From Tateyamaria sp. syn59 (GTDB taxonomy: Bacteria > Pseudomonadota > Alphaproteobacteria > Rhodobacterales > Rhodobacteraceae), in the NCBI RefSeq assembly GCF_007995245.1, contig NZ_VCBA01000007.1, positions 1-64,000 of the forward strand: a DNA stretch of 64,000 nt. Direction: 5' to 3'. The position numbers were made by a program, and so were the translations under genes. This document shows positions 1 through 64,000 of this stretch, piece by piece (the first letter of the stretch is position 1; every line of letters begins with the position of its first letter). Under the pieces are notes generated by a model, which worked only from the letters and a program-made list of their open reading frames with translations, was not told where the DNA came from and ran no database searches.

Positions 1-111
1 CCTTTGAATGAGAAAGTGTTTGTACTAAAGGATGACCAATGGCCAGAGGCGAACGGCCTTCTTGCAGTGTGCGACGCTTCAGGCTGGAGGTACAAACCGA
101 CCAGTTCGTGA
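1..111 (+). CDS. Possible 3' end of a CDS cut by the window edge
   Basis: Frame 1 is open from the first base to a TGA at 109-111, giving 36 codons. The residues read like a protein tail (an LKDDQWPEANGLL stretch, then SGWRYKP). DDQWP is faintly like the start of IS5-type transposases, but nothing else supports that. With no start codon in view and no recognised family, this may be chance. Confidence 0.2.
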   Translation, partial: PLNEKVFVLKDDQWPEANGLLAVCDASGWRYKPTSS

Positions 112-329
112 TCTCGTATTTTGCGGGGCCCCAACTGCTCAAACACGCCAGCTAACGTCCTGGAAGAGCGAGACGAGGCACTAGAGGCTTCGCGCAACAA
201 AGACACGTTCGGGCGTCACATTCCATCCAGACGCACTCAATGTCAGAAAGCTACTGCATGTCCTCGGTTCTTTCGTCGGCACAGACGCCTAGAGCGCACT
301 ACTCTAGTCTTTTTCCAGACATCTATCGG
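112..329. other. Non-coding gap downstream of the RND permease gene
   Basis: No convincing gene, RNA or hairpin is visible here. Short ORFs entering the permease 3' end are antisense shadows. The base composition is less GC-rich than the neighbouring genes. Confidence 0.4.
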
Positions 330-3300
330 CTATTCCGCCGCGATTTTTTCGGGTGGTCTTTGCTTTTTGTCGGAACCGTCTCCGAACGTTCTTACTGCGG
401 TTGCGCTACGAGGCTCGTCGCCTGCCGTCTTCTGCTCCGCGTGTCGCTCCTTCCGTAGATACGTATGGTAAAGGGCCGGAACGCCGATCAACGTCAGGAC
501 AGACGCAAAGCCCAGGCCAGCCATGATTGACACGGCCATGGAGGCAAAGAAGGCGTCACCCAAAAGCGGCACCATGCCAAGGATCGTCGTCGCAGCGGCA
601 AGAACCACGGGGCGCAAACGGCTGACCGACGCGGTGACGACGGCCTCAGACTGGCCCATGCCTTCCTCGTCCTTCTGCGTGTCGATTTCTTCGACCAGAA
701 CGATGGCGTTCTTGATCAGCATCCCGGACAGGCTGAGCAGGCCAAGAAGTGCGGTAAAGCTGAAGGGCAGGTTGGTAAACAACAGCCCCAAGCCAACGCC
801 GGTGACGGCCATGGGCACCACGGTCCAGATCACGGCTGTTTGACGCAGTTTCCCAAAGAGCAGGATCGTGATCAGCAGCATGGTCCCGAAGGCCAGAGGC
901 ATTTGCCGCCCTAGGCTTTGTTGCGCCGTGCTGGCACTTTCGAACTCGCCGCCCCATTCCATGCGGTATCCTGGGGGAAGCGGGATGGCTTCGATGGCTG
1001 ACCTTACCTCTGCAAAGGCTTGCGGCGGCAAAACACCCGGCACCGTGAATGCCTGCACGCTAACGGTCGGGCTGCGGTCGCGGCGCTGGATCAGGGTGTC
1101 GCGCGTGACCACCTCGAACCCGTCAATGACTTGGCCCAGTTGGGTGAACATACCGGCCGAGGGCGCATAGATTGGCTGATCCAGAAGGTAGTCAGCTGTG
1201 TCCTGTTCCGCCCGCGGTGTCCGGACCAGAACAGGCACCTGCCGGTCAAACTCCCGGAACGTACCGACCCGCAAACCATCGGTCGCAAGGGCGATGGCCT
1301 GGGACACATCCTGGCGGCTGATGCCAAGGGCCTGCGCACGGTCAGTCGCAAAGATGGGTTGCGTGGTCAGTTGCGGTTCACGCCAATCGGTGCGCTCCGT
1401 CACTAAAAGATCTGTCTCGCGAGCGAAAATCTGTCGCGCATCCTCGGCCAAGCCACGCAGGACTTGGGGGTCGGGACCGGACAATCGCACCTCAACATCT
1501 GCACCCACGGGCGGGCCATAGATGATTTGCTGGACCCGGGTCTCCGCCCAAGGCACAGCTTGCGAGGCGAAGTCTGTCAACTCGTTCCGCAACGCTGGGA
1601 TTTGCGCGTGATCTGCCACCCGGATGACCAGTTGACCGTATGACGGCGAAGGGTCATCGGGTGTGTATGTCAGCAGGAACCGGGTCATGCTGCCGCCAAT
1701 CGTGGTGGTGACAGCCTCAACCGATGGATGATTGAGCAACCAATCCTCAAGGATTCCCAGATCATCGCTTGCGGCGGCGATCGACGTGCCTTCGGCCCCC
1801 TTGTAATTCAAGTAAACCAGCGGGGTCGTCGCAGGAGGAAAGAACTGTTGTTTGACCATCCCCATGGAGGCAACGCCCGCGACAGTGGCGCCGACAAGGC
1901 CGATGATTACCAGCCAGCGCAGGCGCAACGCCACCCGCACGATGGTGCCGTAACCTCGGAAGAACATCGTGTCATACGGATCCTTCGGCGCGCCACTTGT
2001 GTCCGTGCGGAAGAAGTAGCTGCCAAGGAGGGGTGTGACCGTCACGGCAAGCACCCAGGACAGGAGCAGAGAGATACCGATCACGGCAAAAAGCGAAAAC
2101 AGAAATTCGCCTGAACTGTCCGGGCTAAGCCCAATCCCTGCAAAGGCCATGATCCCGATCACCGTGGCCCCCAACAGTGGGACCTGCGTGCGGCGCGCAA
2201 CTTCTGCTGCCGCCTCGACTGCCTTGCGCCCCCGGCGCATCTGGACCTGCATTCCTTCTGCAACCACGATGGCGTTGTCGACCAGCATGCCCATGGCGAT
2301 GATCAGTGCGCCCAGGCTGATCCGCTCGACCTTGATATCGAAGAGGTACATGAAAAAGAACGTGAAGCTGACGGTGAGCAGGAGGGAGCCACCCACGACG
2401 ATGGCTGCCCGCCATCCCATAAACAGTGCCAGAACGCCGATAACGGTGCCGACCGACATCGCGAGGTTCAGCAGAAAGTCCTGGTTTGCCGTATCAACGA
2501 CACGGTGCTGTTCGTAGATTGGTTCCAGCGTCACGCCTGCGGGCAAAAGCGGTGTGATCTCGGCCACGCGCTGTTCGATCCTTGCACCAACATTGACAAT
2601 GTTTTCCGATGTCAGCCCGGCGATGCCGATGGTAAATGCCTCGGTCCCGTTGTGCCGGATGATCTGGCGTGGCGTGTCCACCCGACCGCGGTAGACGTCT
2701 GCCACGTCTGTCAGGTTCAGCACTTCGCCCTGAAAACCGAAGGTGAGCGCGCTGATCTCGCCCACGCTGTCGTCGGGTTGCGGCGCGTTTATCCGGACGT
2801 CGCTGCGCCCGTTGTCTGCGGTTCCGGTTGCTACCACGGTGTCGGCGGATGACACCGCGCCGATCACCACATCGGGCGGCACGCCAAGTGCGGTCAGCAC
2901 GTCACTTGCCGGTTCGACAAAGATCGCCTCTTCCGGCAGGCCCAGCACTTCAGCATTCGCCACGCCGTCCACGATCAACAGCTCGCGCCGCAGGAAGGTC
3001 GCGATGTCCCAGATCGTTGCATCGTCGTAGCCGGGTGCGCTGACGGCATAAAGCAGCCCGTACACATCCCCAAAGCTGTCATTGACGACGGGGGGCAAGG
3101 CACCTGCGGGCAGGTCGCCCGTTGCGTCCGCGATCCTGTCGCGCATGTCGTCCCAGACCTGTGGCAACTCCGTGCCATCGTAGGTGTCTTGGATCGTGAC
3201 CTCGATCACCGACAGGCCGGGCGTGTTGTTCGAGGTGATGAAGTCCACCTCGTCCATTTGCTGGATTTCAGCCTCGAGGACTTCAGACACTTCGATGGCA

Positions 3301-3479
3301 ACTTCGGCGGCTGTCGCACCGGGGTAGGCTGTGATGACCAGCGCGGATTTGAGCGTGAAGACCGGATCCTCAAGCTTGCCCACGCTGATGTAACCGGCGG
3401 CACCGCCGAACAGGCAGAACAGGATCAGCAGCCAAGTATAGAGCGGTTTCTGGATGGCAAGGCGGGCGATCTGCATCAT
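330..3479 (-). CDS. RND-family efflux transporter permease (AcrB/HAE1-like)
   Basis: Inner-membrane proton-driven pump of the resistance-nodulation-division family. At 1049 residues it has the usual length for the family. The N-terminus carries the first membrane helix (about residues 10-30) followed by the typical porter-domain start (KLEDPVF, then YPGATAAEVA). Two blocks of membrane helices are visible, around residues 330-530 and 860-1010, with the conserved GMLVDNAIVV segment near residue 400 and SGMLIKNAIVLVEE near residue 940. The start codon directly follows the stop of the membrane fusion protein gene, so the two are co-transcribed. No outer-membrane channel gene is adjacent. The substrate cannot be told from sequence. 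Confidence 0.95.
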   Translation of the reverse strand: MMQIARLAIQKPLYTWLLILFCLFGGAAGYISVGKLEDPVFTLKSALVITAYPGATAAEVAIEVSEVLEAEIQQMDEVDFITSNNTPGLSVIEVTIQDTYDGTELPQVWDDMRDRIADATGDLPAGALPPVVNDSFGDVYGLLYAVSAPGYDDATIWDIATFLRRELLIVDGVANAEVLGLPEEAIFVEPASDVLTALGVPPDVVIGAVSSADTVVATGTADNGRSDVRINAPQPDDSVGEISALTFGFQGEVLNLTDVADVYRGRVDTPRQIIRHNGTEAFTIGIAGLTSENIVNVGARIEQRVAEITPLLPAGVTLEPIYEQHRVVDTANQDFLLNLAMSVGTVIGVLALFMGWRAAIVVGGSLLLTVSFTFFFMYLFDIKVERISLGALIIAMGMLVDNAIVVAEGMQVQMRRGRKAVEAAAEVARRTQVPLLGATVIGIMAFAGIGLSPDSSGEFLFSLFAVIGISLLLSWVLAVTVTPLLGSYFFRTDTSGAPKDPYDTMFFRGYGTIVRVALRLRWLVIIGLVGATVAGVASMGMVKQQFFPPATTPLVYLNYKGAEGTSIAAASDDLGILEDWLLNHPSVEAVTTTIGGSMTRFLLTYTPDDPSPSYGQLVIRVADHAQIPALRNELTDFASQAVPWAETRVQQIIYGPPVGADVEVRLSGPDPQVLRGLAEDARQIFARETDLLVTERTDWREPQLTTQPIFATDRAQALGISRQDVSQAIALATDGLRVGTFREFDRQVPVLVRTPRAEQDTADYLLDQPIYAPSAGMFTQLGQVIDGFEVVTRDTLIQRRDRSPTVSVQAFTVPGVLPPQAFAEVRSAIEAIPLPPGYRMEWGGEFESASTAQQSLGRQMPLAFGTMLLITILLFGKLRQTAVIWTVVPMAVTGVGLGLLFTNLPFSFTALLGLLSLSGMLIKNAIVLVEEIDTQKDEEGMGQSEAVVTASVSRLRPVVLAAATTILGMVPLLGDAFFASMAVSIMAGLGFASVLTLIGVPALYHTYLRKERHAEQKTAGDEPRSATAVRTFGDGSDKKQRPPEKIAAE

Positions 3480-4544
3480 TTACGACCCTTCCACCGTCAG
3501 GCCGGTGAACCGTTTCAGAGGTTGACCATCTTCGATCAGATGCGCGCCAATCTCGACGATTTCGGTTCCGGCCGTCACGCCTTGCACTGCGAATTGCGTC
3601 CCGTTGCGCGATGACACGGTCACGTCGATGTACCTCGCCGTCAGCCCGGTTTCGCTTTGGTCCACGGCGACGACAACATTTCCGCCACCCGGTCGCGTCG
3701 CGATCGCAGTGGAGGGCAAAACAATGCCACCTAGGTCGCGCTCAACCTCTGCCTTGACCGTGATCGCACGTCCGGGCAGCAGAACGTCCCCTTGCGGCAG
3801 GTCAGCCGCCAGGGACACCGTGTAGCTTTGGCCGACGCGCCCAGTTTCCGCGCGAAATTCGCGGAAAATGAGTGGGACGGGATCGCTTTGACCAGCAATT
3901 TGACCGGTGAAGGTTACGTGAGTGGGGTCTTTGATCGTTCCGAACAGCCGCTCCGGGATGTCAAATTCGACCCGGATTTCTGACATGTTGTGCAGCCGCA
4001 GAAGCGGAACGCCTGGCTCGATTGTCGTAAAGGGCGTTCCCAACCGGTCGGCAATGAGTGCGTCAAAGGGCGCCGTGATCCGTGCATCTGACAGGGCATC
4101 GCGCGCCTCACGCAGCGCCACGTCGGCCAGGTCACGCGCCGTCTCCGCATTTTCCGCGCGGACGGCAGAGGCGACGTTGCGTGCGGCGAGCGTTTGCGCC
4201 CTGTCCAAGTCACGCTCGGCCTGTTGCAGGTTCAACTCGGCGCGTTCCACGGCGCGTTCAAACGGTGCACGAGCAAGTTCCGCCAACACAGCGCCGCGTG
4301 GAACTGTTGCGCCTTCTCGGGCGTTCAGGATTTGAAGATAGCCACCCACCTCGAAGGAGATGTCAACCGTCTCCAGCGCCGCGATCCGGCCAAAGAATGT
4401 GCGTGATACAGACTGATTTGCGGATGGCACTATGGCGGTCTGGACAAAGATTGGCTCAGCTTCACTGACCGGTTCGGCCGCAAGCGCCGCGGGCAAGATA
4501 AGCGCGAATGCCATGACTTTCAGGCTGGTTTGGACTTGCGACAT
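3480..4544 (-). CDS. RND efflux periplasmic adaptor (membrane fusion protein)
   Basis: HlyD/AcrA-type adaptor of 354 residues that links the RND pump to an outer-membrane channel. It has an N-terminal signal peptide (hydrophobic stretch ending in ALAAEP). A barrel-sandwich half-motif (GGYLQILNAREGATVPRGAVLAEL, residues about 65-90) is followed by an alpha-helical hairpin rich in Ala, Glu and Arg (about 95-150). The beta-barrel region is C-terminal. ATG at 4544 is preferred over the GTG three bases upstream. It is the first gene of the operon with the permease and is divergent from the TetR gene. Confidence 0.93.
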   Translation of the reverse strand: MSQVQTSLKVMAFALILPAALAAEPVSEAEPIFVQTAIVPSANQSVSRTFFGRIAALETVDISFEVGGYLQILNAREGATVPRGAVLAELARAPFERAVERAELNLQQAERDLDRAQTLAARNVASAVRAENAETARDLADVALREARDALSDARITAPFDALIADRLGTPFTTIEPGVPLLRLHNMSEIRVEFDIPERLFGTIKDPTHVTFTGQIAGQSDPVPLIFREFRAETGRVGQSYTVSLAADLPQGDVLLPGRAITVKAEVERDLGGIVLPSTAIATRPGGGNVVVAVDQSETGLTARYIDVTVSSRNGTQFAVQGVTAGTEIVEIGAHLIEDGQPLKRFTGLTVEGS

Positions 4545-4585
4545 CACATTACATTCCTAACTGTGCACTGCTTGGGCGGGCATCA

Positions 4586-4599
4586 ACCGACCGTTCGGT
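4586..4599. promoter_or_regulatory. Putative TetR operator between efflux operon and its regulator
   Basis: ACCGACCGTTCGGT is a 14-bp dyad with a single mismatched pair. It lies in the 73-bp divergent gap between the RND adaptor gene and the TetR gene. The position and size suit binding by the adjacent TetR protein to control both directions. This is inferred from symmetry and position only. Confidence 0.55.
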
Positions 4600-4617
4600 A
4601 GGCATTTAGGGGGCAGA

Positions 4618-5250
4618 GTGACAGGGTCAATGAACCAACTGGAAAAAACTCAACTGGACACGCGCACGCGGATCATCGAAACGGCTACCGACATGTTTCT
4701 GCTTCGCGGGTTCTCCGGCACCTCGATGAGTGCCATTGCGCAGTCCTGCAACATGACGAAAGCGAGCCTTTACCACCATTTTCAGGGCAAAGAGGACCTC
4801 TTTATTGCCTGCGTCACCTACGGATACGCGGACGCCCTAGAGGCATTGGCCGCGATTGCCGCCGACGGATCGTTGTCCGCGGAGCAGAAGCTGCGTGCAG
4901 CGGTCGATGCTCTTTACACCACGATGATCATATCGCCCGTCGGGCGGATGTCCCCCTTGATCGCAGAAGTGTCGCGCGCGTTTCCCAGTGTCGCGCGGTC
5001 CTTTCACACCGAATACGTTGAGCCGCAGCGCGCAACCCTATGGGGTATCGTGGAAGAGGGGCAGCACAGCGGCGCCTTTCGAAACTTCGACAAGAACCAG
5101 TTCTTCCACCTGGCCTTTGGACCAATGGTCACCCTGTCGCTGTCGCGAGAGATGTTTGCCACTTTCGATGATCTGGATGACCATTTTCCTGTCGATGACC
5201 TGCGCGACGGGCACGCTGCTGTTCTGCTGAAAATTCTGGCGCCGGAGTGA
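4618..5250 (+). CDS. TetR/AcrR-family transcriptional regulator
   Basis: One-domain-plus-ligand-pocket repressor of 210 residues. The N-terminal TetR helix-turn-helix is clear: TRTRIIETATDMFLLRGF, then TSMSAIAQSC and TKASLYHHFQGKEDLF. The C-terminal helical part resembles the AcrR/TetR_C group. The GTG at 4618 has an AGGGGG Shine-Dalgarno five bases upstream; an ATG four codons later (4630) is the alternative start. Its divergence from the RND efflux operon, with a dyad between them, indicates that it represses that pump. Confidence 0.93.
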   Translation: MTGSMNQLEKTQLDTRTRIIETATDMFLLRGFSGTSMSAIAQSCNMTKASLYHHFQGKEDLFIACVTYGYADALEALAAIAADGSLSAEQKLRAAVDALYTTMIISPVGRMSPLIAEVSRAFPSVARSFHTEYVEPQRATLWGIVEEGQHSGAFRNFDKNQFFHLAFGPMVTLSLSREMFATFDDLDDHFPVDDLRDGHAAVLLKILAPE

Positions 5251-5363
5251 AGGCACGCCGCGCCGCGCCATGTGTCGCCTAACCGACAGGCCACTACTGA
5301 AAAATGCGTGTGCCTAATGTGGACTTCGCCCCGCTGCTGGGCATTATCGCTAGACGGAGAGGG

Positions 5364-6203
5364 ATGATGCAGAGCAAAGACAACAAGCACGCAGGGCACC
5401 ATGGCGCCAAATTGGATTTCGCGGGCGATATGTCTTACGGCGACTACTTGGGACTTGATGCGCTCCTTGCCGCGCAACACCCTTTATCCGATGCGCATGA
5501 CGAAATGCTGTTCATCATCCAGCACCAGACGTCCGAGTTGTGGATGCGGCTGGCCATACACGAACTGAATTCGGCACGTGATGCGATTGCGTCCGCCAAC
5601 CTGGCCCCGGCCTTCAAGATGTTGACCCGCGTGGCACGCATCTTTGAACAGTTGAACGGCGCGTGGGATGTCCTGCGGACCATGACGCCAAGCGAGTACA
5701 CGACCTTTCGCCCCAGCCTTGGCAACTCGTCGGGTTTCCAGTCGCACCAGTACCGTCAGATCGAGTATATCCTGGGCAATCGGCAACTTGCGGTGTCAAA
5801 GGTGCACGAACACAAGCCCGAGGCGTTTCAAATCCTGTCGGATGAGTTGGAGAGGCCAAGCTTGTATCAGGTTTCACTGACGCAGCTGGACGCCGTGTTT
5901 GGGACCAACACTGCAGAACCCAGCCGTCACACTGGGGCGTGGGCGCACTGCGACGCGGTGCAGGATCTTTGGCAAAAGGTTTACGAAGATCCCGCAATGC
6001 ATTGGGAACTCTATGAACTTGCCGAAAAGCTGGTGGACCTCGAAGACTACTTTCGCCGCTGGCGCTTCAACCACGTCACGACAGTTGAACGGATCATCGG
6101 GTTCAAGCGTGGTACAGGCGGGACCGCAGGGGTCAGCTATTTGCGCAAGATGCTGGACGTCGTGTTGTTTCCCGAGCTTTGGAACGTGAGAGGAGCCCTG
6201 TAG
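5364..6203 (+). CDS. kynA: Tryptophan 2,3-dioxygenase
   Basis: Heme enzyme that opens the indole ring of L-tryptophan to N-formylkynurenine, the first step of the kynurenine pathway. At 279 residues it matches bacterial homologues. Diagnostic segments are [11 protein letters not shown] near the N-terminus, [17 protein letters not shown] in the middle, and [15 protein letters not shown], which holds the proximal heme histidine. The ATGATG at 5364 follows a GGAGAGG site; the in-frame ATG at 5304 would add 20 residues not seen in the family. It directly abuts kynU. Confidence 0.96.
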
Positions 6204-7388
6204 ATGCCTCTGAAGAAAGAGCTTTTCAATTTGCCGGATGGGGTGATCTATCTGGACGGCAATTCCCTGGGTCCACTGCCGAAGGCTGCGAAGAACCGGG
6301 TTGCAAGCATGATGCAGGACGAATGGGGCACCCAACTGATCAAGGGGTGGAACAGCGCAGGCTGGATGGCGCAACCCAGCCGCGTGGGCGATGCTGTGGG
6401 TCGTTTGATCGGTGCACCGTCCGGCACGACTGTTATGGGCGATACGCTGTCCGTCAAAGTGTTTCAGGCGCTTGCCGCTGCGCTCAAGATGCGGCCTGAC
6501 CGCAAGGTAATCCTGAGCGATTCCGGGAACTTCCCGACCGATCTTTACATGGCGCAGGGCCTGATCCAGATGCTCGGCAGCGGTTATGAGTTGCGGGTGG
6601 TTGCGCCCGAAGCGGTCGCCGATACCATCGATGACAGCATAGCCGCGGTGATGCTGACGCAGGTCGATTATCGCACCGGGCGGATGCACGACATGAAAAC
6701 GCTCACTGAGCTAGCGCACAGCGGAGGCGCCGTAATGATCTGGGATCTGGCCCACTCGGCCGGGGCTGTGCCGGTGGACGTTGCCGGATGCGGCTGCGAA
6801 TTTGCCGTTGGCTGTACATACAAATACCTTAATGGTGGTCCGGGTGCGCCCGCCTTTATCTATGCAAGGCAAGACCTTGCAGACAGTGTTGAACCTGCTT
6901 TGGCCGGCTGGCTCGGCCATGACGCGCCATTTGCCTTTGACCTCGATTACCGGCCTGCACCCGGCATCGAGAGGATGCGCGTCGGCACGCCGCCGGTAAT
7001 CCAGTTGACGGCCTTGGAAGCTGCGCTGGAGGTTTGGGAGGCTGTGGATATGTCAGAAATACGCGCGGCTTCAGTGGCTTTACAGGAAGCCTTCATTCAC
7101 GAAGTCGAAGCGCGCGTGCCCGCCCTGACACTCGCCAGCCCACGCAACAGTGCAGAACGCGGCAGCCAGGTGTCCTTCCGGTTCGAGCATGGCTATGCCG
7201 CCATGCAGGCCCTCATTGCACGCGGTGTGATCGGAGACTTCCGTGCACCCGATATCATGCGCTTTGGTTTTACGCCCCTCTACATTGACAAAGGCGATGT
7301 GCTTGCGGCCGTCGATCACATCGAAACGGTCATGCGTGACCGTTTGTGGGACGATCCGGCCTTTATGACGCGCCAGCGCGTGACCTAG
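6204..7388 (+). CDS. kynU: Kynureninase
   Basis: PLP-dependent hydrolase that splits kynurenine into anthranilate and alanine. The 394-residue length is typical. The PLP lysine is K207 in the family motif CTYKYLNGGPG. DLAHSAGA (about 181-188) supplies the cofactor-binding aspartate and neighbouring residues. The start codon is immediately downstream of the kynA stop. The pathway also needs a formylkynurenine formamidase (kynB), which is not in this window. Confidence 0.96.
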   Translation: MPLKKELFNLPDGVIYLDGNSLGPLPKAAKNRVASMMQDEWGTQLIKGWNSAGWMAQPSRVGDAVGRLIGAPSGTTVMGDTLSVKVFQALAAALKMRPDRKVILSDSGNFPTDLYMAQGLIQMLGSGYELRVVAPEAVADTIDDSIAAVMLTQVDYRTGRMHDMKTLTELAHSGGAVMIWDLAHSAGAVPVDVAGCGCEFAVGCTYKYLNGGPGAPAFIYARQDLADSVEPALAGWLGHDAPFAFDLDYRPAPGIERMRVGTPPVIQLTALEAALEVWEAVDMSEIRAASVALQEAFIHEVEARVPALTLASPRNSAERGSQVSFRFEHGYAAMQALIARGVIGDFRAPDIMRFGFTPLYIDKGDVLAAVDHIETVMRDRLWDDPAFMTRQRVT

Positions 7389-7472
7389 GGCTTGACAGAG
7401 CCGGGGTGGATAGGCGCCAGATAAGACCAACAGGCGGGCCGCAAGAGCCTGACGTAAAAGGGAGAGACTTCA

Positions 7473-8600
7473 ATGGATTTCAAACAGCTTCTGGCTGCGA
7501 CCTGCGTCGCGGCGCTCGGTGCGGGCGCGCAGGCCGAGGGGGTCAAGGTCGGTATGATCACGACGCTGTCGGGCGGCGGCGCGGGCCTTGGCATTGACGT
7601 GCGCGATGGCTTCTTGTTGGCGGTGAAGGGCAATGACGACATCGAGGTGGTGATCGAGGATGATCAGCGCAAACCCGATATCGCGGTGCAGTTGGCCGAC
7701 AAGATGATCCAGTCCGAAAAGGTCGATGTGATGACCGGGATCATCTGGTCGAACCTCGCCATGGCGGTCGTGCCGGCGGCAACAGCGCAGGGCAAATTCT
7801 ATCTGTCGCCCAATGCCGGACCATCGGCGCTGGCCGGCAAAGGTTGTCACCAGAACTATTTCAACGTCAGCTGGCAAAACGATGCGTTTTCCGAGGCTGC
7901 GGGCACGGCGCTCAGCAATGAGGCGGGGAAGGTCTTTTTGATGGCGCCGAATTATCCCGCGGGCCAGGACATCATGGCAGGCTTCAAGCGCACCTATCAG
8001 GGCGAGATCGCGGCCGAAGTTTATACCAAACTCGGCCAAACAGACTATGCCGCTGAAATTGCACAAATGCGCGCAAGCGATGCCGACCAGATTTACTTCT
8101 TCCTGCCGGGCGGCATGGGCATTTCCTTTATGAAGCAATACGCCGGATCGGGTGTGGACAAGCCCGTGTCCGGCCCTGCTTTCAGCTTTGATCAAGGTAT
8201 TCTGGGTGCCATCGGTGACGCCGCTATCGGGGCCAAGAACACGGCACACTGGTCCAAGGATCTGGATGTTCCAGGCAACGCCGAATTCGTCGCAGCCTTT
8301 CAGGAAGAGTTCGGACGCCTGCCGTCGATCTATGCCGCACAAGGCTATGACACCGGGCTTTTGCTGGCCTCCGCCGCGGCCAAGGCCGATGTGGACGACG
8401 CCGACGCTTTCCGCGCCGCCTTAAAAGAGGCAGACTTTCAGTCGGTACGCGGCAAGTTCTCTTTTGCGTCGAACCATCACCCGCTGCAGAACATCTACCT
8501 GCGTGAAGTGATCAAGGAAGGTGACCTGGTCACCAACCGGATCGTGGGCACCGCTGCGACGGATCACAGCGATCCCTACGGCGCGGACTGCAACCTGTAA
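7473..8600 (+). CDS. ABC importer substrate-binding protein, branched-chain amino acid type
   Basis: Periplasmic ligand-binding protein (Peripla_BP_6/LivK type) of 375 residues. It has a cleavable signal peptide (about residues 1-21, ending AGAQA). The mature part starts VKVGMITTLSGGGAGLG, the usual ligand-contact loop. An AAGGGAGAG-type site precedes ATG 7473. It is the first gene of a five-gene importer that runs to 12020, and it sits directly behind kynAU. The ligand might be an aromatic amino acid or related catabolite, but the protein itself does not settle this. Confidence 0.9.
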   Translation: MDFKQLLAATCVAALGAGAQAEGVKVGMITTLSGGGAGLGIDVRDGFLLAVKGNDDIEVVIEDDQRKPDIAVQLADKMIQSEKVDVMTGIIWSNLAMAVVPAATAQGKFYLSPNAGPSALAGKGCHQNYFNVSWQNDAFSEAAGTALSNEAGKVFLMAPNYPAGQDIMAGFKRTYQGEIAAEVYTKLGQTDYAAEIAQMRASDADQIYFFLPGGMGISFMKQYAGSGVDKPVSGPAFSFDQGILGAIGDAAIGAKNTAHWSKDLDVPGNAEFVAAFQEEFGRLPSIYAAQGYDTGLLLASAAAKADVDDADAFRAALKEADFQSVRGKFSFASNHHPLQNIYLREVIKEGDLVTNRIVGTAATDHSDPYGADCNL

Positions 8601-8607
8601 GCACGTT

Positions 8608-8630
8608 GGCCCCGGTGTCCTTCCGGGGTC
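8608..8630 (+). terminator. Hairpin between binding-protein and permease genes
   Basis: The arms CCCCGG (8610-8615) and CCGGGG (8623-8628) enclose a 7-nt loop. The stem can extend by one G-U and one G-C pair and is followed by TCCTTTTCC. It likely acts as a partial terminator or RNA-stability element that keeps binding-protein mRNA above permease mRNA. Confidence 0.55.
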
Positions 8631-8685
8631 CTTTTCCAATCAAATGGGGCCTGCGTGGCGGACGTCGCCATGCGGGGCGGGGCGA

Positions 8686-9603
8686 ATGACGACGCTTCTG
8701 TTGATAGAGCAGGTGCTGAACGGTCTGCAAGCCGGGATCATGCTGTTCCTGATGGCGGCTGGCCTGACGCTGATCTTCGGCGTTATGGGCCTGATCAATC
8801 TGGCGCATGGGTCGCTCTACATGATCGGCGCATTCGCCGCTGCTGCGGTGGCCGCTGCCACCGGTTCGTTCCTGCTGGCGCTGTTTGCAAGCCTCGTGGC
8901 GGCTGCGGCAGCAGGGGTCGTCATCGAGTTGGCCGTGATCCGCAGGCTGTATGACCGGGATCACCTCGATCAGGTGCTGGCCACCTTCGCCTTGATCCTG
9001 ATCCTGTCCGAAGGCACGCGATGGCTTTTCGGCTCGTTCCCGCTCTATCTCGATGTGCCGACTATCCTTTCCGGCCCCGTCATACTGCCCGGCGGTATCG
9101 CCTATCCGGCCTACCGACTGGTGATCATCCTTGTGGGCCTTGCCGTCGCGGCTGGCCTTTTCCTTCTGATTGGTCGCACCCGCATCGGCATCCAGATTCG
9201 CGCGGGCGAGGCGGATCGCGAGATGATTGCCGCGCTGGGCGTGAATATCTCCGCGCTTTACACGATGGTCTTCGCACTTGGTGCTGCACTTGCCGGTCTC
9301 GCAGGGGCGTTGGTGGGGGCCATCCAGTCGGTACAGGTTGGCATGGGCGAGCCTGTCCTGATCCTCGCCTTCGTGGTGATCGTGATCGGCGGGATCGGAT
9401 CCATCAAGGGCGCACTTGTGGGCGCGTTGCTGGTCGGGTTGACCGACACGCTCGGGGGCGTCCTGTTGCCTCTGGCACTGGGTGGCCTCATGGACGCATC
9501 CTCTGCCACGAGCATCGGTTCGGCGGTTGCGTCGATGCTGATCTACGTCCTGATGGCCGTCGTGTTGATCTTTCGGCCCACTGGCCTTTATGGAACCGCA
9601 TGA
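8686..9603 (+). CDS. ABC importer permease, LivH type
   Basis: Integral membrane subunit of 305 residues. It has the LivH-family start (LLIEQVLNGLQAGIMLFLMA), then GLTLIFGVMGLINLAHGS and the EAA-like region GLAGALVGAIQ. ATG 8686 is preferred because the reading frame upstream is not membrane-like and follows the intergenic hairpin. The stop overlaps the start of the next permease gene (ATGATG). Confidence 0.92.
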   Translation: MTTLLLIEQVLNGLQAGIMLFLMAAGLTLIFGVMGLINLAHGSLYMIGAFAAAAVAAATGSFLLALFASLVAAAAAGVVIELAVIRRLYDRDHLDQVLATFALILILSEGTRWLFGSFPLYLDVPTILSGPVILPGGIAYPAYRLVIILVGLAVAAGLFLLIGRTRIGIQIRAGEADREMIAALGVNISALYTMVFALGAALAGLAGALVGAIQSVQVGMGEPVLILAFVVIVIGGIGSIKGALVGALLVGLTDTLGGVLLPLALGGLMDASSATSIGSAVASMLIYVLMAVVLIFRPTGLYGTA

Positions 9604-10586
9604 TGCTGCCTGAACGCACGCTCAACATCATCCTGTTTCTCGCACTGCCTCTCGTTGCCGTCATTGCTCTGGCCCTGGACGAGCCTTTCATCATTACGTT
9701 GGCCACCCGCGCTGCCATTCTTGCCCTTGCCGCGGTCGGGCTGAACCTCGCGCTGGGATTGGGCGGGCTTGTGAGCCTCGGTCACGCCGTATTCTTCGGA
9801 CTTGGGGGCTATGCGATGGGGATTCTCGCCAGCCACGCACAAAGCTTTACGCCGCTCGACCTGGGGCTTTTCACGCTGGACGGAACCAAGTCGATGCCCA
9901 TCATCTGGCTGGTAGCCGTCACCGTCAGCGCTTTCGCCGCGTTGCTGATCGGCCTGCTCGCCCTGCGCACGGCGGGTGTCTACTTCATCATGATCACGCT
10001 CGCCTTCGGGCAGATGTTCTACTACTTCACCATCTCCTGGCCTGCCTACGGGGGCGAGGACGGTCTCAGCATCTATGTGCGCAACAGCTTTCCGGGCCTC
10101 AACACGCTCGACCCCATTCAGTTCTTTGCGCTCGTTTTTGGCGTTCTGGCGGCGGTCCTGTGGCTGATGGGGCGGATCGAAAGGTCTTCTTTCGGCCTTG
10201 CGCTTGGGTCCGCCCGGCAAAATGCGGTCAGGGTTGAGACTGTCGGGCTCAGCCCGTTTCGTTTGCGGTTGGTGGCCTTTGTCATCTCCGGCGCTGTCAC
10301 TGGATTGGCCGGTGCGCTCTTTGCCGACCTGAACCGCTTCGTATCGCCCACCATGTTCAGCTGGCAGATGTCGGGCGAGTTTATCGTTTTTATCGTTCTG
10401 GGCGGGATCGGGCGCCTCTACGGTCCGGTCGTGGGCGCCTGCCTGTTTGTGCTTTTGGAGCATATGCTGAGCGGGGTCAGCGACTTCTGGTTGATCTACC
10501 TTGGTGCGGTCCTTTTGTTGGTCGTGCTCTTTGCGCGCGGCGGCGTGATCGGTGCGCTTGCAAACGGGAGGGGCGTACATGACTGA
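9600..10586 (+). CDS. ABC importer permease, LivM type
   Basis: Second membrane subunit, 328 residues. The LivM hallmark LALGLGGLVSLGHAVFFGLG lies near residue 45, and GAVTGLAGALFADLNRFVSP near residue 225 is the cytoplasmic coupling region. ATG 9600 overlaps the stop of the upstream permease. The open frame continues far upstream, but that part overlaps the previous gene and is Arg/Gly-rich with no membrane pattern. Confidence 0.92.
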   Translation: MMLPERTLNIILFLALPLVAVIALALDEPFIITLATRAAILALAAVGLNLALGLGGLVSLGHAVFFGLGGYAMGILASHAQSFTPLDLGLFTLDGTKSMPIIWLVAVTVSAFAALLIGLLALRTAGVYFIMITLAFGQMFYYFTISWPAYGGEDGLSIYVRNSFPGLNTLDPIQFFALVFGVLAAVLWLMGRIERSSFGLALGSARQNAVRVETVGLSPFRLRLVAFVISGAVTGLAGALFADLNRFVSPTMFSWQMSGEFIVFIVLGGIGRLYGPVVGACLFVLLEHMLSGVSDFWLIYLGAVLLLVVLFARGGVIGALANGRGVHD

Positions 10587-11334
10587 GCCGCTTCTCGACA
10601 TCCGGCGGCTGACCAAGTCTTTCGGCGCCTTGCACGCCACCGACGACGTATCGCTGACCCTGCTGCCAAGCGAAATCCACGCGTTGATCGGTCCAAACGG
10701 GGCGGGCAAGTCCACGTTGATCCAGCAGATCGCAGGCGGTCTGGCCCCGGACGCCGGGCGCGTCATGCTGAACGGTCGGGACGTGACAGACCTGAGCACG
10801 GCAGAACGGGTGAAATGCGGGCTGGGGCGCACCTTCCAGATCAGCGCGCTGGCCATGGAAAACACGGTCCTGCAAAATGCGATGCTAGGCACGGTCGGGG
10901 CGACGCGCAGTGTTTGGCGGTTCCTGACACCAATCATGCAGGACGGGCAGCTGCGCGTCCAAGCGGAAGCGGCCATCGAACGGGTTGGCCTGGAGGACGT
11001 CGCGCATGCCCGCGTCAGCACTCTCAGTCACGGCCAGCGTCGCCTTCTCGAAGTGGCCATCGCCCTGACGTTGAGCCCCAAGCTGTTCCTGATGGATGAG
11101 CCGATGGCGGGGCTTGGCGCCGAAGGCACGGCGCGCATGACAGCTTTCCTGAGCGAGTTACGGCGCGAGGCGCCGATCCTGCTGGTTGAACACGACATGG
11201 ACGCCGTGTTCGCGCTTGCTGACCGTATCTCTGTCCTCGTCGCAGGCAAGGTCATCGCAACCGGCACCCCGGATGAGATCCGCGGCAACAGCGATGTGCG
11301 CGCCGCGTATCTCGGTGACGAGGTGCCGCTGTGA
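10579..11334 (+). CDS. ABC importer ATP-binding protein, LivG type
   Basis: Cytoplasmic ATPase of 251 residues. It has Walker A GPNGAGKST, signature LSHGQRR, Walker B LFLMDEPMAGL and a histidine switch in LLVEHDMD. The C-terminus (DEIRGNSDVRAAYLGDE) is typical of LivG. ATG 10579 overlaps the end of the permease gene by 8 bp, indicating translational coupling. Confidence 0.93.
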   Translation: MTEPLLDIRRLTKSFGALHATDDVSLTLLPSEIHALIGPNGAGKSTLIQQIAGGLAPDAGRVMLNGRDVTDLSTAERVKCGLGRTFQISALAMENTVLQNAMLGTVGATRSVWRFLTPIMQDGQLRVQAEAAIERVGLEDVAHARVSTLSHGQRRLLEVAIALTLSPKLFLMDEPMAGLGAEGTARMTAFLSELRREAPILLVEHDMDAVFALADRISVLVAGKVIATGTPDEIRGNSDVRAAYLGDEVPL

Positions 11335-12020
11335 CTCTGTTGCACCTTGAAAGGGTCGAGGCCGCCTACGGTGCGGCGCAGGCGCTTTTTGGTGTCGATT
11401 TGACCGTCGAAGAGGGCGAAGTGCTTGCCCTGATGGGTCGCAACGGGATGGGCAAGTCGACAACGATCCGCGTGATTTGCCGCTTGATGAAGCACTCGGC
11501 CGGCAGGGTACAGTTCGCCGGTCGTGATCTGTCGCAGGTGCCGCCCCACGTCGCGGCGCGGGCGGGCTTGGGGCTGGTCCCCGAAGGACGGCGCGTTTTT
11601 GGCCCCTTGACGGTGCGAGAGAACCTGATCGCGGCGGCGCGGCAGGGTCCATGGGACTTTGCCAAGGTCACTGCGCTGTTCCCCAGGTTGGCTGAGCGTG
11701 AGGGCCAGGTGGCCCGCCACCTCTCTGGCGGCGAGCAGCAGATGCTGGCCATCGGTCGCGCCCTGATGACGAACCCGCGCTTGATGCTGCTGGACGAGGC
11801 GACCGAAGGACTGGCGCCGGTGGTGCGGCAGGAAATTTGGGACGCGCTGGACGCCGTGCGGCGCGAGACAGGGCTGGCGCTGGTCGTGGTGGACAAATCG
11901 CTGGCTGAGTTAGGACGCATCGCCGACCGCGCCACCGTGCTTGAACGTGGCCGATCCGTGTGGACCGGGCCGATGTGTGATGTGGCCGGAGATGTTGCAA
12001 ACGCCTATCTCGGTGTCTGA
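11331..12020 (+). CDS. ABC importer ATP-binding protein, LivF type
   Basis: Second ATPase of the importer, 229 residues. It has Walker A GRNGMGKST, signature LSGGEQQM and Walker B LMLLDEATEGL, in which the usual proline after the catalytic glutamate is alanine. The switch region reads VVVDKSLAEL, so the usual histidine is replaced by lysine, which is odd for a LivF protein. The GTG start overlaps the LivG-type stop (GTGA). It is the last gene of the operon and converges on the photolyase-like gene. Confidence 0.9.
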   Translation: MTLLHLERVEAAYGAAQALFGVDLTVEEGEVLALMGRNGMGKSTTIRVICRLMKHSAGRVQFAGRDLSQVPPHVAARAGLGLVPEGRRVFGPLTVRENLIAAARQGPWDFAKVTALFPRLAEREGQVARHLSGGEQQMLAIGRALMTNPRLMLLDEATEGLAPVVRQEIWDALDAVRRETGLALVVVDKSLAELGRIADRATVLERGRSVWTGPMCDVAGDVANAYLGV

Positions 12021-12035
12021 CAGCAAAAAGACTTG

Positions 12036-13262
12036 CTACGCTGCCCGCAACCCGCGCAATTCCCCCAGCAGTTTCGGGATCTTGTCCTTGAACCGAAAGA
12101 ACCCATGCGTGGCATGTGGCCAGGCCGCGCTGTCATAGCTGCGGCGGACCCGGCGCAGCGGTGGGGCACTTTCATGATTGCCGAAACCGGCCAGCACGTC
12201 GGCGGCAGGCCCGACAGGCGCATAGGGTGTGATGACCTGATCAATGCCCGCTTCCTCCGCCCAGGCCGCCAATGCATCGACCGTCGGGGCAATAGTAGAC
12301 ACCGTGCCCAGACGCTCGCCAAAGCGCTCAACCGTGTCCTGCGCGGCGGTCTCTGTAAAGGTGGCCACATGCGGCGCCACGCTCAGCGGGGACATCGCTG
12401 ACCGCGTCGTGATCACAGCCGTTGCGACAGGTGCGATTCCGGTGTCCAGAATGAAACCGGGGCTCAAGTCGTCATCATGAAGGATCAAACCTGTTCGGGC
12501 ACTCGGGATCGGCAGATCGGCCTCTGGCAGCGGCATAGCGTCCGGCTTTGGCGGACCGGACAGGGCAGGCGCCTCTCCCGCCAACTGCCATTTCGGCGCA
12601 AACCGCCCCTCGGTGTATTTCGAGATGTTCGAGGTGCGCGCCAGATAGGTCTTTCCCGGTGTCTGGATCCCCGCCACCCAGCGCCAACTCAGCGTGTTCG
12701 ATGCCGGATCTCCGTCGAGCAGATGCCGCAAGAAAAAGTCGGCGCCCAACTCCCACGGCAGGCGCAGCGTGAAAATCCAGATCGACGCAAACCACATGCG
12801 CGCGTGATTGTGCAAATATCCCGTCTCGGCCAACTCACGCGCCCAGGCATTGAAGCAGTCGATCTCCGTCTCGCCCTTGCAGGCCTGTTCCCACTGGTCG
12901 CGCAGGCCGGACTGTGTCTGCACGTTGTCCATCGCACCCTTGAGCGACGTTTTGTACTGCCCCCACACTGCGGGTCGCATCTCCAGCCAGCCTTTCCAGT
13001 AGGTCCGCCAGTACACCTCCTGAATGAACTTCTCTGCGGCACTGGCGCTGTGCCGGGCGAGGGTCGCTTCCAACACCTCCGCTTCGGTCAGCAGGCGTGC
13101 ACGGATGTACGGGGACAAGGTCGACACCCCATCGTGGCCGTCGCGGCCCAGGTCGTAGTTGCGCCGCGCGGCATAGTCGCGCCCGGCATGGGGAATAAAG
13201 CGGTTGAGCCGCTCAAGAGCTACAGTGCGGGTCGGAGGAAATCGGGTCAAAGCGTCAGTCAT
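12036..13262 (-). CDS. Photolyase/cryptochrome-like FAD-binding protein with atypical domain order
   Basis: This 408-residue protein starts directly with the helical FAD-binding domain of the photolyase/cryptochrome family. Visible motifs are RNYDLG and STLSPYIRARLL (about 34-58), FIQEVYWRTYWKGW (79-92), TGYLHNHARMWFASIWIF (147-164) and GDPASNTLSWRWVAG (184-198). The usual N-terminal antenna domain is absent. Instead, residues about 255-408 form an alpha/beta-looking tail that ends WPHATHGFFRFKDKIPKLL. That resembles the end of a normal N-terminal photolyase domain. The start is MTDAL; the open frame upstream is antisense to clpP. DNA repair or light sensing is possible. Confidence 0.82.
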   Translation of the reverse strand: MTDALTRFPPTRTVALERLNRFIPHAGRDYAARRNYDLGRDGHDGVSTLSPYIRARLLTEAEVLEATLARHSASAAEKFIQEVYWRTYWKGWLEMRPAVWGQYKTSLKGAMDNVQTQSGLRDQWEQACKGETEIDCFNAWARELAETGYLHNHARMWFASIWIFTLRLPWELGADFFLRHLLDGDPASNTLSWRWVAGIQTPGKTYLARTSNISKYTEGRFAPKWQLAGEAPALSGPPKPDAMPLPEADLPIPSARTGLILHDDDLSPGFILDTGIAPVATAVITTRSAMSPLSVAPHVATFTETAAQDTVERFGERLGTVSTIAPTVDALAAWAEEAGIDQVITPYAPVGPAADVLAGFGNHESAPPLRRVRRSYDSAAWPHATHGFFRFKDKIPKLLGELRGLRAA

Positions 13263-13394
13263 GCAGGTCCAGCTAGACGAGCTTGCGCCGTCTTCAAGCG
13301 TAGGGATGCCCTTGCAGCCCCCGAGAGCCAATACTAAGACTCGGGTAACACCTCTGCGGGTATGGTCTCGCAGACGTCTCACGAGGCAGGACTT

Positions 13395-14036
13395 ATGCGC
13401 GATCCCATTGATCAATATGCACACATCAACAACAATCTCGTGCCCATGGTGGTCGAACAGACCAGCCGTGGCGAACGGGCCTATGACATCTTTTCCCGCC
13501 TGCTGAAGGAGCGGATCGTTTTCATCAACGGCCCGATCCACTCCGGCATGAGCCACCTTGTGGTGGCGCAGCTTCTGCACCTTGAGGCGGAAAACCCGTC
13601 CAAGGAAATCAGCATGTATGTCAACTCGCCCGGTGGCGAGGTGACGGCGGGCATGTCGATCTACGACACGATGCAGTATATCAAACCAAAGGTTTCGACC
13701 TTGATCTGTGGCATGGCAGCGTCGATGGGATCGGTCATTGCGATCGGCGGTGAGCCGGGGATGCGCTTTGCCCTTCCCAACTCCGAAATCATGGTTCACC
13801 AGCCCTCAGGCGGATCGCAAGGGACAGCCGCAGACATTCTGATCTCTGCCCGGCATATCGAGAAAACGCGCGAGCGCCTTTATCAGCTGTATGTCAAGCA
13901 TGCCGGTCAGGACTATGAGACGGTGAAACAGGCGCTGGACCGTGACACGTGGCTCACGCCGGAAGAGGCGAAGGAATGGGGCCACATTGACGAGATCGTG
14001 GAACAGCGGACCAAGTCCGATGATGACGAAAAATAA
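13395..14036 (+). CDS. clpP: ATP-dependent Clp protease proteolytic subunit
   Basis: Serine peptidase of 213 residues that forms the tetradecameric barrel of ClpXP. The catalytic triad is Ser110 (GMAASMGS), His135 (MVHQPSGG) and Asp184; the spacing equals that of E. coli ClpP. The start MRDPIDQYA fits the alphaproteobacterial family start; the in-frame ATG at 13362 would add 11 residues not seen in homologues. clpX follows 162 bp downstream. Confidence 0.97.
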
Positions 14037-14198
14037 GGCATTCGCGCTGGACGTCACGGCCAGTGTGATCTGACCGCGAGGTCAGGCAAAAAGACGATTG
14101 TGGACCCCGCGGGCCTGTCCTAAGCTAACGGGCAACGCGGGGCGGACCGGAAACTCACCGGCGCCTAGGATGGCGGGATAGGCCGGGAAGGACGCGAT
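14037..14198 (+). promoter_or_regulatory. clpP-clpX intergenic region
   Basis: This 162-bp gap holds a small hairpin (CTGACC 14070-14075, GGTCAG 14080-14085) without a U-tract. It probably contains a separate clpX promoter, but no box is clear enough to place. Confidence 0.3.
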
Positions 14199-15464
14199 AT
14201 GGCGACGAATTCGAGCGGCGACAGCAAGAATACCCTCTACTGCAGCTTCTGCGGCAAGAGCCAGCACGAGGTCCGCAAACTGATTGCGGGCCCAACCGTG
14301 TTCATCTGCGATGAATGCGTCGAGTTGTGCATGGACATCATCCGCGAAGAGACGAAGGCATCGGGTCTGAAGTCGACCGACGGTGTGCCGACGCCCAAGG
14401 ACATTTGCGAGGTGCTAGACGACTACGTCATCGGCCAGGCCATGGCCAAGCGCGTGTTGTCGGTCGCCGTGCACAACCACTACAAGCGCCTGAACCACGC
14501 CCAGAAGGGCGGAGACATCGAACTGGCGAAGTCCAACATCCTGCTGATCGGTCCCACGGGTTGCGGTAAAACGCTGCTGGCCCAGACACTAGCGCGCATC
14601 CTTGATGTGCCGTTCACCATGGCGGATGCGACAACGCTGACAGAGGCCGGATACGTCGGTGAGGACGTTGAAAATATCATCCTCAAATTGCTGCAGGCGT
14701 CGGAATACAACGTCGAACGCGCGCAGCGTGGCATCGTCTATATCGATGAGGTCGATAAGATCACGCGCAAGTCTGAAAACCCCTCGATCACCCGCGACGT
14801 GTCGGGCGAGGGCGTGCAGCAAGCGCTGTTGAAACTGATGGAAGGGACCGTGGCTTCGGTTCCGCCGCAGGGCGGGCGAAAGCATCCGCAGCAGGAATTC
14901 CTGCAAGTGGACACCACCAACATTCTGTTCATCTGCGGCGGTGCCTTTGCCGGTCTCGACAAGATCATCGCGCAGCGCGGCAAGGGCTCGGCCATGGGCT
15001 TTGGCGCTGACGTGCGTGACAACGATGAACGCGGCGTGGGCGAGATCTTCACCGATCTGGAACCAGAGGATCTGCTGAAATTCGGCCTCATCCCCGAATT
15101 CGTCGGCCGTCTGCCCGTGCTGGCAACACTCGAAGATCTCGATGAAGATGCGCTTGTCACCATCCTGACCCAGCCCAAGAACGCGCTGGTCAAGCAGTAC
15201 CAGCGTCTGTTCGAGCTGGAAGACACAACGCTGACCTTCACCGAAGACGCGCTGAGTGCCATCGCCAAACGCGCCATCGAGCGCAAAACCGGTGCCCGCG
15301 GCCTGCGGTCCATCCTCGAGGACATCCTGCTCGACACCATGTTCGAGCTTCCGGGTCTCGAATCCGTGACAGAAGTGGTCGTGAACGAAGAAGCGGTGAC
15401 GTCTGACGCAGCACCGTTGATGATCCACGCCGAAGCAGAAAAAGAACCGGCTTCAGCAGGCTGA
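14199..15464 (+). CDS. clpX: ClpX ATPase, Clp protease specificity subunit
   Basis: AAA+ unfoldase of 421 residues that feeds substrates to ClpP. The N-terminal zinc-binding domain has Cys15, Cys18, Cys37 and Cys40. Walker A is GPTGCGKT (118-125) and Walker B is IVYIDEVDK. The RGKGSAMGF loop and the C-terminal [17 protein letters not shown] sensor-2 segment match ClpX. Confidence 0.98.
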
Positions 15465-15480
15465 TCCTATCACCAAATGC

Positions 15481-15518
15481 AAATGAAAGGCGGGTGTCAC
15501 ACCCGCCTTTTTCATTTT
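15481..15518 (+). terminator. Rho-independent terminator after clpX
   Basis: AAAGGCGGGTG (15486-15496) pairs perfectly with CACCCGCCTTT (15500-15510) across a 3-nt loop, and TTTTCATTTTT follows. It is a strong 11-bp stem with a T-rich tail, 16 bp after the clpX stop. Confidence 0.88.
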
Positions 15519-15576
15519 TCCATAGTCGCAATCGTAAGGCGCACTTATGTGTGCGCCCAAACTCAAAGGAGGCGCC

Positions 15577-15939
15577 ATGTCCATCCAACGCATCCACTCC
15601 GGTGGCGAATTCGAACCCAAGGTCGGCTATTGCCGGGCCGTGGCGGCAGGCGACTGGATCCACGTCGCAGGCACGGTCGGTCACGGCACCACTGCGGTCG
15701 AACAATGCCGCTCTGCACTGGAGATCATCGGCAACGCCCTCAAGGAATGCGGGGCCGACTTCAACCACGTGGTCCGCGTAACTTATATGCTGCCCGACCG
15801 CACTGAATTCCCGCCGTGCTGGCCCATGCTGCGCGAGGCCTTTGGTGACAACCCACCGGCGGCCACGATGATCGAATGCGGCCTGATCACTCCCGAGGAC
15901 CGGATCGAAATCGAAGTGACGGCTTACAAGGGGGCATGA
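15577..15939 (+). CDS. RidA/YjgF/YER057c/UK114-family protein, atypical
   Basis: Small trimeric-fold protein of 120 residues with an AAGGAGG site just upstream of ATG 15577. The RidA fold is indicated by the SGGEFEPKVGYCRAV start and the RVTYMLPDRTEF strand. The segment that carries the imine-deaminating arginine in archetypal RidA (PARS-type motif) here reads PPAATMIECG. The key arginine is therefore missing, and deaminase activity on 2-aminoacrylate should not be assumed. It belongs to one of the Rid subfamilies of unclear function. Confidence 0.88.
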   Translation: MSIQRIHSGGEFEPKVGYCRAVAAGDWIHVAGTVGHGTTAVEQCRSALEIIGNALKECGADFNHVVRVTYMLPDRTEFPPCWPMLREAFGDNPPAATMIECGLITPEDRIEIEVTAYKGA

Positions 15940-16033
15940 TCACCTTCATGCCGGAACGCGCCTGTGCGTCCGTGTCCACTGGACGACGCTGGCATGATGC
16001 GGCATAGACAGTCCAAAGCGCTGGAGGCGAAAC

Positions 16034-16417
16034 ATGGGCATTCTCAACACGCTGCTGCGGGCGGTCACTTGGTGGAACGGCCAAACTCTGAACACGCAGC
16101 TTTTCACGGCTCGCAAGGGCGTGAAGGTAGGCGAAGACAGCCAGGGCAACGTCTTCTACAAGACGCAGGACGACAGCAAACGCTGGGTCATTTACAACGG
16201 TGAGGCCGAGGCGAGTCGCGTAGACCCGGAATGGCACGGCTGGCTGCACCGCACCTGGGACGAGCCGCCCACAGACAAGCCGCTGAAGCGTAAGGACTGG
16301 GAAAAGCCGCACCAGCCGAACCTGACCGGTACGGCACTGGCCTATGCGCCGGCTGGGTCGATCCGCCGGGAAAAACCGGCCGACCGATCCGACTACGAAG
16401 CCTGGACGCCGGAATAA
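16034..16417 (+). CDS. NADH:ubiquinone oxidoreductase NDUFA12-family accessory subunit
   Basis: Protein of 127 residues related to mitochondrial complex I subunit NDUFA12, a supernumerary subunit also found in alphaproteobacteria. Characteristic segments are [33 protein letters not shown] and [15 protein letters not shown]. It presumably acts on the cytoplasmic side of complex I. In alphaproteobacteria it is commonly encoded next to mlaD-like and DUF2155 genes, as here. Confidence 0.93.
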
Positions 16418-16418
16418 C

Positions 16419-16871
16419 ATGGCCGAGAACACGACCGAGGTTCTTGTAGGCGGCGTTGTGCTTGCTGCGGCGATCGGGTTTGCGGTCTACGGCGCGCAAG
16501 TCGCAGGTCTGGGCAACAGCGGCGGGGCATCCTACCCGCTCACGGCCAGCTTCCGCAGCCTTGAAGGGGTGAATGTCGGCACTGATGTCCGCCTTGCGGG
16601 CGTTAAGATCGGCACAGTTACGGATGTCGCCCTGAACCCTGAAACCTTCCGCGCCGACACTGTCGTGTCCGTGCGGTCGAACACGCAGATTCCGGACGAC
16701 AGTGCTATCGTCATCAGCTCCGAAGGGCTGCTGGGCGGCAATTTCGTCGAGATCGTTCCCGGCGGGTCCCCTTTCTACTTCGAGGAGGGCGACGAAATCA
16801 CCGACACCCAAGGGTCGGTCAGCCTGATCTCGCTTCTCTTGAAATTCGTCTCCGGGGGCGAAGGCGAATGA
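16419..16871 (+). CDS. mlaD: MlaD-like MCE-domain lipid transport protein
   Basis: Periplasm-facing, membrane-anchored protein of 150 residues. It has one N-terminal helix (about residues 8-28) and an MCE domain (about 38-120) with the LEGVNVGTDVRLAGVKIGTV core. This is the substrate-binding subunit type of the Mla phospholipid transporter. The other mla genes are not adjacent. ATG 16419 is one base beyond the NDUFA12 stop, and the gene end overlaps the DUF2155 start (ATGATG). Confidence 0.9.
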   Translation: MAENTTEVLVGGVVLAAAIGFAVYGAQVAGLGNSGGASYPLTASFRSLEGVNVGTDVRLAGVKIGTVTDVALNPETFRADTVVSVRSNTQIPDDSAIVISSEGLLGGNFVEIVPGGSPFYFEEGDEITDTQGSVSLISLLLKFVSGGEGE

Positions 16872-17236
16872 TGCGCCGCGCCGCACGCATTGCGGCACTG
16901 GCGGTTTGCATCGCCACGGGCGCCATGGCCGAAGATCCCACGGAAAGCGCACCAGGCGCTGTCCTGCGCGGTCTTGATAAATTCAGTGGACAAGTCGTCG
17001 ACATCGAAATGCTCGCGGGTCGAACAGTGCGTTTCGAACGGCTCAACATCACGCTCACCGAATGCCGCTATCCGTCTGGTAACCCGTCCGGCAACGCCTA
17101 TGCCGGGCTGCAAATCTCAGAAGTGGGTCGAGAGGGGGTTGTGTTCTCCGGCTGGATGATCGCCTCTGCCCCGGCTTTGAACGCCATGGAACACGCGCGC
17201 TATGACGTGTGGGTCATGCGCTGCACCACATCCTGA
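16868..17236 (+). CDS. DUF2155-family secreted protein
   Basis: Protein of 122 residues with a signal peptide (about 1-21, ending GAMA) and a compact domain of unknown function. The typical pattern is LRGLDKFSGQVVDIEM, ECRYPSGNPSGNAYA and FSGWMIASAPALNAMEH. It is the last gene of the NDUFA12-mlaD-DUF2155 run. Its 3' end overlaps the converging aat gene by 37 bp. Confidence 0.9.
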   Translation: MMRRAARIAALAVCIATGAMAEDPTESAPGAVLRGLDKFSGQVVDIEMLAGRTVRFERLNITLTECRYPSGNPSGNAYAGLQISEVGREGVVFSGWMIASAPALNAMEHARYDVWVMRCTTS

Positions 17237-17847
17237 AAACTGCCAACGGGTGCAGCGGTAAAATCCGCTGAATGCACACTCAGCGCATGGCTCAACCGCG
17301 CGTGATATGTTGCGCGTGACACTTCCTGAGCGCCCAACGTGGCCAGGTGCGGCGTCAGGAACTGCGTATCGAACAGGGTAAATCCGGTGCGCCGCAAGTG
17401 ATCGACAGCCGCGGCAAGCGCCATCTTCGATGCATTTGTTCGGCGCGAGAACATGCTTTCACCGAAAAACGCGCCTTTCAAAACGACACCATAGACGCCA
17501 CCGACCAGCGCATTGCCGTCCCAAACCTCAATGGACCGCGCCTGACCGCGCCTGTGCAAATCGAGATAAAGACGGCGGATTTCAGAGTTGATCCATGTGT
17601 CCACACGGTCCGCACAGCCGTCCACCACGCCAGCAAAATCCGCATCCATCCGCAAAATCCAATCGGTCCTCCGCATGGCGCGCGCCAGCGAGCGCGAGAT
17701 GTGGAACCTGTCCAGTGGCAACACCCCCCTCATGCGAGGATCGACCCAGAACACCTCGGGGTCATCGCGCCCCTCGGCCATCGGAAAGATGCCTGCGGCG
17801 TATCCCTGCAGCAGCAGGTCAGGGGTCAGTCTGATGTCGTCCTTCAT
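17200..17847 (-). CDS. aat: Leucyl/phenylalanyl-tRNA-protein transferase
   Basis: Enzyme of 215 residues that adds Leu or Phe to proteins with N-terminal Arg or Lys, creating N-degrons for ClpS/ClpAP. Diagnostic segments are LLLQGYAAGIFPMAE, EVFWVDPRMRGVLPLD, GVVLKGAFFGESMFSRRTNASKMAL (named by its parts GAFFGESMFS and NASKMAL) and LFDTQFLTPHLATLGA. ATG 17847 (MKDDIRL) fits the family start; an upstream in-frame start would add 16 unrelated residues. Confidence 0.95.
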   Translation of the reverse strand: MKDDIRLTPDLLLQGYAAGIFPMAEGRDDPEVFWVDPRMRGVLPLDRFHISRSLARAMRRTDWILRMDADFAGVVDGCADRVDTWINSEIRRLYLDLHRRGQARSIEVWDGNALVGGVYGVVLKGAFFGESMFSRRTNASKMALAAAVDHLRRTGFTLFDTQFLTPHLATLGAQEVSRATYHARLSHALSVHSADFTAAPVGSFQDVVQRMTHTS

Positions 17848-17943
17848 ATGCGGATCCCGCGGTGATGCGCGTAGACTACAGTGCCCGCGCCCCACAAAAA
17901 AGGGACCGCCGTGGCGATCCCTGATCTTGTGTTCGGGCTTTGC

Positions 17944-19290
<1,347 letters not shown>

Positions 19291-19302
19291 GGGTCCGGAT
19301 CC

Positions 19303-19800
19303 TTATTCGAGGATCACGAGCGGGGCGCCAAACTCCACGGCAGAACCGTCATCGACGAGGATGCGCTTGACCGTGCCTGCGCGCGGGGCAGGGATGTGGT
19401 TCATGGTTTTCATGGCTTCGACAATCAGCAACGTATCACCTTCGCTGACTTGCTGACCGACCTTGACAAAGGACGGCGCACCCGGTTCAGCCTGCATGTA
19501 GACAGTGCCGACCATGGGCGAGGTAACCGCGCCGGGGTCGTTCGCGGGGTCCGCGGGTGCTTCTGCTGCCGGCTCCGCCGCGGGCGCGGCGGTCTGTGCC
19601 GGGCTGGCGGCGACCTGAGGTTGCGGTGCGGCCACCTGGGTCACGACCTGTTGGGCCTGATGGCGCGACACACGCACGTTCAGACTGTCATCTTCACCAT
19701 ATTCGCGTTTGACCTGCAGTTCGGTCAGATCGTTTTCCCGAAGCAGTTCGGCCAGGGCCTGGATAAAGGCCACGTCCGCGTCATGATTGCTTTTTGTCAT
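19303..19800 (-). CDS. accB: Biotin carboxyl carrier protein of acetyl-CoA carboxylase
   Basis: Carrier subunit of 165 residues. The C-terminal biotinyl domain (about 90-165) has Lys131 in the EAMKTM biotinylation motif and the thumb segment typical of AccB. An Ala/Pro-rich linker (about 55-90) separates it from the N-terminal helix pair. ATG 19800 (MTKSNHDAD) is chosen because the upstream 15 residues lack family resemblance. Confidence 0.96.
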   Translation of the reverse strand: MTKSNHDADVAFIQALAELLRENDLTELQVKREYGEDDSLNVRVSRHQAQQVVTQVAAPQPQVAASPAQTAAPAAEPAAEAPADPANDPGAVTSPMVGTVYMQAEPGAPSFVKVGQQVSEGDTLLIVEAMKTMNHIPAPRAGTVKRILVDDGSAVEFGAPLVILE

Positions 19801-19921
19801 TTTTGTCCTCAACCGGTGGGCGGCGGCACCCCCCGAACCGGGCAAGGCGCATGCTCAGCGCCGCTTATAGCCGGGCTTTTTCGCGGTGGGAAGCGCAGTT
19901 GCTGACGTAAGGACAGTGGCG

Positions 19922-19953
19922 GATGGGCGCCCGGCATGGTGCGTGCGCCCATC
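19922..19953 (-). terminator. Hairpin downstream of the RTX gene
   Basis: GATGGGCGC (19922-19930) and GCGCCCATC (19945-19953) form a perfect 9-bp stem with a 14-nt loop. No T-run follows on either strand, so it is only a possible terminator for the RTX gene. Confidence 0.35.
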
Positions 19954-19972
19954 ACGATAGGTAAGGCCCCGA

Positions 19973-21163
19973 TCAGAGACCGAAATCGTCGGCGGTCAGA
20001 CTGTTTTCGACGATGTTCAGCAGGGTGATCGAGTTGATCTGCCCGTTGCTCAGATCGGCAAGATCGACCGACGCATAGAGGCCATCCAGATCAATGACCG
20101 CATTGCCGTTGGCATAGGTGATGAACAGTTCGATGTCGTCAAACCCGATGACTGGCGCGAATGCACCAGGCTCTGCCCCCGCGCGCGTTTCCTGCGGCAG
20201 CCGGATCACGTCATCATCGGTGAAATCAACGATTACGTCTTCACCGCTGCCAAGACTGAAAAGGAACGTGTCCGCTCCGGACCCGCCTTCTAACGTATCG
20301 TCACCGCGCCCGCCCAAAAGCCTGTCGCGCCCGCTTTTGCCCATCAACGTGTCATCGTCTTGCCCGCCGAAAAGCAAGTCGCTGCCACGGCCGCCGATCA
20401 GAACATCATCACCTTCGCCCCCGCGCAGCGTATCCTTGCTGGCGTTGCCGACCAGCAAATCATCACCGTCATTGCCTTCCAGCTCGTCACGGCCCTGACC
20501 ACCAAAGAACTCTTCGTTACCTTCGCTCCCGCGCATCGTATCGTGGCCCCTACCACCCAGGACACGACCGCTGGCGCCGAGCTGACCATCGCCGGGCAGT
20601 GCAAGATACAGGTCGTTCCCGCTGCCCAGGTTTACGTCGCCAATCGTTCCGGTATTGATCACAACATCATCACCGGAGCCGGTATGCAGGCGTCCTGCAA
20701 TTTTGCCGTCGAATACGTCCAGCCCCAGATCGAAACTCGCGACGAGAACGATGTCGTCTCCGCCACCGGTGTTAACATTCCCATCAATCAGTCCGGCCGT
20801 GTAGACGAAATCGTCGCCCAGCCCCAGCTGGACGTCTCCGATAACGTCTCCTTCGTTCAGGATGGCGCGTTGTCCCGTTCCGGTCAGCGAAATGGATGTG
20901 TCGGCGCGCCCGCTGCTTCCGATAACGCCGGTGTTGCTGATCACCACATCGGACGATCCGTCGCCCTCGACGAAATCGCGCACGAAACCGTCATTCAGGA
21001 ACAGTGCCTCATCATCTTCGAGAAACAGAAAATTGCGCGCCTGTGCGTCGGTCTGTTCAATCTCCGCAATCGGATCGAAGTCGAACACGAAGCCGGCAGG
21101 CAGCAAGACGTTATTGTACAGGAAAGAGGCGCGGTCAAAGAGACCGCGTGCGTCAGTTGTCAT
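19973..21163 (-). CDS. RTX/hemolysin-type calcium-binding repeat protein
   Basis: Acidic protein of about 396 residues with no signal peptide. Around residues 215-320 there is a run of RTX nonapeptide repeats of the GGxGxDxLx type, for example GGRGSDLLFGGQDDDTL. The C-terminus (DTFLFSLGSGEDVIVDF onward) resembles the type I secretion M10/peptidase C-terminal region. Before the RTX block are several looser Asp/Gly/Asn-rich repeats (GTIGDVNLGSGNDL). Family knowledge suggests calcium-triggered folding after type I export. No secretion ATPase is adjacent. Starts at 21211 and 21202 are alternatives; MTTDARGLF at 21163 has a GGGGG stretch upstream. Confidence 0.85.
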   Translation of the reverse strand: MTTDARGLFDRASFLYNNVLLPAGFVFDFDPIAEIEQTDAQARNFLFLEDDEALFLNDGFVRDFVEGDGSSDVVISNTGVIGSSGRADTSISLTGTGQRAILNEGDVIGDVQLGLGDDFVYTAGLIDGNVNTGGGDDIVLVASFDLGLDVFDGKIAGRLHTGSGDDVVINTGTIGDVNLGSGNDLYLALPGDGQLGASGRVLGGRGHDTMRGSEGNEEFFGGQGRDELEGNDGDDLLVGNASKDTLRGGEGDDVLIGGRGSDLLFGGQDDDTLMGKSGRDRLLGGRGDDTLEGGSGADTFLFSLGSGEDVIVDFTDDDVIRLPQETRAGAEPGAFAPVIGFDDIELFITYANGNAVIDLDGLYASVDLADLSNGQINSITLLNIVENSLTADDFGL

Positions 21164-21278
21164 TGGTAAAACCCCCAGGTTAGCAAATGGGGTATGCCGC
21201 ATTTCTGCCATAGTTTCTACAGACGCGCGCGTAGGTTTCTGAAATAGATACAGTGTCTCAAACGGTTGGAAATTAATG

Positions 21279-21305
21279 AAAAAAAGGGGCCGTGAGCCCC
21301 TTTTT
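21279..21305 (-). terminator. Rho-independent terminator after the second importer operon
   Basis: On the minus strand AAAAAGGGGC pairs with GCCCCTTTTT around a 5-nt loop, and more Ts follow. It lies 25 bp beyond the LivF-type stop at 21330, so it ends the 26574-21330 operon. The A/T arms make it usable in both directions. Confidence 0.85.
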
Positions 21306-21329
21306 CAACCTGAGATTGGTAATTGCGAT

Positions 21330-22085
21330 CTAAATCGCCAGGTATTCGGACCGTAATTCTTCGTTTTCAAGGACTTCCGCAGCGGTTCCATCAAAAACAA
21401 TTCCGCCCGTATCCAGAATGACGGCTCGATCAGCAAGCTGAAGCGCCCGAACGGCATTCTGTTCGACGATGACGGTGGTGATTCCCTGTTCCTTGATCAC
21501 GGTCAGGGTCTTCTCGATCTCGTCCACGATCACCGGGGCCAATCCCTCATAAGGTTCATCGAGCAGCAGCACCTTGATGTCACGGGCCAGCGCGCGGGCG
21601 ATGGCCAGCATCTGTTGTTCGCCGCCCGACAGGGTGGTGCCCTCTTGTGTGCGGCGCTCGCCCAGACGCGGGAACAGGTCGTATAGCCGTTCGATGGACC
21701 AGCCGATGGGCGGGGCGATCTGCGCCAGCTTCAGGTTCTCTTCGACGGTCAGGCCGGGGATGATCCGGCGGTCTTCAGGGACGAGGCCCAGACCAACCTG
21801 ACTGGCCTCGTGGCTCGACATCTTGTGCAGGGGCTGGTGGTCCAGCCAGATCTCGCCATGGGTGACTTCCGGGTCGCCGATCCGCGCAATCGACCGTAGG
21901 GTCGATGTCTTGCCCGCGCCGTTGCGGCCCAGCAGCGCCAGGATTTCGCCTTCGTGGACGTTAAAGCTGATGCCCTGCACGATATAGCTTTCGCCGTAAT
22001 AGGCGTGCATGTCCCAGACGCTCAGGAATGCGGGGGCCGTGGCGGCGTGGTTCACGCCTTTGGAAAAGTCGGGTTTGACGTTCAT
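21330..22085 (-). CDS. ABC importer ATP-binding protein, LivF type (second cluster)
   Basis: ATPase of 251 residues with Walker A GRNGAGKTS, signature LSGGEQQML, Walker B VLLLDEPYEGL and switch VIVEQNAVRAL. It has a longer N-terminal lead (about 25 residues) than the usual LivF, before LSVWDMHAYYGESYIVQ. It is the last gene of the cluster, 12 bp after the LivG-type gene. Confidence 0.93.
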   Translation of the reverse strand: MNVKPDFSKGVNHAATAPAFLSVWDMHAYYGESYIVQGISFNVHEGEILALLGRNGAGKTSTLRSIARIGDPEVTHGEIWLDHQPLHKMSSHEASQVGLGLVPEDRRIIPGLTVEENLKLAQIAPPIGWSIERLYDLFPRLGERRTQEGTTLSGGEQQMLAIARALARDIKVLLLDEPYEGLAPVIVDEIEKTLTVIKEQGITTVIVEQNAVRALQLADRAVILDTGGIVFDGTAAEVLENEELRSEYLAI

Positions 22086-22097
22086 CGGTCAGGCTCC

Positions 22098-22862
22098 TTA
22101 AGCGGCATCTTGGGTTTCGCCCAGATACGCTTCGCGCACCTTGGGGTGGCCCTTGATATTGTCTGGCGTGTCTTCGACCAGCGGGGTGCCCTGTGCCAGA
22201 ACGGTGATCCGCTCGGCCAGGGAGAACACCACGTGCATGTCGTGTTCGATGATCGAGATTGTGATGTCCCGCTCGTCCTTGATCTGCTTGAGCAGGTCGA
22301 TGGTGTTGTTGGTGTCAGCGCGCGCCATGCCCGCCGTCGGCTCGTCCAGCAGCAGCAGGCGCGGTTCCTGCGCTAGACACATGCCGATCTCCAGCCGCCG
22401 CTTGTTGCCGCGCGACATGGTGGCCGCGTTGTCGTTGCGCGCGTCTGCCATGTTCATCTCTTCCAGCATCTGTTCGGCCCGCTCGACAATCTCGCGGTCC
22501 TTGAACATGTCGCGGAAGGCGTTGGGCGTGAACGCCCCGTCGCGCTTGGCAAAGCAGGGGATCATCATGTTTTCCATGACGCTCAGCTCGCCAAAGATCT
22601 CAGGCGTCTGGAACACCCGGGAAATGCCCATCTGGTTGATTTCAAATGGCTTGCGCCCCAGCACGGACTGGCCGTCGAACATGACCGACCCGGTGTCGGG
22701 GATCAGCTTGCCCACGAGGCAGTTCAGCAGCGTGGACTTGCCCGCCCCGTTGGGGCCGATGATGGCATGGACCGAGTTCTCTGCCACGCTGAGGTTCACG
22801 TCCCCCAGCGCTTGCAGACCGCCGAACCGTTTGCCCACGTTTTTGACTTCAAGGATACCCAT
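22098..22862 (-). CDS. ABC importer ATP-binding protein, LivG type (second cluster)
   Basis: ATPase of 254 residues with Walker A GPNGAGKST, Walker B LLLLDEPTAGM and switch IIEHDMHVVFSLA. The signature reads MSRGNKRR rather than LSGGQ, a variant also seen in some LivG-type proteins. The C-terminus (GHPKVREAYLGE) is typical. Confidence 0.93.
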   Translation of the reverse strand: MGILEVKNVGKRFGGLQALGDVNLSVAENSVHAIIGPNGAGKSTLLNCLVGKLIPDTGSVMFDGQSVLGRKPFEINQMGISRVFQTPEIFGELSVMENMMIPCFAKRDGAFTPNAFRDMFKDREIVERAEQMLEEMNMADARNDNAATMSRGNKRRLEIGMCLAQEPRLLLLDEPTAGMARADTNNTIDLLKQIKDERDITISIIEHDMHVVFSLAERITVLAQGTPLVEDTPDNIKGHPKVREAYLGETQDAA

Positions 22863-22874
22863 TGGTTTCTCTCC

Positions 22875-24074
22875 TTATTCCGCAGGCGTGGTTTTGCCGT
22901 CCGGCCCGTCTTCGGCCGGTTTCTTGCGCTTGAACAGGCGGGCCACACGTTGGCCCCCTTCGACAAGCCCACCGGGCAGGAAGATCACGACCAGCATGAA
23001 GATGATGCCCAGCGTCAGGTGCCAGCCCTTGCCGATGAAGGGGTAGACAAGCGACACGAGGATGTCCTCGATCCCGTCAGGCATGAAGGCGAACCACTGG
23101 TGCAGGATCTCTTTGTTGATCTTGGACAGGATATTTTCCATGTACTTGATCGCACCCGCGCCCAGCACCGGCCCGATCAGCGTGCCGACACCGCCAAGGA
23201 TGGACATCAGCACCACTTCACCCGAGGCCGTCCAGAACATGCGTTCCGCACCCACTTGTGTGTCCATCGCGACCATCAGACCACCGGCCAGCCCGGCATA
23301 CATGCCCGAGATGACAAAGGCCGCGAGGGTGTAGGGCTTGGCGTTCAGCCCGGTGTAGTTCAGCCGCTGCTGGTTCGACTTCACGGCCCGCAGCATCATG
23401 CCAAACGGTGAGCGGAAGATGCGGATCGACATGTAGAAGGCCAGCAGCATCACGACCGCCGCAAGGTAGTAGCCCGCGTTGAAGGTGAAGAGCCAACCGC
23501 CCACGCTCCATTCAAAGCTCGACCCCATTTCCAACCCGAACAGGTTGGCTTTCGGTGTCGCGCCTTCGGCCAGTGCGCCGTCGAGGATGCGCGGGTCAAA
23601 GATCTTGGGCTGCAGGCCCGTTTCGCCACCCGTGATCGGCGTCAGCACCGAGTAGGCGAGCGAGTAAGACATCTGTGCAAAGGCCAGCGTCAGGATCGAG
23701 AAGTAGATGCCTGAGCGGCGCAGACTGATCCAGCCGACTGCGAGCGAGAAGATGCCCGCCACGATCACCGACACGATAATGGCCGGGATCACATTCATGG
23801 TCAGCAGTTTCATCATCCAGATCGCGGCGTAGGAACCGACACCCAGGAAGGCTGCGTGGCCGAAGGACAGATAGCCCGTGAGCCCGAAGAGGATGTTGAA
23901 CCCGATGGCGAAGATGCCAAAGATCACAAAGCGCTGCATCAGGTCGGGATAGCCCGCATTGAACTGCGCCATGGCGGAGCCCTCGGGGAAGGGGTTCAGC
24001 AGGAAGGGGGCCAGCGCCACCAGTATGGCCACCAGGATGAGGAGGCGGGTGTCTTTTTTGTCGAGACCAAACAT
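22875..24074 (-). CDS. ABC importer permease, LivM type (second cluster)
   Basis: Membrane subunit of 399 residues, longer than average LivM. It contains [21 protein letters not shown] (near residue 60), the long LivM periplasmic region and [18 protein letters not shown] near residue 260. The charged C-terminal tail (about 380-399, [13 protein letters not shown]) is extra. It sits 12 bp upstream of the LivG-type gene and 3 bp after the LivH-type stop. Confidence 0.93.
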
Positions 24075-24077
24075 GGA

Positions 24078-25109
24078 TTACTCCTCCATCACGCCCTTGC
24101 GGCCCATAAGGCCCCGAGGACGGGTCAACAGAATGATGATGGCGACCAGATAGATGATGATCTGGTTGAGGCCCGGCAGCACGGCGAGGACTTCGCGCAT
24201 GGATGCAAAGCTTTCGAGGATGCCAAGCAGGAAGCCTGCGGCGACAGCACCGGGCAGGGAGCCCATGCCGCCCACAACGACCACCACAAAAGACAGCACG
24301 AGGAAGTCCATGCCCATGTGGTAGTTGGGCGAGTTGATCGGCGTGTACATGACGCCCGCAAGCCCTGCGACGGCGGCCGCGATGCCAAACATCAGGGTAA
24401 AGCGGCGGTCGATATTGATGCCCAGAAGCTGCACCGTCTCGCGGTCGGCCATGCCGGCCCGCACAACCATCCCGAAGGTGGTGAACTGGAGGAAGGCGAA
24501 CACGGCGCCGATGATGACGGCGGCAAAGGCGAAGTAGATGATGCGCCAGTAGGGATAGATGATCGTGTTGGGATCAAAGCCCAGCATGGCGCCGAAGTCG
24601 AACGAACCCACAAAGGCCGCAGGGGCAGGGGTCGGGATCGGGTTGGCGCCGTAGTAGTACTTGATGATCTCTTGCAGCACGATAGCGAGGCCGAAGGTTA
24701 CGAGGATCTGGTCGGCGTGTGGGCGCTTGTAGAAGTGCTTGATCAAGCCCCGCTCCATGATCACGCCTATGGCGATCATCACCGGGATGGCAAAAAGAAT
24801 GGCGAGCGGCACGTTCCAATCAATGATTGCAGCCCCCACGCTCTCGCCGAATATGTCATAGACATACGGGATCTCGACCTGAAGCGGGTTGCCCAGAAAG
24901 TCGGTTTGCGTGTCGTCCACGACTGTGCGGCTGAGGGTCAGAAGACGGCCTAGCGTGACCGCGCAGAACGCGCCGATCATGAACAACGCGCCGTGGGCGA
25001 AGTTGACCACGCCCAGAGTGCCGAAAATCAGCGTGAGACCCAGCGCAATCAGCGCATAGGCCGAGCCCTTGTCGAGCCCGTTTAGAATTTGAAGGATGAT
25101 CGCTTCCAT
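24078..25109 (-). CDS. ABC importer permease, LivH type (second cluster)
   Basis: Membrane subunit of 343 residues. It has the classic LivH start (ILQILNGLDKGSAYALIALGL), FGTLGVVNFAHGALFMIG and the coupling region AAAVAGLAGVMYTPINSPN. An insertion of about 30 residues after the third helix (TLSRTVVDDTQTDFLGN) is larger than in E. coli LivH. The 127-bp gap to the binding-protein gene upstream holds a repeat element and a hairpin. Confidence 0.93.
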   Translation of the reverse strand: MEAIILQILNGLDKGSAYALIALGLTLIFGTLGVVNFAHGALFMIGAFCAVTLGRLLTLSRTVVDDTQTDFLGNPLQVEIPYVYDIFGESVGAAIIDWNVPLAILFAIPVMIAIGVIMERGLIKHFYKRPHADQILVTFGLAIVLQEIIKYYYGANPIPTPAPAAFVGSFDFGAMLGFDPNTIIYPYWRIIYFAFAAVIIGAVFAFLQFTTFGMVVRAGMADRETVQLLGINIDRRFTLMFGIAAAVAGLAGVMYTPINSPNYHMGMDFLVLSFVVVVVGGMGSLPGAVAAGFLLGILESFASMREVLAVLPGLNQIIIYLVAIIILLTRPRGLMGRKGVMEE

Positions 25110-25135
25110 CGGCCGAACCTCTGGGTTGGGGGCAT

Positions 25136-25167
25136 CTGTCCCCGCGGGGACACATTATGTTAAATTT
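25136..25167 (+). repeat. Dispersed palindromic repeat, intergenic copy
   Basis: Contains the perfect 16-bp palindrome TGTCCCCGCGGGGACA (25137-25152), followed by an AT-rich CATTATGTTAAATT block. The whole 32-bp unit matches 29 of 32 bases of a second copy at 53721-53752 on the same strand. It lies in the gap upstream of the LivH-type gene. It looks like a REP-like or small mobile repeat. Confidence 0.7.
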
Positions 25168-25197
25168 TTTGGATGCCTGGGATCTGGTGCCAGGGAA

Positions 25198-25221
25198 GGG
25201 TGGGCCAAGCGCGGCCCACCC
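25198..25221 (-). terminator. Hairpin between binding-protein and permease genes (second cluster)
   Basis: GGGTGGGCC (25198-25206) and GGCCCACCC (25213-25221) form a perfect 9-bp stem with a 6-nt loop, 16 bp beyond the binding-protein stop. No T-run follows. It probably acts as an attenuator or 3'-end protector of the binding-protein mRNA. Confidence 0.6.
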
Positions 25222-25236
25222 AGTATTTTCAATGGC

Positions 25237-26574
25237 TTACGCGCCCGGGTTGCAGGTGCCCAGCTCGCCACCGAAGATCGACGCGTCGTAGGTCACTTGC
25301 TCGACCGGCGTGACTTCCACGATTTCCAGAAGGTCGAACTCGGATGTCGGGTTCTCTTTCCCTTTCACGACCAGCACGTCTTTGAAGCACTGGTGGTCTT
25401 CGCCGCGATAGAGCGTGGGGCCGTTGCCCATGCCGTCGAATTCGAAGTCCTTGAGCGCTTCGCCAACCGCACAGGGGTTGAACGAGCCTGCGCGTTCCAC
25501 GGCATCTGCATAGAGCAGGGCCTGGACGTAGCAGGTGTGCGCGGCCTGCGACGGCGGGAAGCCGTACTTGGTGCCGAAGGATTTGACGAACGCTTTGGAG
25601 CCTTCGTCCTGCAGCGACCAGTGCCAGTTGGTGGAACCGAAGATGCCCTTCACGTTGGCGCCCGCACCCTTCGCCATCAGGCGGGAGTAGAGCGGAACAA
25701 CGATCTCGAAGTTCTTGTTGTTCACCAGCTTGTCACGCAGGCCGAACTGAACCGCGTTGGTCAGCGAGTTCACCATGTTGCCGCCATAGTGGTTCAGAAC
25801 CAGCACGTCTGCGCCCGATTGCAGAACCGGCGCGATGTAGGACGAGAAGTCGGTTTGCGTCAGCGGCGTTTTCACGGCGGCGACGGTTTCCCAACCCATG
25901 GCTTCGGTCGAGGTGCGCACGGCTTCTTCGGTCGTGTAGCCCCAGTTGTAGTCCGCCGTCAGGTGATAGGCCTTGCGGTCCGTGCCGTAGTTGTTGGCCA
26001 GGATCGGCGCCAGCGCCGCACCGGACATGTAGGAGTTGAAGAAGTGGCGGAAGCCATTGGCCTTCTTGTCCTTGCCGGTGGTGTCGTTGGAGTGGGTCAG
26101 GCCCGCCATGAAGATCACGCCTGCCTCTTGGCAGAGTGCCTGCACGGCCACGGCCACGCCGGAGGACGAACCACCCGTGATCATCACAGCGCCGTCTTTT
26201 TCGATCATCGAGCGGGCCGATGCGCGGGCGGCGTCAGACTTGGTCTGCGTGTCGCCGGTGACGTATTCGACTTTCTTGCCCAGGATACCGTTGCCTTGCA
26301 GGGCCTTGGACGAGAAGGTGTTCATCAGGCCGCCGTCGCCACCACCGTTCAGGTGTTCGACCGCCAGTTCGTAGGCGCGCAGTTCGTCCGCACCTTCGTC
26401 AGCGTAGGGGCCGGTCTGCGGCACGTTGAAGCCCAGCGTCACGGAAGAGCCGGTGGGCTCGTTCGTGAAAGCAGCGGCCGACTGCGCCGTAAAGATCGTT
26501 GGTGCCGCAAAGCCGGCACCAGCAACGGCACCTGTCTGGAGCACGCCACGGCGCGTCAGATTCATTTTGGACAT
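25237..26574 (-). CDS. ABC importer substrate-binding protein with Tat signal (second cluster)
   Basis: Periplasmic Peripla_BP_6-type protein of 445 residues. A twin-arginine signal (NLTRRGVLQTGA, cleavage near AQSAAA at about residue 35) implies export in a folded state. The mature start VTLGFNVPQTGPYADEG is the ligand-loop pattern of amide/urea/amino-acid binders. GGGAGGA lies eight bases upstream of ATG 26574; an ATG three codons later is an alternative. It is the first gene of the operon and divergent from an ScfR-type regulator. The ligand is not determined. Confidence 0.92.
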   Translation of the reverse strand: MSKMNLTRRGVLQTGAVAGAGFAAPTIFTAQSAAAFTNEPTGSSVTLGFNVPQTGPYADEGADELRAYELAVEHLNGGGDGGLMNTFSSKALQGNGILGKKVEYVTGDTQTKSDAARASARSMIEKDGAVMITGGSSSGVAVAVQALCQEAGVIFMAGLTHSNDTTGKDKKANGFRHFFNSYMSGAALAPILANNYGTDRKAYHLTADYNWGYTTEEAVRTSTEAMGWETVAAVKTPLTQTDFSSYIAPVLQSGADVLVLNHYGGNMVNSLTNAVQFGLRDKLVNNKNFEIVVPLYSRLMAKGAGANVKGIFGSTNWHWSLQDEGSKAFVKSFGTKYGFPPSQAAHTCYVQALLYADAVERAGSFNPCAVGEALKDFEFDGMGNGPTLYRGEDHQCFKDVLVVKGKENPTSEFDLLEIVEVTPVEQVTYDASIFGGELGTCNPGA

Positions 26575-26633
26575 GAATATCCTCCCATTTGTTGAAATGC
26601 GCGGACCTGCTCCTCAACCGGACCGCGCGCGCA

Positions 26634-26743
26634 CTTTGTGCAAAGCCACTATCGCGTATGGTTGGAAAATTGCGCAATAAACCCTTTGTTTTGCAGAATT
26701 ATTTTGTAAACAATTGCACAACACCACGGTATACTTTGTAAAC
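26634..26743. promoter_or_regulatory. Putative operator cluster in the importer/ScfR divergent region
   Basis: Three related motifs lie between the divergent genes: the dyad CTTTGTGCAAAG (26634-26645) and two direct copies of TTTGTAAAC (26703-26711 and 26735-26743), 32 bp apart or about three helical turns. They resemble the TTTGCAAA-type sites known for RamB/PrpR-family regulators, to which the adjacent ScfR-like protein is related. Binding is inferred. Confidence 0.45.
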
Positions 26744-26803
26744 TTCCTTATGTCGCAGCGCAGAAACGCGTTGAAATGACTGACAAACGCAGGGGAATGG
26801 AAG

Positions 26804-28111
26804 ATGGCGCGCGACGCATTGACAGGCACCCGGATCCGCGAAAGGCGTGCGATGGGTGGCCTAAAGCAGTTTGACCTGGCCAGGCAGATCGGGATTTCGG
26901 CGTCCTACCTCAACTTAATCGAGCATAATCGGCGCAGAATCGGGGGCAAGCTGCTCCTCGATATTGCCGCCGTGCTGGATGTCGAACCGACTGTTCTCAG
27001 CGAGGGGGCGGAGGCCGCGTTGATTGCGTCCCTGCAGGAGGCCGCCCAACGCGCCCGTCTGGCCGAGGAGGAAAGCGTGCGGGCCGAGGAATTTGCGGGC
27101 CGCTTTCCGGGCTGGGCCGAGGCGCTGGCCGCAGCTCATCGTAAAATTGCCGATTTGCAGCGCACGGTCGAAACCCTGAGCGACCGCTTGGCCCATGACC
27201 CCGAATTGGCCGCATCGGTTCACGAGGTGTTGTCGACAGCAGCCTCCATCCGGTCCACGGCATCTATTCTGGCAGAGGACAAGACCATCACGCCGGAATG
27301 GCGCGACCGCTTTCATGCCAATATTGATGCCGACAGCCGCCGCCTGGCCGACAGTTCCAAGGCGTTGGTGGGCTTTCTGGACGCCGAAACCGGCGAAGCT
27401 GCACCGTCCGGGTCCCCGCAGGAGGAGGTCGCGACGTTTCTGGGTGCGCATGCGCAGGCTTTAGAGGCGGTGGAGCAGGGAGCGGAGGGTGTGGAGCGCC
27501 TGGTGGCCGACGCCCCCGAGCTGGCGTCGGAACAGTCGCGCCATCTTGCCCGCACAATCTTGGATCGCATGATGCAGGACAGCGCGCAGGTTGGTCTGGC
27601 TGATCTGAGGGGGGCGTTGTCGTCGCTGGGGCCGGATGTCGTCGCCCTTGCAGCGCATTTCGAGGTGTCAGTGCCCCATATCATGCGCCGCTTGGCAGCT
27701 GTGCCGGAGCTTGAGGCCGGGCTGGTGGTGGCAGACCGGGCTGGTAGCCTGCTGTTTCGCAAGGATACTGAGGGGTTCGCCATCCCGCGCCATGGTGCGG
27801 CGTGCCCGCTCTGGCCGCTATTTCAGGTAATGGGCCAGCCGGGTCAGGTCATCCGCGCGCAGGTTCAGATGCCCACACGCGACACGGCTATCTTCGATTG
27901 CTACGCCGCCGCCGAGCCGGTCGGTCCTGTCGTCTTGAACGCGCCGCCGCTTCTGGAGGCAACCATGCTGATCCTGCCTGCGCCTGAGCGGCCAGGCATG
28001 TCTGATATGCCCATGGAAGAGGTGGGGCCCGCATGCCATATCTGCCCGCGCGCCGGTTGCAGGGGTCGTAGAGAACCCTCGATCCTGAGCGAGGGGTTCA
28101 GTGGTTTTTGA
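26804..28111 (+). CDS. ScfR/RamB/PrpR-type XRE regulator (short-chain fatty acyl regulator family)
   Basis: Regulator of 435 residues. The N-terminal HTH_3 domain (about 8-62) contains LARQIGISASYLNLIEHNRR. A central helical region follows, and the C-terminal half is of the DUF2083 type found in RamB, PrpR and ScfR, which sense acyl-CoA or propionate/acetate state. Conserved cysteines are visible at CPLWPLFQ (about residue 334) and at CHICPRAGC (411, 414, 419), compatible with the Fe-S cluster known in mycobacterial PrpR. It is divergent from the Tat-exported binding protein and upstream of the SLC5-type sensor kinase genes, which suggests a link to short-chain acid metabolism. Confidence 0.85.
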   Translation: MARDALTGTRIRERRAMGGLKQFDLARQIGISASYLNLIEHNRRRIGGKLLLDIAAVLDVEPTVLSEGAEAALIASLQEAAQRARLAEEESVRAEEFAGRFPGWAEALAAAHRKIADLQRTVETLSDRLAHDPELAASVHEVLSTAASIRSTASILAEDKTITPEWRDRFHANIDADSRRLADSSKALVGFLDAETGEAAPSGSPQEEVATFLGAHAQALEAVEQGAEGVERLVADAPELASEQSRHLARTILDRMMQDSAQVGLADLRGALSSLGPDVVALAAHFEVSVPHIMRRLAAVPELEAGLVVADRAGSLLFRKDTEGFAIPRHGAACPLWPLFQVMGQPGQVIRAQVQMPTRDTAIFDCYAAAEPVGPVVLNAPPLLEATMLILPAPERPGMSDMPMEEVGPACHICPRAGCRGRREPSILSEGFSGF

Positions 28112-28201
28112 CAGGTCCGCCAATTCCGCACATAGTTGACCTGCGCGGATCAGGCGGAGACACATCCACCGGCCCGCGCATTTTGGGGAGGAGACGCAGA
28201 C

Positions 28202-28576
28202 ATGGGCAAGCATGTCCTGCTCGTCGAAGACGAGATTAACATTATAGAGGCGATGCAGTTTCTGCTGAGCCGGGAAGGCTGGGATGTCGATACGCATTCC
28301 GACGGAGCCACTGCAGTGGACAAGGTGCGCGCCATGAAACCCGACCTCGTGGTTCTCGACTACATGCTGCCCGGCAAGAACGGCATCGACATCCTGTCAG
28401 AACTGCGTGCTGATCCTGAGTTCGCCCGGCTGCCGATCCTCATGCTCACCGCCCGTGGTCAGGGCCGCGACCGTGAACAAGCCGAAAAGGCTGGTGTCAG
28501 CCGGTTCATGACCAAGCCCTTTTCCAACACCGAGGTGATGACGGCCGTACGCGACCTTGTGCAGCTCGCACAATGA
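28202..28576 (+). CDS. Single-domain response regulator (CheY-like)
   Basis: Receiver-only protein of 124 residues. Phosphoacceptor Asp53 (LVVLDYMLPG), acidic pair Glu9/Asp10, Thr83 and Lys105 (MTKPF) are all present, so it should be phosphorylatable. There is no output domain. ATG 28202 follows GGGGAGGAGA. The 3' end overlaps the next gene (ATGA). The likely partner is the sensor kinase two genes downstream. Confidence 0.92.
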   Translation: MGKHVLLVEDEINIIEAMQFLLSREGWDVDTHSDGATAVDKVRAMKPDLVVLDYMLPGKNGIDILSELRADPEFARLPILMLTARGQGRDREQAEKAGVSRFMTKPFSNTEVMTAVRDLVQLAQ

Positions 28577-28854
28577 GCGACTCCGCCCCCAATGCGACAC
28601 TGTTTCTGGAAAAGCGCAGCTATCGCCGCCGTCGGCTGAAAGATGCGCTGCGCCTGTTGCCGGTCGTTGGGGTGCTGTTGTGGATGGTGCCGGTGCTGTG
28701 GCCCAGCGGCGCCAGCCATCCGGCTGATCCGACACCCGTCGCCATGTCGAGTGCCATCACCTACGTCTTTGTCGTCTGGGTGCTGTTGATCCTGGCCGCC
28801 GCGGCGTTGTGGTGGGTAATCGGAGAGCGTGGCAGCGCGGAGACCGACCCATGA
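28573..28854 (+). CDS. Small two-helix membrane protein
   Basis: Protein of 93 residues with a basic N-terminal patch (KRSYRRRRLK) and two membrane helices (about 28-45 and 60-83). It overlaps both neighbours by 4 bp (ATGA), so it is translationally coupled to the receiver and to the SLC5-type kinase. By position and size it resembles the small partner subunits encoded before some sodium/solute symporters, but I do not recognise a family. Confidence 0.75.
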   Translation: MSDSAPNATLFLEKRSYRRRRLKDALRLLPVVGVLLWMVPVLWPSGASHPADPTPVAMSSAITYVFVVWVLLILAAAALWWVIGERGSAETDP

Positions 28855-31532
28855 TATCGGTCAACCAGCTTCTGGGCGTCAGTCTCGCTTACGTCGCCTT
28901 TCTTTTCGCCATCGCCTTTTTCGCCGAGCGTGCGTCGATCCGCGGGAAAGGCAGCTGGCTGCGCTCGCCGATGGTCTACACCCTATCTTTGTCAATCTAC
29001 TGCACGGCCTGGACGTTTTACGGTGCCGTGGGATACGCCGCCCGGTCCGGGATGGAGTTTGTGACCATTTACCTCGGCCCCAGCCTCGTGATGATCGGCT
29101 GGTGGTGGGTGTTGCGCAAGCTGGTGCGTATTGGACGGGCGCAGCGGGCCACGTCGGTCGCGGACCTGATTTCGGCCCGGTATGGCAAGTCGAACCTGTT
29201 GGCCATCGTGGTGACAGTCATGGCGGTGATCGGCGTGACCCCTTACATCGCGCTGCAATTGCAATCGGTGACCCTGTCCCTGTCGATCTTTTCCGAGCCG
29301 GGCCAGCCCGACAGTCTGAGCCAGGCGGCCGCTGCGTTCTGGGTGGCCGTGGGTCTGGTGCTGTTCACCGTGCTGTTCGGCACGCGCAACCTGAACGCAA
29401 ACGAGCGCCATGACGGCGTCGTCATCGCCATCGCGGTAGAGGCCGTCGTCAAGCTGGTGGCGTTGCTGGCCGTCGGCGTTTTCGTGGTCTGGGGCGTGGC
29501 GGGCGGCATCGGCCCGATGATGGAGCGGATCGACAACTCGACCATCGGCGAGTGGAGCATGGACCGCAGCCGCTGGGCCGCGCTGACGGTTTTGTCTGCA
29601 GCGGCGTTTCTGGCGCTGCCCCGGATGTTTCAGGTCATGGTCGTCGAGAACGAGGACGAGCGCCACCTGCAGATCGCAAGCTGGGCGTTCCCGCTCTACC
29701 TGATGCTGATGAGCCTGTTCGTGGTGCCGATTGCCGTTATCGGCCTCGACATCCTGCCTGCCGGATCGAACCCGGACCTGTTCGTGCTTACCGTGCCGTT
29801 GGCCGAGGGGCAGGGCGGGCTGGCGACGCTGTCTTTTCTGGGCGGTTTTTCCTCGGCCACGTCGATGGTCATCGTGGCGACGCTGGCCTTGTCCACTATG
29901 GTGTCGAACCACGTGGTGATGCCAGTCTGGTTAAGCACGCAGGGCACCGGGGCGCAGGTGTCGGGCGATGTGCGCAATGTCGTCATCTTGGCACGCCGCG
30001 CATCGATTCTGATGATCATCTTTTTTGGCTATGTATATTACCGTCTGTCGGGCGGCGGCGCGGCCCTCGCCGCGATCGGGTTGATCTCTTTCGTTGGTGT
30101 GGCCCAGTTCCTGCCGGCGATGCTGGGCGGTATCTTTTGGCGCGGTGCAACGCGGTGGGGCGCATTGGCGGGCTTGATCGTCGGCTTTGCGGTGTGGGTG
30201 TTCTGCTCGCTCCTGCCCAGCTTTGGGCCAGACGCCGTTCTGAGTGCTGCGGTGTTCGAACAGGGGATCGGCGGTGTAAGCTGGTTGCGTCCGCAGGCGC
30301 TGTTCGGGATCGAAGGGATTGATCCAACGGTGCATGCGATGGTCTGGTCGCTTTCCCTGAACCTGGCCGTGTTCGTTGCGGTGTCCCTGGCCACATTCCC
30401 CACGCCACTGGAGCGGCTTCAGGGCGCCCAATTCGTCAATATCTTTGACCACTCAACGCAGGCGCGGGGCTGGGACGCGGCCCTTGCCACGTCCGAGGAC
30501 CTGATGATTATGGCGCAACGCATCCTTGGCCCGGCGGATGCGCTGTCGCTCTTTCGGGCCGAGGCCAAGCGGCAGGGGCTGACAGGGCATCTGCCAGAGC
30601 CGACCCAAGGCTTTCTTCAGACCCTTGAGCGCGAGTTGTCGGGATCTGTCGGTTCGGCGACGGCCCACGCCATGATCAGTCAGCTTGTTGGAGGTACGTC
30701 GGTGTCGGTCGAAGACCTGATGGCGGTGGCCGACGAGTCTGCGCAAATCCTGGAATACTCCAACCGGCTTGAGGCGAAGTCCGCTGAGTTGAGCCGCACC
30801 GCCCGCCAATTGCGCGAGGCCAACCAGAAGCTGACGGCGCTGTCCGTTCAAAAGGACGCCTTCCTGGGCCAGATCAGTCACGAGCTGCGCACGCCCATGA
30901 CCTCGATCCGCAGCTTTTCCGAGATCTTGCGGGACACCGACACGCTGGATCAGGCCGAAAAGACGAAATACGCATCGATCATTCATGGCGAGACGATCCG
31001 CCTGACGCGCCTTCTTGATGATCTTTTGGATTTGAGTGTGTTGGAAAATGGTCAGGTGAGCCTGAACCTCGAAAACGGAAACCTGAATGACGTGATTGCG
31101 CAGGCGGTTCTGTCGGCGGGTGGCGCTCACACCACCCGGCTGCGTATCCATCACATGCAGTCGGATCAAGACGTTCCGCTCAGCACCGATCTTGACCGGT
31201 TGCGGCAGGTGTTCATCAACCTAATCACAAACGCGCAGAAGTATTGTGTTGCCGCCACCCCGGAATTGACCGTCGAAATTCTGCAGCAAGGCGGGGGACT
31301 TCAGGTCGTTTTCCACGACAATGGCGTGCCGATCCCCTCCGAGGCACGTGCGTTGATTTTTGAAAAGTTTTCGCGGATCAATGACAAGGACGGGTCGGGT
31401 GCTGGCCTGGGTCTGGCGATCTGCCGCGAAATCATGACGCGTCTGGGCGGTGACATCACGTATGAGCCGCGCGCGGATGGCAACGCGTTTATCGTACATT
31501 TGCCAGGGCGCGTCGCTCTCGCCGCCCAATAG
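28851..31532 (+). CDS. SLC5-type sensor histidine kinase (CbrA/CrbS-like)
   Basis: Membrane sensor of 893 residues. The N-terminal 520 residues are a sodium/solute symporter (SSS/SLC5) domain of about 13 helices. A STAC-like linker follows (about 550-615: RILGPADALSLFR, LERELSGSVGSATAHAMI). Then a coiled segment (about 635-665) leads to HisKA with His677 (ISHELRTPM) and HATPase_c with Asn794, DNG (823-825) and GAGLGLAI (850-857). In relatives CbrA and CrbS the transporter part senses or carries histidine or acetate. There is no PAS domain. It is coupled to the small membrane protein and the lone receiver upstream. Confidence 0.93.
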   Translation: MISVNQLLGVSLAYVAFLFAIAFFAERASIRGKGSWLRSPMVYTLSLSIYCTAWTFYGAVGYAARSGMEFVTIYLGPSLVMIGWWWVLRKLVRIGRAQRATSVADLISARYGKSNLLAIVVTVMAVIGVTPYIALQLQSVTLSLSIFSEPGQPDSLSQAAAAFWVAVGLVLFTVLFGTRNLNANERHDGVVIAIAVEAVVKLVALLAVGVFVVWGVAGGIGPMMERIDNSTIGEWSMDRSRWAALTVLSAAAFLALPRMFQVMVVENEDERHLQIASWAFPLYLMLMSLFVVPIAVIGLDILPAGSNPDLFVLTVPLAEGQGGLATLSFLGGFSSATSMVIVATLALSTMVSNHVVMPVWLSTQGTGAQVSGDVRNVVILARRASILMIIFFGYVYYRLSGGGAALAAIGLISFVGVAQFLPAMLGGIFWRGATRWGALAGLIVGFAVWVFCSLLPSFGPDAVLSAAVFEQGIGGVSWLRPQALFGIEGIDPTVHAMVWSLSLNLAVFVAVSLATFPTPLERLQGAQFVNIFDHSTQARGWDAALATSEDLMIMAQRILGPADALSLFRAEAKRQGLTGHLPEPTQGFLQTLERELSGSVGSATAHAMISQLVGGTSVSVEDLMAVADESAQILEYSNRLEAKSAELSRTARQLREANQKLTALSVQKDAFLGQISHELRTPMTSIRSFSEILRDTDTLDQAEKTKYASIIHGETIRLTRLLDDLLDLSVLENGQVSLNLENGNLNDVIAQAVLSAGGAHTTRLRIHHMQSDQDVPLSTDLDRLRQVFINLITNAQKYCVAATPELTVEILQQGGGLQVVFHDNGVPIPSEARALIFEKFSRINDKDGSGAGLGLAICREIMTRLGGDITYEPRADGNAFIVHLPGRVALAAQ

Positions 31533-31620
31533 GCCAAAACCTTGGACCGCATAAAGCGGTTGGTAACCTATCGCCCTTAGACCGGAACGGCATGTGCAGG
31601 CCGTAGAAACGGCGGAGTTT

Positions 31621-32841
31621 ATGGGCGAAACCGAAAAAACAAGTGTTCTGGGACGCATCGCTGCTGCGGGGCGCGACGTGCGTCAGGCGCGTGCTATGAC
31701 GTTGCCCAAGGCCATTCGCCTGACCTTGGCAAAGGTCGCGGATGCGCTGATGGATCTGCCGATGGCAGTGATTGGTGCGGTTGTCGACACGGCATCTGGC
31801 GATGAGATTGAGGCGCAATTCAAGGACGACGCGTTGCTGATGCTGCTGGATGGGCCGGATGGCCATGTCGGTGCTGCCGCCTTTGACCCCGTGCTGGTGG
31901 GTGGGCTGATCCAGCAACAGACGATGGGTAACGTGCAGCCGGACACAGGCATCCAACGGGCCATGACCCGAACCGACGCCGCGATCTGTGCGCCGCTGAT
32001 CGACATGATGTTTGACCGCCTCCTTCCCGTCCTCGATCAACCGGAGGACAGGTCGCTTGTCGACGGGTTTCGTTTCGGTGCCAAGGCGGACGATGCCCGA
32101 ACCCTTGCCATGGCGCTGGATGCGCAGGACTACAGTGTGATCCGCCTGACAGTGGATGTGGCACGCGGTGCCCGGCAGGGTGATATTCTGATTGTGCTGC
32201 CCTTGCCGGATCTACAGGACCAGTCGCATGATGATGAGGGCGAAGAGGCGGCGCCTGACGCGCCGAACATGACTGACACCGTGATGGCACTGAACGCCGA
32301 CTTGAAGATGGTTTTGTGCAGTCTGCATTTGCCCCTCGGGACTTTGCAGAACCTGTCGCCCGGTGACGAATTGCCCCTGACACCGGGCGCGTTTCCGAAC
32401 GTCCAGATTGTGACCAATACCGGCCGCATCGTTGGGCGCGGTATTGTCGGACATGTGAAGGGTGTGCGCGCGGTCAAACCTCAGCGCAAGCCAAGCCACG
32501 CAACGCAACCCCTGCGGCGCGTATCGGATGAGCCAATGGTCGAAATGCCACGGGTCGAAGAGATTGAAGGGCCCGCACGGCGCACGGGTGAGGCAAAGGC
32601 AGCACCCTTGGAAGCGGCGCCCGGTCCCGCGTCGGTGGCATCCGACGCGGTAACGATTGGCGATCCGGCGCAGCCGGGGGTGGATATTGCGGCGGCGGTT
32701 GACGCCGATCCGGCGGCAAACCTGCCCGCGCTGACGGAATTGCCCGATCTTGACGCGCTGCCTGACCTCGCCGACCTGCCTGACCTGGAGGATTTGCCTG
32801 ATTTGGCCGACTTGCCTGATTTGGCTTCGACTGGCGGCTAG
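31621..32841 (+). CDS. FliM/FliN-like protein with SpoA domain and LPDL-repeat tail
   Basis: Protein of 406 residues. Residues about 80-195 look like the FliM middle domain and about 220-285 like a FliN/FliM C-terminal (SpoA) domain (LPLGTLQNLSPGDELPL, then VQIVTNTGRIVGRGIVG). The rest is a low-complexity acidic/proline tail ending in a hexapeptide repeat of the LPDLxx type (about 369-403). No other flagellar gene is nearby. It may be a C-ring variant or a non-flagellar SpoA protein. ATG 31621 is chosen over an upstream GTG-type start. The stop shares a CTAG with the converging gene. Confidence 0.75.
   Translation: MGETEKTSVLGRIAAAGRDVRQARAMTLPKAIRLTLAKVADALMDLPMAVIGAVVDTASGDEIEAQFKDDALLMLLDGPDGHVGAAAFDPVLVGGLIQQQTMGNVQPDTGIQRAMTRTDAAICAPLIDMMFDRLLPVLDQPEDRSLVDGFRFGAKADDARTLAMALDAQDYSVIRLTVDVARGARQGDILIVLPLPDLQDQSHDDEGEEAAPDAPNMTDTVMALNADLKMVLCSLHLPLGTLQNLSPGDELPLTPGAFPNVQIVTNTGRIVGRGIVGHVKGVRAVKPQRKPSHATQPLRRVSDEPMVEMPRVEEIEGPARRTGEAKAAPLEAAPGPASVASDAVTIGDPAQPGVDIAAAVDADPAANLPALTELPDLDALPDLADLPDLEDLPDLADLPDLASTGG
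32735..32838 (+). repeat. 18-bp tandem repeat encoding LPDLxx
   Basis: The 3' end of the FliM-like gene encodes about six consecutive LPxLxx hexapeptides (ELPDLD, ALPDLA, DLPDLE and so on). The underlying DNA is a degenerate 18-bp tandem repeat (tgcctgacctggaggat type), so its length may vary between strains. Confidence 0.8.
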
Positions 32842-33272
32842 GCGTTCTTTTGTGCGGCCATTGCTTCGAGCGTGGGCCGAAGCGTATCCAGATCATAGCC
32901 GCCCGTACGCGCCGCCTGCAGAATGTCATCGCAGGACATGCGCCCAGCTTGACCAAGGCACCACACAACCGTCGATCGGGTGCCAGAGGCGCAGTAGGCC
33001 AGCGCAGGCAATTCGGCCTCTTCCGCATACGCCATCTGTTGCGCCACGTTGTCTGGCGTCATGGTCTGGTGGGTGAGGGGCAGCCGGTAAAAGGTCAGCC
33101 CTGCAGCTTGAGCAGCCGCCTCAAGCGCATCTGCCTGAAAGGCGGGCGGCACCTCGGCATCGGGGCGATTGCAGATCACCGTTTTTATCCCTGCGGCCGC
33201 GATGGCCGGCATGTCCGCAGGATCGAGTTGCGGCGCAACAAAATAGCTGGGTGTGATCTGTCTGATATCCAT
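32838..33272 (-). CDS. TIGR01244-family sulfurtransferase/phosphatase-like protein (BLH type)
   Basis: Protein of 144 residues of the DUF442 (beta-lactamase-hydrolase-like) family, which has a PTP-like fold with a CX5R loop, here YCASGTRST. Members are linked to sulfide and sulfane-sulfur handling. Family landmarks are MDIRQITPSYFVAPQL and GIKTVICNRPDAEVPPAFQ (split over the substrate loop). Two YeeE/YedE genes upstream on the same strand support a sulfur role. Confidence 0.88.
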   Translation of the reverse strand: MDIRQITPSYFVAPQLDPADMPAIAAAGIKTVICNRPDAEVPPAFQADALEAAAQAAGLTFYRLPLTHQTMTPDNVAQQMAYAEEAELPALAYCASGTRSTVVWCLGQAGRMSCDDILQAARTGGYDLDTLRPTLEAMAAQKNA

Positions 33273-33281
33273 GCGCTTGGT

Positions 33282-33713
33282 TTATGCTGCGCGCCTGTCG
33301 CTGTCCAGCAGACGGCGCAGTGGCGGCACCGCCCACATCCCCGTGAGCATCGCCGCCAGAAACAGCGCGCCTTGCCAACCCCCGTAACTTATCGACGCGA
33401 GCGCGGGGCCGGGGCAAAGCCCCACAAGACCCCAGCCTATGCCGAAGAGGATCGAACCCAGCATCAGTGGGCGCGTGATCTCGGACCTTGGCGGCGCAGG
33501 AAAGGCTGTGCCTGCGACCGGTGTGCGGCCATGGGTCAGCCGCCAGGCGATGAACATGGGCAGCAGGGCGCCGCCCATCACGAAGGCCAGTGTCGGATCC
33601 CACGCGCCGCCGATGTCGAGAAACCCGCGCACCTTGGTCGTGTCGGTCATGCCCGAAACGTGCAAGCCAGCGCCAAAGAGCGCGCCACTGACGAGTGCGA
33701 TCAGCGCGCGCAT
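33282..33713 (-). CDS. YeeE/YedE-family membrane protein, second half (DUF6691)
   Basis: Membrane protein of 143 residues with about four helices. It contains FGAGLHVSGMTDTTKVRGFLD and FGIGWGLVGLCPGPALAS, the repeat with the conserved cysteine of the YeeE/YedE sulfur-import family. ATG 33713 overlaps the stop of the upstream half (ATGA). Here the usual single-chain transporter is split in two. It lies 9 bp upstream of the sulfurtransferase gene. Confidence 0.9.
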   Translation of the reverse strand: MRALIALVSGALFGAGLHVSGMTDTTKVRGFLDIGGAWDPTLAFVMGGALLPMFIAWRLTHGRTPVAGTAFPAPPRSEITRPLMLGSILFGIGWGLVGLCPGPALASISYGGWQGALFLAAMLTGMWAVPPLRRLLDSDRRAA

Positions 33714-34132
33714 CACAGGCCCAACCCCACGCGCAACGCGGTTACGGTCGCGATGCCAGCGCCGATATAAGCGGCGGTCGCCGCAAAGCCGCGCACGGAC
33801 AGCCGCGACATGCCGCACACTCCATGCCCCGATGTGCAGCCGTTTGCGAACCGCGTGCCGACACCCACGCAGAGGCCCCCCAGGACGAGGAGCCAAGGCA
33901 GGGAGGTCGCATGTGTGCTGACCTGCCATCCGGCCATGCTCATCACCGCGGGCGTGCCAATGAGGCCAAGAAGGAAAGCGCCCGTTGTCGCTTTGTCGGC
34001 ACCTGTGCGGTCAACAAGGCCGCCCACCATGCCGCTGGCGCCCATGATCCGCCCGGTGCCCAGAAGTAAAACAGCCCCGGCGGTGCCGATCATCAGCCCG
34101 CCGACGAGTCCCCAGATCCAGTCGATTGGCAT
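33713..34132 (-). CDS. YeeE/YedE-family membrane protein, first half
   Basis: Membrane protein of 139 residues. The key motif GTRFANGCTSGHGVCG carries the cysteines that pass thiosulfate or sulfide through YeeE-type channels. A GGAGGG site precedes ATG 34132. It is coupled to the second half by a 4-bp overlap. In many alphaproteobacteria this pair sits under a BigR-type regulator; no such gene is seen here. Confidence 0.9.
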   Translation of the reverse strand: MPIDWIWGLVGGLMIGTAGAVLLLGTGRIMGASGMVGGLVDRTGADKATTGAFLLGLIGTPAVMSMAGWQVSTHATSLPWLLVLGGLCVGVGTRFANGCTSGHGVCGMSRLSVRGFAATAAYIGAGIATVTALRVGLGL

Positions 34133-34144
34133 GTGACTGCCCTC

Positions 34145-34387
34145 CTACGCCAGAAAGATGCCCACAATGACGAGCATGAGACCCAGGACTGATACGAAAA
34201 GCGCCCCGAGGTTCAGCGGCAGAACCCGCGCCATGACGGCGCGCATCTCTGCATCCTCCAGCCCTGCGCCGCGCGCGAGCCACACCTTCAGAATGCACCA
34301 AACCAGTCCGATAAGACCCAGAACCGACAGCGCGGCCCCGCCCCAGATGATGCCGTCGAAAACGGTAAAACCACTATCCTGTTCCAT
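34145..34387 (-). CDS. Small membrane protein upstream of the YeeE/YedE pair
   Basis: Protein of 80 residues with two predicted helices (about 12-34 and 55-78) separated by a short charged loop (ARGAGLEDAEMRA). The 12-bp gap to the YeeE gene suggests a shared operon. The family is not recognised. Confidence 0.7.
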   Translation of the reverse strand: MEQDSGFTVFDGIIWGGAALSVLGLIGLVWCILKVWLARGAGLEDAEMRAVMARVLPLNLGALFVSVLGLMLVIVGIFLA

Positions 34388-34493
34388 GCCCTCGGGCTAT
34401 CCGAGCGCCGTTCGGAAGACAAGGGATCAAGCCTCTTGCGACACTCTGCCTGCACAGCTATCCAGCAGGCTCACTGAAGCCAAGGAGCGCGCC

Positions 34494-34757
34494 ATGACCG
34501 ACACCGCCACCAACGCAGAAAGCTACCGTGTCACGGCGGACGAATTGCGTCAGTTCATCGAACGCTTCGAACGGCTTGAGGCCGAAAAGAAGGACATCGC
34601 AGAGCAGCAAAAGGAAGTGATGGCCGAGGCGAAGGCGCGGGGCTATGACACCAAGGTGATGCGCAAGGTGATCGCCCTGCGCAAGCGCGACAGCGATGAC
34701 ATCGCCGAAGAAGAAGCGGTACTGGAGTTGTACAAGGAAGCGCTTGGAATGAGTTGA
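34494..34757 (+). CDS. gapR: GapR, nucleoid-associated protein (DUF2312)
   Basis: Protein of 87 residues that binds overtwisted AT-rich DNA and assists topoisomerases in alphaproteobacteria. The two long helices (ADELRQFIERFERLEAEKK and the following KEVMAEAKARGYD, IALRKRD) match DUF2312 closely. The AAGGAG site before ATG 34494 is good. It is a single-gene unit. Confidence 0.95.
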   Translation: MTDTATNAESYRVTADELRQFIERFERLEAEKKDIAEQQKEVMAEAKARGYDTKVMRKVIALRKRDSDDIAEEEAVLELYKEALGMS

Positions 34758-34780
34758 GTGCCGCGGGCGCTTTCCGGCGA

Positions 34781-35248
34781 CTAGTGATCCTTGACCCTGT
34801 AGGTCAGCCGCGACAGAGGCAGAGCGTCCTTGGTCTGAACGATGCCGATTTCGACTGGAGCGCCAGACTGCGTGTCTGTCAAAGCGAGGGCGGACGCTCC
34901 ATCCTTGATGTGTTTGTCGCCCCATTTCATCAGCGCCAAAATGACCGGAGCGAGGTCGCGGCCCTTTTGCGTCAGAACATATGCGTGCCGCGTCCGCGCT
35001 GATCCGTCACGATAGGGCTTTTTCTTGGCGAGGCCGTTGTTCACAAGTTCCGACAGACGCACCGAAAGCACAGACTTGGGAATACCGATGTCTGCCTGGA
35101 AATCGGCAAACCGGCTTACCCCGTAGAGCATTTCGCGCAGGATCAGCCATGTCCACCGATCCGGGATCTGGTTGATCGCCAAAGCCGCGCCGCATTCGTT
35201 GAGGGGGACGGGCGCCTTGCGTATGAGCGGCCTATCTGGGTTTGACAT
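34781..35248 (-). CDS. HxlR-family winged-helix transcriptional regulator
   Basis: Regulator of 155 residues. The HxlR pattern is LNECGAALAINQIPDRWTWL, LREMLYGVSRFADFQ, PKSVLSVRLSELVNNGL and YVLTQKGRDLAPVILALMKWGD. The C-terminal 35 residues are an extra beta-rich piece. It is divergent from the GFA-family gene with a 57-bp gap, so it may regulate that gene and itself. Confidence 0.93.
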   Translation of the reverse strand: MSNPDRPLIRKAPVPLNECGAALAINQIPDRWTWLILREMLYGVSRFADFQADIGIPKSVLSVRLSELVNNGLAKKKPYRDGSARTRHAYVLTQKGRDLAPVILALMKWGDKHIKDGASALALTDTQSGAPVEIGIVQTKDALPLSRLTYRVKDH

Positions 35249-35305
35249 TCGAACTCTGCTCTGCCACCGTCATTTGTATCGTGCCAAGCGTAGCGGGAGA
35301 CGGCG

Positions 35306-35722
35306 GTGCAGGCCACAGAAACACAGACGGGCGGCTGTTATTGCAGTGCGGTCCGTTTTGCCATCACCGCGGCACCGCTGGTGAAAGGACAGTGCCACTG
35401 CCGCGCCTGTCAGCATATGGCGGGTGGCGCGCCGCAATACTTCCTGCTTGTGCCGCCGACCGGGTTCGCGTGGACGCAGGGGCAACCCCGCACATACACA
35501 AGACAGGACATCGAAAATGCCGTGACCCGATATTTTTGCCCCGATTGCGGGACGCAGTTGGTCACAGTGCGGCAGGACAATCCGGCTTTCGTTGTAAAAG
35601 TTGGTGTGCTTGACGATCCAAGCGAGTTCAAGCCGCGTGTGGCCATCTGCCATGCGCAGGCACAATCATTTCATCACGTGCCAGATGGCATCCCTGTCTT
35701 TGATGATCTGCCGACCGGCTAG
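35306..35722 (+). CDS. GFA/CENP-V-family zinc protein
   Basis: Protein of 138 residues with the zinc-binding cysteines of the GFA fold: GGCYCSAVRF, GQCHCRACQH and FCPDCGTQL. Such proteins were named after glutathione-dependent formaldehyde-activating enzyme, but most members have no proven activity. The start is GTG at 35306 after GGGAGA. The stop TAG shares a CTAG with the converging gene. The divergent HxlR gene is the likely regulator. Confidence 0.88.
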   Translation: MQATETQTGGCYCSAVRFAITAAPLVKGQCHCRACQHMAGGAPQYFLLVPPTGFAWTQGQPRTYTRQDIENAVTRYFCPDCGTQLVTVRQDNPAFVVKVGVLDDPSEFKPRVAICHAQAQSFHHVPDGIPVFDDLPTG

Positions 35723-36594
35723 GGCGCGATGAAGGTGACGCCGGGAATGGCCGCCACGCGCGCCATGTCTTCCTCGTACAGCTGGGTCATCCTGTCGATG
35801 GTCTCTTCGGTCCAGCCGGGGGCATTCAGTTCTTCCTCGATCTCTTCCTCGATCGCAAACTTGTCGAGAAAGGCGATGATCACGCGGCGCTTTTGCGCCT
35901 CAGTCATGGTCGGGTGGGACTTGAGGTAGGATCGGAAGCGCTGCATGCCCTCCTTGGACATGATCTCGGCCAAAAGGTCGAAGCCGCCGATGATCTTCTC
36001 GCCTGTTGGCAGCCCTGCCAGATCGCGGACGATCTGCGCCCACAGGATGGGCATGTCTTCGAAGCACCATGTGGTGATCGTGACGTCGGGCGCGGCTGAG
36101 CGTATCGCTCCGATCGTATCGGACCAACGGACGGCATAAGGATCGGCACCGCGCAGAAACGCGTCCATGTCATCCTGGGGTGCCTGGTTGAAAAGCGCAG
36201 GCAGGAACGTTGCCGGGTTGCGCATGGCGAGGAACACCTGCACCTGGTCATGTTCGAACAGCGCCGACAATTGCGAGATCCGTTCGGGTGCGGCTTCGTA
36301 AATAAAGCCATTGCGGACGCATGATCGCGGTGCGCCGAACAGGAACATGTGGCTCAGAACCATGCGTTCTGCGCTTTCGTCATCAAGGATGAGGTCCAAC
36401 AGGACGTCGCGCGCATCGGGGGCAGGGGGTGCATCCTGCAGGGCGGCCATGGTCTGTTTCAACAGGCTCCGGTACTTGCCCGGCCCGGGTACCGCGATCC
36501 CGCGCTTCGAAAAATCCTCCTTGTTGCGCAGGAGGCAGCGGACAAGTCGGTCCTCTTCGGTAAAGTGGGCACCTGCGTGAAGGACAATTTGCAT
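35719..36594 (-). CDS. Sulfotransferase-like protein of unknown function
   Basis: Protein of 291 residues beginning MQIVLHAGAHFTEEDRLVRC, a pattern seen in Rhodobacteraceae proteins with a weak sulfotransferase-type P-loop fold (5'-PSB-like region LHAGAH). The middle part (VQVFLAMRNPATFLPALFNQA) resembles the 3'-phosphate-binding R/S region of such enzymes. No catalytic base is certain. ATG 36594 is preferred; the upstream in-frame extension enters the tRNA region. Confidence 0.65.
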   Translation of the reverse strand: MQIVLHAGAHFTEEDRLVRCLLRNKEDFSKRGIAVPGPGKYRSLLKQTMAALQDAPPAPDARDVLLDLILDDESAERMVLSHMFLFGAPRSCVRNGFIYEAAPERISQLSALFEHDQVQVFLAMRNPATFLPALFNQAPQDDMDAFLRGADPYAVRWSDTIGAIRSAAPDVTITTWCFEDMPILWAQIVRDLAGLPTGEKIIGGFDLLAEIMSKEGMQRFRSYLKSHPTMTEAQKRRVIIAFLDKFAIEEEIEEELNAPGWTEETIDRMTQLYEEDMARVAAIPGVTFIAP

Positions 36595-36727
36595 GCGGAT
36601 CGACCTGCCAGGAACTGTGAGCGACTGGCGGTAGATAAACGAAAAACGCGTTGGGATAAAACCTCTGACCTGTTTGGAAAAACGATCTTGCCACCGCCAA
36701 GCGCACAGAGTAGACGATGCGTCCAAG

Positions 36728-36803
36728 GCCCCTATAGCTCAGCTGGTAGAGCAACTGATTTGTAATCAGTAGGTCCGCGGTTCGAGTCCGTGTGGGGGCA
36801 CCA
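36728..36803 (+). tRNA. tRNA-Thr (anticodon TGT)
   Basis: Full cloverleaf including encoded CCA. The acceptor stem GCCCCTA pairs with TGGGGGC (one G-U). The D-arm is AGCTCAGCTGGTAGAGC, the anticodon arm is CTGATTTGTAATCAG with anticodon TGT, and the T-arm is CGCGGTTCGAGTCCGTG. Discriminator A and CCA end at 36803. It reads ACA threonine codons. Confidence 0.96.
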
Positions 36804-36883
36804 TTTTCCAGAATCAGTAGCTCGATGCGCCCGTGCTAACGCATGCAGAGGTGCTGATTTCGTATGCCAAGAACCCCCTCGAA

Positions 36884-36897
36884 TTGACATTTGTCAA
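36884..36897. promoter_or_regulatory. Dyad TTGACA-TT-TGTCAA
   Basis: Perfect 6-bp arms around a TT centre, the size of a small regulator site. No -10 box is correctly spaced from its TTGACA, so it is not itself an obvious promoter. It lies 81 bp downstream of the tRNA and about 140 bp upstream of the next promoter. Confidence 0.35.
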
Positions 36898-37037
36898 GTG
36901 CCGGGCACTGCCGAAAACACGGTCGGTATAAACCCCGTGTAAACCCGCGATGTAAGGTGGGTTTCCGCACCCACGCCGCGGTTTGCAACTGGCAGATTTC
37001 TTCTTGGTGCCAGGCGCTGTGCGGCCTCGGCGTGGTT

Positions 37038-37066
37038 TTGAAAAAGTATATAAAATTCAATATTCT
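37038..37066 (+). promoter_or_regulatory. Putative sigma70 promoter of the unknown operon
   Basis: The -35 box TTGAAA (37038-37043), a 17-bp spacer and the -10 box TATTCT (37061-37066) lie in an AT-rich patch. It is correctly oriented for the 54-codon ORF at 37229 and the operon at 37561. Confidence 0.5.
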
Positions 37067-37228
37067 AACTATCATTCTATCAGCCGAAAGACCCATAAAC
37101 CAAAGGTATAGGGGCGAACCAAGCCAGTTCGTAAACCGCCAAGCTATCGACCCCGTCACAGCTCTGCACAATCTGTTGATCAACGAACGGCGCATCACGT
37201 CGCTGTGACCAAGAAAGGTTGATCGCAA

Positions 37229-37393
37229 ATGCAACTGCACATGAACACCATTGCCTACGCTGCGCGTCCATCACTCACGGACCTGTTTCTGACCTTGAGC
37301 GCGCGGTACACCGGGGTCCCGGATTGCGGACCCCGGGCCTTTACGACCGAGAGCGGTCTTGCGCGTCACGATCAGCAAAAGGCGGTCGCGTGA
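37229..37393 (+). CDS. Possible 54-residue small protein upstream of the unknown operon
   Basis: ATG 37229 follows a GAAAGG site. The ORF has high third-position GC, like real genes here, and ends TGATG. It encodes MQLHMNTIAYAARPSLTDLF and then a Thr/Arg-rich part with one Cys (PDCGPRAF). A 9-bp hairpin (37311-37336) lies inside it. It could be a small protein, leader peptide or precursor peptide, or chance. No family is recognised. Confidence 0.35.
   Translation: MQLHMNTIAYAARPSLTDLFLTLSARYTGVPDCGPRAFTTESGLARHDQQKAVA
37311..37336 (+). other. GC-rich hairpin inside the leader region
   Basis: CCGGGGTCC (37311-37319) pairs perfectly with GGACCCCGG (37328-37336) around an 8-nt loop. No T-run follows. 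It may fold in the leader mRNA of the downstream operon. Confidence 0.5.
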
Positions 37394-37560
37394 TGTGCAA
37401 CACCCTTCATCCCGTTCCCGATTGCCCGCGTGCCGCCCTATGCGGATCGAAGTGCCAGCGCCTGCTTCAGGTATTGGAACAGCCCGGTGCACGCCCTGCA
37501 TCCCCCTCATTTTCACAGCACGCACCGCGGTGGTCCGTGCACAGCACCAAGGAGAAAGAC

Positions 37561-38163
37561 ATGAAATACTTCAAGCGGATCCGGAGCGACGTTGACGTCA
37601 CACCGTTCCTGAACGAGATCGCCAGCGTCGATGATGCCTGGGCACAGGCAACCGGCCGCCAGGACAAGATTGCCGTGCAGCGCGAGGCACTGGCTGTTCC
37701 CCTGCGCGGGCTGCGCAAGTCGATGCTTCTGGGCCGCAAGCGCCGGGACGTTCATGAAAGCCGCTGGACCACCGGTTCCATCCGGTTTCCCATCGCTCGG
37801 GCCTTTATCGAGGATGTGGCCACCGAACTCGACGCGGATATGAGCCGTGCCAAGATCGTGTGCCTGCCTGCGGGTCGCCGTGTCTATCCGCATATCGACC
37901 GTGGTGAATACTACCGGTTCCGCGGCCGCTACCACTTTGTTCTCAAGTCCTCTGCCGGGTCGTTCATGAAGGCGGGCGACGAAGAGGTCCGGATGAAAGA
38001 GGGTGAGCTGTGGTGGTTTGACAACGACCAGATGCACGAAGCGTTCAACGATGGCGACGAGGATCGTATCCACATCATCTTCGACCTCTTGCCCGCTGAC
38101 ATGCGTGCCAAGGCCGCTGCCGCGACCGAACGCGCGCGTGCCAAGCTCGAAAAGGCGGCCTGA
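37561..38163 (+). CDS. Aspartyl/asparaginyl beta-hydroxylase-like 2OG-Fe(II) oxygenase
   Basis: Protein of 200 residues. The iron-binding set is visible as His111 and Asp113 in YPHIDRG and His159 in QMHEAFN; Arg169 in DRIHIIFDL would bind 2-oxoglutarate. The beta-jellyroll strands (RYHFVLKSSAG, KEGELWWFDND) match the Asp/Arg-hydroxylase family. ATG 37561 has AAGGAGA six bases upstream; the open frame upstream has no family similarity. It is the first gene of a four-gene operon. The substrate could be a peptide, an amino acid or a small metabolite. Confidence 0.88.
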   Translation: MKYFKRIRSDVDVTPFLNEIASVDDAWAQATGRQDKIAVQREALAVPLRGLRKSMLLGRKRRDVHESRWTTGSIRFPIARAFIEDVATELDADMSRAKIVCLPAGRRVYPHIDRGEYYRFRGRYHFVLKSSAGSFMKAGDEEVRMKEGELWWFDNDQMHEAFNDGDEDRIHIIFDLLPADMRAKAAAATERARAKLEKAA

Positions 38164-38166
38164 GCG

Positions 38167-38994
38167 ATGTCACGTATTCACTTTCGACATGGTATTCCGG
38201 GCGCTGTTCCAAGCGCCTGGGTTATTCAGCCCGACGCGGGTGACAAGGGCCGGCCCCCCGTGGTCGCGGTCCACGGTCTGAACCGCGAGACGGAAGTTAT
38301 GGCAAACCTGCTTGCACCGCGGGCGGACGCAACCGGGCGCACCATTGTCCTGCCGATCTTCGACCTCACGTCCTGGCGCCGGTATCAGCGCGCGGCGTGC
38401 AAGCAACGGTCGGACTGGGCGCTGCTGTCCCTGCTGCGCGTGCTGCGGGATGACGGTGCAATCGGCGAAGGCCGTCCGGATATGTCGGGCTTTTCCGGCG
38501 GCGCCCAATTCGCGCACCGCTTTGCCTGGCTCCATCCTGATCACGTCGCGGGGCTATGCCTTGTGGCGCCGGGCTGGTGGACCTTTCCCGATGCGCGCGG
38601 CTCCTTTCCCCTGGCCATCGGTGATGGATGCAATGCGCACGAGTTTCGTTTTCGTGCCAACCTCAAACGCTTCCTGGATCGCGATATCCGCGTTTCCGTG
38701 GGGTCCCTTGATGTCCAACAGGACAGGAACCTGCGCCAGACTCCGGAGCTCAACGCGCTGCAAGGCGCGAACCGGGTGGCGCGTGCGCGTCGCTGGAGCG
38801 CAGCGGTCATCCGTGCCGCACGGCGGGTCGGTGTGCAGCCGCGCGTGGTCTTTGAACTGATGCCTAACTGCGTTCACAGCTTTTCAGACTGTGTCGCGAA
38901 TGCGCGGCTGGATCGCGCATTCGTCCCTGATTTCACTCCCCAACCCCAAACCCTGCCCTTTCGCGGGCAGGCCCAACTTAAAAAGGTGGCATGA
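38167..38994 (+). CDS. Alpha/beta-hydrolase-fold protein
   Basis: Protein of 275 residues. The oxyanion-hole segment is VVAVHGLNRE (about 32-41) and the nucleophile is Ser110 in DMSGFSGGAQFAHRFA. The acid is probably Asp182 or Asp186 (VGSLDVQQD), and His237 is in NCVHSF. The arrangement fits an esterase, peptidase or acyltransferase of the PHB-depolymerase/dienelactone-hydrolase-like type. No signal peptide is seen, so it is cytoplasmic. It starts 3 bp after the oxygenase stop, and its end overlaps the NTPase start (ATGATG). Confidence 0.85.
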   Translation: MSRIHFRHGIPGAVPSAWVIQPDAGDKGRPPVVAVHGLNRETEVMANLLAPRADATGRTIVLPIFDLTSWRRYQRAACKQRSDWALLSLLRVLRDDGAIGEGRPDMSGFSGGAQFAHRFAWLHPDHVAGLCLVAPGWWTFPDARGSFPLAIGDGCNAHEFRFRANLKRFLDRDIRVSVGSLDVQQDRNLRQTPELNALQGANRVARARRWSAAVIRAARRVGVQPRVVFELMPNCVHSFSDCVANARLDRAFVPDFTPQPQTLPFRGQAQLKKVA

Positions 38995-40055
38995 TGCATC
39001 TTCTTGATATGAATACTGACGCGGGCCCGCAGATCGCGGGCGCCAAATGGAGCTTTGTCACACGTCGCGTGCGCCGTGGGGCCGTGCAAAAACTGGATGG
39101 AGACCTGAGTGCCGTACGGTCCGGCGACCTTGTATTGGCCGAGGTTCAGGACATCGGCAGCCACAAGCGGCTGCAGCTGAGCGACGGGCGCTATTCCGCA
39201 CTGTATCCCAAGGATCGCATCGTGCTGGCCTGTGGCGACCGCTTTGCCGAGGATCAGTTCGAGGGCATTGCAGAACTCTCACTGGAAAGTGCCGATCTGC
39301 TCGCTGGTGGCGGCGTTATCGGCACGATGCTGTCGCGCAATGGCCGGGTCAAATGCCCGACGAGCCTGTCTGTGATCGGACGTCTGGCGGATGCAGATGG
39401 CAAAGTGCTGAACCTTGATCAGTTTGCCCTCGCCCCCAGCCATGGGCCTGCGCCTGCACGGGTGATTGGCGTACTTGGCACCGGCATGAACGCAGGCAAG
39501 ACGGCTGCCGCAGCCGGTTTGGTGAACGGGTTCACCCGCTACGGCGACAAGGTGGCTGCGATCAAGGCCACGGGCACGGGTTCGTTCGGTGATGTGCATC
39601 AATACGAAGCGGCGGGCGCTGCACGCACGCTCGACTTCACGGATGCAGGCTTTGCCTCGACGTTCCGTCAGCCGGTGGACAAGATCGAGACACTGACCCG
39701 CACCCTGCTGTCTGCGGCATCGGATTGCGACATCGCAATCGTTGAGCTTGCTGATGGCGTCACCCAGGTCGAAACGGCAGAGCTGCTGAGCCGTCCCAAC
39801 TACTGTGCCCTGTTTGACGCGTTTGTTCTGGCTGCACCCGGCGCGCTGGCATCGCGCGGCGCGCTGGCCTGGCTCGCGGAACACGACATCACGCCGATTG
39901 CGCAGACCGGCCTGATGACGCAGGCGCCGCTGGCCGCACGAGAGGCGGAAACGCTTGGTCTGCCCGTCCTGTCGCGGGAGGATCTGTCCGACCCGGCAAC
40001 GGCCGGTTCGCTGCACAACCTGCTGTCAGAAGCCTGCCAGGAGCATGTGGCATGA
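38991..40055 (+). CDS. P-loop NTPase, DUF1611-like
   Basis: Protein of 354 residues in two parts. Residues about 1-150 are a beta-rich region with no recognised domain (LAEVQDIGSHKRLQL). From residue 157 a P-loop domain follows: Walker A GTGMNAGKT (163-171, Lys170), IKATGTGSFGD (191-201) and the acidic strand IVELADGVTQVE (250-261). This layout resembles the DUF1611 C-terminal domain and dethiobiotin-synthetase/MobB-type enzymes, which often activate a carboxylate. Both junctions overlap by 4 bp, so it is strictly coupled within the operon. Confidence 0.75.
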   Translation: MMHLLDMNTDAGPQIAGAKWSFVTRRVRRGAVQKLDGDLSAVRSGDLVLAEVQDIGSHKRLQLSDGRYSALYPKDRIVLACGDRFAEDQFEGIAELSLESADLLAGGGVIGTMLSRNGRVKCPTSLSVIGRLADADGKVLNLDQFALAPSHGPAPARVIGVLGTGMNAGKTAAAAGLVNGFTRYGDKVAAIKATGTGSFGDVHQYEAAGAARTLDFTDAGFASTFRQPVDKIETLTRTLLSAASDCDIAIVELADGVTQVETAELLSRPNYCALFDAFVLAAPGALASRGALAWLAEHDITPIAQTGLMTQAPLAAREAETLGLPVLSREDLSDPATAGSLHNLLSEACQEHVA

Positions 40056-41653
40056 GCCGCAGACCGGCCATAACAGCCGATCGCCGGTGGATGGGGCTGT
40101 GCGCCCTGGTCTTCCTGGCGATCGGACAGGCGGTCACCATGGTTGTAACCGCCTTTGCGACCCGCGACGTGATCGGTGCGTTGCGGGACGGGAGCGGTGT
40201 TGTTCCCATGCAGGCCCTTGTGGCCATGGTCGTGGCGGGATTTGCGATTTTCGCGCTCCGTTCAGCCGAAGGCGCAATTGGAGAGCGCACCGGCCAAAGC
40301 TATGCGGCCGCGATCCGTCGCACCCTGTTTCTTCACATGACCAAGATGCCTGCCAGCGCCATGGCGCGCCGCCGTGCGGGCGCGACAGCCTTGCGCTATG
40401 TCGGCGACCTGACGGCCTTCAAGGGCTGGGTTGCGCGCGGTCTTGTCCGTTTCATTTCGGCCGGGGCGACGATTCCCGCGGCCTTTCTCATCCTCTACTG
40501 GCTCGAGCCGCGTCTCGCGCTCGCCGCCGCCGTTCCGATCGGCATCGTCATGGTCGCTATCTTCTGGCTTGGCCGCCCCCTGGCCGCTGCCCATGCCACG
40601 CTCCGTTCCAAGCGGGCCCGCATGGCCGCAGATATGGCCGAACGCCTGCCGCAAGGGATTGCCCTGCGCCGCTCGGGCCGGGTCAAGACAGAATTGCGTG
40701 CGCTTGACGCCAAATCGGGCAAGATCGCGCGCGCCGCGGTCTGGCGTGCCTGGCTTGCCGAAACTGTGCGCGCCATGCCCGATGCGGCGGCAGGTATTGC
40801 AGGGGCGTTGTGCCTGTGGGTCTGTCTGGACCTCGGCCTCGGCGTTGCCGATGCGGTTGCGGCGCTCACCTCCCTTGCGCTGGTTGTCTGGCCGCTGCGC
40901 CACCTCGCGGATGCGCGCGACCGGCAGAAAGCGTTTGGTGTCGCGCGTGCGAAACTGGATGCGGTGCTGGCCACCCCTCGGATGCCTACCGTCAAAAGGA
41001 AGAAGGCTGACCCCAAGGCACCGGCCATTGAAATGGACGGCGTGCAATGGCCCGGTACTGCGCCCGTTGATCTTCACCTGCCGCGCGGCGCGATGCGGCG
41101 TCTGTGTGGCCCCGCAAGCTCTGGCAAGAGCCGTTTGCTCCTGACCTTGGCCGGGTTCGAAGCGCCTCCAAGTGACGGCACGCTCACGGTGCTGGGCAGT
41201 ACGCCCGAAGCGCTGCGTGGTGGTCGCATCCTTTACCTCGGGGCGCATGCGCCGACTTTGAAGGGATCGTTGCGCCGCGAGCTGACGCTCGGTACAGGCC
41301 GCACCCCCAAAGATGACGTGTTGCAAGATGTGATCCGCCGCGCGGGCCTTTGCGCCACCGCAGATCGTCTTGGCGGGCTGGACGGCAAGGTCGCCGAAGG
41401 ACGGCGCAACCTGACTGCGACTGAACGCGGGCGCCTGTTTGCGGCGCGCGGCTTGATCGCCCGTCCCGATCTTGCGTTGGTTGACGCGGATGAGATCGGA
41501 TTGGAGGGTGCAGCGCTAGCCGATCTGATTGCGCATTTCGACAATCTGGGCGCTGGCCTTCTGATCGTGACGTCCGACAAGAAGGCTCAGCTGAAACTGG
41601 GCGCACCGCTGCACCTGGAACTGAAGTCCGATGGGACTGCCGCGGCAGCGTGA
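40052..41653 (+). CDS. ABC exporter-like half-transporter with degenerate ATPase domain
   Basis: Protein of 533 residues. The N-terminal membrane domain has about six helices (about 13-290). The ATPase domain covers about 325-525. Walker A is intact (GPASSGKS, 353-360) and Walker B reads LALVDADE (474-481). The signature is NLTATERGR instead of LSGGQ, the Q-loop position lacks glutamine (LYLGAHAPTLKG), and the switch histidine is Ser/Asp (VTSDKK). It belongs to the CydCD/peptide-exporter type by layout. It starts inside the NTPase stop (ATGA). Confidence 0.82.
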   Translation: MSRRPAITADRRWMGLCALVFLAIGQAVTMVVTAFATRDVIGALRDGSGVVPMQALVAMVVAGFAIFALRSAEGAIGERTGQSYAAAIRRTLFLHMTKMPASAMARRRAGATALRYVGDLTAFKGWVARGLVRFISAGATIPAAFLILYWLEPRLALAAAVPIGIVMVAIFWLGRPLAAAHATLRSKRARMAADMAERLPQGIALRRSGRVKTELRALDAKSGKIARAAVWRAWLAETVRAMPDAAAGIAGALCLWVCLDLGLGVADAVAALTSLALVVWPLRHLADARDRQKAFGVARAKLDAVLATPRMPTVKRKKADPKAPAIEMDGVQWPGTAPVDLHLPRGAMRRLCGPASSGKSRLLLTLAGFEAPPSDGTLTVLGSTPEALRGGRILYLGAHAPTLKGSLRRELTLGTGRTPKDDVLQDVIRRAGLCATADRLGGLDGKVAEGRRNLTATERGRLFAARGLIARPDLALVDADEIGLEGAALADLIAHFDNLGAGLLIVTSDKKAQLKLGAPLHLELKSDGTAAAA

Positions 41654-42027
41654 TGCGAATGACAAAACTCACATTTCCTTGGAGCCGATACGTTTGACCC
41701 AAACGGCATTCACTTGGGCAGGCGTATCCGGCGCACATTGCAGATTGGCAAAAAGCCAGAAGCGCTGATTTTTTATGCGAACGAGAATTGAGAGCGCAAA
41801 AATAGTGCAAAAATGACCATTTTGGCTCATTTATTGTGCGATAGCGCGTGAGAATACAGGTGAGAACGATACCACTTGCGGCGGGCGGCAACGCTCAAAG
41901 ATTGTGCGATGGCGTCGGCCTAGGAAACCGTGGAACACCATCGCACTCCGCATCAGATGCGTAGGGGGGCATATGGATGTTTGGAATTCCGAATGCAACG
42001 CCCTGCGCGACACGCAAGGGGACACAG
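41654..42027. other. Region upstream of urtA
   Basis: A 374-bp gap without a supported gene. It contains a direct repeat ATTGTGCGATRGCG at 41833-41846 and 41901-41914 (13 of 14 bases, 68 bp apart) and an AAATGA/TCATTT inverted repeat around 41811-41832. These are plausible regulator sites for urea or nitrogen control of urtABCDE. No NtrC or sigma54 site was recognised. Confidence 0.4.
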
Positions 42028-43305
42028 ATGTCTAAAAGACTATTCACCACAACCGCTGCCTTGGCCGTCATGGCAGCACTGCCTGCCGTTGCACAAGACT
42101 GCCCGATCAAGGTCGGCGTTCTGCACTCGCTGTCCGGGACGATGGCGATTTCGGAAACGACGCTCAAAGACACAATGGAAATGCTGATCGAGCAGCAAAA
42201 CGCCGCCGGTGGCGTGTTGGGTTGCCAGCTTGAAGCCGTGGTGGTCGATCCGGCCTCTGACTGGCCGCTCTTTGCTGAAAAGGCGCGCGAGCTGCTGACC
42301 GTGCACGAGGTCGACGTGATCTTCGGCAACTGGACATCCGTGTCGCGCAAATCCGTGCTGCCCGTGATCGAAGAACTGAACGGCTTGCTGTTCTACCCCG
42401 TCCAGTACGAGGGCGAGGAAAGCTCGAAAAACGTCTTCTACACCGGTGCCGCACCGAACCAGCAGGCAATCCCGGCGACCGACTACTTCCTCGAAGAACT
42501 GGAAGTTGAGAAATTCGCGCTGCTCGGTACCGACTACGTGTATCCGCGGACCACGAACAACATTCTTGAATCCTACCTCCAGCAAAAGGGCATCCCGGCC
42601 GAAGACATCTTCGTCAACTACACGCCCTTCGGTCACTCCGACTGGTCCAAGATCGTGGCTGACGTAGTGGCGCTGGGCGCTGACGGCAAAAAGGTTGGCG
42701 TGATCTCGACCATCAACGGCGATGCGAACGTTGGCTTCTACAAAGAGCTGGCCGCTGCCGGCATCTCGGCTGATGACATCCCGGTCGTGGCCTTCTCCGT
42801 CGGTGAAGAAGAGTTGTCCGGGCTCGATACGTCGAACCTGGTCGGTCACCTCGCGGCCTGGAACTACTTCCAGTCCGCTGACACCGAAGCCAACGAGGGT
42901 TGGGTTGAAGCATGGAAGGCCCGCATGGGCGAAGACCGTGTGACCAACGACCCAATGGAAGCGCACTACATCGGCTTCAACATGTGGGTTAACGCGGCAA
43001 CCGAGGCGGGCACCACCGATGTGGACGCTGTGCGCACAGCCATGTACGGCCAGGAATTCCCGAACCTGACAGGCGGCACGGCTGTCATGCTGCCGAACCA
43101 CCACCTCGCCAAACCGGTCCTGATCGGTGAGATCCTCGAGGATGGCCAGTTCGACATCATCAGCCAGACCGAAGAAGTGCCCGGCGATGCCTGGACCGAC
43201 TTCCTGCCAGAATCGGCCGTTCTGGTGTCGGATTGGAAAGAGCTGGGCTGCGGGATGTACAACACCGAGACATCCAGCTGCGTGCAGATCAAGTCGAACT
43301 ACTGA
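42028..43305 (+). CDS. urtA: Urea ABC transporter substrate-binding protein
   Basis: Periplasmic binding protein of 425 residues. It has a signal peptide (about 1-22, ending PAVA) and the UrtA-type mature start CPIKVGVLHSLSGTMAISET. Other UrtA landmarks are DPASDWPLFAEKARELL, FGNWTSVSRKSVLPV and LFYPVQYEGEESSKNVFY. ATG 42028 is preferred over an in-frame ATG 17 codons upstream because the signal peptide then starts properly. It heads urtABCDE. Confidence 0.95.
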   Translation: MSKRLFTTTAALAVMAALPAVAQDCPIKVGVLHSLSGTMAISETTLKDTMEMLIEQQNAAGGVLGCQLEAVVVDPASDWPLFAEKARELLTVHEVDVIFGNWTSVSRKSVLPVIEELNGLLFYPVQYEGEESSKNVFYTGAAPNQQAIPATDYFLEELEVEKFALLGTDYVYPRTTNNILESYLQQKGIPAEDIFVNYTPFGHSDWSKIVADVVALGADGKKVGVISTINGDANVGFYKELAAAGISADDIPVVAFSVGEEELSGLDTSNLVGHLAAWNYFQSADTEANEGWVEAWKARMGEDRVTNDPMEAHYIGFNMWVNAATEAGTTDVDAVRTAMYGQEFPNLTGGTAVMLPNHHLAKPVLIGEILEDGQFDIISQTEEVPGDAWTDFLPESAVLVSDWKELGCGMYNTETSSCVQIKSNY

Positions 43306-43316
43306 CCTGACACCTT

Positions 43317-43340
43317 TCGGGGGCGGATCGCCGCCCCCGA
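43317..43340 (+). terminator. Hairpin between urtA and urtB
   Basis: TCGGGGGCGG (43317-43326) and CCGCCCCCGA (43331-43340) form a perfect 10-bp stem with the tetraloop ATCG. There is no T-run. It lies 12 bp after urtA and likely limits read-through into urtB or protects the urtA message. Confidence 0.65.
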
Positions 43341-43357
43341 TCACCATCTAGGATTGG

Positions 43358-45337
43358 ATGCCAATGTCGGTTTTCCGCCATCTCTTTGTTGCGGCCTTGT
43401 CTCTTGCGGCGACCTTGGCCGCTCTGTCCGTCTCTGCTCAGCAGGTGGACGCCCCTATACAACGGCTGTTGCAAGACCATGGTGAGGTGATCGCCAAAAG
43501 CTCGCGCCGCACCATCGGCCCCGCCATTGATGCGCTCGCCGCCAGTGGTCTCGACGAGGCGCAGACCGTGCTGGAACGCTGGCGCGACAAGGAAATGTGG
43601 CTGAACGAGGAAACCGGACTGTTCGTCTACGCGGAAGAGATCGACCGCCGCACGATCCGCACCTTCGATTTTGCAACCGGTGAGGCGCTGGGCGAATTCG
43701 AAGACAAAGCCTACAAGCAACTCAAACCCAACAGCGGCATTCGTGGGCTGATCAACGCGGCGCTTGTGCGGTTCCAGTTGACCGATCCAAATCCGGCGGC
43801 GCGCAGGGCGGCCTTGAACGCCATTGAACGGGATGCTGACGAAACTCACCTCGCCGCGCTGCGCGCTGTGGTCGAGGCCGAGGATAACCCAAACATAGCA
43901 GCAAGAATGGCGCGCCTCGAACGGCTTCTGACCATCCAGTTCGACAAGGACGAAGCCCAACGCATCGCCGCGATCGAGAGCTTTTCGGGTGACCTGAGCG
44001 TGGAAGTGCGCGCGGCGCTGAACCCCCTGGTCGTCACGAAGCTGGACGTTGACACGACCGTTCCCGAAGACGCTGACGTCGTGCGCACCCTGACCCCAGG
44101 CTCCGAGGCGCTGAGCGTCGATGCCGCTTACGGCCTGCTCGTGTCCAGAGAACTGGCCGTTGAGCGCATTTCGCGCGACGCACAGAAGGCAGCGCTGATC
44201 GCCAATATCGACGGGGACCGCGTGGGCGGCATCCAGGTGGCGTCACTCGACACCGAAGCCAGCCGTGACCTCGCTTATGCGGAATTGGTACGGCTGGGCG
44301 CCGTGGAACCCGCCGCGACAGACGCCGAAGTGAGCGAAGTGCTGGAGCAATTCGTTTTCTTTGAACGCTACAGCGCTGTGCCGCCTGAGATCGCACTCGC
44401 CGCTCAAGCCGTCCTGACCGGCATCGAAAACAAGGTCGCTGTGAACCAGACCATCGACCTCGGCTTAGACGCCCTGTCACTTGCGTCGATCTACTTTCTC
44501 GCGGCCATTGGCCTGGCCATTACTTTTGGTGTGATGGGCGTCATCAACATGGCCCACGGTGAGTTTATTATGATGGGCGCCTACACCGGCTACGTCGTGC
44601 AGCTTTTCGTGCCCGACTACACGCTCAGCATCCTCCTCGCCATACCGCTCGCCTTCATTGTCACCTTCGGCGCAGGCGTCGCGATGGAGCGGCTGGTGAT
44701 CCGTTGGCTTTACCACCGCCCGCTGGAAACGCTGCTTGCAACCTTCGGTATCTCGATCGCCTTGCAGCAACTCGCCAAAAACATCTTCGGCACGCAAGCC
44801 CGCCCACTCACGGCCCCAGGCTGGCTCGACGGCTCGCTGGTCTTCAACGACATCGTGTCGATCAGCTACATTCGTATTGCAATCTTCGTCCTCGCGCTCC
44901 TGTTCCTTGCCCTGTTCCTGATCGTGATGAACCGCACCCGGCTCGGGCTCGAGGTGCGGGCGGTCACCCAGAACCCGCGCATGGCTGCGTCTATGGGCAT
45001 CAACCCCGACCGCATTAACATGCTGACCTTCGGCTTTGGCTCGGGCATCGCCGGCATCGCGGGTGTTGCCATTGGGCTTTACGCCAAGGTCACATCCGAG
45101 ATGGGCAGCGACTACATCGTGCAATCCTTCATGACCGTGGTCGTGGGCGGGGTCGGCAACATCTGGGGCACGCTCTTGGGCGCCACGATGGTGGGCACAT
45201 TGCAAAAGGGGATCGAGTGGCTGAACCCGTCCAACACTTTGGCCGCACAAACCTATATGATCCTCTTCATCATCCTGTTCATCCAGTTCCGGCCCAAGGG
45301 CATCATCGCCCTCAAGGGCCGCGCGGCGGAGGCGTAA
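43358..45337 (+). CDS. urtB: Urea ABC transporter permease UrtB
   Basis: Protein of 659 residues. A signal peptide (about 1-29) is followed by a long periplasmic/helical region (about 30-370) typical of proteobacterial UrtB. The LivH-like permease domain (about 375-655) contains FGVMGVINMAHGEFIMMGAY and GSGIAGIAGVAIGLYAKV. ATG 43364 is an equally good start. It ends 3 bp before urtC. Confidence 0.94.
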   Translation: MPMSVFRHLFVAALSLAATLAALSVSAQQVDAPIQRLLQDHGEVIAKSSRRTIGPAIDALAASGLDEAQTVLERWRDKEMWLNEETGLFVYAEEIDRRTIRTFDFATGEALGEFEDKAYKQLKPNSGIRGLINAALVRFQLTDPNPAARRAALNAIERDADETHLAALRAVVEAEDNPNIAARMARLERLLTIQFDKDEAQRIAAIESFSGDLSVEVRAALNPLVVTKLDVDTTVPEDADVVRTLTPGSEALSVDAAYGLLVSRELAVERISRDAQKAALIANIDGDRVGGIQVASLDTEASRDLAYAELVRLGAVEPAATDAEVSEVLEQFVFFERYSAVPPEIALAAQAVLTGIENKVAVNQTIDLGLDALSLASIYFLAAIGLAITFGVMGVINMAHGEFIMMGAYTGYVVQLFVPDYTLSILLAIPLAFIVTFGAGVAMERLVIRWLYHRPLETLLATFGISIALQQLAKNIFGTQARPLTAPGWLDGSLVFNDIVSISYIRIAIFVLALLFLALFLIVMNRTRLGLEVRAVTQNPRMAASMGINPDRINMLTFGFGSGIAGIAGVAIGLYAKVTSEMGSDYIVQSFMTVVVGGVGNIWGTLLGATMVGTLQKGIEWLNPSNTLAAQTYMILFIILFIQFRPKGIIALKGRAAEA

Positions 45338-45340
45338 GCG

Positions 45341-46597
45341 ATGACAGACACAACGCTCGCCCCCGCACGCCAGCCCATCGTCAAACGCTACCCGGTCGTG
45401 CTGGTGTTTCTGGGCTGCCTCGCGCTCTTCACACTTGGCATCACCGTCTTGTCCGAAGGGTTTGGGATCGGCGTCATTTCGACCAGCTTCATCAAGACGC
45501 TGGGCAAGACGCTGTGCCTGTGCCTCGTGGCGCTCGCCATGGACCTTGTCTGGGGGTATTGCGGTATCCTCAGCCTCGGGCACATGGCATTCTTCGGCAT
45601 CGGCGGCTACGCTATCGGAATGTGGCTGATGTATGCCCGCACCGAAATTATCGTGGTGCAAAGCCTGGCTGCCGCACCCTTACCACCCACCGCGCAGGAA
45701 ATCTCGGACGGCATTGCGACACAGATTTTCGGTGTGGTCGGTGCCTCCGAATTCCCGCCGATCTGGGCATTCGCGCACTCTCTGCCGCTGCAACTGGCCG
45801 CAGTCGTTCTGGTACCGGGCCTGTTGGCACTGGTCTTTGGCTGGCTCGCCTTTCGCAGCCGGGTCACGGGCGTGTACCTCTCGATTCTGACCCAAGCCAT
45901 GACGCTCGCGCTGGCGCTGTATCTCTTCCAGAATGACAGCGGCTTGCGCGGCAACAACGGATTGTCGGGCCTGCAGAACCTGCCGGGCCTCGGTCACGTG
46001 CCGCAGTCGACTGTATCGATCTGGTTCTTCTGGGCCTCTGCACTGGCGCTGGGCCTCGGCTTTGTTCTGTGTACGTGGGTCGTTTCAGGCAAGTTCGGGT
46101 CGGTCATCCGCGCCATCCGCGACGACGAAAGCCGCGTTCGGTTCCTCGGCTACCCGGTAGAGGCGTACAAGCTTTTCGTGTTCACGCTGACAGCGGTGAT
46201 CGCCGCAATCGCCGGCGCGCTCTATTATCCGCAGGCCGGCATCATCAACCCGGCAGAGATTGCGCCCATCGCTTCGATTTACCTCGCCGTCTGGGTCGCC
46301 ATCGGGGGCAGGGGGCGGCTCTACGGGGCGGTCATCGGCGCCGCTTTCGTGTCGCTGCTGTCTACCTATTTCACCGGGGGACAGGCGCCGGACATCAACT
46401 TGGGCTTCTATACGATCCAGTGGGTCAATTGGTGGACCGTTCTGTTGGGATTGTCCTTCGTGGTCGTGACACTCTTTGCACCCAAGGGGCTGGGCGGGCT
46501 GTTTGACCTGATCGCGGCGCGCACCTCGCCCAATCGTCACGGCGCGGACCTTGGGCCCGACGTCGGTGCCCTGCGCGAGAAGGAGGCAGAGAAATGA
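45341..46597 (+). CDS. urtC: Urea ABC transporter permease UrtC
   Basis: Membrane subunit of 418 residues of the LivM type with UrtC traits: DLVWGYCGILSLGHMAFFG and QNDSGLRGNNGLSGLQNLPG. The coupling region is AVIAAIAGALYYPQAGIINP. The last 25 residues are polar. Its end overlaps the urtD start (ATGA). Confidence 0.95.
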   Translation: MTDTTLAPARQPIVKRYPVVLVFLGCLALFTLGITVLSEGFGIGVISTSFIKTLGKTLCLCLVALAMDLVWGYCGILSLGHMAFFGIGGYAIGMWLMYARTEIIVVQSLAAAPLPPTAQEISDGIATQIFGVVGASEFPPIWAFAHSLPLQLAAVVLVPGLLALVFGWLAFRSRVTGVYLSILTQAMTLALALYLFQNDSGLRGNNGLSGLQNLPGLGHVPQSTVSIWFFWASALALGLGFVLCTWVVSGKFGSVIRAIRDDESRVRFLGYPVEAYKLFVFTLTAVIAAIAGALYYPQAGIINPAEIAPIASIYLAVWVAIGGRGRLYGAVIGAAFVSLLSTYFTGGQAPDINLGFYTIQWVNWWTVLLGLSFVVVTLFAPKGLGGLFDLIAARTSPNRHGADLGPDVGALREKEAEK

Positions 46598-47334
46598 GTA
46601 CTCTTCTCGAAGTCTCGGGCGTGTCCGTGTCCTTTGACGGGTTCAAAGCCATCAACAACCTGACGTTCCAGATCGGCGAGGCCGAAATGCGCGCCGTGAT
46701 CGGACCCAACGGTGCCGGAAAGACGACCTTCATGGACATCGTGACAGGCAAGACCCGGCCGGATGAGGGACACGTGCTTTGGGGCGAGAAGTCGCAATCG
46801 CTGCTGTCCATGTCCGAAAGCCAGATCGCGCAGGCAGGGGTGGGGCGCAAGTTCCAGCGCCCAACCGTGTTCGAGGATCAGACCGTCGCTGAAAACCTGA
46901 TGTTGGCGCTGAAGAAAAAACGGGGGCCTCTGGCCGTGCTGGGCTTCCGAGCGTCTGGCGCAGATCAAAAGCGCGTCGTCGAACTGGCCGAAGAGATTGG
47001 TCTGTCGGCCGCCCTCGACCGTAAATCGGGGGAGCTGAGCCACGGCCAGAAGCAGTGGCTTGAGATCGGGATGTTGCTCGCACAGGAGCCCAAACTGTTG
47101 CTGGTTGATGAACCCGCGGCAGGCATGACCCCGGCGGAACGTGAACACACGACTGAAATTCTGGTGGAAGCGGCCAAGACGCGGGCCGTCGTTGTGGTGG
47201 AGCATGACATGGAATTCGTGCGCCGCCTGAATTGCAAAGTGACGGTCCTGCACGAAGGGTCGGTGCTTGCCGAAGGGTCCATCGACCATGTCACATCGGA
47301 CGAAGCGGTGATCGAGGTGTATCTTGGCCGGTAA
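46594..47334 (+). CDS. urtD: Urea ABC transporter ATP-binding protein UrtD
   Basis: ATPase of 246 residues with Walker A GPNGAGKTT, signature LSHGQKQW and Walker B LLLVDEPAAGM. The UrtD-specific GRKFQRPTVFEDQTVAENL and switch VVVEHDMEFVR are present. AGGAGG lies upstream of ATG 46594. Confidence 0.95.
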   Translation: MSTLLEVSGVSVSFDGFKAINNLTFQIGEAEMRAVIGPNGAGKTTFMDIVTGKTRPDEGHVLWGEKSQSLLSMSESQIAQAGVGRKFQRPTVFEDQTVAENLMLALKKKRGPLAVLGFRASGADQKRVVELAEEIGLSAALDRKSGELSHGQKQWLEIGMLLAQEPKLLLVDEPAAGMTPAEREHTTEILVEAAKTRAVVVVEHDMEFVRRLNCKVTVLHEGSVLAEGSIDHVTSDEAVIEVYLGR

Positions 47335-48031
47335 CCTGTTGGAAATTGAAGGGCTGACGCTGCATTATGGCGGCAGCGAAATCCTGCGCGGCGTGGATCT
47401 GTCGGCGCAGACGGGCGAAGTGACCTGCGTCATGGGCACCAACGGGGTCGGGAAAACCAGTCTGCTCAAGGCGATCTCGGGCACCCATGCGCGCAGCAGC
47501 GGGCACTACCGTCTGGGTGGGCAGGACATCGGAAAGCTCAGCGCGCACGCGCTGGCCCAGAGGGGCGTCGCATACGTCCCGCAGGGGCGCGAGATCTTTC
47601 CCTTTCTCACCGTTCAGGAAAACCTAGAAACCGGCTTTGCCTGCCTGCCGCGCGCAGAACGGCGCGTGCCGTCCGAGATTTTCGAGCTGTTCCCCATTCT
47701 AAAGGAGTTTCTCCACCGGCGCGGTGGCGACCTGTCGGGCGGGCAACAGCAGCAGCTTGCCATCGCAAGGGCGTTGGTGACGAAGCCCAAACTCTTGTTG
47801 CTGGACGAACCCACCGAGGGCATTCAGCCCAACATCATCAAACAAATCGGTAACGTCATCTCTACCCTGCGCGAACGGGGTGAGATGGCAATTGTTCTGG
47901 TCGAGCAGTATTTCGATTTCGCCTTTGACTTGGGTGACAGGTTCACAGTGCTCGAACGCGGGGCCGTCAAACTGGCAGGACCCAAGTCGGGTATCGAACG
48001 CGCCGCGCTTTTGCGCGCTGTTTCTGTCTGA
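47324..48031 (+). CDS. urtE: Urea ABC transporter ATP-binding protein UrtE
   Basis: ATPase of 235 residues with Walker A GTNGVGKTS, signature LSGGQQQQ, Walker B LLLLDEPTEGI and the UrtE-type IVLVEQYFDFAFDL. The best start is a TTG at 47324 inside the urtD end, with GAGGTG upstream; no ATG or GTG fits the family start. The 11-bp overlap suggests coupled translation. Confidence 0.92.
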   Translation: MAGNLLEIEGLTLHYGGSEILRGVDLSAQTGEVTCVMGTNGVGKTSLLKAISGTHARSSGHYRLGGQDIGKLSAHALAQRGVAYVPQGREIFPFLTVQENLETGFACLPRAERRVPSEIFELFPILKEFLHRRGGDLSGGQQQQLAIARALVTKPKLLLLDEPTEGIQPNIIKQIGNVISTLRERGEMAIVLVEQYFDFAFDLGDRFTVLERGAVKLAGPKSGIERAALLRAVSV

Positions 48032-48037
48032 TCGCGC

Positions 48038-48430
48038 CTAGCTCGCCACGCAGTACCGATCGACGATGGCGTTGATCTCTGACGCAACGATCGGTTTGCG
48101 CAAGTATCCATTCATGCCGTTCGATGAAATGGCGCCATCATCATGGTAATCGGCGTCGGCGGTTACCGCGATGATGGGAATATTCTTTGGCGGGTCCGAG
48201 AGTGCGCTGCGAATGCTGCGGGTGGCGTCCAGACCGGACACTTTGGGCATATGAATGTCCATCAGGATCACGCCATAGGCGTCTGGGTCCGCTTGCACCT
48301 TTTCCTGGCACTCCTGGCCATCCTTGGCGATTTCGAACTCATAGCCCAACGTGTGAAAAATCTCACTCATCATGTACTGGGTAAAGCTGTCATCCTCCGC
48401 CAGAAGGACCTTTTTGGATGGTGCAGTCAT
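48038..48430 (-). CDS. Single-domain response regulator
   Basis: Receiver-only protein of 130 residues with phosphoacceptor Asp58 (VILMDIHMPK), acidic Asp13/Asp14, Thr90 and Lys112 (YLRKPI). The IHMPKVSGLDATRSIR segment is typical of receivers paired with hybrid-type kinases. Its start overlaps the kinase stop (ATGA). No output domain is present. Confidence 0.92.
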   Translation of the reverse strand: MTAPSKKVLLAEDDSFTQYMMSEIFHTLGYEFEIAKDGQECQEKVQADPDAYGVILMDIHMPKVSGLDATRSIRSALSDPPKNIPIIAVTADADYHDDGAISSNGMNGYLRKPIVASEINAIVDRYCVAS

Positions 48431-49899
48431 GCCGCTGCCTCCTCAATATCCTGCGTGGGGATTCGTAGAGTGAACGTTGTGGTATAGTTGAGATAGTGCG
48501 ATGGGCTTGCAACCTCAAGATGTCCGCCCATCAGTTTCGCAAGGTCAGAACTGATGGACAGGCCGAGGCCAGTGCCGCTGTAGCGGCGTGTCAGGCTGTC
48601 ATCGACCTGCAGAAATCGTTCAAAAACGTTGCCTGCATCTTCGGGCGACAGCCCAGGGCCCGTGTCGGACACAGAGATTTCAATCATACCCCGATGGCCC
48701 TCGCCATGCTGGCCCCGACGCAGGTCGATCAGCATGGTACCGCTGGTCGTGAACTTCGCTGCATTGTCGCAAAGATTGTGCACGATCTGGCTGACCCGTT
48801 TGTTGTCCATACACACCGTTTCAGGCAAATCGTCCGCGACAGCGACCTTGACCTCGATCTCCTTGCCATAGCGTTTGACGGACCCGTTCGCGGTGTCACA
48901 CCATTGTTGCGCAATCGCGGCCAGGTTCGTCTCTTTCGGGTGGAGCTTCACCGCGTTCGCCTCCAGCCGGGACACCTCCAGGACGTTCGTCAGTTGCGCC
49001 AGCAGCACTTGCGCGGCCTCCAGCCCCGTTGCGGCCTGCTGTTTCTGGCGTTCTGGCACATCCGACATCTCGATCAGTTGAAACAGGCCCATCATTGCAT
49101 TCAGGGGCGTGCGCACCTCGTGGCTCATATTTGCCAGAAACCTTTTGCGAGCCATGGACGCGGCAACGGCGTCCCTCTCGGCTTTCTTGCGCTGGGATAC
49201 TTCGTTTTCGAGCGTGTCAATCTGCTGCGTCAAGCGTCGGCTCATGTCGTTCAGCGCCAGAACAATTCTGTCGATGGCATCGGTTCGATGCCGTGGACTG
49301 CGGTCAAGCGTCAGATCAAGCGCAGTGGCCCGCGATTTCGATGCATCGACCTGACGTACCACGTCCGTCAGATGGCGCGTCACCGTCCAATAATACAGTA
49401 ACAGGAGCGCAAAGGCGACGAGATAAGCCTTGATCAGGTTGGTGCCGACGAGTGCAAAGAACTGCGCCCACAGATCTGCCCATATGCTGTCGAGCGACAG
49501 GTAGATCGTCAGAGTTCCAATGGGTTCGTTCAGCCCGTTCAAATCGCGGACGAGGTCAAATTCATTGCGCCGTTCGGTGTATTCCGGATCGCCATATTCG
49601 AACATGTGTCCGGTCGTGGATTGCAACTGGACATGGGCGACCGCCGGATCCGACTGGATGCCGCGCAAAATGATATCGACCTGGTCAAAGTCGAATTGCC
49701 ATAGCGCGTTCTGCAACGGATCCACGGAGGTGGCACTGACACGATCCACGATCTGAAAGGCGGCCCCGACCTGGCGTTGGTAACTGAGGTATAGCTGTAT
49801 TCCGGCGGCAAAGGCCGAAAAGACAGTGCTGACCAGCAGGGTCATCACCACCAGGCGCAGACCCAGCCTGTCTCTCAGCGCTCTGCGAACGAACGTCAT
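48427..49899 (-). CDS. Membrane sensor histidine kinase
   Basis: Kinase of 490 residues. Two membrane helices (about 13-36 and 150-172) flank a periplasmic domain of about 110 residues (DPLQNALWQFDFDQVDIIL, the form seen with periplasmic-binding-protein partners). HAMP-like and coiled segments (about 175-245) lead to HisKA with His260 (NMSHEVRTPL). HATPase_c has Asn379, DTGPG (412-416) and GTGLGL (442-447). It lies between a binding-protein gene (3-bp gap) and a lone receiver gene. Confidence 0.93.
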   Translation of the reverse strand: MTFVRRALRDRLGLRLVVMTLLVSTVFSAFAAGIQLYLSYQRQVGAAFQIVDRVSATSVDPLQNALWQFDFDQVDIILRGIQSDPAVAHVQLQSTTGHMFEYGDPEYTERRNEFDLVRDLNGLNEPIGTLTIYLSLDSIWADLWAQFFALVGTNLIKAYLVAFALLLLYYWTVTRHLTDVVRQVDASKSRATALDLTLDRSPRHRTDAIDRIVLALNDMSRRLTQQIDTLENEVSQRKKAERDAVAASMARKRFLANMSHEVRTPLNAMMGLFQLIEMSDVPERQKQQAATGLEAAQVLLAQLTNVLEVSRLEANAVKLHPKETNLAAIAQQWCDTANGSVKRYGKEIEVKVAVADDLPETVCMDNKRVSQIVHNLCDNAAKFTTSGTMLIDLRRGQHGEGHRGMIEISVSDTGPGLSPEDAGNVFERFLQVDDSLTRRYSGTGLGLSISSDLAKLMGGHLEVASPSHYLNYTTTFTLRIPTQDIEEAAA

Positions 49900-49902
49900 C
49901 AG

Positions 49903-50649
49903 TTACGGATCAACATGCACGGCAAGGATGTCGGAAAGTGTTCCGTCGCTTTGCATCGCTTGCAATGATGCGTTGAAGTCGGACAGGATTTGGTCGCGGT
50001 TCGGGAAGTCCTTTCTCATGGCCATGTGAACCTCTTGCGATGTCATGACGCCCGGCACGAATTCGAGCTGGTCGTCCAAGGATGGGTCAAGCGTGCGCAT
50101 GGCGTAGTTCACCACATCCACACTGTCCAACGTCAAATCCGCACGGCCAAACGCAACCATCTGCAGTGCTTGCAGGGTTGTCGTGACGGTGACCTTGTTC
50201 AGGTAATCCGCCTTGTCGAACTCATCCTCGTACAGAAAACCGTCGCCTACAGCGATGGAGTGGGGGGCCAAATCTGCAACGCTTGTGAAACTGTGGCTGC
50301 CTCCGATCCGTTGGACCAGTTGCACATCCGTTGCATAGAACGGCTGCGAGTATTCAAGAAATTCGGTCAGACCCGGATCGAAGAACAGGCTGCCCACAAC
50401 ATCATATTCGTTGCGCCGCACACCATCCATGATGCGGGCCCAGGGGAGGACATCGCTGACGACGGTGTATCCGGCATGTTCAAAAACGGCCGAAATCACA
50501 TGCAAAGACATACCTTGTTCCGGCAGTTCGGCCCCTGAAAAGGGCGGCCATTCATCTGCAACGACGCGGATGGTCGGCTTGCCGTCGTCCGCATGGATGG
50601 CTGTCACAAGGCAGGCCCAAACCGCCAGCGAAAGGTAGAGAAGTCTCAT
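49903..50649 (-). CDS. Periplasmic solute-binding protein (PBPb type) of a sensory operon
   Basis: Protein of 248 residues with a signal peptide (about 1-20, ending AIHA) and a bacterial extracellular solute-binding family 3 fold. It starts IRVVADEWPPFSGAELPEQG and contains GSLFFDPGLTEFLEYSQPFY. No transporter genes accompany it. It is the first gene of an operon with a kinase and a receiver, so it probably presents a ligand to the kinase. Confidence 0.88.
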   Translation of the reverse strand: MRLLYLSLAVWACLVTAIHADDGKPTIRVVADEWPPFSGAELPEQGMSLHVISAVFEHAGYTVVSDVLPWARIMDGVRRNEYDVVGSLFFDPGLTEFLEYSQPFYATDVQLVQRIGGSHSFTSVADLAPHSIAVGDGFLYEDEFDKADYLNKVTVTTTLQALQMVAFGRADLTLDSVDVVNYAMRTLDPSLDDQLEFVPGVMTSQEVHMAMRKDFPNRDQILSDFNASLQAMQSDGTLSDILAVHVDP

Positions 50650-51043
50650 GTCGTCCGATCCCCGAAATCGTTTGGAGAAGTGGTGACATGAAAACGCTAT
50701 GTTCGCTTAATTTTCAATTAAAGGTGGCAGGTGCGTGTGCGAAAAGTGGGGACAGCGTGATCTTAAGGACATCGCCGCCGCACCCACATCCCAGCCGGAG
50801 GCCCGGCCATCTGCCTGTCCGAAAACAAGCGCCGGTGCTGCGGTGCCCACGCGCGCAGGCCGCTGCATCTTGGACATGATCTGTGTCCTTCAAAGGGCTT
50901 TGGAGATGCTGGAAGGGCACAAGGTACTGTATTTAATTTAGAAATTTCTACTAACTTTTTAGTTTGACAGAAATTTTACTTTGCGCCTAACGTAAAGACA
51001 GTCGGCAAAAACCGGCTCACATAGAAATCTGGGAGGATTAAAG
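50650..51043. other. Divergent region upstream of the glycerol-type importer
   Basis: 394 bp with no convincing gene; a 68-codon plus-strand ORF (50735-50941) lacks any recognisable domain. The 3' part (50939-50992) is AT-rich and holds two palindromes and a promoter, listed separately. Confidence 0.5.
50939..50993 (+). promoter_or_regulatory. Putative promoter and operators of glpV
   Basis: The perfect palindrome TAGAAATTTCTA (50939-50950) is followed by the dyad ACTAA-CTTT-TTAGT (50950-50963), directly upstream of a -35 TTGACA (50964-50969). A weak -10 (TAACGT, 50988-50993) follows at 18 bp. The start codon of the importer gene is 51 bp further on. The regulator is unknown. Confidence 0.5.
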
Positions 51044-52777
51044 ATGCGCAAGTATCTTCTCTCCGCGACGGCTGTTTGTGCAGTCATTGCGGGGCATGGG
51101 ACTGCTTTTGCCGACACGGCAGCAGCCCAGAAATGGATTGATCAGGAATTCCAGCCATCCACGCTCACGAAAGAAGAGCAGATGTCGGAGATGGAGTGGT
51201 TCATTCAGGCGGCTGAGCCGTTTTCCGGTATGGAAATCAACGTGCTGTCCGAGGGCATTCCGACCCACGGGTACGAATCCGAAGTGCTGACGAAGGCGTT
51301 CGAAGAAATCACCGGGATCAAGGTAAATCACCAGATCCTCGGTGAGGGCGAAGTGGTGCAGGCCGTCCAGACGCAGATGCAGACGCAACGGAACCTCTAT
51401 GACGGTTATGTCAACGACTCCGACCTGATCGGCACGCATTCGCGCCTGCAACTGGCCTACAACCTGACCGAACAGATGGCGGGGGATTGGGCGGATACGA
51501 CCAGCCCAACTCTAGACCTTGACGACTTCATGGGCATCCAATTCACCACGGGCCCCGACGGCAACCTCTACCAGCTGCCCGACCAGCAGTTCGCAAACCT
51601 CTACTGGTTCCGCAAGGACTGGTTCGACAACGAGGAGTACAAGGCCGCGTTCCAGGCCAAGTACGGCTATGAACTCGGTGTTCCGGTCAACTGGTCCGCT
51701 TACGAAGACATCGCCGAGTTCTTTAGCGAGGACGTCAAGGAAATCGACGGCGTCGCGATCTACGGCCACATGGACTACGGCAAACGCGCGCCCGACCTCG
51801 GCTGGCGCATGACCGATGCCTGGCTGTCGATGGCCGGTGCCGGCTCTGTGGGTGAGCCCAACGGCGTGCCCATCGACGAATGGGGCATCCGCATGGAAGC
51901 CGGATCCTGCAACCCCAACGGCGCAAGCGTCACCCGCGGTGGTGCTGCAAACGGGCCGGCGGCGGTCTACGCGATCCGCAAGTGGGACGAATGGCTGCGC
52001 GCCTACGCGCCACCCGGAGCGGCCTCCTACGACTTCTACCAGTCGCTGCCCGCCTTGGCCCAGGGCAACGTGGCCCAGCAGATCTTTTGGTACACGGCCT
52101 TCACCGCCGACATGGTCAAGCCGCAATCCGAAGGCAACAACACGGTGGACGAGGATGGCATGCCGCTCTGGCGGATGGCGCCCAGCCCGCATGGACCATA
52201 CTGGACCGAAGGGCAGAAGGTTGGCTACCAGGATGTTGGGTCTTGGACCTTCCTGAAATCCACACCTTCGGACCGCGCGCAAGCGGCCTGGCTGTACGCT
52301 CAGTTCGTGACGTCCAAGACTGTCGACGTGAAAAAGTCCCACGTGGGTCTGACCTTCATCCGCGACAGCTCGGTCAACCATGAGTCGTTCACTGAACGTG
52401 CCCCCAAACTGGGGGGGCTGGTTGAGTTCTACCGTTCGCCCGACCGCGTGGCCTGGTCGCCCACTGGCATCAACGTGCCGGACTATCCGAAGCTGGCCCA
52501 AATCTGGTGGCAGCAGATCGGTGACGTGAACTCGGGCGCCTTCACGCCTCAGGAAGCGATGGACCGTCTGGCCGAGGAGATGGACATCACAATGGCCCGG
52601 ATGCAGCAAGCGGATGAAGCCGCTGGTGTCTATGGTGGCTGCGGCCCGCGCCTGAACGAAGAGCGCGACGCGGAGTGGTGGTTCGCCAATGGCGGCGCCA
52701 AGCCGAAGCTGGAGAACGAAAAGCCGCAGGGCGAGACCGTCAACTACGACGAGCTGGTCGCGCGCTGGCAGCAGTAA
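51044..52777 (+). CDS. glpV: Glycerol-type ABC importer substrate-binding protein
   Basis: Large periplasmic binding protein of 577 residues with a signal peptide (about 1-23, ending TAFA). It is of the extracellular solute-binding family 1 type. The length, the gene order (SBP, two ATPases, two permeases, DUF2160) and segments such as LYQLPDQQFANLYWFRKDWF match the rhizobial glycerol importer GlpSTPQUV. GGGAGGA lies ahead of ATG 51044. The glpD/glpR genes that accompany it in rhizobia are not in this window. Confidence 0.85.
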   Translation: MRKYLLSATAVCAVIAGHGTAFADTAAAQKWIDQEFQPSTLTKEEQMSEMEWFIQAAEPFSGMEINVLSEGIPTHGYESEVLTKAFEEITGIKVNHQILGEGEVVQAVQTQMQTQRNLYDGYVNDSDLIGTHSRLQLAYNLTEQMAGDWADTTSPTLDLDDFMGIQFTTGPDGNLYQLPDQQFANLYWFRKDWFDNEEYKAAFQAKYGYELGVPVNWSAYEDIAEFFSEDVKEIDGVAIYGHMDYGKRAPDLGWRMTDAWLSMAGAGSVGEPNGVPIDEWGIRMEAGSCNPNGASVTRGGAANGPAAVYAIRKWDEWLRAYAPPGAASYDFYQSLPALAQGNVAQQIFWYTAFTADMVKPQSEGNNTVDEDGMPLWRMAPSPHGPYWTEGQKVGYQDVGSWTFLKSTPSDRAQAAWLYAQFVTSKTVDVKKSHVGLTFIRDSSVNHESFTERAPKLGGLVEFYRSPDRVAWSPTGINVPDYPKLAQIWWQQIGDVNSGAFTPQEAMDRLAEEMDITMARMQQADEAAGVYGGCGPRLNEERDAEWWFANGGAKPKLENEKPQGETVNYDELVARWQQ

Positions 52778-52786
52778 CTCCCCGTG

Positions 52787-52815
52787 GGCCCGCCCCTGTC
52801 GAGTGGGGGCGGGCC
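52787..52815 (+). other. First hairpin after glpV
   Basis: GGCCCGCCCC (52787-52796) pairs perfectly with GGGGCGGGCC (52806-52815) around a 9-nt loop. It lies directly upstream of a second hairpin with a T-tract and may protect the glpV message. Confidence 0.6.
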
Positions 52816-52821
52816 GACTTG

Positions 52822-52851
52822 GGCCGGGGCATGACGAAGCCCCGGCCTTTT
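52822..52851 (+). terminator. Attenuator/terminator between glpV and glpS
   Basis: GGCCGGGGC (52822-52830) and GCCCCGGCC (52839-52847) form a perfect 9-bp stem with an 8-nt loop, followed by TTTT. This is a rho-independent-type signal 45 bp after glpV and 22 bp before glpS, so the downstream genes probably depend on read-through. Confidence 0.75.
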
Positions 52852-52873
52852 ACGGACACAAGGTTTCCAAAAA

Positions 52874-53938
52874 ATGACAATCGAGCTGAAATCGGCGGTC
52901 AAGACGATCCGCGGGATCACCCATATCAAGCCGACCTCACTGGTGCTGGAGACGGGGCATTTCAATGTCCTGCTCGGGCAGACCGGATCGGGCAAGACGT
53001 CCCTGATCAAGCTGATGGCTGGCCTGGATCCGCTGGCGTCGGGCGAGGTCTGGATGGACGGGCGCGACGTGTCGAAACTGTCGACGCAGAAGCGTAACAT
53101 CAGCCTCGTGCACCAGTTCTTTGTCAACTATCCGCAGATGACAGTCTTCGATAACATCGCCTCCCCCTTGCGGGTTGCAGGCATGGCGAAGTCCGAAATT
53201 CAGGGCCGTGTGGAAGAGGCGGCCGACATCCTGCAATTGCGCCCCATGCTGAACCGCCGCCCGCAGGAACTGTCGGGCGGGCAGCAGCAGCGCTGTGCCT
53301 TGGCCCGTGCGATTGCCAAGGAAAGCCGGGCAGTGTTTCTGGATGAGCCGCTGGCGAACCTTGACTACAAGTTGCGCGAGGAGTTGCGGGAGCAGTTGCC
53401 CGAGCTGTTTGCGGAGCGGGGTGCCGTGGTGGTCTATGCGACCTCCGAACCGGAAGAGGCGCTGCTGCTCGGCGGTAGGACTGCGCTGATGGATGACGGG
53501 GTTGTCACGCAGTTCGGACCGACGGCGGAGATTTACCGCAAACCTGGCAATCTGACAGCAGCCCGTGTTTTCTCGGACCCGCCGATCAATGCTGCGCGGA
53601 TGTCGAAGGTGGGGACTACCGCGACGTTGGATACGGGCGCGAGTTGGACTGTTTCGGGGGCTGCGGCGGACTTGGCTGATGGGGATTACACGCTCGCCAT
53701 TCGCCCGCATCACGTCACACCTGTCCCCGCGGGGACAGATTATGTGAAATTATCCGGTAAGGTTTTGGTAACCGAATTGTCCGGGTCCGAGTCCAGTGCG
53801 CATTTCGAATTGGGCGCAGAAGGGTGGGTTTCCCTGGCCCACGGGGTGCACCCCTACGAGGTTGGCGAGGCGCATGATTTCTACATGGACGCCAGCCAGG
53901 CATTTTATTTCTCCGAAGACGGGAGGCTCGTGGCCTGA
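52874..53938 (+). CDS. glpS: Glycerol-type ABC importer ATP-binding protein 1
   Basis: ATPase of 354 residues with Walker A GQTGSGKTS, signature LSGGQQQR, Walker B AVFLDEPLANLD and a TOBE-type C-terminal region (about 285-354). The switch position reads YATSEPEE, with no canonical histidine. A palindromic repeat lies in frame at 53721-53752 (residues about 283-293, TPVPAGTDYVK). The stop overlaps the next ATG (TGATG). Confidence 0.88.
   Translation: MTIELKSAVKTIRGITHIKPTSLVLETGHFNVLLGQTGSGKTSLIKLMAGLDPLASGEVWMDGRDVSKLSTQKRNISLVHQFFVNYPQMTVFDNIASPLRVAGMAKSEIQGRVEEAADILQLRPMLNRRPQELSGGQQQRCALARAIAKESRAVFLDEPLANLDYKLREELREQLPELFAERGAVVVYATSEPEEALLLGGRTALMDDGVVTQFGPTAEIYRKPGNLTAARVFSDPPINAARMSKVGTTATLDTGASWTVSGAAADLADGDYTLAIRPHHVTPVPAGTDYVKLSGKVLVTELSGSESSAHFELGAEGWVSLAHGVHPYEVGEAHDFYMDASQAFYFSEDGRLVA
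53721..53752 (+). repeat. Dispersed palindromic repeat, copy inside glpS
   Basis: Same 32-bp unit as at 25136-25167 (29 of 32 bases identical), with the perfect palindrome TGTCCCCGCGGGGACA at 53722-53737. The element is in frame and codes for part of the TOBE-like region, so the protein has accommodated it. Confidence 0.7.
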
Positions 53939-55020
53939 TGGCGAAGATCACGCTTTCGAACCTGCGCCATTCGTATCTGCCCAATCCGTCGGGTCCGGTG
54001 GACTACGCGCTCAAGGAAATCGACCTCGATTGGCAGGACGGTGGCGCTTACGCGCTGCTGGGCCCTTCGGGCTGCGGGAAATCCACGTTGCTTAATATCA
54101 TCTCGGGGCTTCTGGTCCCGTCCGAAGGGCGCATCCTGTTTGATGATCGCGACGTCACCGATCTGCCGCCCGATCAACGCAACATCGCGCAGGTGTTCCA
54201 GTTCCCGGTGATCTACGACACGATGACGGTGCGGGATAATCTCGCGTTTCCCTTGCGCAATCGCGGAGTGGATCAGGCGCGGATTGCGGCCCGTGTGGCC
54301 GAGATTGCGGCGATGCTTGAGGTCGAGGAGATGCTCGACACCCGCGCATCCCATCTGAGCCCGGACAACAAGCAAAAGATTTCAATGGGCCGGGGCCTTG
54401 TCCGCGATGACGTGAATGTCGTGATGTTTGACGAGCCGCTGACAGTCATCGACCCGCATCTGAAGTGGAAGCTGCGGTCAAAGCTGAAGGAGCTGCACCA
54501 GCGGGTGAAGGCTACGATGATTTACGTGACCCACGACCAGACCGAAGCGCTGACCTTTGCCGATCAGGTGGTGGTCATGCAGGAGGGCGAGGTTGTGCAG
54601 ATCGGCACGCCGGTCGAGTTGTTCGAGCGGCCGCAGCATACGTTTGTTGGGCACTTTATCGGCTCACCCGGCATGAATGTGTTGCCTGCCGAGGAACATG
54701 GTGGCGGCGCCCGTTTCCAAGGGCGACATGTCGCGCTTGAAGGGGCGGTGACCGGGCAGGGGGGCACGACCCAGATCGGTATCCGGCCGGAATTTGTGTC
54801 CCTTGCCGACGCGGGTCTGCCTGCGCGCGTGCGCAAAGTGTCCGACGTCGGACGGCACGCGGTGGTCGAAGCAATGGTGGGCGACACGCCGGTCAAGGCG
54901 ATCATTGAAGGTGAACTGCCTGAACAAGGTGCAGAGGTGCATTTGGCATTCCGGCCATCTCACACGCGCCTGTATCGAGATGGTTGGCTTTCTACTGAGG
55001 TTGAGGGAGCGGCGCAGTGA
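53938..55020 (+). CDS. glpT: Glycerol-type ABC importer ATP-binding protein 2
   Basis: ATPase of 360 residues with Walker A GPSGCGKST and Walker B VVMFDEPLTVIDPH. The Q-loop is VFQFPVIYDTMTV and the switch histidine is in VTHDQTEAL. The signature reads HLSPDNKQK rather than LSGGQ, so paired with GlpS it would give one canonical and one altered ATP site. The C-terminal TOBE region is present. The stop overlaps the GTG of glpP (GTGA). This glpT is unrelated to the E. coli glycerol-3-phosphate antiporter of the same name. Confidence 0.86.
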   Translation: MAKITLSNLRHSYLPNPSGPVDYALKEIDLDWQDGGAYALLGPSGCGKSTLLNIISGLLVPSEGRILFDDRDVTDLPPDQRNIAQVFQFPVIYDTMTVRDNLAFPLRNRGVDQARIAARVAEIAAMLEVEEMLDTRASHLSPDNKQKISMGRGLVRDDVNVVMFDEPLTVIDPHLKWKLRSKLKELHQRVKATMIYVTHDQTEALTFADQVVVMQEGEVVQIGTPVELFERPQHTFVGHFIGSPGMNVLPAEEHGGGARFQGRHVALEGAVTGQGGTTQIGIRPEFVSLADAGLPARVRKVSDVGRHAVVEAMVGDTPVKAIIEGELPEQGAEVHLAFRPSHTRLYRDGWLSTEVEGAAQ

Positions 55021-55880
55021 AGACCGAAAATCAAAAGGCGTGGTTCTTTGTCCTGCCTGTCCTGCTGCTGGTGGCGTTCAACGCGCTGGTGCCGATCATG
55101 ACCGTGGTCAACTACTCGGTGCAGGAGACATTTGGGAACAACGTGTTTTTCTGGCAGGGGCTTGATTGGTTCGAGCAAATCCTGCGGTCGGACCGTTTTC
55201 AGGCGGCTTTGGGGCGGCAGTTCCTGTTCACCTTCCTGATCCTGATTATCGAGATCCCGCTGGGGATCATCATCGCCCTGTCGATGCCGAAGAAGGGCAT
55301 GTGGGTGCCTGTCTGTCTGGTCCTGATGGCGCTGCCCATGCTGATCCCTTGGAACGTCGTGGGCGCGATGTGGAACATCTTTACCCTGCCGAAGATCGGG
55401 CTGCTTGGGTACTTCATGAACGATGTGCTTGGCGTGAATTATGACATGACGCAGGACCCGCTGGCGGCGTGGATCACGATCATTGTCATGGATGTGTGGC
55501 ACTGGACGTCGCTTGTGGTGCTCCTGTCTTATGCTGGCCTCGTGTCGATCCCGGATGCCTACTATCAGGCGGCGAAGATTGACGGGGCGTCTCCCTGGAA
55601 AGTGTTCCGCTACATCCAGTTGCCGAAGATGAAGACGGTGCTGACCATCGCGATCCTTCTGCGGTTCATGGACAGCTTCAACATATATACGGAGCCGTTT
55701 GTTCTGACCGGCGGGGGGCCGGGGAATTCTACGACCTTGCTGTCTATTGATCTGGTCAAGATTGCCTTGGGGCAGTTCGATCTGGGACCAGCGGCGGCGA
55801 TGAGCTTGATCTATTTCGCGATCACGCTGCTGGTGTCGTGGCTGTTCTATACCCTGATGACGAAGGATGACGCGAAATGA
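55017..55880 (+). CDS. glpP: Glycerol-type ABC importer permease 1
   Basis: Membrane subunit of 287 residues, MalF/UgpA type with six helices. It starts KAWFFVLPVLLLVAFNALVP; the EAA loop is YYQAAKIDGASPWKVFRYIQLP (positions about 182-203, key residues EAA-like A-KIDGA and the IQLP end). The start is GTG at 55017, overlapping glpT. Its end overlaps glpQ (ATGA). Confidence 0.88.
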   Translation: MKTENQKAWFFVLPVLLLVAFNALVPIMTVVNYSVQETFGNNVFFWQGLDWFEQILRSDRFQAALGRQFLFTFLILIIEIPLGIIIALSMPKKGMWVPVCLVLMALPMLIPWNVVGAMWNIFTLPKIGLLGYFMNDVLGVNYDMTQDPLAAWITIIVMDVWHWTSLVVLLSYAGLVSIPDAYYQAAKIDGASPWKVFRYIQLPKMKTVLTIAILLRFMDSFNIYTEPFVLTGGGPGNSTTLLSIDLVKIALGQFDLGPAAAMSLIYFAITLLVSWLFYTLMTKDDAK

Positions 55881-56674
55881 GAAAGCGGTCCCTTATCCCG
55901 ATCCTCTATATCGCCTTCCTGATGCTGCCGATCTATTGGCTGGTGGCGATGTCGTTCAAAACGACGAACGAGATCCTGTCGGGGTTCAGCCTGTTCCCGC
56001 AGACCTTTACGCTGGACAACTACAAGGTCATTTTCACCGATCCTAGTTGGTACTGGGGCTACATCAACTCGATCATCTACGTGTCACTGAACACTGTGAT
56101 TTCAGTAGCGGTTGCGTTGCCCGCGGCCTATGCTTTCTCGCGCTATCGGTTCTTGGGCGACAAGCAGTTGTTTTTCTGGCTGCTGACCAACCGGATGGCG
56201 CCTGCGGCGGTGTTCGCTTTGCCGTTCTTCCAGCTTTATTCCTCGGTCGGGCTGTTCGACACGCATATCGCGGTGGCCTTGGCGCATTGCCTGTTCAACA
56301 TCCCGTTGGCAGTTTGGATCCTGGAAGGGTTCATGGGCGGGGTGCCGAAGGAGTTGGACGAGACGGCCTATGTCGATGGCTATTCGTTTCCGCATTTCTT
56401 CGTCGTGATCTTCCTGCCAACGATCAAGGCGGGGGTCGGGGTGGCCGCATTTTTCTGCTTCATGTTCTCATGGGTAGAACTGCTGCTGGCGAAGACTTTG
56501 ACAGCCGTGCAAGCCAAGCCCATCGCGGCGGAGATGACCAAGACGGCGTCGTCTGCAGGGTATGAGTTGGGATTGTTGGCGGCAGCGGGGACGCTGACGA
56601 TCATCCCCGGGGCCATCGTGATCTACTTTGTGCGCAACTACATCGCCAAGGGCTTTGCCCTAGGGAGGGTGTGA
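55877..56674 (+). CDS. glpQ: Glycerol-type ABC importer permease 2
   Basis: Membrane subunit of 265 residues, MalG/UgpE type. It starts RSLIPILYIAFLMLPIYWLV; the EAA loop is KELDETAYVDGYSFPHFF (about 158-175). It ends FVRNYIAKGFALGRV, as usual for MalG-like proteins. It overlaps glpP by 4 bp and its stop touches the glpU start. Confidence 0.88.
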   Translation: MRKRSLIPILYIAFLMLPIYWLVAMSFKTTNEILSGFSLFPQTFTLDNYKVIFTDPSWYWGYINSIIYVSLNTVISVAVALPAAYAFSRYRFLGDKQLFFWLLTNRMAPAAVFALPFFQLYSSVGLFDTHIAVALAHCLFNIPLAVWILEGFMGGVPKELDETAYVDGYSFPHFFVVIFLPTIKAGVGVAAFFCFMFSWVELLLAKTLTAVQAKPIAAEMTKTASSAGYELGLLAAAGTLTIIPGAIVIYFVRNYIAKGFALGRV

Positions 56675-57072
56675 TGAAACGACTGATCTATCTGTTTGCC
56701 TTGATGCCAGCGACGGCGTGGGCGCAAGGGTGGGGCAATGTGGCGAACCAGCAGGAGGACACCGGGTTTTCGTGGACCGACCCCTTGTGGCCCGCGTTCT
56801 GGATGGCTTGGACGCCGGCGACCTTTGCGCTGTTCTGCTGCATTTTCGGTGCGATTGCGATTATTGGCCTGCTCGAAGGGTTCAAATATCGCGACGGGGT
56901 CGAACGCCGCGGCATTCTGGGCCTGACCACGACGCTGGGGGACCGGCTGTTCATCTCGCTTCTCGGCTCGGCCTATATCTTTCTGGCGTGGCTGGGGTTG
57001 GTGGGCCAGCCGCTTTGGGGGCCGCTGGGGCTGGCCATCCTGTGGGGCCTGTTTGTCTTCTGGAAGGTGTGA
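56674..57072 (+). CDS. glpU: DUF2160-family small membrane protein of the glycerol importer cluster
   Basis: Membrane protein of 132 residues with an apparent N-terminal signal or first helix, then about three more helices. SWTDPLWPAFWMAWTPAT and GFKYRDGVERRGILGL are the DUF2160 landmarks. It is regularly encoded after the two permeases of glycerol-type importers; its role is unknown. A GTG three bases upstream (56671) is an alternative start. Confidence 0.85.
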   Translation: MKRLIYLFALMPATAWAQGWGNVANQQEDTGFSWTDPLWPAFWMAWTPATFALFCCIFGAIAIIGLLEGFKYRDGVERRGILGLTTTLGDRLFISLLGSAYIFLAWLGLVGQPLWGPLGLAILWGLFVFWKV

Positions 57073-57153
57073 GAAAGCGTTTTGTGAAACGAAAGAATTC
57101 GTATTTACTTACTCCTGCGTAATGAGTGAGCGATACGTCTTGGATAGGACGGC

Positions 57154-57549
57154 ATGAGACAAAAGAAAAAAAGCGACCTGCTGACCGAGGTGGAACTGGA
57201 GTTCATGACAGAGCTTTGGGACCTGGGTGAGGGCACCGTACGGGACGTTCTGGACAAGCTGCCCGAAGACCGGAACCTGGCCTATACCTCGGCCGCGACC
57301 ATCCTGCGCATACTGGAGCAAAAGGAATTTGTGACCAGCCGCAAGGATGGCAAGCGCCATGTCTTCAAGCCGACGCTGGGCAAGGATGCGTACCAGACAC
57401 GTTCACTCAAGGATCTGTCGATGAAGCTGTTTGACGACACGCCTGCGTCTTTGGTCGCACGGCTTGTCAATGATGATGCGCTGACAGAGGAAGCATTGGG
57501 GCAAATCCGGGCACTTGTGGATCGGAGGTTGAAAAATGATTCCGGGTGA
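57154..57549 (+). CDS. BlaI/MecI/CopY-family transcriptional repressor
   Basis: Winged-helix regulator of 131 residues: LLTEVELEFMTELWDLGEGT, VRDVLDKLPEDRNLAYTSAA and TILRILEQKEFVTSRKDG are BlaI-type. In the family, cleavage by a partner M56 protease relieves repression, and that gene overlaps here by 14 bp. An imperfect dyad CTTACTC/GAGTGAG around 57110-57132 upstream could be its operator. Confidence 0.92.
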   Translation: MRQKKKSDLLTEVELEFMTELWDLGEGTVRDVLDKLPEDRNLAYTSAATILRILEQKEFVTSRKDGKRHVFKPTLGKDAYQTRSLKDLSMKLFDDTPASLVARLVNDDALTEEALGQIRALVDRRLKNDSG

Positions 57550-58681
57550 CGCGCTGCTCGACGCTTTCATCAATGCCAATATTCTTCTGGTTGTCGCGTA
57601 TGGTCTTTGGTCCGCTGCGCGATTTTTGTTTCACCGATTTGGACTGGCACACAGTTTTGCAACGCAATTGCAGCTTCTGAACAGTGTTTTTGTCGTGATC
57701 GTGTTGTCACCATTCGTGATCCTCGGGTTCACAGCGCTGCAATCAAACGGATATGCCCAGACCGTCAATGTGAACCTGTCGGACATGGTGGTGGCTTACT
57801 ACCTGAATGGCGGCTTCAGCATGCAGGCGACCGAGTTTGAACGGTTGGTCAATCTGCGGGACACGTTTTTGAACAATGTGATCAACGCGGCAGGGTGGGT
57901 CGCGTGGCTGGTGATCGCTGCGTTTTTCGTTGGGCTTGCCGTTGGTGTCGGGCGCTTGGTGTTTTCGACGTTCTGCTTGTTCCGGATCGTGTCGGCGAGC
58001 TATGCGTGGCGGCAATTCGGGCGCGTCCGCTTGCGTTTGTCTGACAATACCCTGGTGCCCTTTTCTACGCGCGGCGTGTGGTTTTACTATGTCGTCGTTC
58101 CGTCCCACATGTTGGGGCAATCGCGAGAGTTGAGCGTGTCGCTCGCCCATGAGTTCCAGCATCTGCGGCAGGGCGATATCGAGTGGGAAATCGTGCTTGA
58201 AGCGCTCAAGCCGTTCTTTTTCCTCAATCCGGCCTTTCATGCGTGGAAGCGGCAGGTCGAAAACCTGCGAGAGTTGTCTTGTGACGCCCAGGTCCTGACG
58301 CGCGGACGGATTGATGTGCGCGCTTATTGCGACACGCTTCTGGCCGTGTGCCAGCAGACGCTGCGTCGGGATCGGATGTTCGTGGTGGCGGTGCCGAAGG
58401 TGACGCTTGTTACCGCTGACCGGTCTGCGTTGCGCGATGGGCGTATGAGCTTTTTGGAACGGCGCATCCTATCCCTGCTGGACATGCGCCGCTTGCGTCG
58501 GCCCCGCTTGCTGTATCTTGCGACACTTGTTCCGCTGGCTGCGGCCATCATGCTGACCGCCTTTGCCATTCAACGCCCCGGAGACTGGAGTCAGGATCGT
58601 CTGATGCTGTCGACTGTCGTGAACCTCGAACGGCTGGACGAGATCAATCGCCTGTCCACGTTCGGGCGCATCCGGAATTAA
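57536..58681 (+). CDS. BlaR1-like M56-family membrane metallopeptidase
   Basis: Protein of 381 residues. Helices at about 12-30, 40-68, 110-140 and 325-345 surround a zinc site HEFQH in LSVSLAHEFQHLRQGD (about 200-215); ENLRELSCDAQVL supplies the third ligand. It lacks the C-terminal penicillin-binding sensor domain of true BlaR1. It presumably cleaves or inactivates the BlaI-type protein encoded just upstream. Confidence 0.88.
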   Translation: MIPGDALLDAFINANILLVVAYGLWSAARFLFHRFGLAHSFATQLQLLNSVFVVIVLSPFVILGFTALQSNGYAQTVNVNLSDMVVAYYLNGGFSMQATEFERLVNLRDTFLNNVINAAGWVAWLVIAAFFVGLAVGVGRLVFSTFCLFRIVSASYAWRQFGRVRLRLSDNTLVPFSTRGVWFYYVVVPSHMLGQSRELSVSLAHEFQHLRQGDIEWEIVLEALKPFFFLNPAFHAWKRQVENLRELSCDAQVLTRGRIDVRAYCDTLLAVCQQTLRRDRMFVVAVPKVTLVTADRSALRDGRMSFLERRILSLLDMRRLRRPRLLYLATLVPLAAAIMLTAFAIQRPGDWSQDRLMLSTVVNLERLDEINRLSTFGRIRN

Positions 58682-58684
58682 AGC

Positions 58685-59740
58685 CTAGCGGTCGATCTTC
58701 CACGCGTTCGCATCTGGGTGCACCAGCTTTTGCATGGGCGGCTTATCCGGGTGACTGATCCTGTGCATCAGGGCGCGGGCAAGAAAGTCACCGGCGATGT
58801 CCACGTTTTCTTCCAACACCAGAATGCCGGGGCGAAAGCGGCGCAGGAAGCTGACCGCTTCCTTGGCTGCGATGTCAAAATCCTGTTCCAGGACCAGGCC
58901 CAACTGTTCGAGAGCCGACACCATTGTGACGCAACCGCCAATGCTGGGCGCGATCAGGGCATCGGGGCGGTCAGAGCGATTGAAAAGGGCCGTGATGGCC
59001 CGTTCGACATCGGCAATCGTGCTGTGTGACGTCGCACCTTCGACAATCGAAAACCGCACCCCTTTGTCTGCCGCCATTTTGCGGGCGCCTTCGATCATGT
59101 TCTTGGCATAGGTCTGGGTTTTGGGTGGCGCCAGCAGCGCCACGTGCTGTCTGCCGCGGTCTGCCAACGCCTCCACGGCGAGGGCGCCAAACGCAGTGTT
59201 GTCGTAGTCAAAATATGCGTGCTCTGGCGACAGCACGGTGCGACCGTGGGTCACGAAGGGAAACTTCTGCTCCATCATATAGCGCACCCGCGCATCATCC
59301 GGTTCGGTCTGGTTGATGATCAACCCATCGGCTGAGCCGGTTTCCACGATATAGCGGATCGGGGTCATCGGATCCTCATCGGGGAAATAGGGCGTGATAA
59401 TCACGTGATAGGGCGTGCCGCGCAGGGCTGATGTGACGGCAGAAATCAGGCGGGCCGTGTTGTTCATCGCGTCGTGCTCGGTCGACATGACAAGCGAGAT
59501 CACGTTCGTGCGCCCCGTGCGCAGCCGGACACCTGCGCGGTTCGGCCGGTAGCCGATCTGTTGCGCGATATTGCGGATCCGTTCCTTGGTGTCCTTGCGG
59601 ATGTCCGGGGCGTCGGCAAGGGCACGCGAGACGGTGGGCACCGCCAGCCCAGAGAGCCGCGCAATCGTCTTGAGAGTGGGCCGCTCACCCGGCGCAAGGA
59701 CGATGTCCTTGGGCGCGTTTTCAGTGCCTGACTTGGTCAT
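58685..59740 (-). CDS. LacI-family transcriptional regulator
   Basis: Regulator of 351 residues. The N-terminal LacI HTH (about 20-75) reads PTLKTIARLSGLAVPTVSRAL and then IGYRPNRAGVRLRTGRTN with the hinge helix. A periplasmic-binding-like sugar domain follows (about 80-340). It is divergent from a sugar ABC importer, with a 36-bp palindrome at that promoter, so it most likely represses that importer until its sugar binds. Confidence 0.95.
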   Translation of the reverse strand: MTKSGTENAPKDIVLAPGERPTLKTIARLSGLAVPTVSRALADAPDIRKDTKERIRNIAQQIGYRPNRAGVRLRTGRTNVISLVMSTEHDAMNNTARLISAVTSALRGTPYHVIITPYFPDEDPMTPIRYIVETGSADGLIINQTEPDDARVRYMMEQKFPFVTHGRTVLSPEHAYFDYDNTAFGALAVEALADRGRQHVALLAPPKTQTYAKNMIEGARKMAADKGVRFSIVEGATSHSTIADVERAITALFNRSDRPDALIAPSIGGCVTMVSALEQLGLVLEQDFDIAAKEAVSFLRRFRPGILVLEENVDIAGDFLARALMHRISHPDKPPMQKLVHPDANAWKIDR

Positions 59741-59873
59741 GGGTGGCCCTTTCTCATGCGCGACACGGCCTTTTGGCGCCTATGCGTCGCGCGGATTGCC
59801 AGCGGAATCAAACCGTTGGCCGTATGTTGATGATTAATTCGAGTGACAGCAAAATTCTACCTTGATCGGAAAA

Positions 59874-59909
59874 TCTAAATCGTTGTAGCAATTACTATAA
59901 CGATTTAGA
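59874..59909. promoter_or_regulatory. 36-bp palindrome at the sugar importer promoter (likely LacI-type operator)
   Basis: The arms TCTAAATCGTTGTAG (59874-59888) and CTATAACGATTTAGA (59895-59909) match in 14 of 15 positions around the spacer CAATTA. A -10-like TATAAC (59896-59901) lies inside the right arm. The start codon of the importer gene is 18 bp downstream. The position suits repression by the divergent LacI protein. Confidence 0.75.
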
Positions 59910-59927
59910 AGTCAGGGAGGACTCAAA

Positions 59928-61154
59928 ATGAAGACTTTTTCAAAACTGCTGGGCTCAGTCGCCTTGCTGGGTGCGTCGGTGGCCCATGCAGGCGAGTTAG
60001 AGGTCACCCATTGGTGGACATCCGGTGGCGAGGCCGCGGCTGTGTCGGAATTTGCCAAGGCCTTTGATGCGACGGGCAACACTTGGGTGGACGGTGCCAT
60101 CGCCGGCTCGGGCGGCACGGCGCGCCCCATCATCATCAGCCGTATCCTGGGTGGCGACCCGATGGGTGCCACGCAACTCAACCACGGCCGCCAAGCCGAA
60201 GAATTGATTGAGGCTGGTCTGATGACCGACCTCACCGAACTGGCCGAGGCGGAAGGGTGGACCGATCTGGTGAACCCGCCTGCGCTGCTCGATGCCTGCA
60301 CGTATGAGGGGCGCATCTACTGCGTGCCTGTGAACATCCACTCATGGCAGTGGATCTGGCTCAGCCACGATGCCTTTGCCCAGATCGACACGCCCGTACC
60401 GTCGAACTGGAACGAATTTGCCGCAGCGGCACCCAAGCTCGAAGAGGCCGGGATCGTGCCGCTCGCCATGGGGCAGCAGGGCTGGCAACAAAACGGCGCC
60501 TTTGGCGTGATGACCATTGCCATTGCGGGCCTTGAAACGTGGCGCAAGGTCGTGGTCGACAAGGATGCTGATGCGGCCCGTGGGCCGGAATATGCCGCCG
60601 TGTTCGAGGCGGCCGTGGACGCCCGCACCTTTGCGGCGGATTCCAACGTGCAGGACTGGAACCTGGCCACCAACATGGTCATCACCGGTAAGGCTGGCGC
60701 GCAGATCATGGGCGACTGGGCGCAGGGCGAGTTTCAGATGGCCGGTCAGGTCGCGGGTGAGGACTACACCTGCCTGCCGGGTCTGGGCGTGAACGAAATC
60801 CTCGATACGGGCGGCGACGCGTTTTACTTCCCCGTGATTGATGACGAGGAAACGAAGAAGGCGCAGATGGCGCTGGCCTCCACCCTGATCTCACCCGAGG
60901 TGCAGGTGGCGTTCAACCTCAAGAAAGGGTCGCTGCCGGTGCGCGGTGATGTTGATTTGACGGCTGCGAATGACTGCATGCAGAAGGGCCTCGATATCCT
61001 CAAGGCCGGTGGGATCATGCCGTCGGGTGACATGAACCTGACCGCAGATACGCAAACCCAGATCGAGGACCTGATGGCCGAGTTCTGGACCTCCGATATG
61101 TCTGCTGCCGACGCGCAAGAGCGTTACGCAGACATCATTGCGTCCGCCGACTAA
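59928..61154 (+). CDS. Sugar ABC importer substrate-binding protein
   Basis: Periplasmic protein of 408 residues with a signal peptide (about 1-21, ending VAHA). It is of the extracellular solute-binding family 1 glucose/mannose type: GELEVTHWWTSGGEAAAV, then GTARPIIISRILGGDP and VNIHSWQWIWLSHDAF. This is like GtsA of pseudomonads and the Thermus glucose binder. AGGGAGGA precedes ATG 59928. The exact sugar is unknown. Confidence 0.92.
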   Translation: MKTFSKLLGSVALLGASVAHAGELEVTHWWTSGGEAAAVSEFAKAFDATGNTWVDGAIAGSGGTARPIIISRILGGDPMGATQLNHGRQAEELIEAGLMTDLTELAEAEGWTDLVNPPALLDACTYEGRIYCVPVNIHSWQWIWLSHDAFAQIDTPVPSNWNEFAAAAPKLEEAGIVPLAMGQQGWQQNGAFGVMTIAIAGLETWRKVVVDKDADAARGPEYAAVFEAAVDARTFAADSNVQDWNLATNMVITGKAGAQIMGDWAQGEFQMAGQVAGEDYTCLPGLGVNEILDTGGDAFYFPVIDDEETKKAQMALASTLISPEVQVAFNLKKGSLPVRGDVDLTAANDCMQKGLDILKAGGIMPSGDMNLTADTQTQIEDLMAEFWTSDMSAADAQERYADIIASAD

Positions 61155-61170
61155 GGGCGCACCTCCCAGT

Positions 61171-61196
61171 CACCTGCCCGGGTCACCGGGCAGGTG
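61171..61196 (+). terminator. Hairpin after the sugar-binding-protein gene
   Basis: CACCTGCCCGG (61171-61181) pairs perfectly with CCGGGCAGGTG (61186-61196) around GTCA. It is an 11-bp stem without a T-run, 16 bp after the binding-protein stop and 28 bp before the permease gene. Confidence 0.65.
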
Positions 61197-61224
61197 CAGT
61201 GCGGCATAGGGCGGGGGTCCTGTT

Positions 61225-62127
61225 ATGTCTTCTTCTTCCAAAGCGCGGCGGCCTGCGGGCCTGTTCCGCAACCTGTCGGCCAAGATCGCGTCGATCCCGA
61301 TGGTGCTGACAGCACTGGTGGTGTTCGTCGGCGGTACGGCATGGACGGTGGTCTATTCCTTCACCTCGTCCAAGCTGCTGCCCAAGGCGAACTTTGTCGG
61401 GCTGGACCAGTACGAGCGGCTGTGGAGCACGCGGCGCTGGCTGATCTCGATTGAGAACCTGGCGGTCTATGGCTTTTTCTCGATGATCTTCACGTTGTTG
61501 ATTGGCTTCACCCTCGCGGCGTTACTCGACCGCAAGATCAGGGGCGAGGACGTCTTTCGAACCATTTTCCTCTACCCTTTCGCGCTCAGTTTCGTGGTGA
61601 CGGGTCTCGCATGGCAGTGGATCCTGAACCCCGATTTGGGTGTGCAGAACGTGGTCCGCTCGATGGGCTGGGAAAGCTTCACCTTCAACCCGCTCAACGA
61701 CCCGGACATCGTGATTTATGGCATCCTGATTGCCGGTCTGTGGCAAGGCACCGGGTTGATCATGTGCATCATGCTCGCGGGCCTGCGCGGCATTGACCAG
61801 GAGATCTGGAAAGCTGCGCGTGTGGACGGGATTGGAACGGTGAAAACCTATGTCCGTATCGTCATTCCCATGATGCGTCCGGTCTTCATCACTGCGCTCG
61901 TCCTCATCGCCAGCGGGATCATCAAGATCTACGATCTGGTGGTCGCCCAGACCAATGGCGGCCCAGGTATCGCGTCCGAGGTGCCCGCGAAATACGTCAT
62001 CAACTACATGTTCCGTGCCCAAAACCTGGGCCAGGGCTTTGCCGCCTCGACGATGATGCTGCTGAGCGTGGTCATCATCCTGATCCCTTGGGCCTACCTC
62101 GAATTCGGAGGCAAGAAACGTGGTTGA
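61225..62127 (+). CDS. Sugar ABC importer permease 1
   Basis: Membrane subunit of 300 residues, MalF type with six helices. The EAA-like loop is QEIWKAARVDGIGTVKTYVR (about 192-211). The N-terminus is basic (SSSKARRPAG) before the first helix. It overlaps the next permease gene by 8 bp. Confidence 0.93.
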   Translation: MSSSSKARRPAGLFRNLSAKIASIPMVLTALVVFVGGTAWTVVYSFTSSKLLPKANFVGLDQYERLWSTRRWLISIENLAVYGFFSMIFTLLIGFTLAALLDRKIRGEDVFRTIFLYPFALSFVVTGLAWQWILNPDLGVQNVVRSMGWESFTFNPLNDPDIVIYGILIAGLWQGTGLIMCIMLAGLRGIDQEIWKAARVDGIGTVKTYVRIVIPMMRPVFITALVLIASGIIKIYDLVVAQTNGGPGIASEVPAKYVINYMFRAQNLGQGFAASTMMLLSVVIILIPWAYLEFGGKKRG

Positions 62128-63010
62128 TGCAGTGATCCCGCGCGGGCCCAAGCCCCGCCCCCGTTTTTCCCGCACCAACATCATGCTCTATGGCACGTTG
62201 ATTGTCGTGGCCGCCTACTATGCTCTGCCGCTTTACGTGATGATCGTCACGTCGCTGAAGGGGATGCCGGAAATCCGCATCGGCAACATCTTTGCCCCGC
62301 CGGTCGAGGTGACCTACGAGCCGTGGGTCAAGGCATGGGCCGAAGCGTGCACAGGCATCAATTGCGAGGGGCTGAGCCGTGGCTTCTGGAACTCGGTCCA
62401 GATCCTGATCCCATCCGTGATCCTGTCCATCGCGATTGCCTCGGTGAACGGCTACGCACTTGCGAACTGGAAGTTCAAAGGGTCTGAGGTCTTCTTCACC
62501 ATCCTGATCGTCGGGGCCTTCATCCCATACCAGGTGATGATCTACCCCCTCGTGATCATCCTGCGCGAGATGGGCCTTTACGGAAACATCTGGGGGCTCG
62601 TGATGGTGCACACCATCTTCGGTATGCCGATCCTGACGCTTCTCTTCCGCAACTACTTCACATCCGTGCCAGAGGAGTTGTTCAAGGCCGCTCGCGTGGA
62701 CGGGGCAGGCTTCTGGGGCATCTATTTCCGCATCATGCTGCCCATGTCGCTGCCCATCTTCGTGGTGGCGATCATCCTGCAGGTCACCGGCATCTGGAAC
62801 GACTTCCTGTTCGGCGTGATCTACACCAAGCCCGCCGACTACCCGATGACCGTGCAACTCAATAACATCGTCAACTCGGTGCAGGGCGTGAAGGAATACA
62901 ACGTCAACATGGCCGCCACGCTGTTAACCGGTCTCGTCCCCCTCATCATCTACTTCGCATCCGGCAAACTGTTTGTCCGGGGCATCGCCGCAGGCGCGGT
63001 GAAAGGCTGA
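62120..63010 (+). CDS. Sugar ABC importer permease 2
   Basis: Membrane subunit of 296 residues, MalG type. The EAA loop is EELFKAARVDGAGFWGIYFR (about 188-207); the C-terminus FVRGIAAGAVKG is typical. It starts with GTG at 62120 inside the end of permease 1. Confidence 0.92.
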   Translation: MVDAVIPRGPKPRPRFSRTNIMLYGTLIVVAAYYALPLYVMIVTSLKGMPEIRIGNIFAPPVEVTYEPWVKAWAEACTGINCEGLSRGFWNSVQILIPSVILSIAIASVNGYALANWKFKGSEVFFTILIVGAFIPYQVMIYPLVIILREMGLYGNIWGLVMVHTIFGMPILTLLFRNYFTSVPEELFKAARVDGAGFWGIYFRIMLPMSLPIFVVAIILQVTGIWNDFLFGVIYTKPADYPMTVQLNNIVNSVQGVKEYNVNMAATLLTGLVPLIIYFASGKLFVRGIAAGAVKG

Positions 63011-63013
63011 TCC

Positions 63014-64000
63014 ATGACCTCTGTTCTCGTCAAAGACCTGACCCTGAATTTCGGCGCGCTCACCGTGCTCGACAACCTCAACATAGACATCCCCGAAGGC
63101 GAGTTTCTGGTCCTTCTGGGTGCGTCGGGCTGCGGAAAATCCACGCTGCTGAACTGCATTGCCGGGCTGCTCGACGTCTCGGACGGGGAAATCCACATAG
63201 GCGACCGCAATGTGACGTGGGAAGAGCCGTCGGGTCGGGGCATCGGGATGGTGTTCCAGTCCTACGCGCTCTACCCACAGATGACGGTCGAGGGAAACCT
63301 GTCCTTTGGCCTGAAAAACGCGCGGATGCCCAAGGACGAGATAAAAAAGCGCGTGGCGCGGGCGGCGGAGATCCTGCAGATCGAACCTCTGTTGCAGCGC
63401 AAGCCAGCGGCCTTGTCCGGCGGACAGCGCCAGCGGGTTGCTATCGGGCGTGCCTTGGTTCGCGATGTCGACGTGTTCCTGTTTGACGAGCCATTGTCGA
63501 ACCTCGACGCCAAACTGCGCGCTGACCTCCGGGTCGAGATCAAGCGCCTGCATCACAGCCTGAAGAACACGATGATCTACGTGACCCATGATCAGGTGGA
63601 GGCGATGACCCTCGCTGACCGGATCGCGATCATGAAAGGCGGGATCATCCAGCAACTCGACACCCCGACCGAGATCTACAACCGCCCGACCAACAAATAC
63701 GTCGCCGGGTTCATCGGCAGCCCGGAGATCAATTTTTTCGAAGGTGCGGTCGAGGGCGGTGGCTTTGTCACTGGCGCAGAGCGGTTTTCGCTTCAGGGCT
63801 ACACCTTTCAGAACGGGGCGCCGGGCGGTCCGGCCTGGCTGGGCATTCGACCTGAACACATCGTGTCGGGCGAGGCCGCCGCATCGTTGCCTGTGACCGC
63901 CGAGGTCACCATAGACCTGGTTGAGCCGATGGGCTCCGACACACTGGCCTGGGCCACTTTTGCCGGCATGCCGCTGCGCATTCGCATGGACGGGCAGGCA
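63014..64000 (+). CDS. Sugar ABC importer ATP-binding protein, UgpC/MsmK type (cut by window end)
   Basis: 329 codons are visible and the frame is still open at the edge; full members are about 330-370 residues. It has Walker A GASGCGKST, Q-loop VFQSYALYP, signature LSGGQRQR, Walker B VFLFDEPLSNLD and switch VTHDQVEAM. A TOBE-type C-terminal region follows from about residue 240. It starts 3 bp after the permease stop. Confidence 0.93.
   Translation, partial: MTSVLVKDLTLNFGALTVLDNLNIDIPEGEFLVLLGASGCGKSTLLNCIAGLLDVSDGEIHIGDRNVTWEEPSGRGIGMVFQSYALYPQMTVEGNLSFGLKNARMPKDEIKKRVARAAEILQIEPLLQRKPAALSGGQRQRVAIGRALVRDVDVFLFDEPLSNLDAKLRADLRVEIKRLHHSLKNTMIYVTHDQVEAMTLADRIAIMKGGIIQQLDTPTEIYNRPTNKYVAGFIGSPEINFFEGAVEGGGFVTGAERFSLQGYTFQNGAPGGPAWLGIRPEHIVSGEAAASLPVTAEVTIDLVEPMGSDTLAWATFAGMPLRIRMDGQA

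Follow-up and report, generated by a model that had tools for sequence, protein, structure and literature searches.

Among the described proteins closest to those considered here is Cpz10, which hydroxylates a precursor of caprazamycin and has a triad of H115/D117/H160 and an Arg170 near the active site (PMC9814697). The enzyme group of poly(Asp) hydrolase-1 includes one member that cuts beta-Asp amide bonds (PMC4456602). Further points of comparison are BioD and the other SIMIBI P-loop enzymes, the DUF1611/DgcN proteins, and the CydDC-type exporters. No description of this gene combination was found in the open-access literature searched, and the genes form a team that recurs in many bacteria and is apparently undescribed.

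The four genes and their active-site residues

The window analyzed comprises positions 1–64,000 of contig NZ_VCBA01000007.1 of Tateyamaria sp. syn59 (GCF_007995245.1). Four genes follow one another on its forward strand, encoding a 2-oxoglutarate/Fe(II) hydroxylase of the aspartyl/asparaginyl beta-hydroxylase superfamily (ASPH, 37561..38163, 200 aa), an LpqC/poly(Asp) hydrolase-1-like alpha/beta hydrolase (HYD, 38167..38994, 275 aa), a P-loop enzyme of SIMIBI/dethiobiotin-synthetase-like type with a beta-rich N-terminal domain (NTP, 38991..40055, 354 aa), and an ABC-exporter-type, CydC/CydD-like membrane protein with a degenerate nucleotide-binding domain (ABC, 40052..41653, 533 aa). As the initial annotation had described, ASPH and HYD are separated by 3 bp, and the HYD–NTP and NTP–ABC pairs each overlap by 4 bp. 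Among 70 named loci carrying NTP and ABC on one strand, 63 show a start-stop overlap of the two genes, identical in 39 of the 63 to the 4-bp overlap of the window; the layout is thus beyond chance. PADLOC anti-phage models, searched at E up to 0.01, matched none of the four proteins, and a role in anti-phage defence was rejected on this ground. An Rfam scan of 36500–42200 returned a tRNA as its sole match.

The promoter, leader hairpin and possible 54-codon ORF previously proposed upstream fared less well. One promoter-like site was found against 1.2 expected, which is the chance level, and the hairpin at 37311–37336 folds about like shuffled sequences (z −0.88); one of the close relatives, L014, retains the stem (z −1.37). 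The frame and length of the ORF are kept in L014 only (65% identity) and are truncated or different in two others; with conservation in one of three close relatives, it was rejected as a peptide precursor.

By its sequence, ASPH is a member of the AspH-type 2OG hydroxylase superfamily and a predicted 2OG- and Fe-dependent hydroxylase. It scores 63.4 bits (E=3e-17) against PF05118, over the curated Pfam cut-off of 22.6. The motif residues are H111, D113, H159, and R169, of which H159 is kept in 29 of 30 aligned members and the others in all 30, so that the earlier reading as an Asp/Asn-type hydroxylase with an HxD/H/R set was correct, in a Cpz10-like pattern. Among solved folds, the closest to its AF2 model (pLDDT 83) were Cpz10 (7v4f, top), proline hydroxylases, and human AspH.

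HYD falls below the cut-off for the alpha/beta hydrolase Pfam family (0.039) and has PDB sequence matches to 3d0k (1.3e-9) and 6ve6, poly(Asp) hydrolase-1 (1.5e-9). Against the curated NCBIfam score for PHA depolymerases it reached 17.6 of 150 bits, and no export signal was seen by eye. The previously noted Ser110 was borne out: it sits in GFSGGAQ and is invariant in 70/70 aligned members, as is D182, with H237 present in 69/70. We read these three residues as the probable catalytic triad.

For NTP, no Pfam family was found over its cut-off, and among curated NCBIfam models MobB gave 22 bits against a required 76.2 and BioD no match. It is a BioD-like enzyme with a P-loop fold (AF2 model, pLDDT 92.7). 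Its Walker A motif, GTGMNAGKT, starts at residue 163, and G163, K170, T171, D215, D218, E252, and D255 are kept in 81/81 aligned members. The structure matches were of partial length (3of5, TMt 0.57; 3fmf, 0.55), with no full-length match among the 50 listed. The initial name of DUF1611-like NTPase held for the P-loop and a sub-threshold resemblance and failed for the family itself: DUF1611_C scored 12 bits where 25 are required, DUF1611_N gave no match, and DUF1611 membership was rejected. An hhalign comparison, a weak test with one target sequence, gave a probability of 0.7%. A separate, true DUF1611 protein is encoded elsewhere in the Tateyamaria genome, matching both domains and followed by an enolase-type gene.

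ABC matches ABC_membrane (3.5e-13; 50.3 vs 28 bits) and ABC_tran (4.5e-6; 27.8 vs 25 bits). Its best NCBIfam scores were for CydC and CydD, where it reached 96.8 of 329 and 89.4 of 435 bits of the curated scores for the CydDC thiol exporter. Compared with an intact ATP site (Walker A, Q-loop, C-loop, Walker B Glu, and H-loop), the window protein has Walker A only (GPASSGKS, 353), the C-loop (NLTATERGR), Walker B (LALVDADE), H-loop (IVTSDK), and Q-loop (YLGAHAP) all being off consensus. It was rightly called a degenerate ABC exporter, and it fits a family-wide trend: Walker A is absent in 33 of 76 aligned proteins, which therefore cannot be ordinary ATP-driven exporters. Among these 33, Walker B DE is left in one, the C-loop in one, and the H-loop His in none; the latter is kept in 30 of the 43 Walker-A-bearing proteins. 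Six membrane-domain residues (E78, R89, G118, D119, E197, and E214) are invariant in 76/76. The loss of Walker A required four changes on the best tree, three without the long L055 branch, the placement of which matters, and at least two on supported branches. On this count the ATP site was lost in whole lineages, by at least two changes. Presence of ASPH appeared tied to the state of Walker A (29/42 with vs 1/39 without; Fisher 7e-11; the table scores L100, which actually has Walker A, as lacking it), an association we do not claim because it comprises only 2–3 phylogenetically independent pairs.

Conservation of the grouping across genomes

The locus set consisted of the best 80 of 162 confirmed NTP loci, from named genomes, and the family models were built from the same loci. 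In this set, ABC lay near NTP (within ~8 kb) in 76 loci, HYD in 70, and ASPH in 29, in several gene orders and strands. Some neighbour matches are weak paralogues; counting strong matches only, the numbers are 75 for ABC and 69 for HYD, and, for the regulators, 27 for the histidine kinase (HK), 26 for the response regulator (RR), and 33 for the anti-sigma factor (ASIG). ASPH was not found near NTP in 51/80 loci and HYD in 10/80, where it should be considered that some contigs end near NTP and that two records appear mislabelled. One row (L036), whose range contains a stop, was left out of one comparison. The named loci are mostly from Alphaproteobacteria, among them many marine Rhodobacterales and Pelagibius and its kin, and the remainder from some Burkholderiales, Nitrosomonas, and a few MAGs of other groups.

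A strong NTP match was present in 27 of 394 family genomes, a patchy distribution, and eight plasmid records also carried matches. Thirteen of the 14 genomes with a strong ASPH match also had NTP (hypergeometric 4e-16), as did 15 of the 16 with a strong HYD match (5e-19), figures that count genomes as independent; in the 16th, NTP is fragmented. In eight of the 27 NTP-positive genomes, neither ASPH nor HYD had a strong match. Five of the 13 genomes with both ASPH and NTP have ASPH distant from NTP, at ~68 kb (G168), at ~940 kb (G344), or on another contig (G106, G384, and G427); hence shared position alone does not explain the co-occurrence. In two relatives in which NTP was not found, no clean empty site was seen; the downstream DNA is kept and the upstream DNA is different.

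The four genes thus behave as one unit, with linkage conserved in named genomes and presence correlated even when unlinked, and this unit is larger and more variable than the window alone reveals. The initial annotation had named homologues that are not neighbours in other genomes as evidence against a system. As the grouping is conserved, that objection falls.

The same data weigh on the reading that these are unrelated genes with separate housekeeping roles, kept together by chance or by shared horizontal transfer. The patchy distribution and the plasmid records would fit it. The recurrent NTP/ABC overlap, linkage in differing orders, and co-occurrence of unlinked ASPH and NTP argue against it, and we regard it as highly improbable.

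Proposed function and alternatives

Beyond the observed gene conservation, active-site residues, overlap and co-occurrence, we infer, with a probability of roughly 0.4, that the operon works as a module that tailors and exports a small acidic compound derived from an amino acid or peptide; the reactions, compound class, export and regulation that follow are put forward conditionally. Through its BioD-like P-loop site, NTP would act on a carboxylate or amine of this compound, either activating or acylating it. ASPH would hydroxylate the compound on a carbon next to a carboxylate or amide, and HYD would remove or transfer an acyl or amide group. ABC would be the membrane partner: with an intact ATP site it would export the product, and without one it would probably serve as a passive or accessory component in the membrane. 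The module may in relatives be controlled by envelope sensing (HK and RR, or an ECF sigma and anti-sigma pair), with envelope proteins such as the Asp-rich subtilase and lipoproteins as possible partners.

The small-molecule or peptide pathway suggested earlier is plausible, with its individual steps still conjectural, and it gains support because remote NTP relatives stand in small-molecule contexts. In one case the cluster also contains a PEP-mutase-like protein, an M20 enzyme, and a pair of ATP-grasp ligases. An M20 enzyme adjoins remote relatives in three genomes, recognized by family search in two of them and by eye in the third. In a genome in which no ArgJ was found, one relative is flanked by ArgR on one side and ArgC-ArgB on the other. 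A sister clade carries genes for ABC or type I secretion close by, together with a PGA_cap protein that is fused, at two of three loci, with an ATP-grasp domain resembling cyanophycin synthetase. The remote relatives that inform the chemistry sit outside the core NTP clade, on long branches. Against the module, neither a ligase nor a peptide precursor is a constant core member; the loci in which no ASPH or HYD was found near NTP, the eight NTP-positive genomes with a strong match to neither enzyme, and the ABC proteins that have lost Walker A also count against it.

Alternatively, ABC might belong to an envelope-signalling complex, as a former transporter that has become a sensor or scaffold reporting to the neighbouring histidine kinase or anti-sigma factor, with NTP as a cytoplasmic switch and the enzymes as accessories. 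Such a role would parallel that of ABC proteins as sensors in Bce-type systems. The invariance of the membrane domain alongside the missing Walker A points in this direction, and two losses would still carry the argument. So do the neighbours: near NTP in the 80 loci we found either a two-component pair (HK in 30, RR in 31, with strong matches to both in 25) or an ECF sigma/anti-sigma pair (SIG in 35, ASIG in 34), and in the Roseobacter arrangement HK-RR comes directly after NTP, while the opposite strand encodes ABC-HYD-ASPH. However, the window operon is directly adjoined by neither a kinase nor a sigma factor and has an intact Walker A, most Walker-A-bearing proteins retain the H-loop His (30/43), and HYD and ASPH are left without a role. 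We consider signalling unlikely as the main function.

Exported Asp-rich subtilases and lipoproteins also occur near the genes, and ASPH could act on proteins, hydroxylating Asp in an exported subtilase with an Asp tract or an EF-hand protein with an Asp-rich tail, while HYD edits isoaspartyl links and NTP and ABC give support. Asp-rich ORFs, defined by 11 or more D within 25 residues, were found in 30/80 loci vs 0/20 control stretches (Fisher 6e-4), the controls being drawn from genomes different from those of most loci. Such an ORF directly precedes NTP in six genus paralogue loci, with the EF-hand Pfam-confirmed in the one tested, and a similar ORF precedes HYD in Paracoccus albus, its EF-hand below the cut-off. 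The likeness of HYD to poly(Asp) hydrolase-1, one group member of which cleaves beta-Asp amides (PMC4456602), would also fit. Yet subtilase loci account for 28 of the 30, five subtilase loci lack the tract, subtilase and ASPH occur together in only 10/80 loci, and the window contains no Asp-rich ORF. The subtilase clade, present in 64/394 family genomes and in 14/27 NTP genomes (p 9e-6), is wider than NTP and only partially associated with it, and was rejected as a core member. Protein modification is hence rather improbable. Elsewhere, the genome of the window encodes a subtilase of the same clade that lacks an Asp tract and lies close to a sigma-like gene.

A further and doubtful reading is an unrecognised system centred on aspartate. 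Here NTP and HYD would form and cleave (iso)aspartyl or acyl-amide bonds of an exported product that contains Asp and is beta-hydroxylated by ASPH. An ABC exporter would more than once have become a membrane partner that no longer hydrolyses ATP and works with a separate P-loop enzyme. This reading is suggested by the kinship of HYD with poly(Asp) hydrolase, the Asp-hydroxylase fold, the Asp-rich ORFs, and the cyanophycin-synthetase-like ligase of the sister system. A recurrent team with intact active sites, for which no name was found and whose central enzyme reaches no Pfam family, would, if the module reading is right, point to an unseen exported metabolite or modification. The ABC proteins also offer a natural series of exporters in which the ATP site disappears but the membrane part is conserved, and the role of such proteins without ATP thereby becomes a testable question.

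Comparison with described systems

ASPH shares with Cpz10 and the AspH superfamily the fold, the H-x-D...H triad, and an Arg ten residues past the distal His (PMC9814697). It differs in its own conserved N-terminal block (ATGRQ...PLRGLRKS) and in an identity to Cpz10 of 18%, and no nucleoside-antibiotic genes were seen nearby. HYD resembles LpqC and poly(Asp) hydrolase-1 in sequence (E ~1e-9) and in its Ser-Asp-His set, but has no export signal by eye and is coupled to NTP. NTP has the P-loop domain fold and Walker A of BioD and the SIMIBI enzymes, whereas its extra beta-rich N-terminal domain of ~150 aa is without a full-length match; with DUF1611/DgcN it has in common a P-loop domain and, in our reading, a similar motif order, and PGAP gives this name to some NTP relatives. 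ABC keeps the ABC_membrane and ABC_tran layout of the CydDC-type exporters; unlike these, it is encoded by one gene instead of two, with eroded ATP-site motifs and Walker A missing in 33/76 aligned proteins.

Predicted products of the operon

The initial annotation described four tightly spaced genes on the forward strand (37561-41653), and their coordinates and spacing were confirmed: ASPH (37561..38163), HYD (38167..38994), NTP (38991..40055) and ABC (40052..41653) are joined by one gap of 3 bp and then two 4-bp overlaps. In Pfam searches, ASPH was assigned to the PF05118 hydroxylases, HYD, an alpha/beta hydrolase, scored below the cut-offs, and NTP reached no family. The ABC protein is of the ABC-exporter type and nearest to CydC/CydD, yet far below both families' cut-offs. 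Upstream lies a tRNA-Thr (TGT; 36728-36803), and no tRNA was found within the 15 kb examined in L014 and L016, which belong to the same genus and have the operon. The genes 3' of the operon presumably encode a urea-type ABC uptake system, as named from their translations.

In comparisons with solved structures, the closest sequences to HYD were LpqC and poly(Asp) hydrolase-1 (1e-9), NTP had no match, and ASPH was closest (4e-5) to a protein named Cpz10 in PMC9814697. Among aligned ASPH members, H111, D113 and R169 were conserved in 30/30 and H159 in 29/30. The predicted ASPH model (pLDDT 83, two stretches below 50) was nearest to Cpz10 (7v4f), proline hydroxylases and human AspH; PMC9814697 gives the Cpz10 triad as H115/D117/H160, with Arg170. 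For HYD, S110 and D182 were conserved in 70/70 members and H237 in 69/70. The NTP model was confident (pLDDT 92.7) and partly matched dethiobiotin synthetase, SRP-type and HypB folds (TMt at most 0.57, TMq at most 0.39), with no full-length structural match among the 50 matches listed.

Conservation of the gene grouping

The genes form a genuine, conserved unit with a core of NTP and ABC, usually accompanied by HYD and, in a subset, by ASPH. Co-occurrence, which the initial annotation had proposed as a check, was seen in neighbour counts and, for NTP with ASPH and with HYD, in separate searches of 394 genomes. In a scan that took one genome for each species, an NTP relative was encoded at 162 loci, and the best 80 of these were retained; neighbours were counted up to 8 kb on each side of NTP with family models built from these same loci. 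In the best 80 of 162, ABC was present in 76, HYD in 70, ECF sigma factor (SIG) in 35, anti-sigma (ASIG) in 34, S8 subtilase (S8P) in 33, response regulator (RR) in 31, histidine kinase (HK) in 30, ASPH in 29 and a lipoprotein (LIPO) in 11. With strong matches only, these numbers were 75 for ABC, 69 for HYD, 33 for ASIG, 27 for HK and 26 for RR, and SIG, S8P and ASPH were unchanged (LIPO was left out of the re-scoring). A second small lipoprotein type occurred in 6 of these 80 loci, and either type in 17.

Start and stop of NTP and ABC overlapped in 63 of 70 same-strand loci, and gene order varied between loci. Pelagibius-like genomes (e.g. L046) have LIPO-ASPH-HYD-NTP-ABC-HK-RR; six Roseobacter/Aestuariivita loci (L074, L076, L080, L094, L099, L101) have NTP-HK-RR facing ABC-HYD-ASPH on the opposite strand; many Rhodobacterales have HYD-NTP-ABC, in part with S8P-SIG-ASIG close by; and a paralogous locus in the window's genus has, in this order, an Asp-rich (EF-hand) protein, NTP, ABC, HK and RR. 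One locus titled Enemella evansiae (Actinomycetota; L075, JAFKDC010000004.1) has an alphaproteobacterial-type cluster, and its title is probably wrong. The ABC protein of L091, titled Anaerolineae, is almost identical to that of an alphaproteobacterial MAG (L060).

Each family was also searched separately across the same 394 genomes of the window's family, about one per genus, with strong cut-offs chosen after the lists were seen (NTP E<1e-70, ASPH and HYD E<1e-50, S8P E<=1e-60). Strong matches were found in 27 genomes for NTP, 14 for ASPH, 16 for HYD and 64 for S8P; weaker matches were left uncounted, for NTP in 24 further genomes (E 1e-27 to 1e-40 in three and about 1e-3 to 5e-5 in 21), for ASPH in four and for HYD in one. 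NTP was present in 13/14 ASPH genomes (hypergeometric tail 4e-16), the sole exception (G033) having the weakest match of the 14, and in 15/16 HYD genomes (5e-19), where the exception (G405) has a fragmented NTP adjoining HYD. Since ASPH was distant from NTP in five of the 13 genomes, at about 68 kb (G168), about 940 kb (G344) or on a different contig (G106, G384, G427), co-transfer of a single block does not solely account for the association. In G344, an ASPH-HYD-ABC block lies about 940 kb from an NTP-ABC-HK-RR block.

The subtilase clade is widespread (64/394 family genomes) and its linkage with NTP partial: 14/64 S8P genomes also had NTP (hypergeometric tail 9e-6). In many NTP loci the subtilase has an Asp-rich tract and adjoins the ECF sigma factor and anti-sigma-like protein. 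Asp-rich ORFs, defined by 11 or more D within 25 residues, occurred in 30 of the best 80 of 162 loci and in 0/20 control stretches of comparable length. The subtilase was present in 28 of these 30 loci, and five subtilase loci had no tract. Eight plasmid records matched NTP, and two of the six examined (L218 and L219) have S8P, SIG and HYD beside NTP and ABC. L219 has an additional Asp-rich ORF whose EF-hand match scores below the cut-off, and L218 an additional C39-peptidase ABC exporter and HlyD-like gene.

The ATP site of the ABC protein and readings of the operon

Among 76 aligned ABC proteins (the window's P0004 and 75 relatives), Walker A was kept in 43 and lost in 33. The 43 had a Walker B DE in 31, C-loop in 36 and H-loop His in 30; for the 33, these numbers were 1, 1 and 0. 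Ten residues of the membrane domain were identical in 76/76. In a tree built from the membrane part, with 81 rows including five genus paralogues, the Walker A state requires a minimum of 4 changes, 2 forced by supported branches, and P0004 belongs to a clade of five in which Walker A is intact. The ABC protein of a relative in another class (G724) also had no recognised ATP domain.

Our preferred, tentative reading, with a probability of roughly 0.4, is that the operon tailors and exports a compound derived from an amino acid. Of its two main rivals, a role of the degenerate ABC protein as a sensor or scaffold seems unlikely, and protein modification is more doubtful still. No paper describing the gene combination was found among the matches listed from the open-access literature, which is not proof of novelty.

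Remote relatives of NTP and a DUF1611 protein

The contexts of remote NTP relatives make a role of NTP in the chemistry of amino acids or peptides our preferred reading, which is not proof for the window's operon; their branches are long, so exact tree placement is unsure. In three genomes (G666, G239, G169) an M20 enzyme, assigned in L255 and L246 through family searches and in L256 through similarity judged by eye, adjoins an NTP placed outside the core clade. Also outside it is the NTP relative of G690, in the order ArgR-NTP-ArgC-ArgB (L247 5089-8739); no ArgJ was found in this genome, and the relative might replace an acetylglutamate-forming step. A Priestia megaterium plasmid cluster (L216 2730-11418), likewise with an NTP relative outside the core clade, encodes a PEP-mutase-like protein (318.3 bits against a cut-off of 319.55), sulfopyruvate/phosphonopyruvate-decarboxylase-like halves (ThDP type), two ATP-grasp ligases, an M20 enzyme and an alkanesulfonate-monooxygenase-like protein, and may encode a phosphonate or sulfonate peptide pathway. 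In G205 (L254 8108-10258), NTP is preceded on its strand by a 2OG oxygenase of another family (PF13640); a family search found no ASPH in this genome, and the oxygenase is perhaps an unrelated replacement.

A sister clade of NTP (L217, L252, L253) has ABC genes and a PGA_cap protein nearby, HlyD in L217 and L252, and LPG_synthase_C proteins. PGA_cap is fused to a cyanophycin-synthetase-like ATP-grasp, below the cyanophycin synthetase cut-off, in L252 and L261 (Microvirga), and the C terminus of NTP bears a long extension, which in Microvirga is Mutator-transposase-like (L252 7566-15493; L253; L217/L261). These genes may constitute an undescribed polymer or peptide system in their own right. 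The true DUF1611 protein of the window genome lies elsewhere (L264 1114-3142, G000:C6) and is followed by a gene that we take to be enolase-type epimerase-like; this pair looks like the D-glutamate pair dgcN-dgcA.
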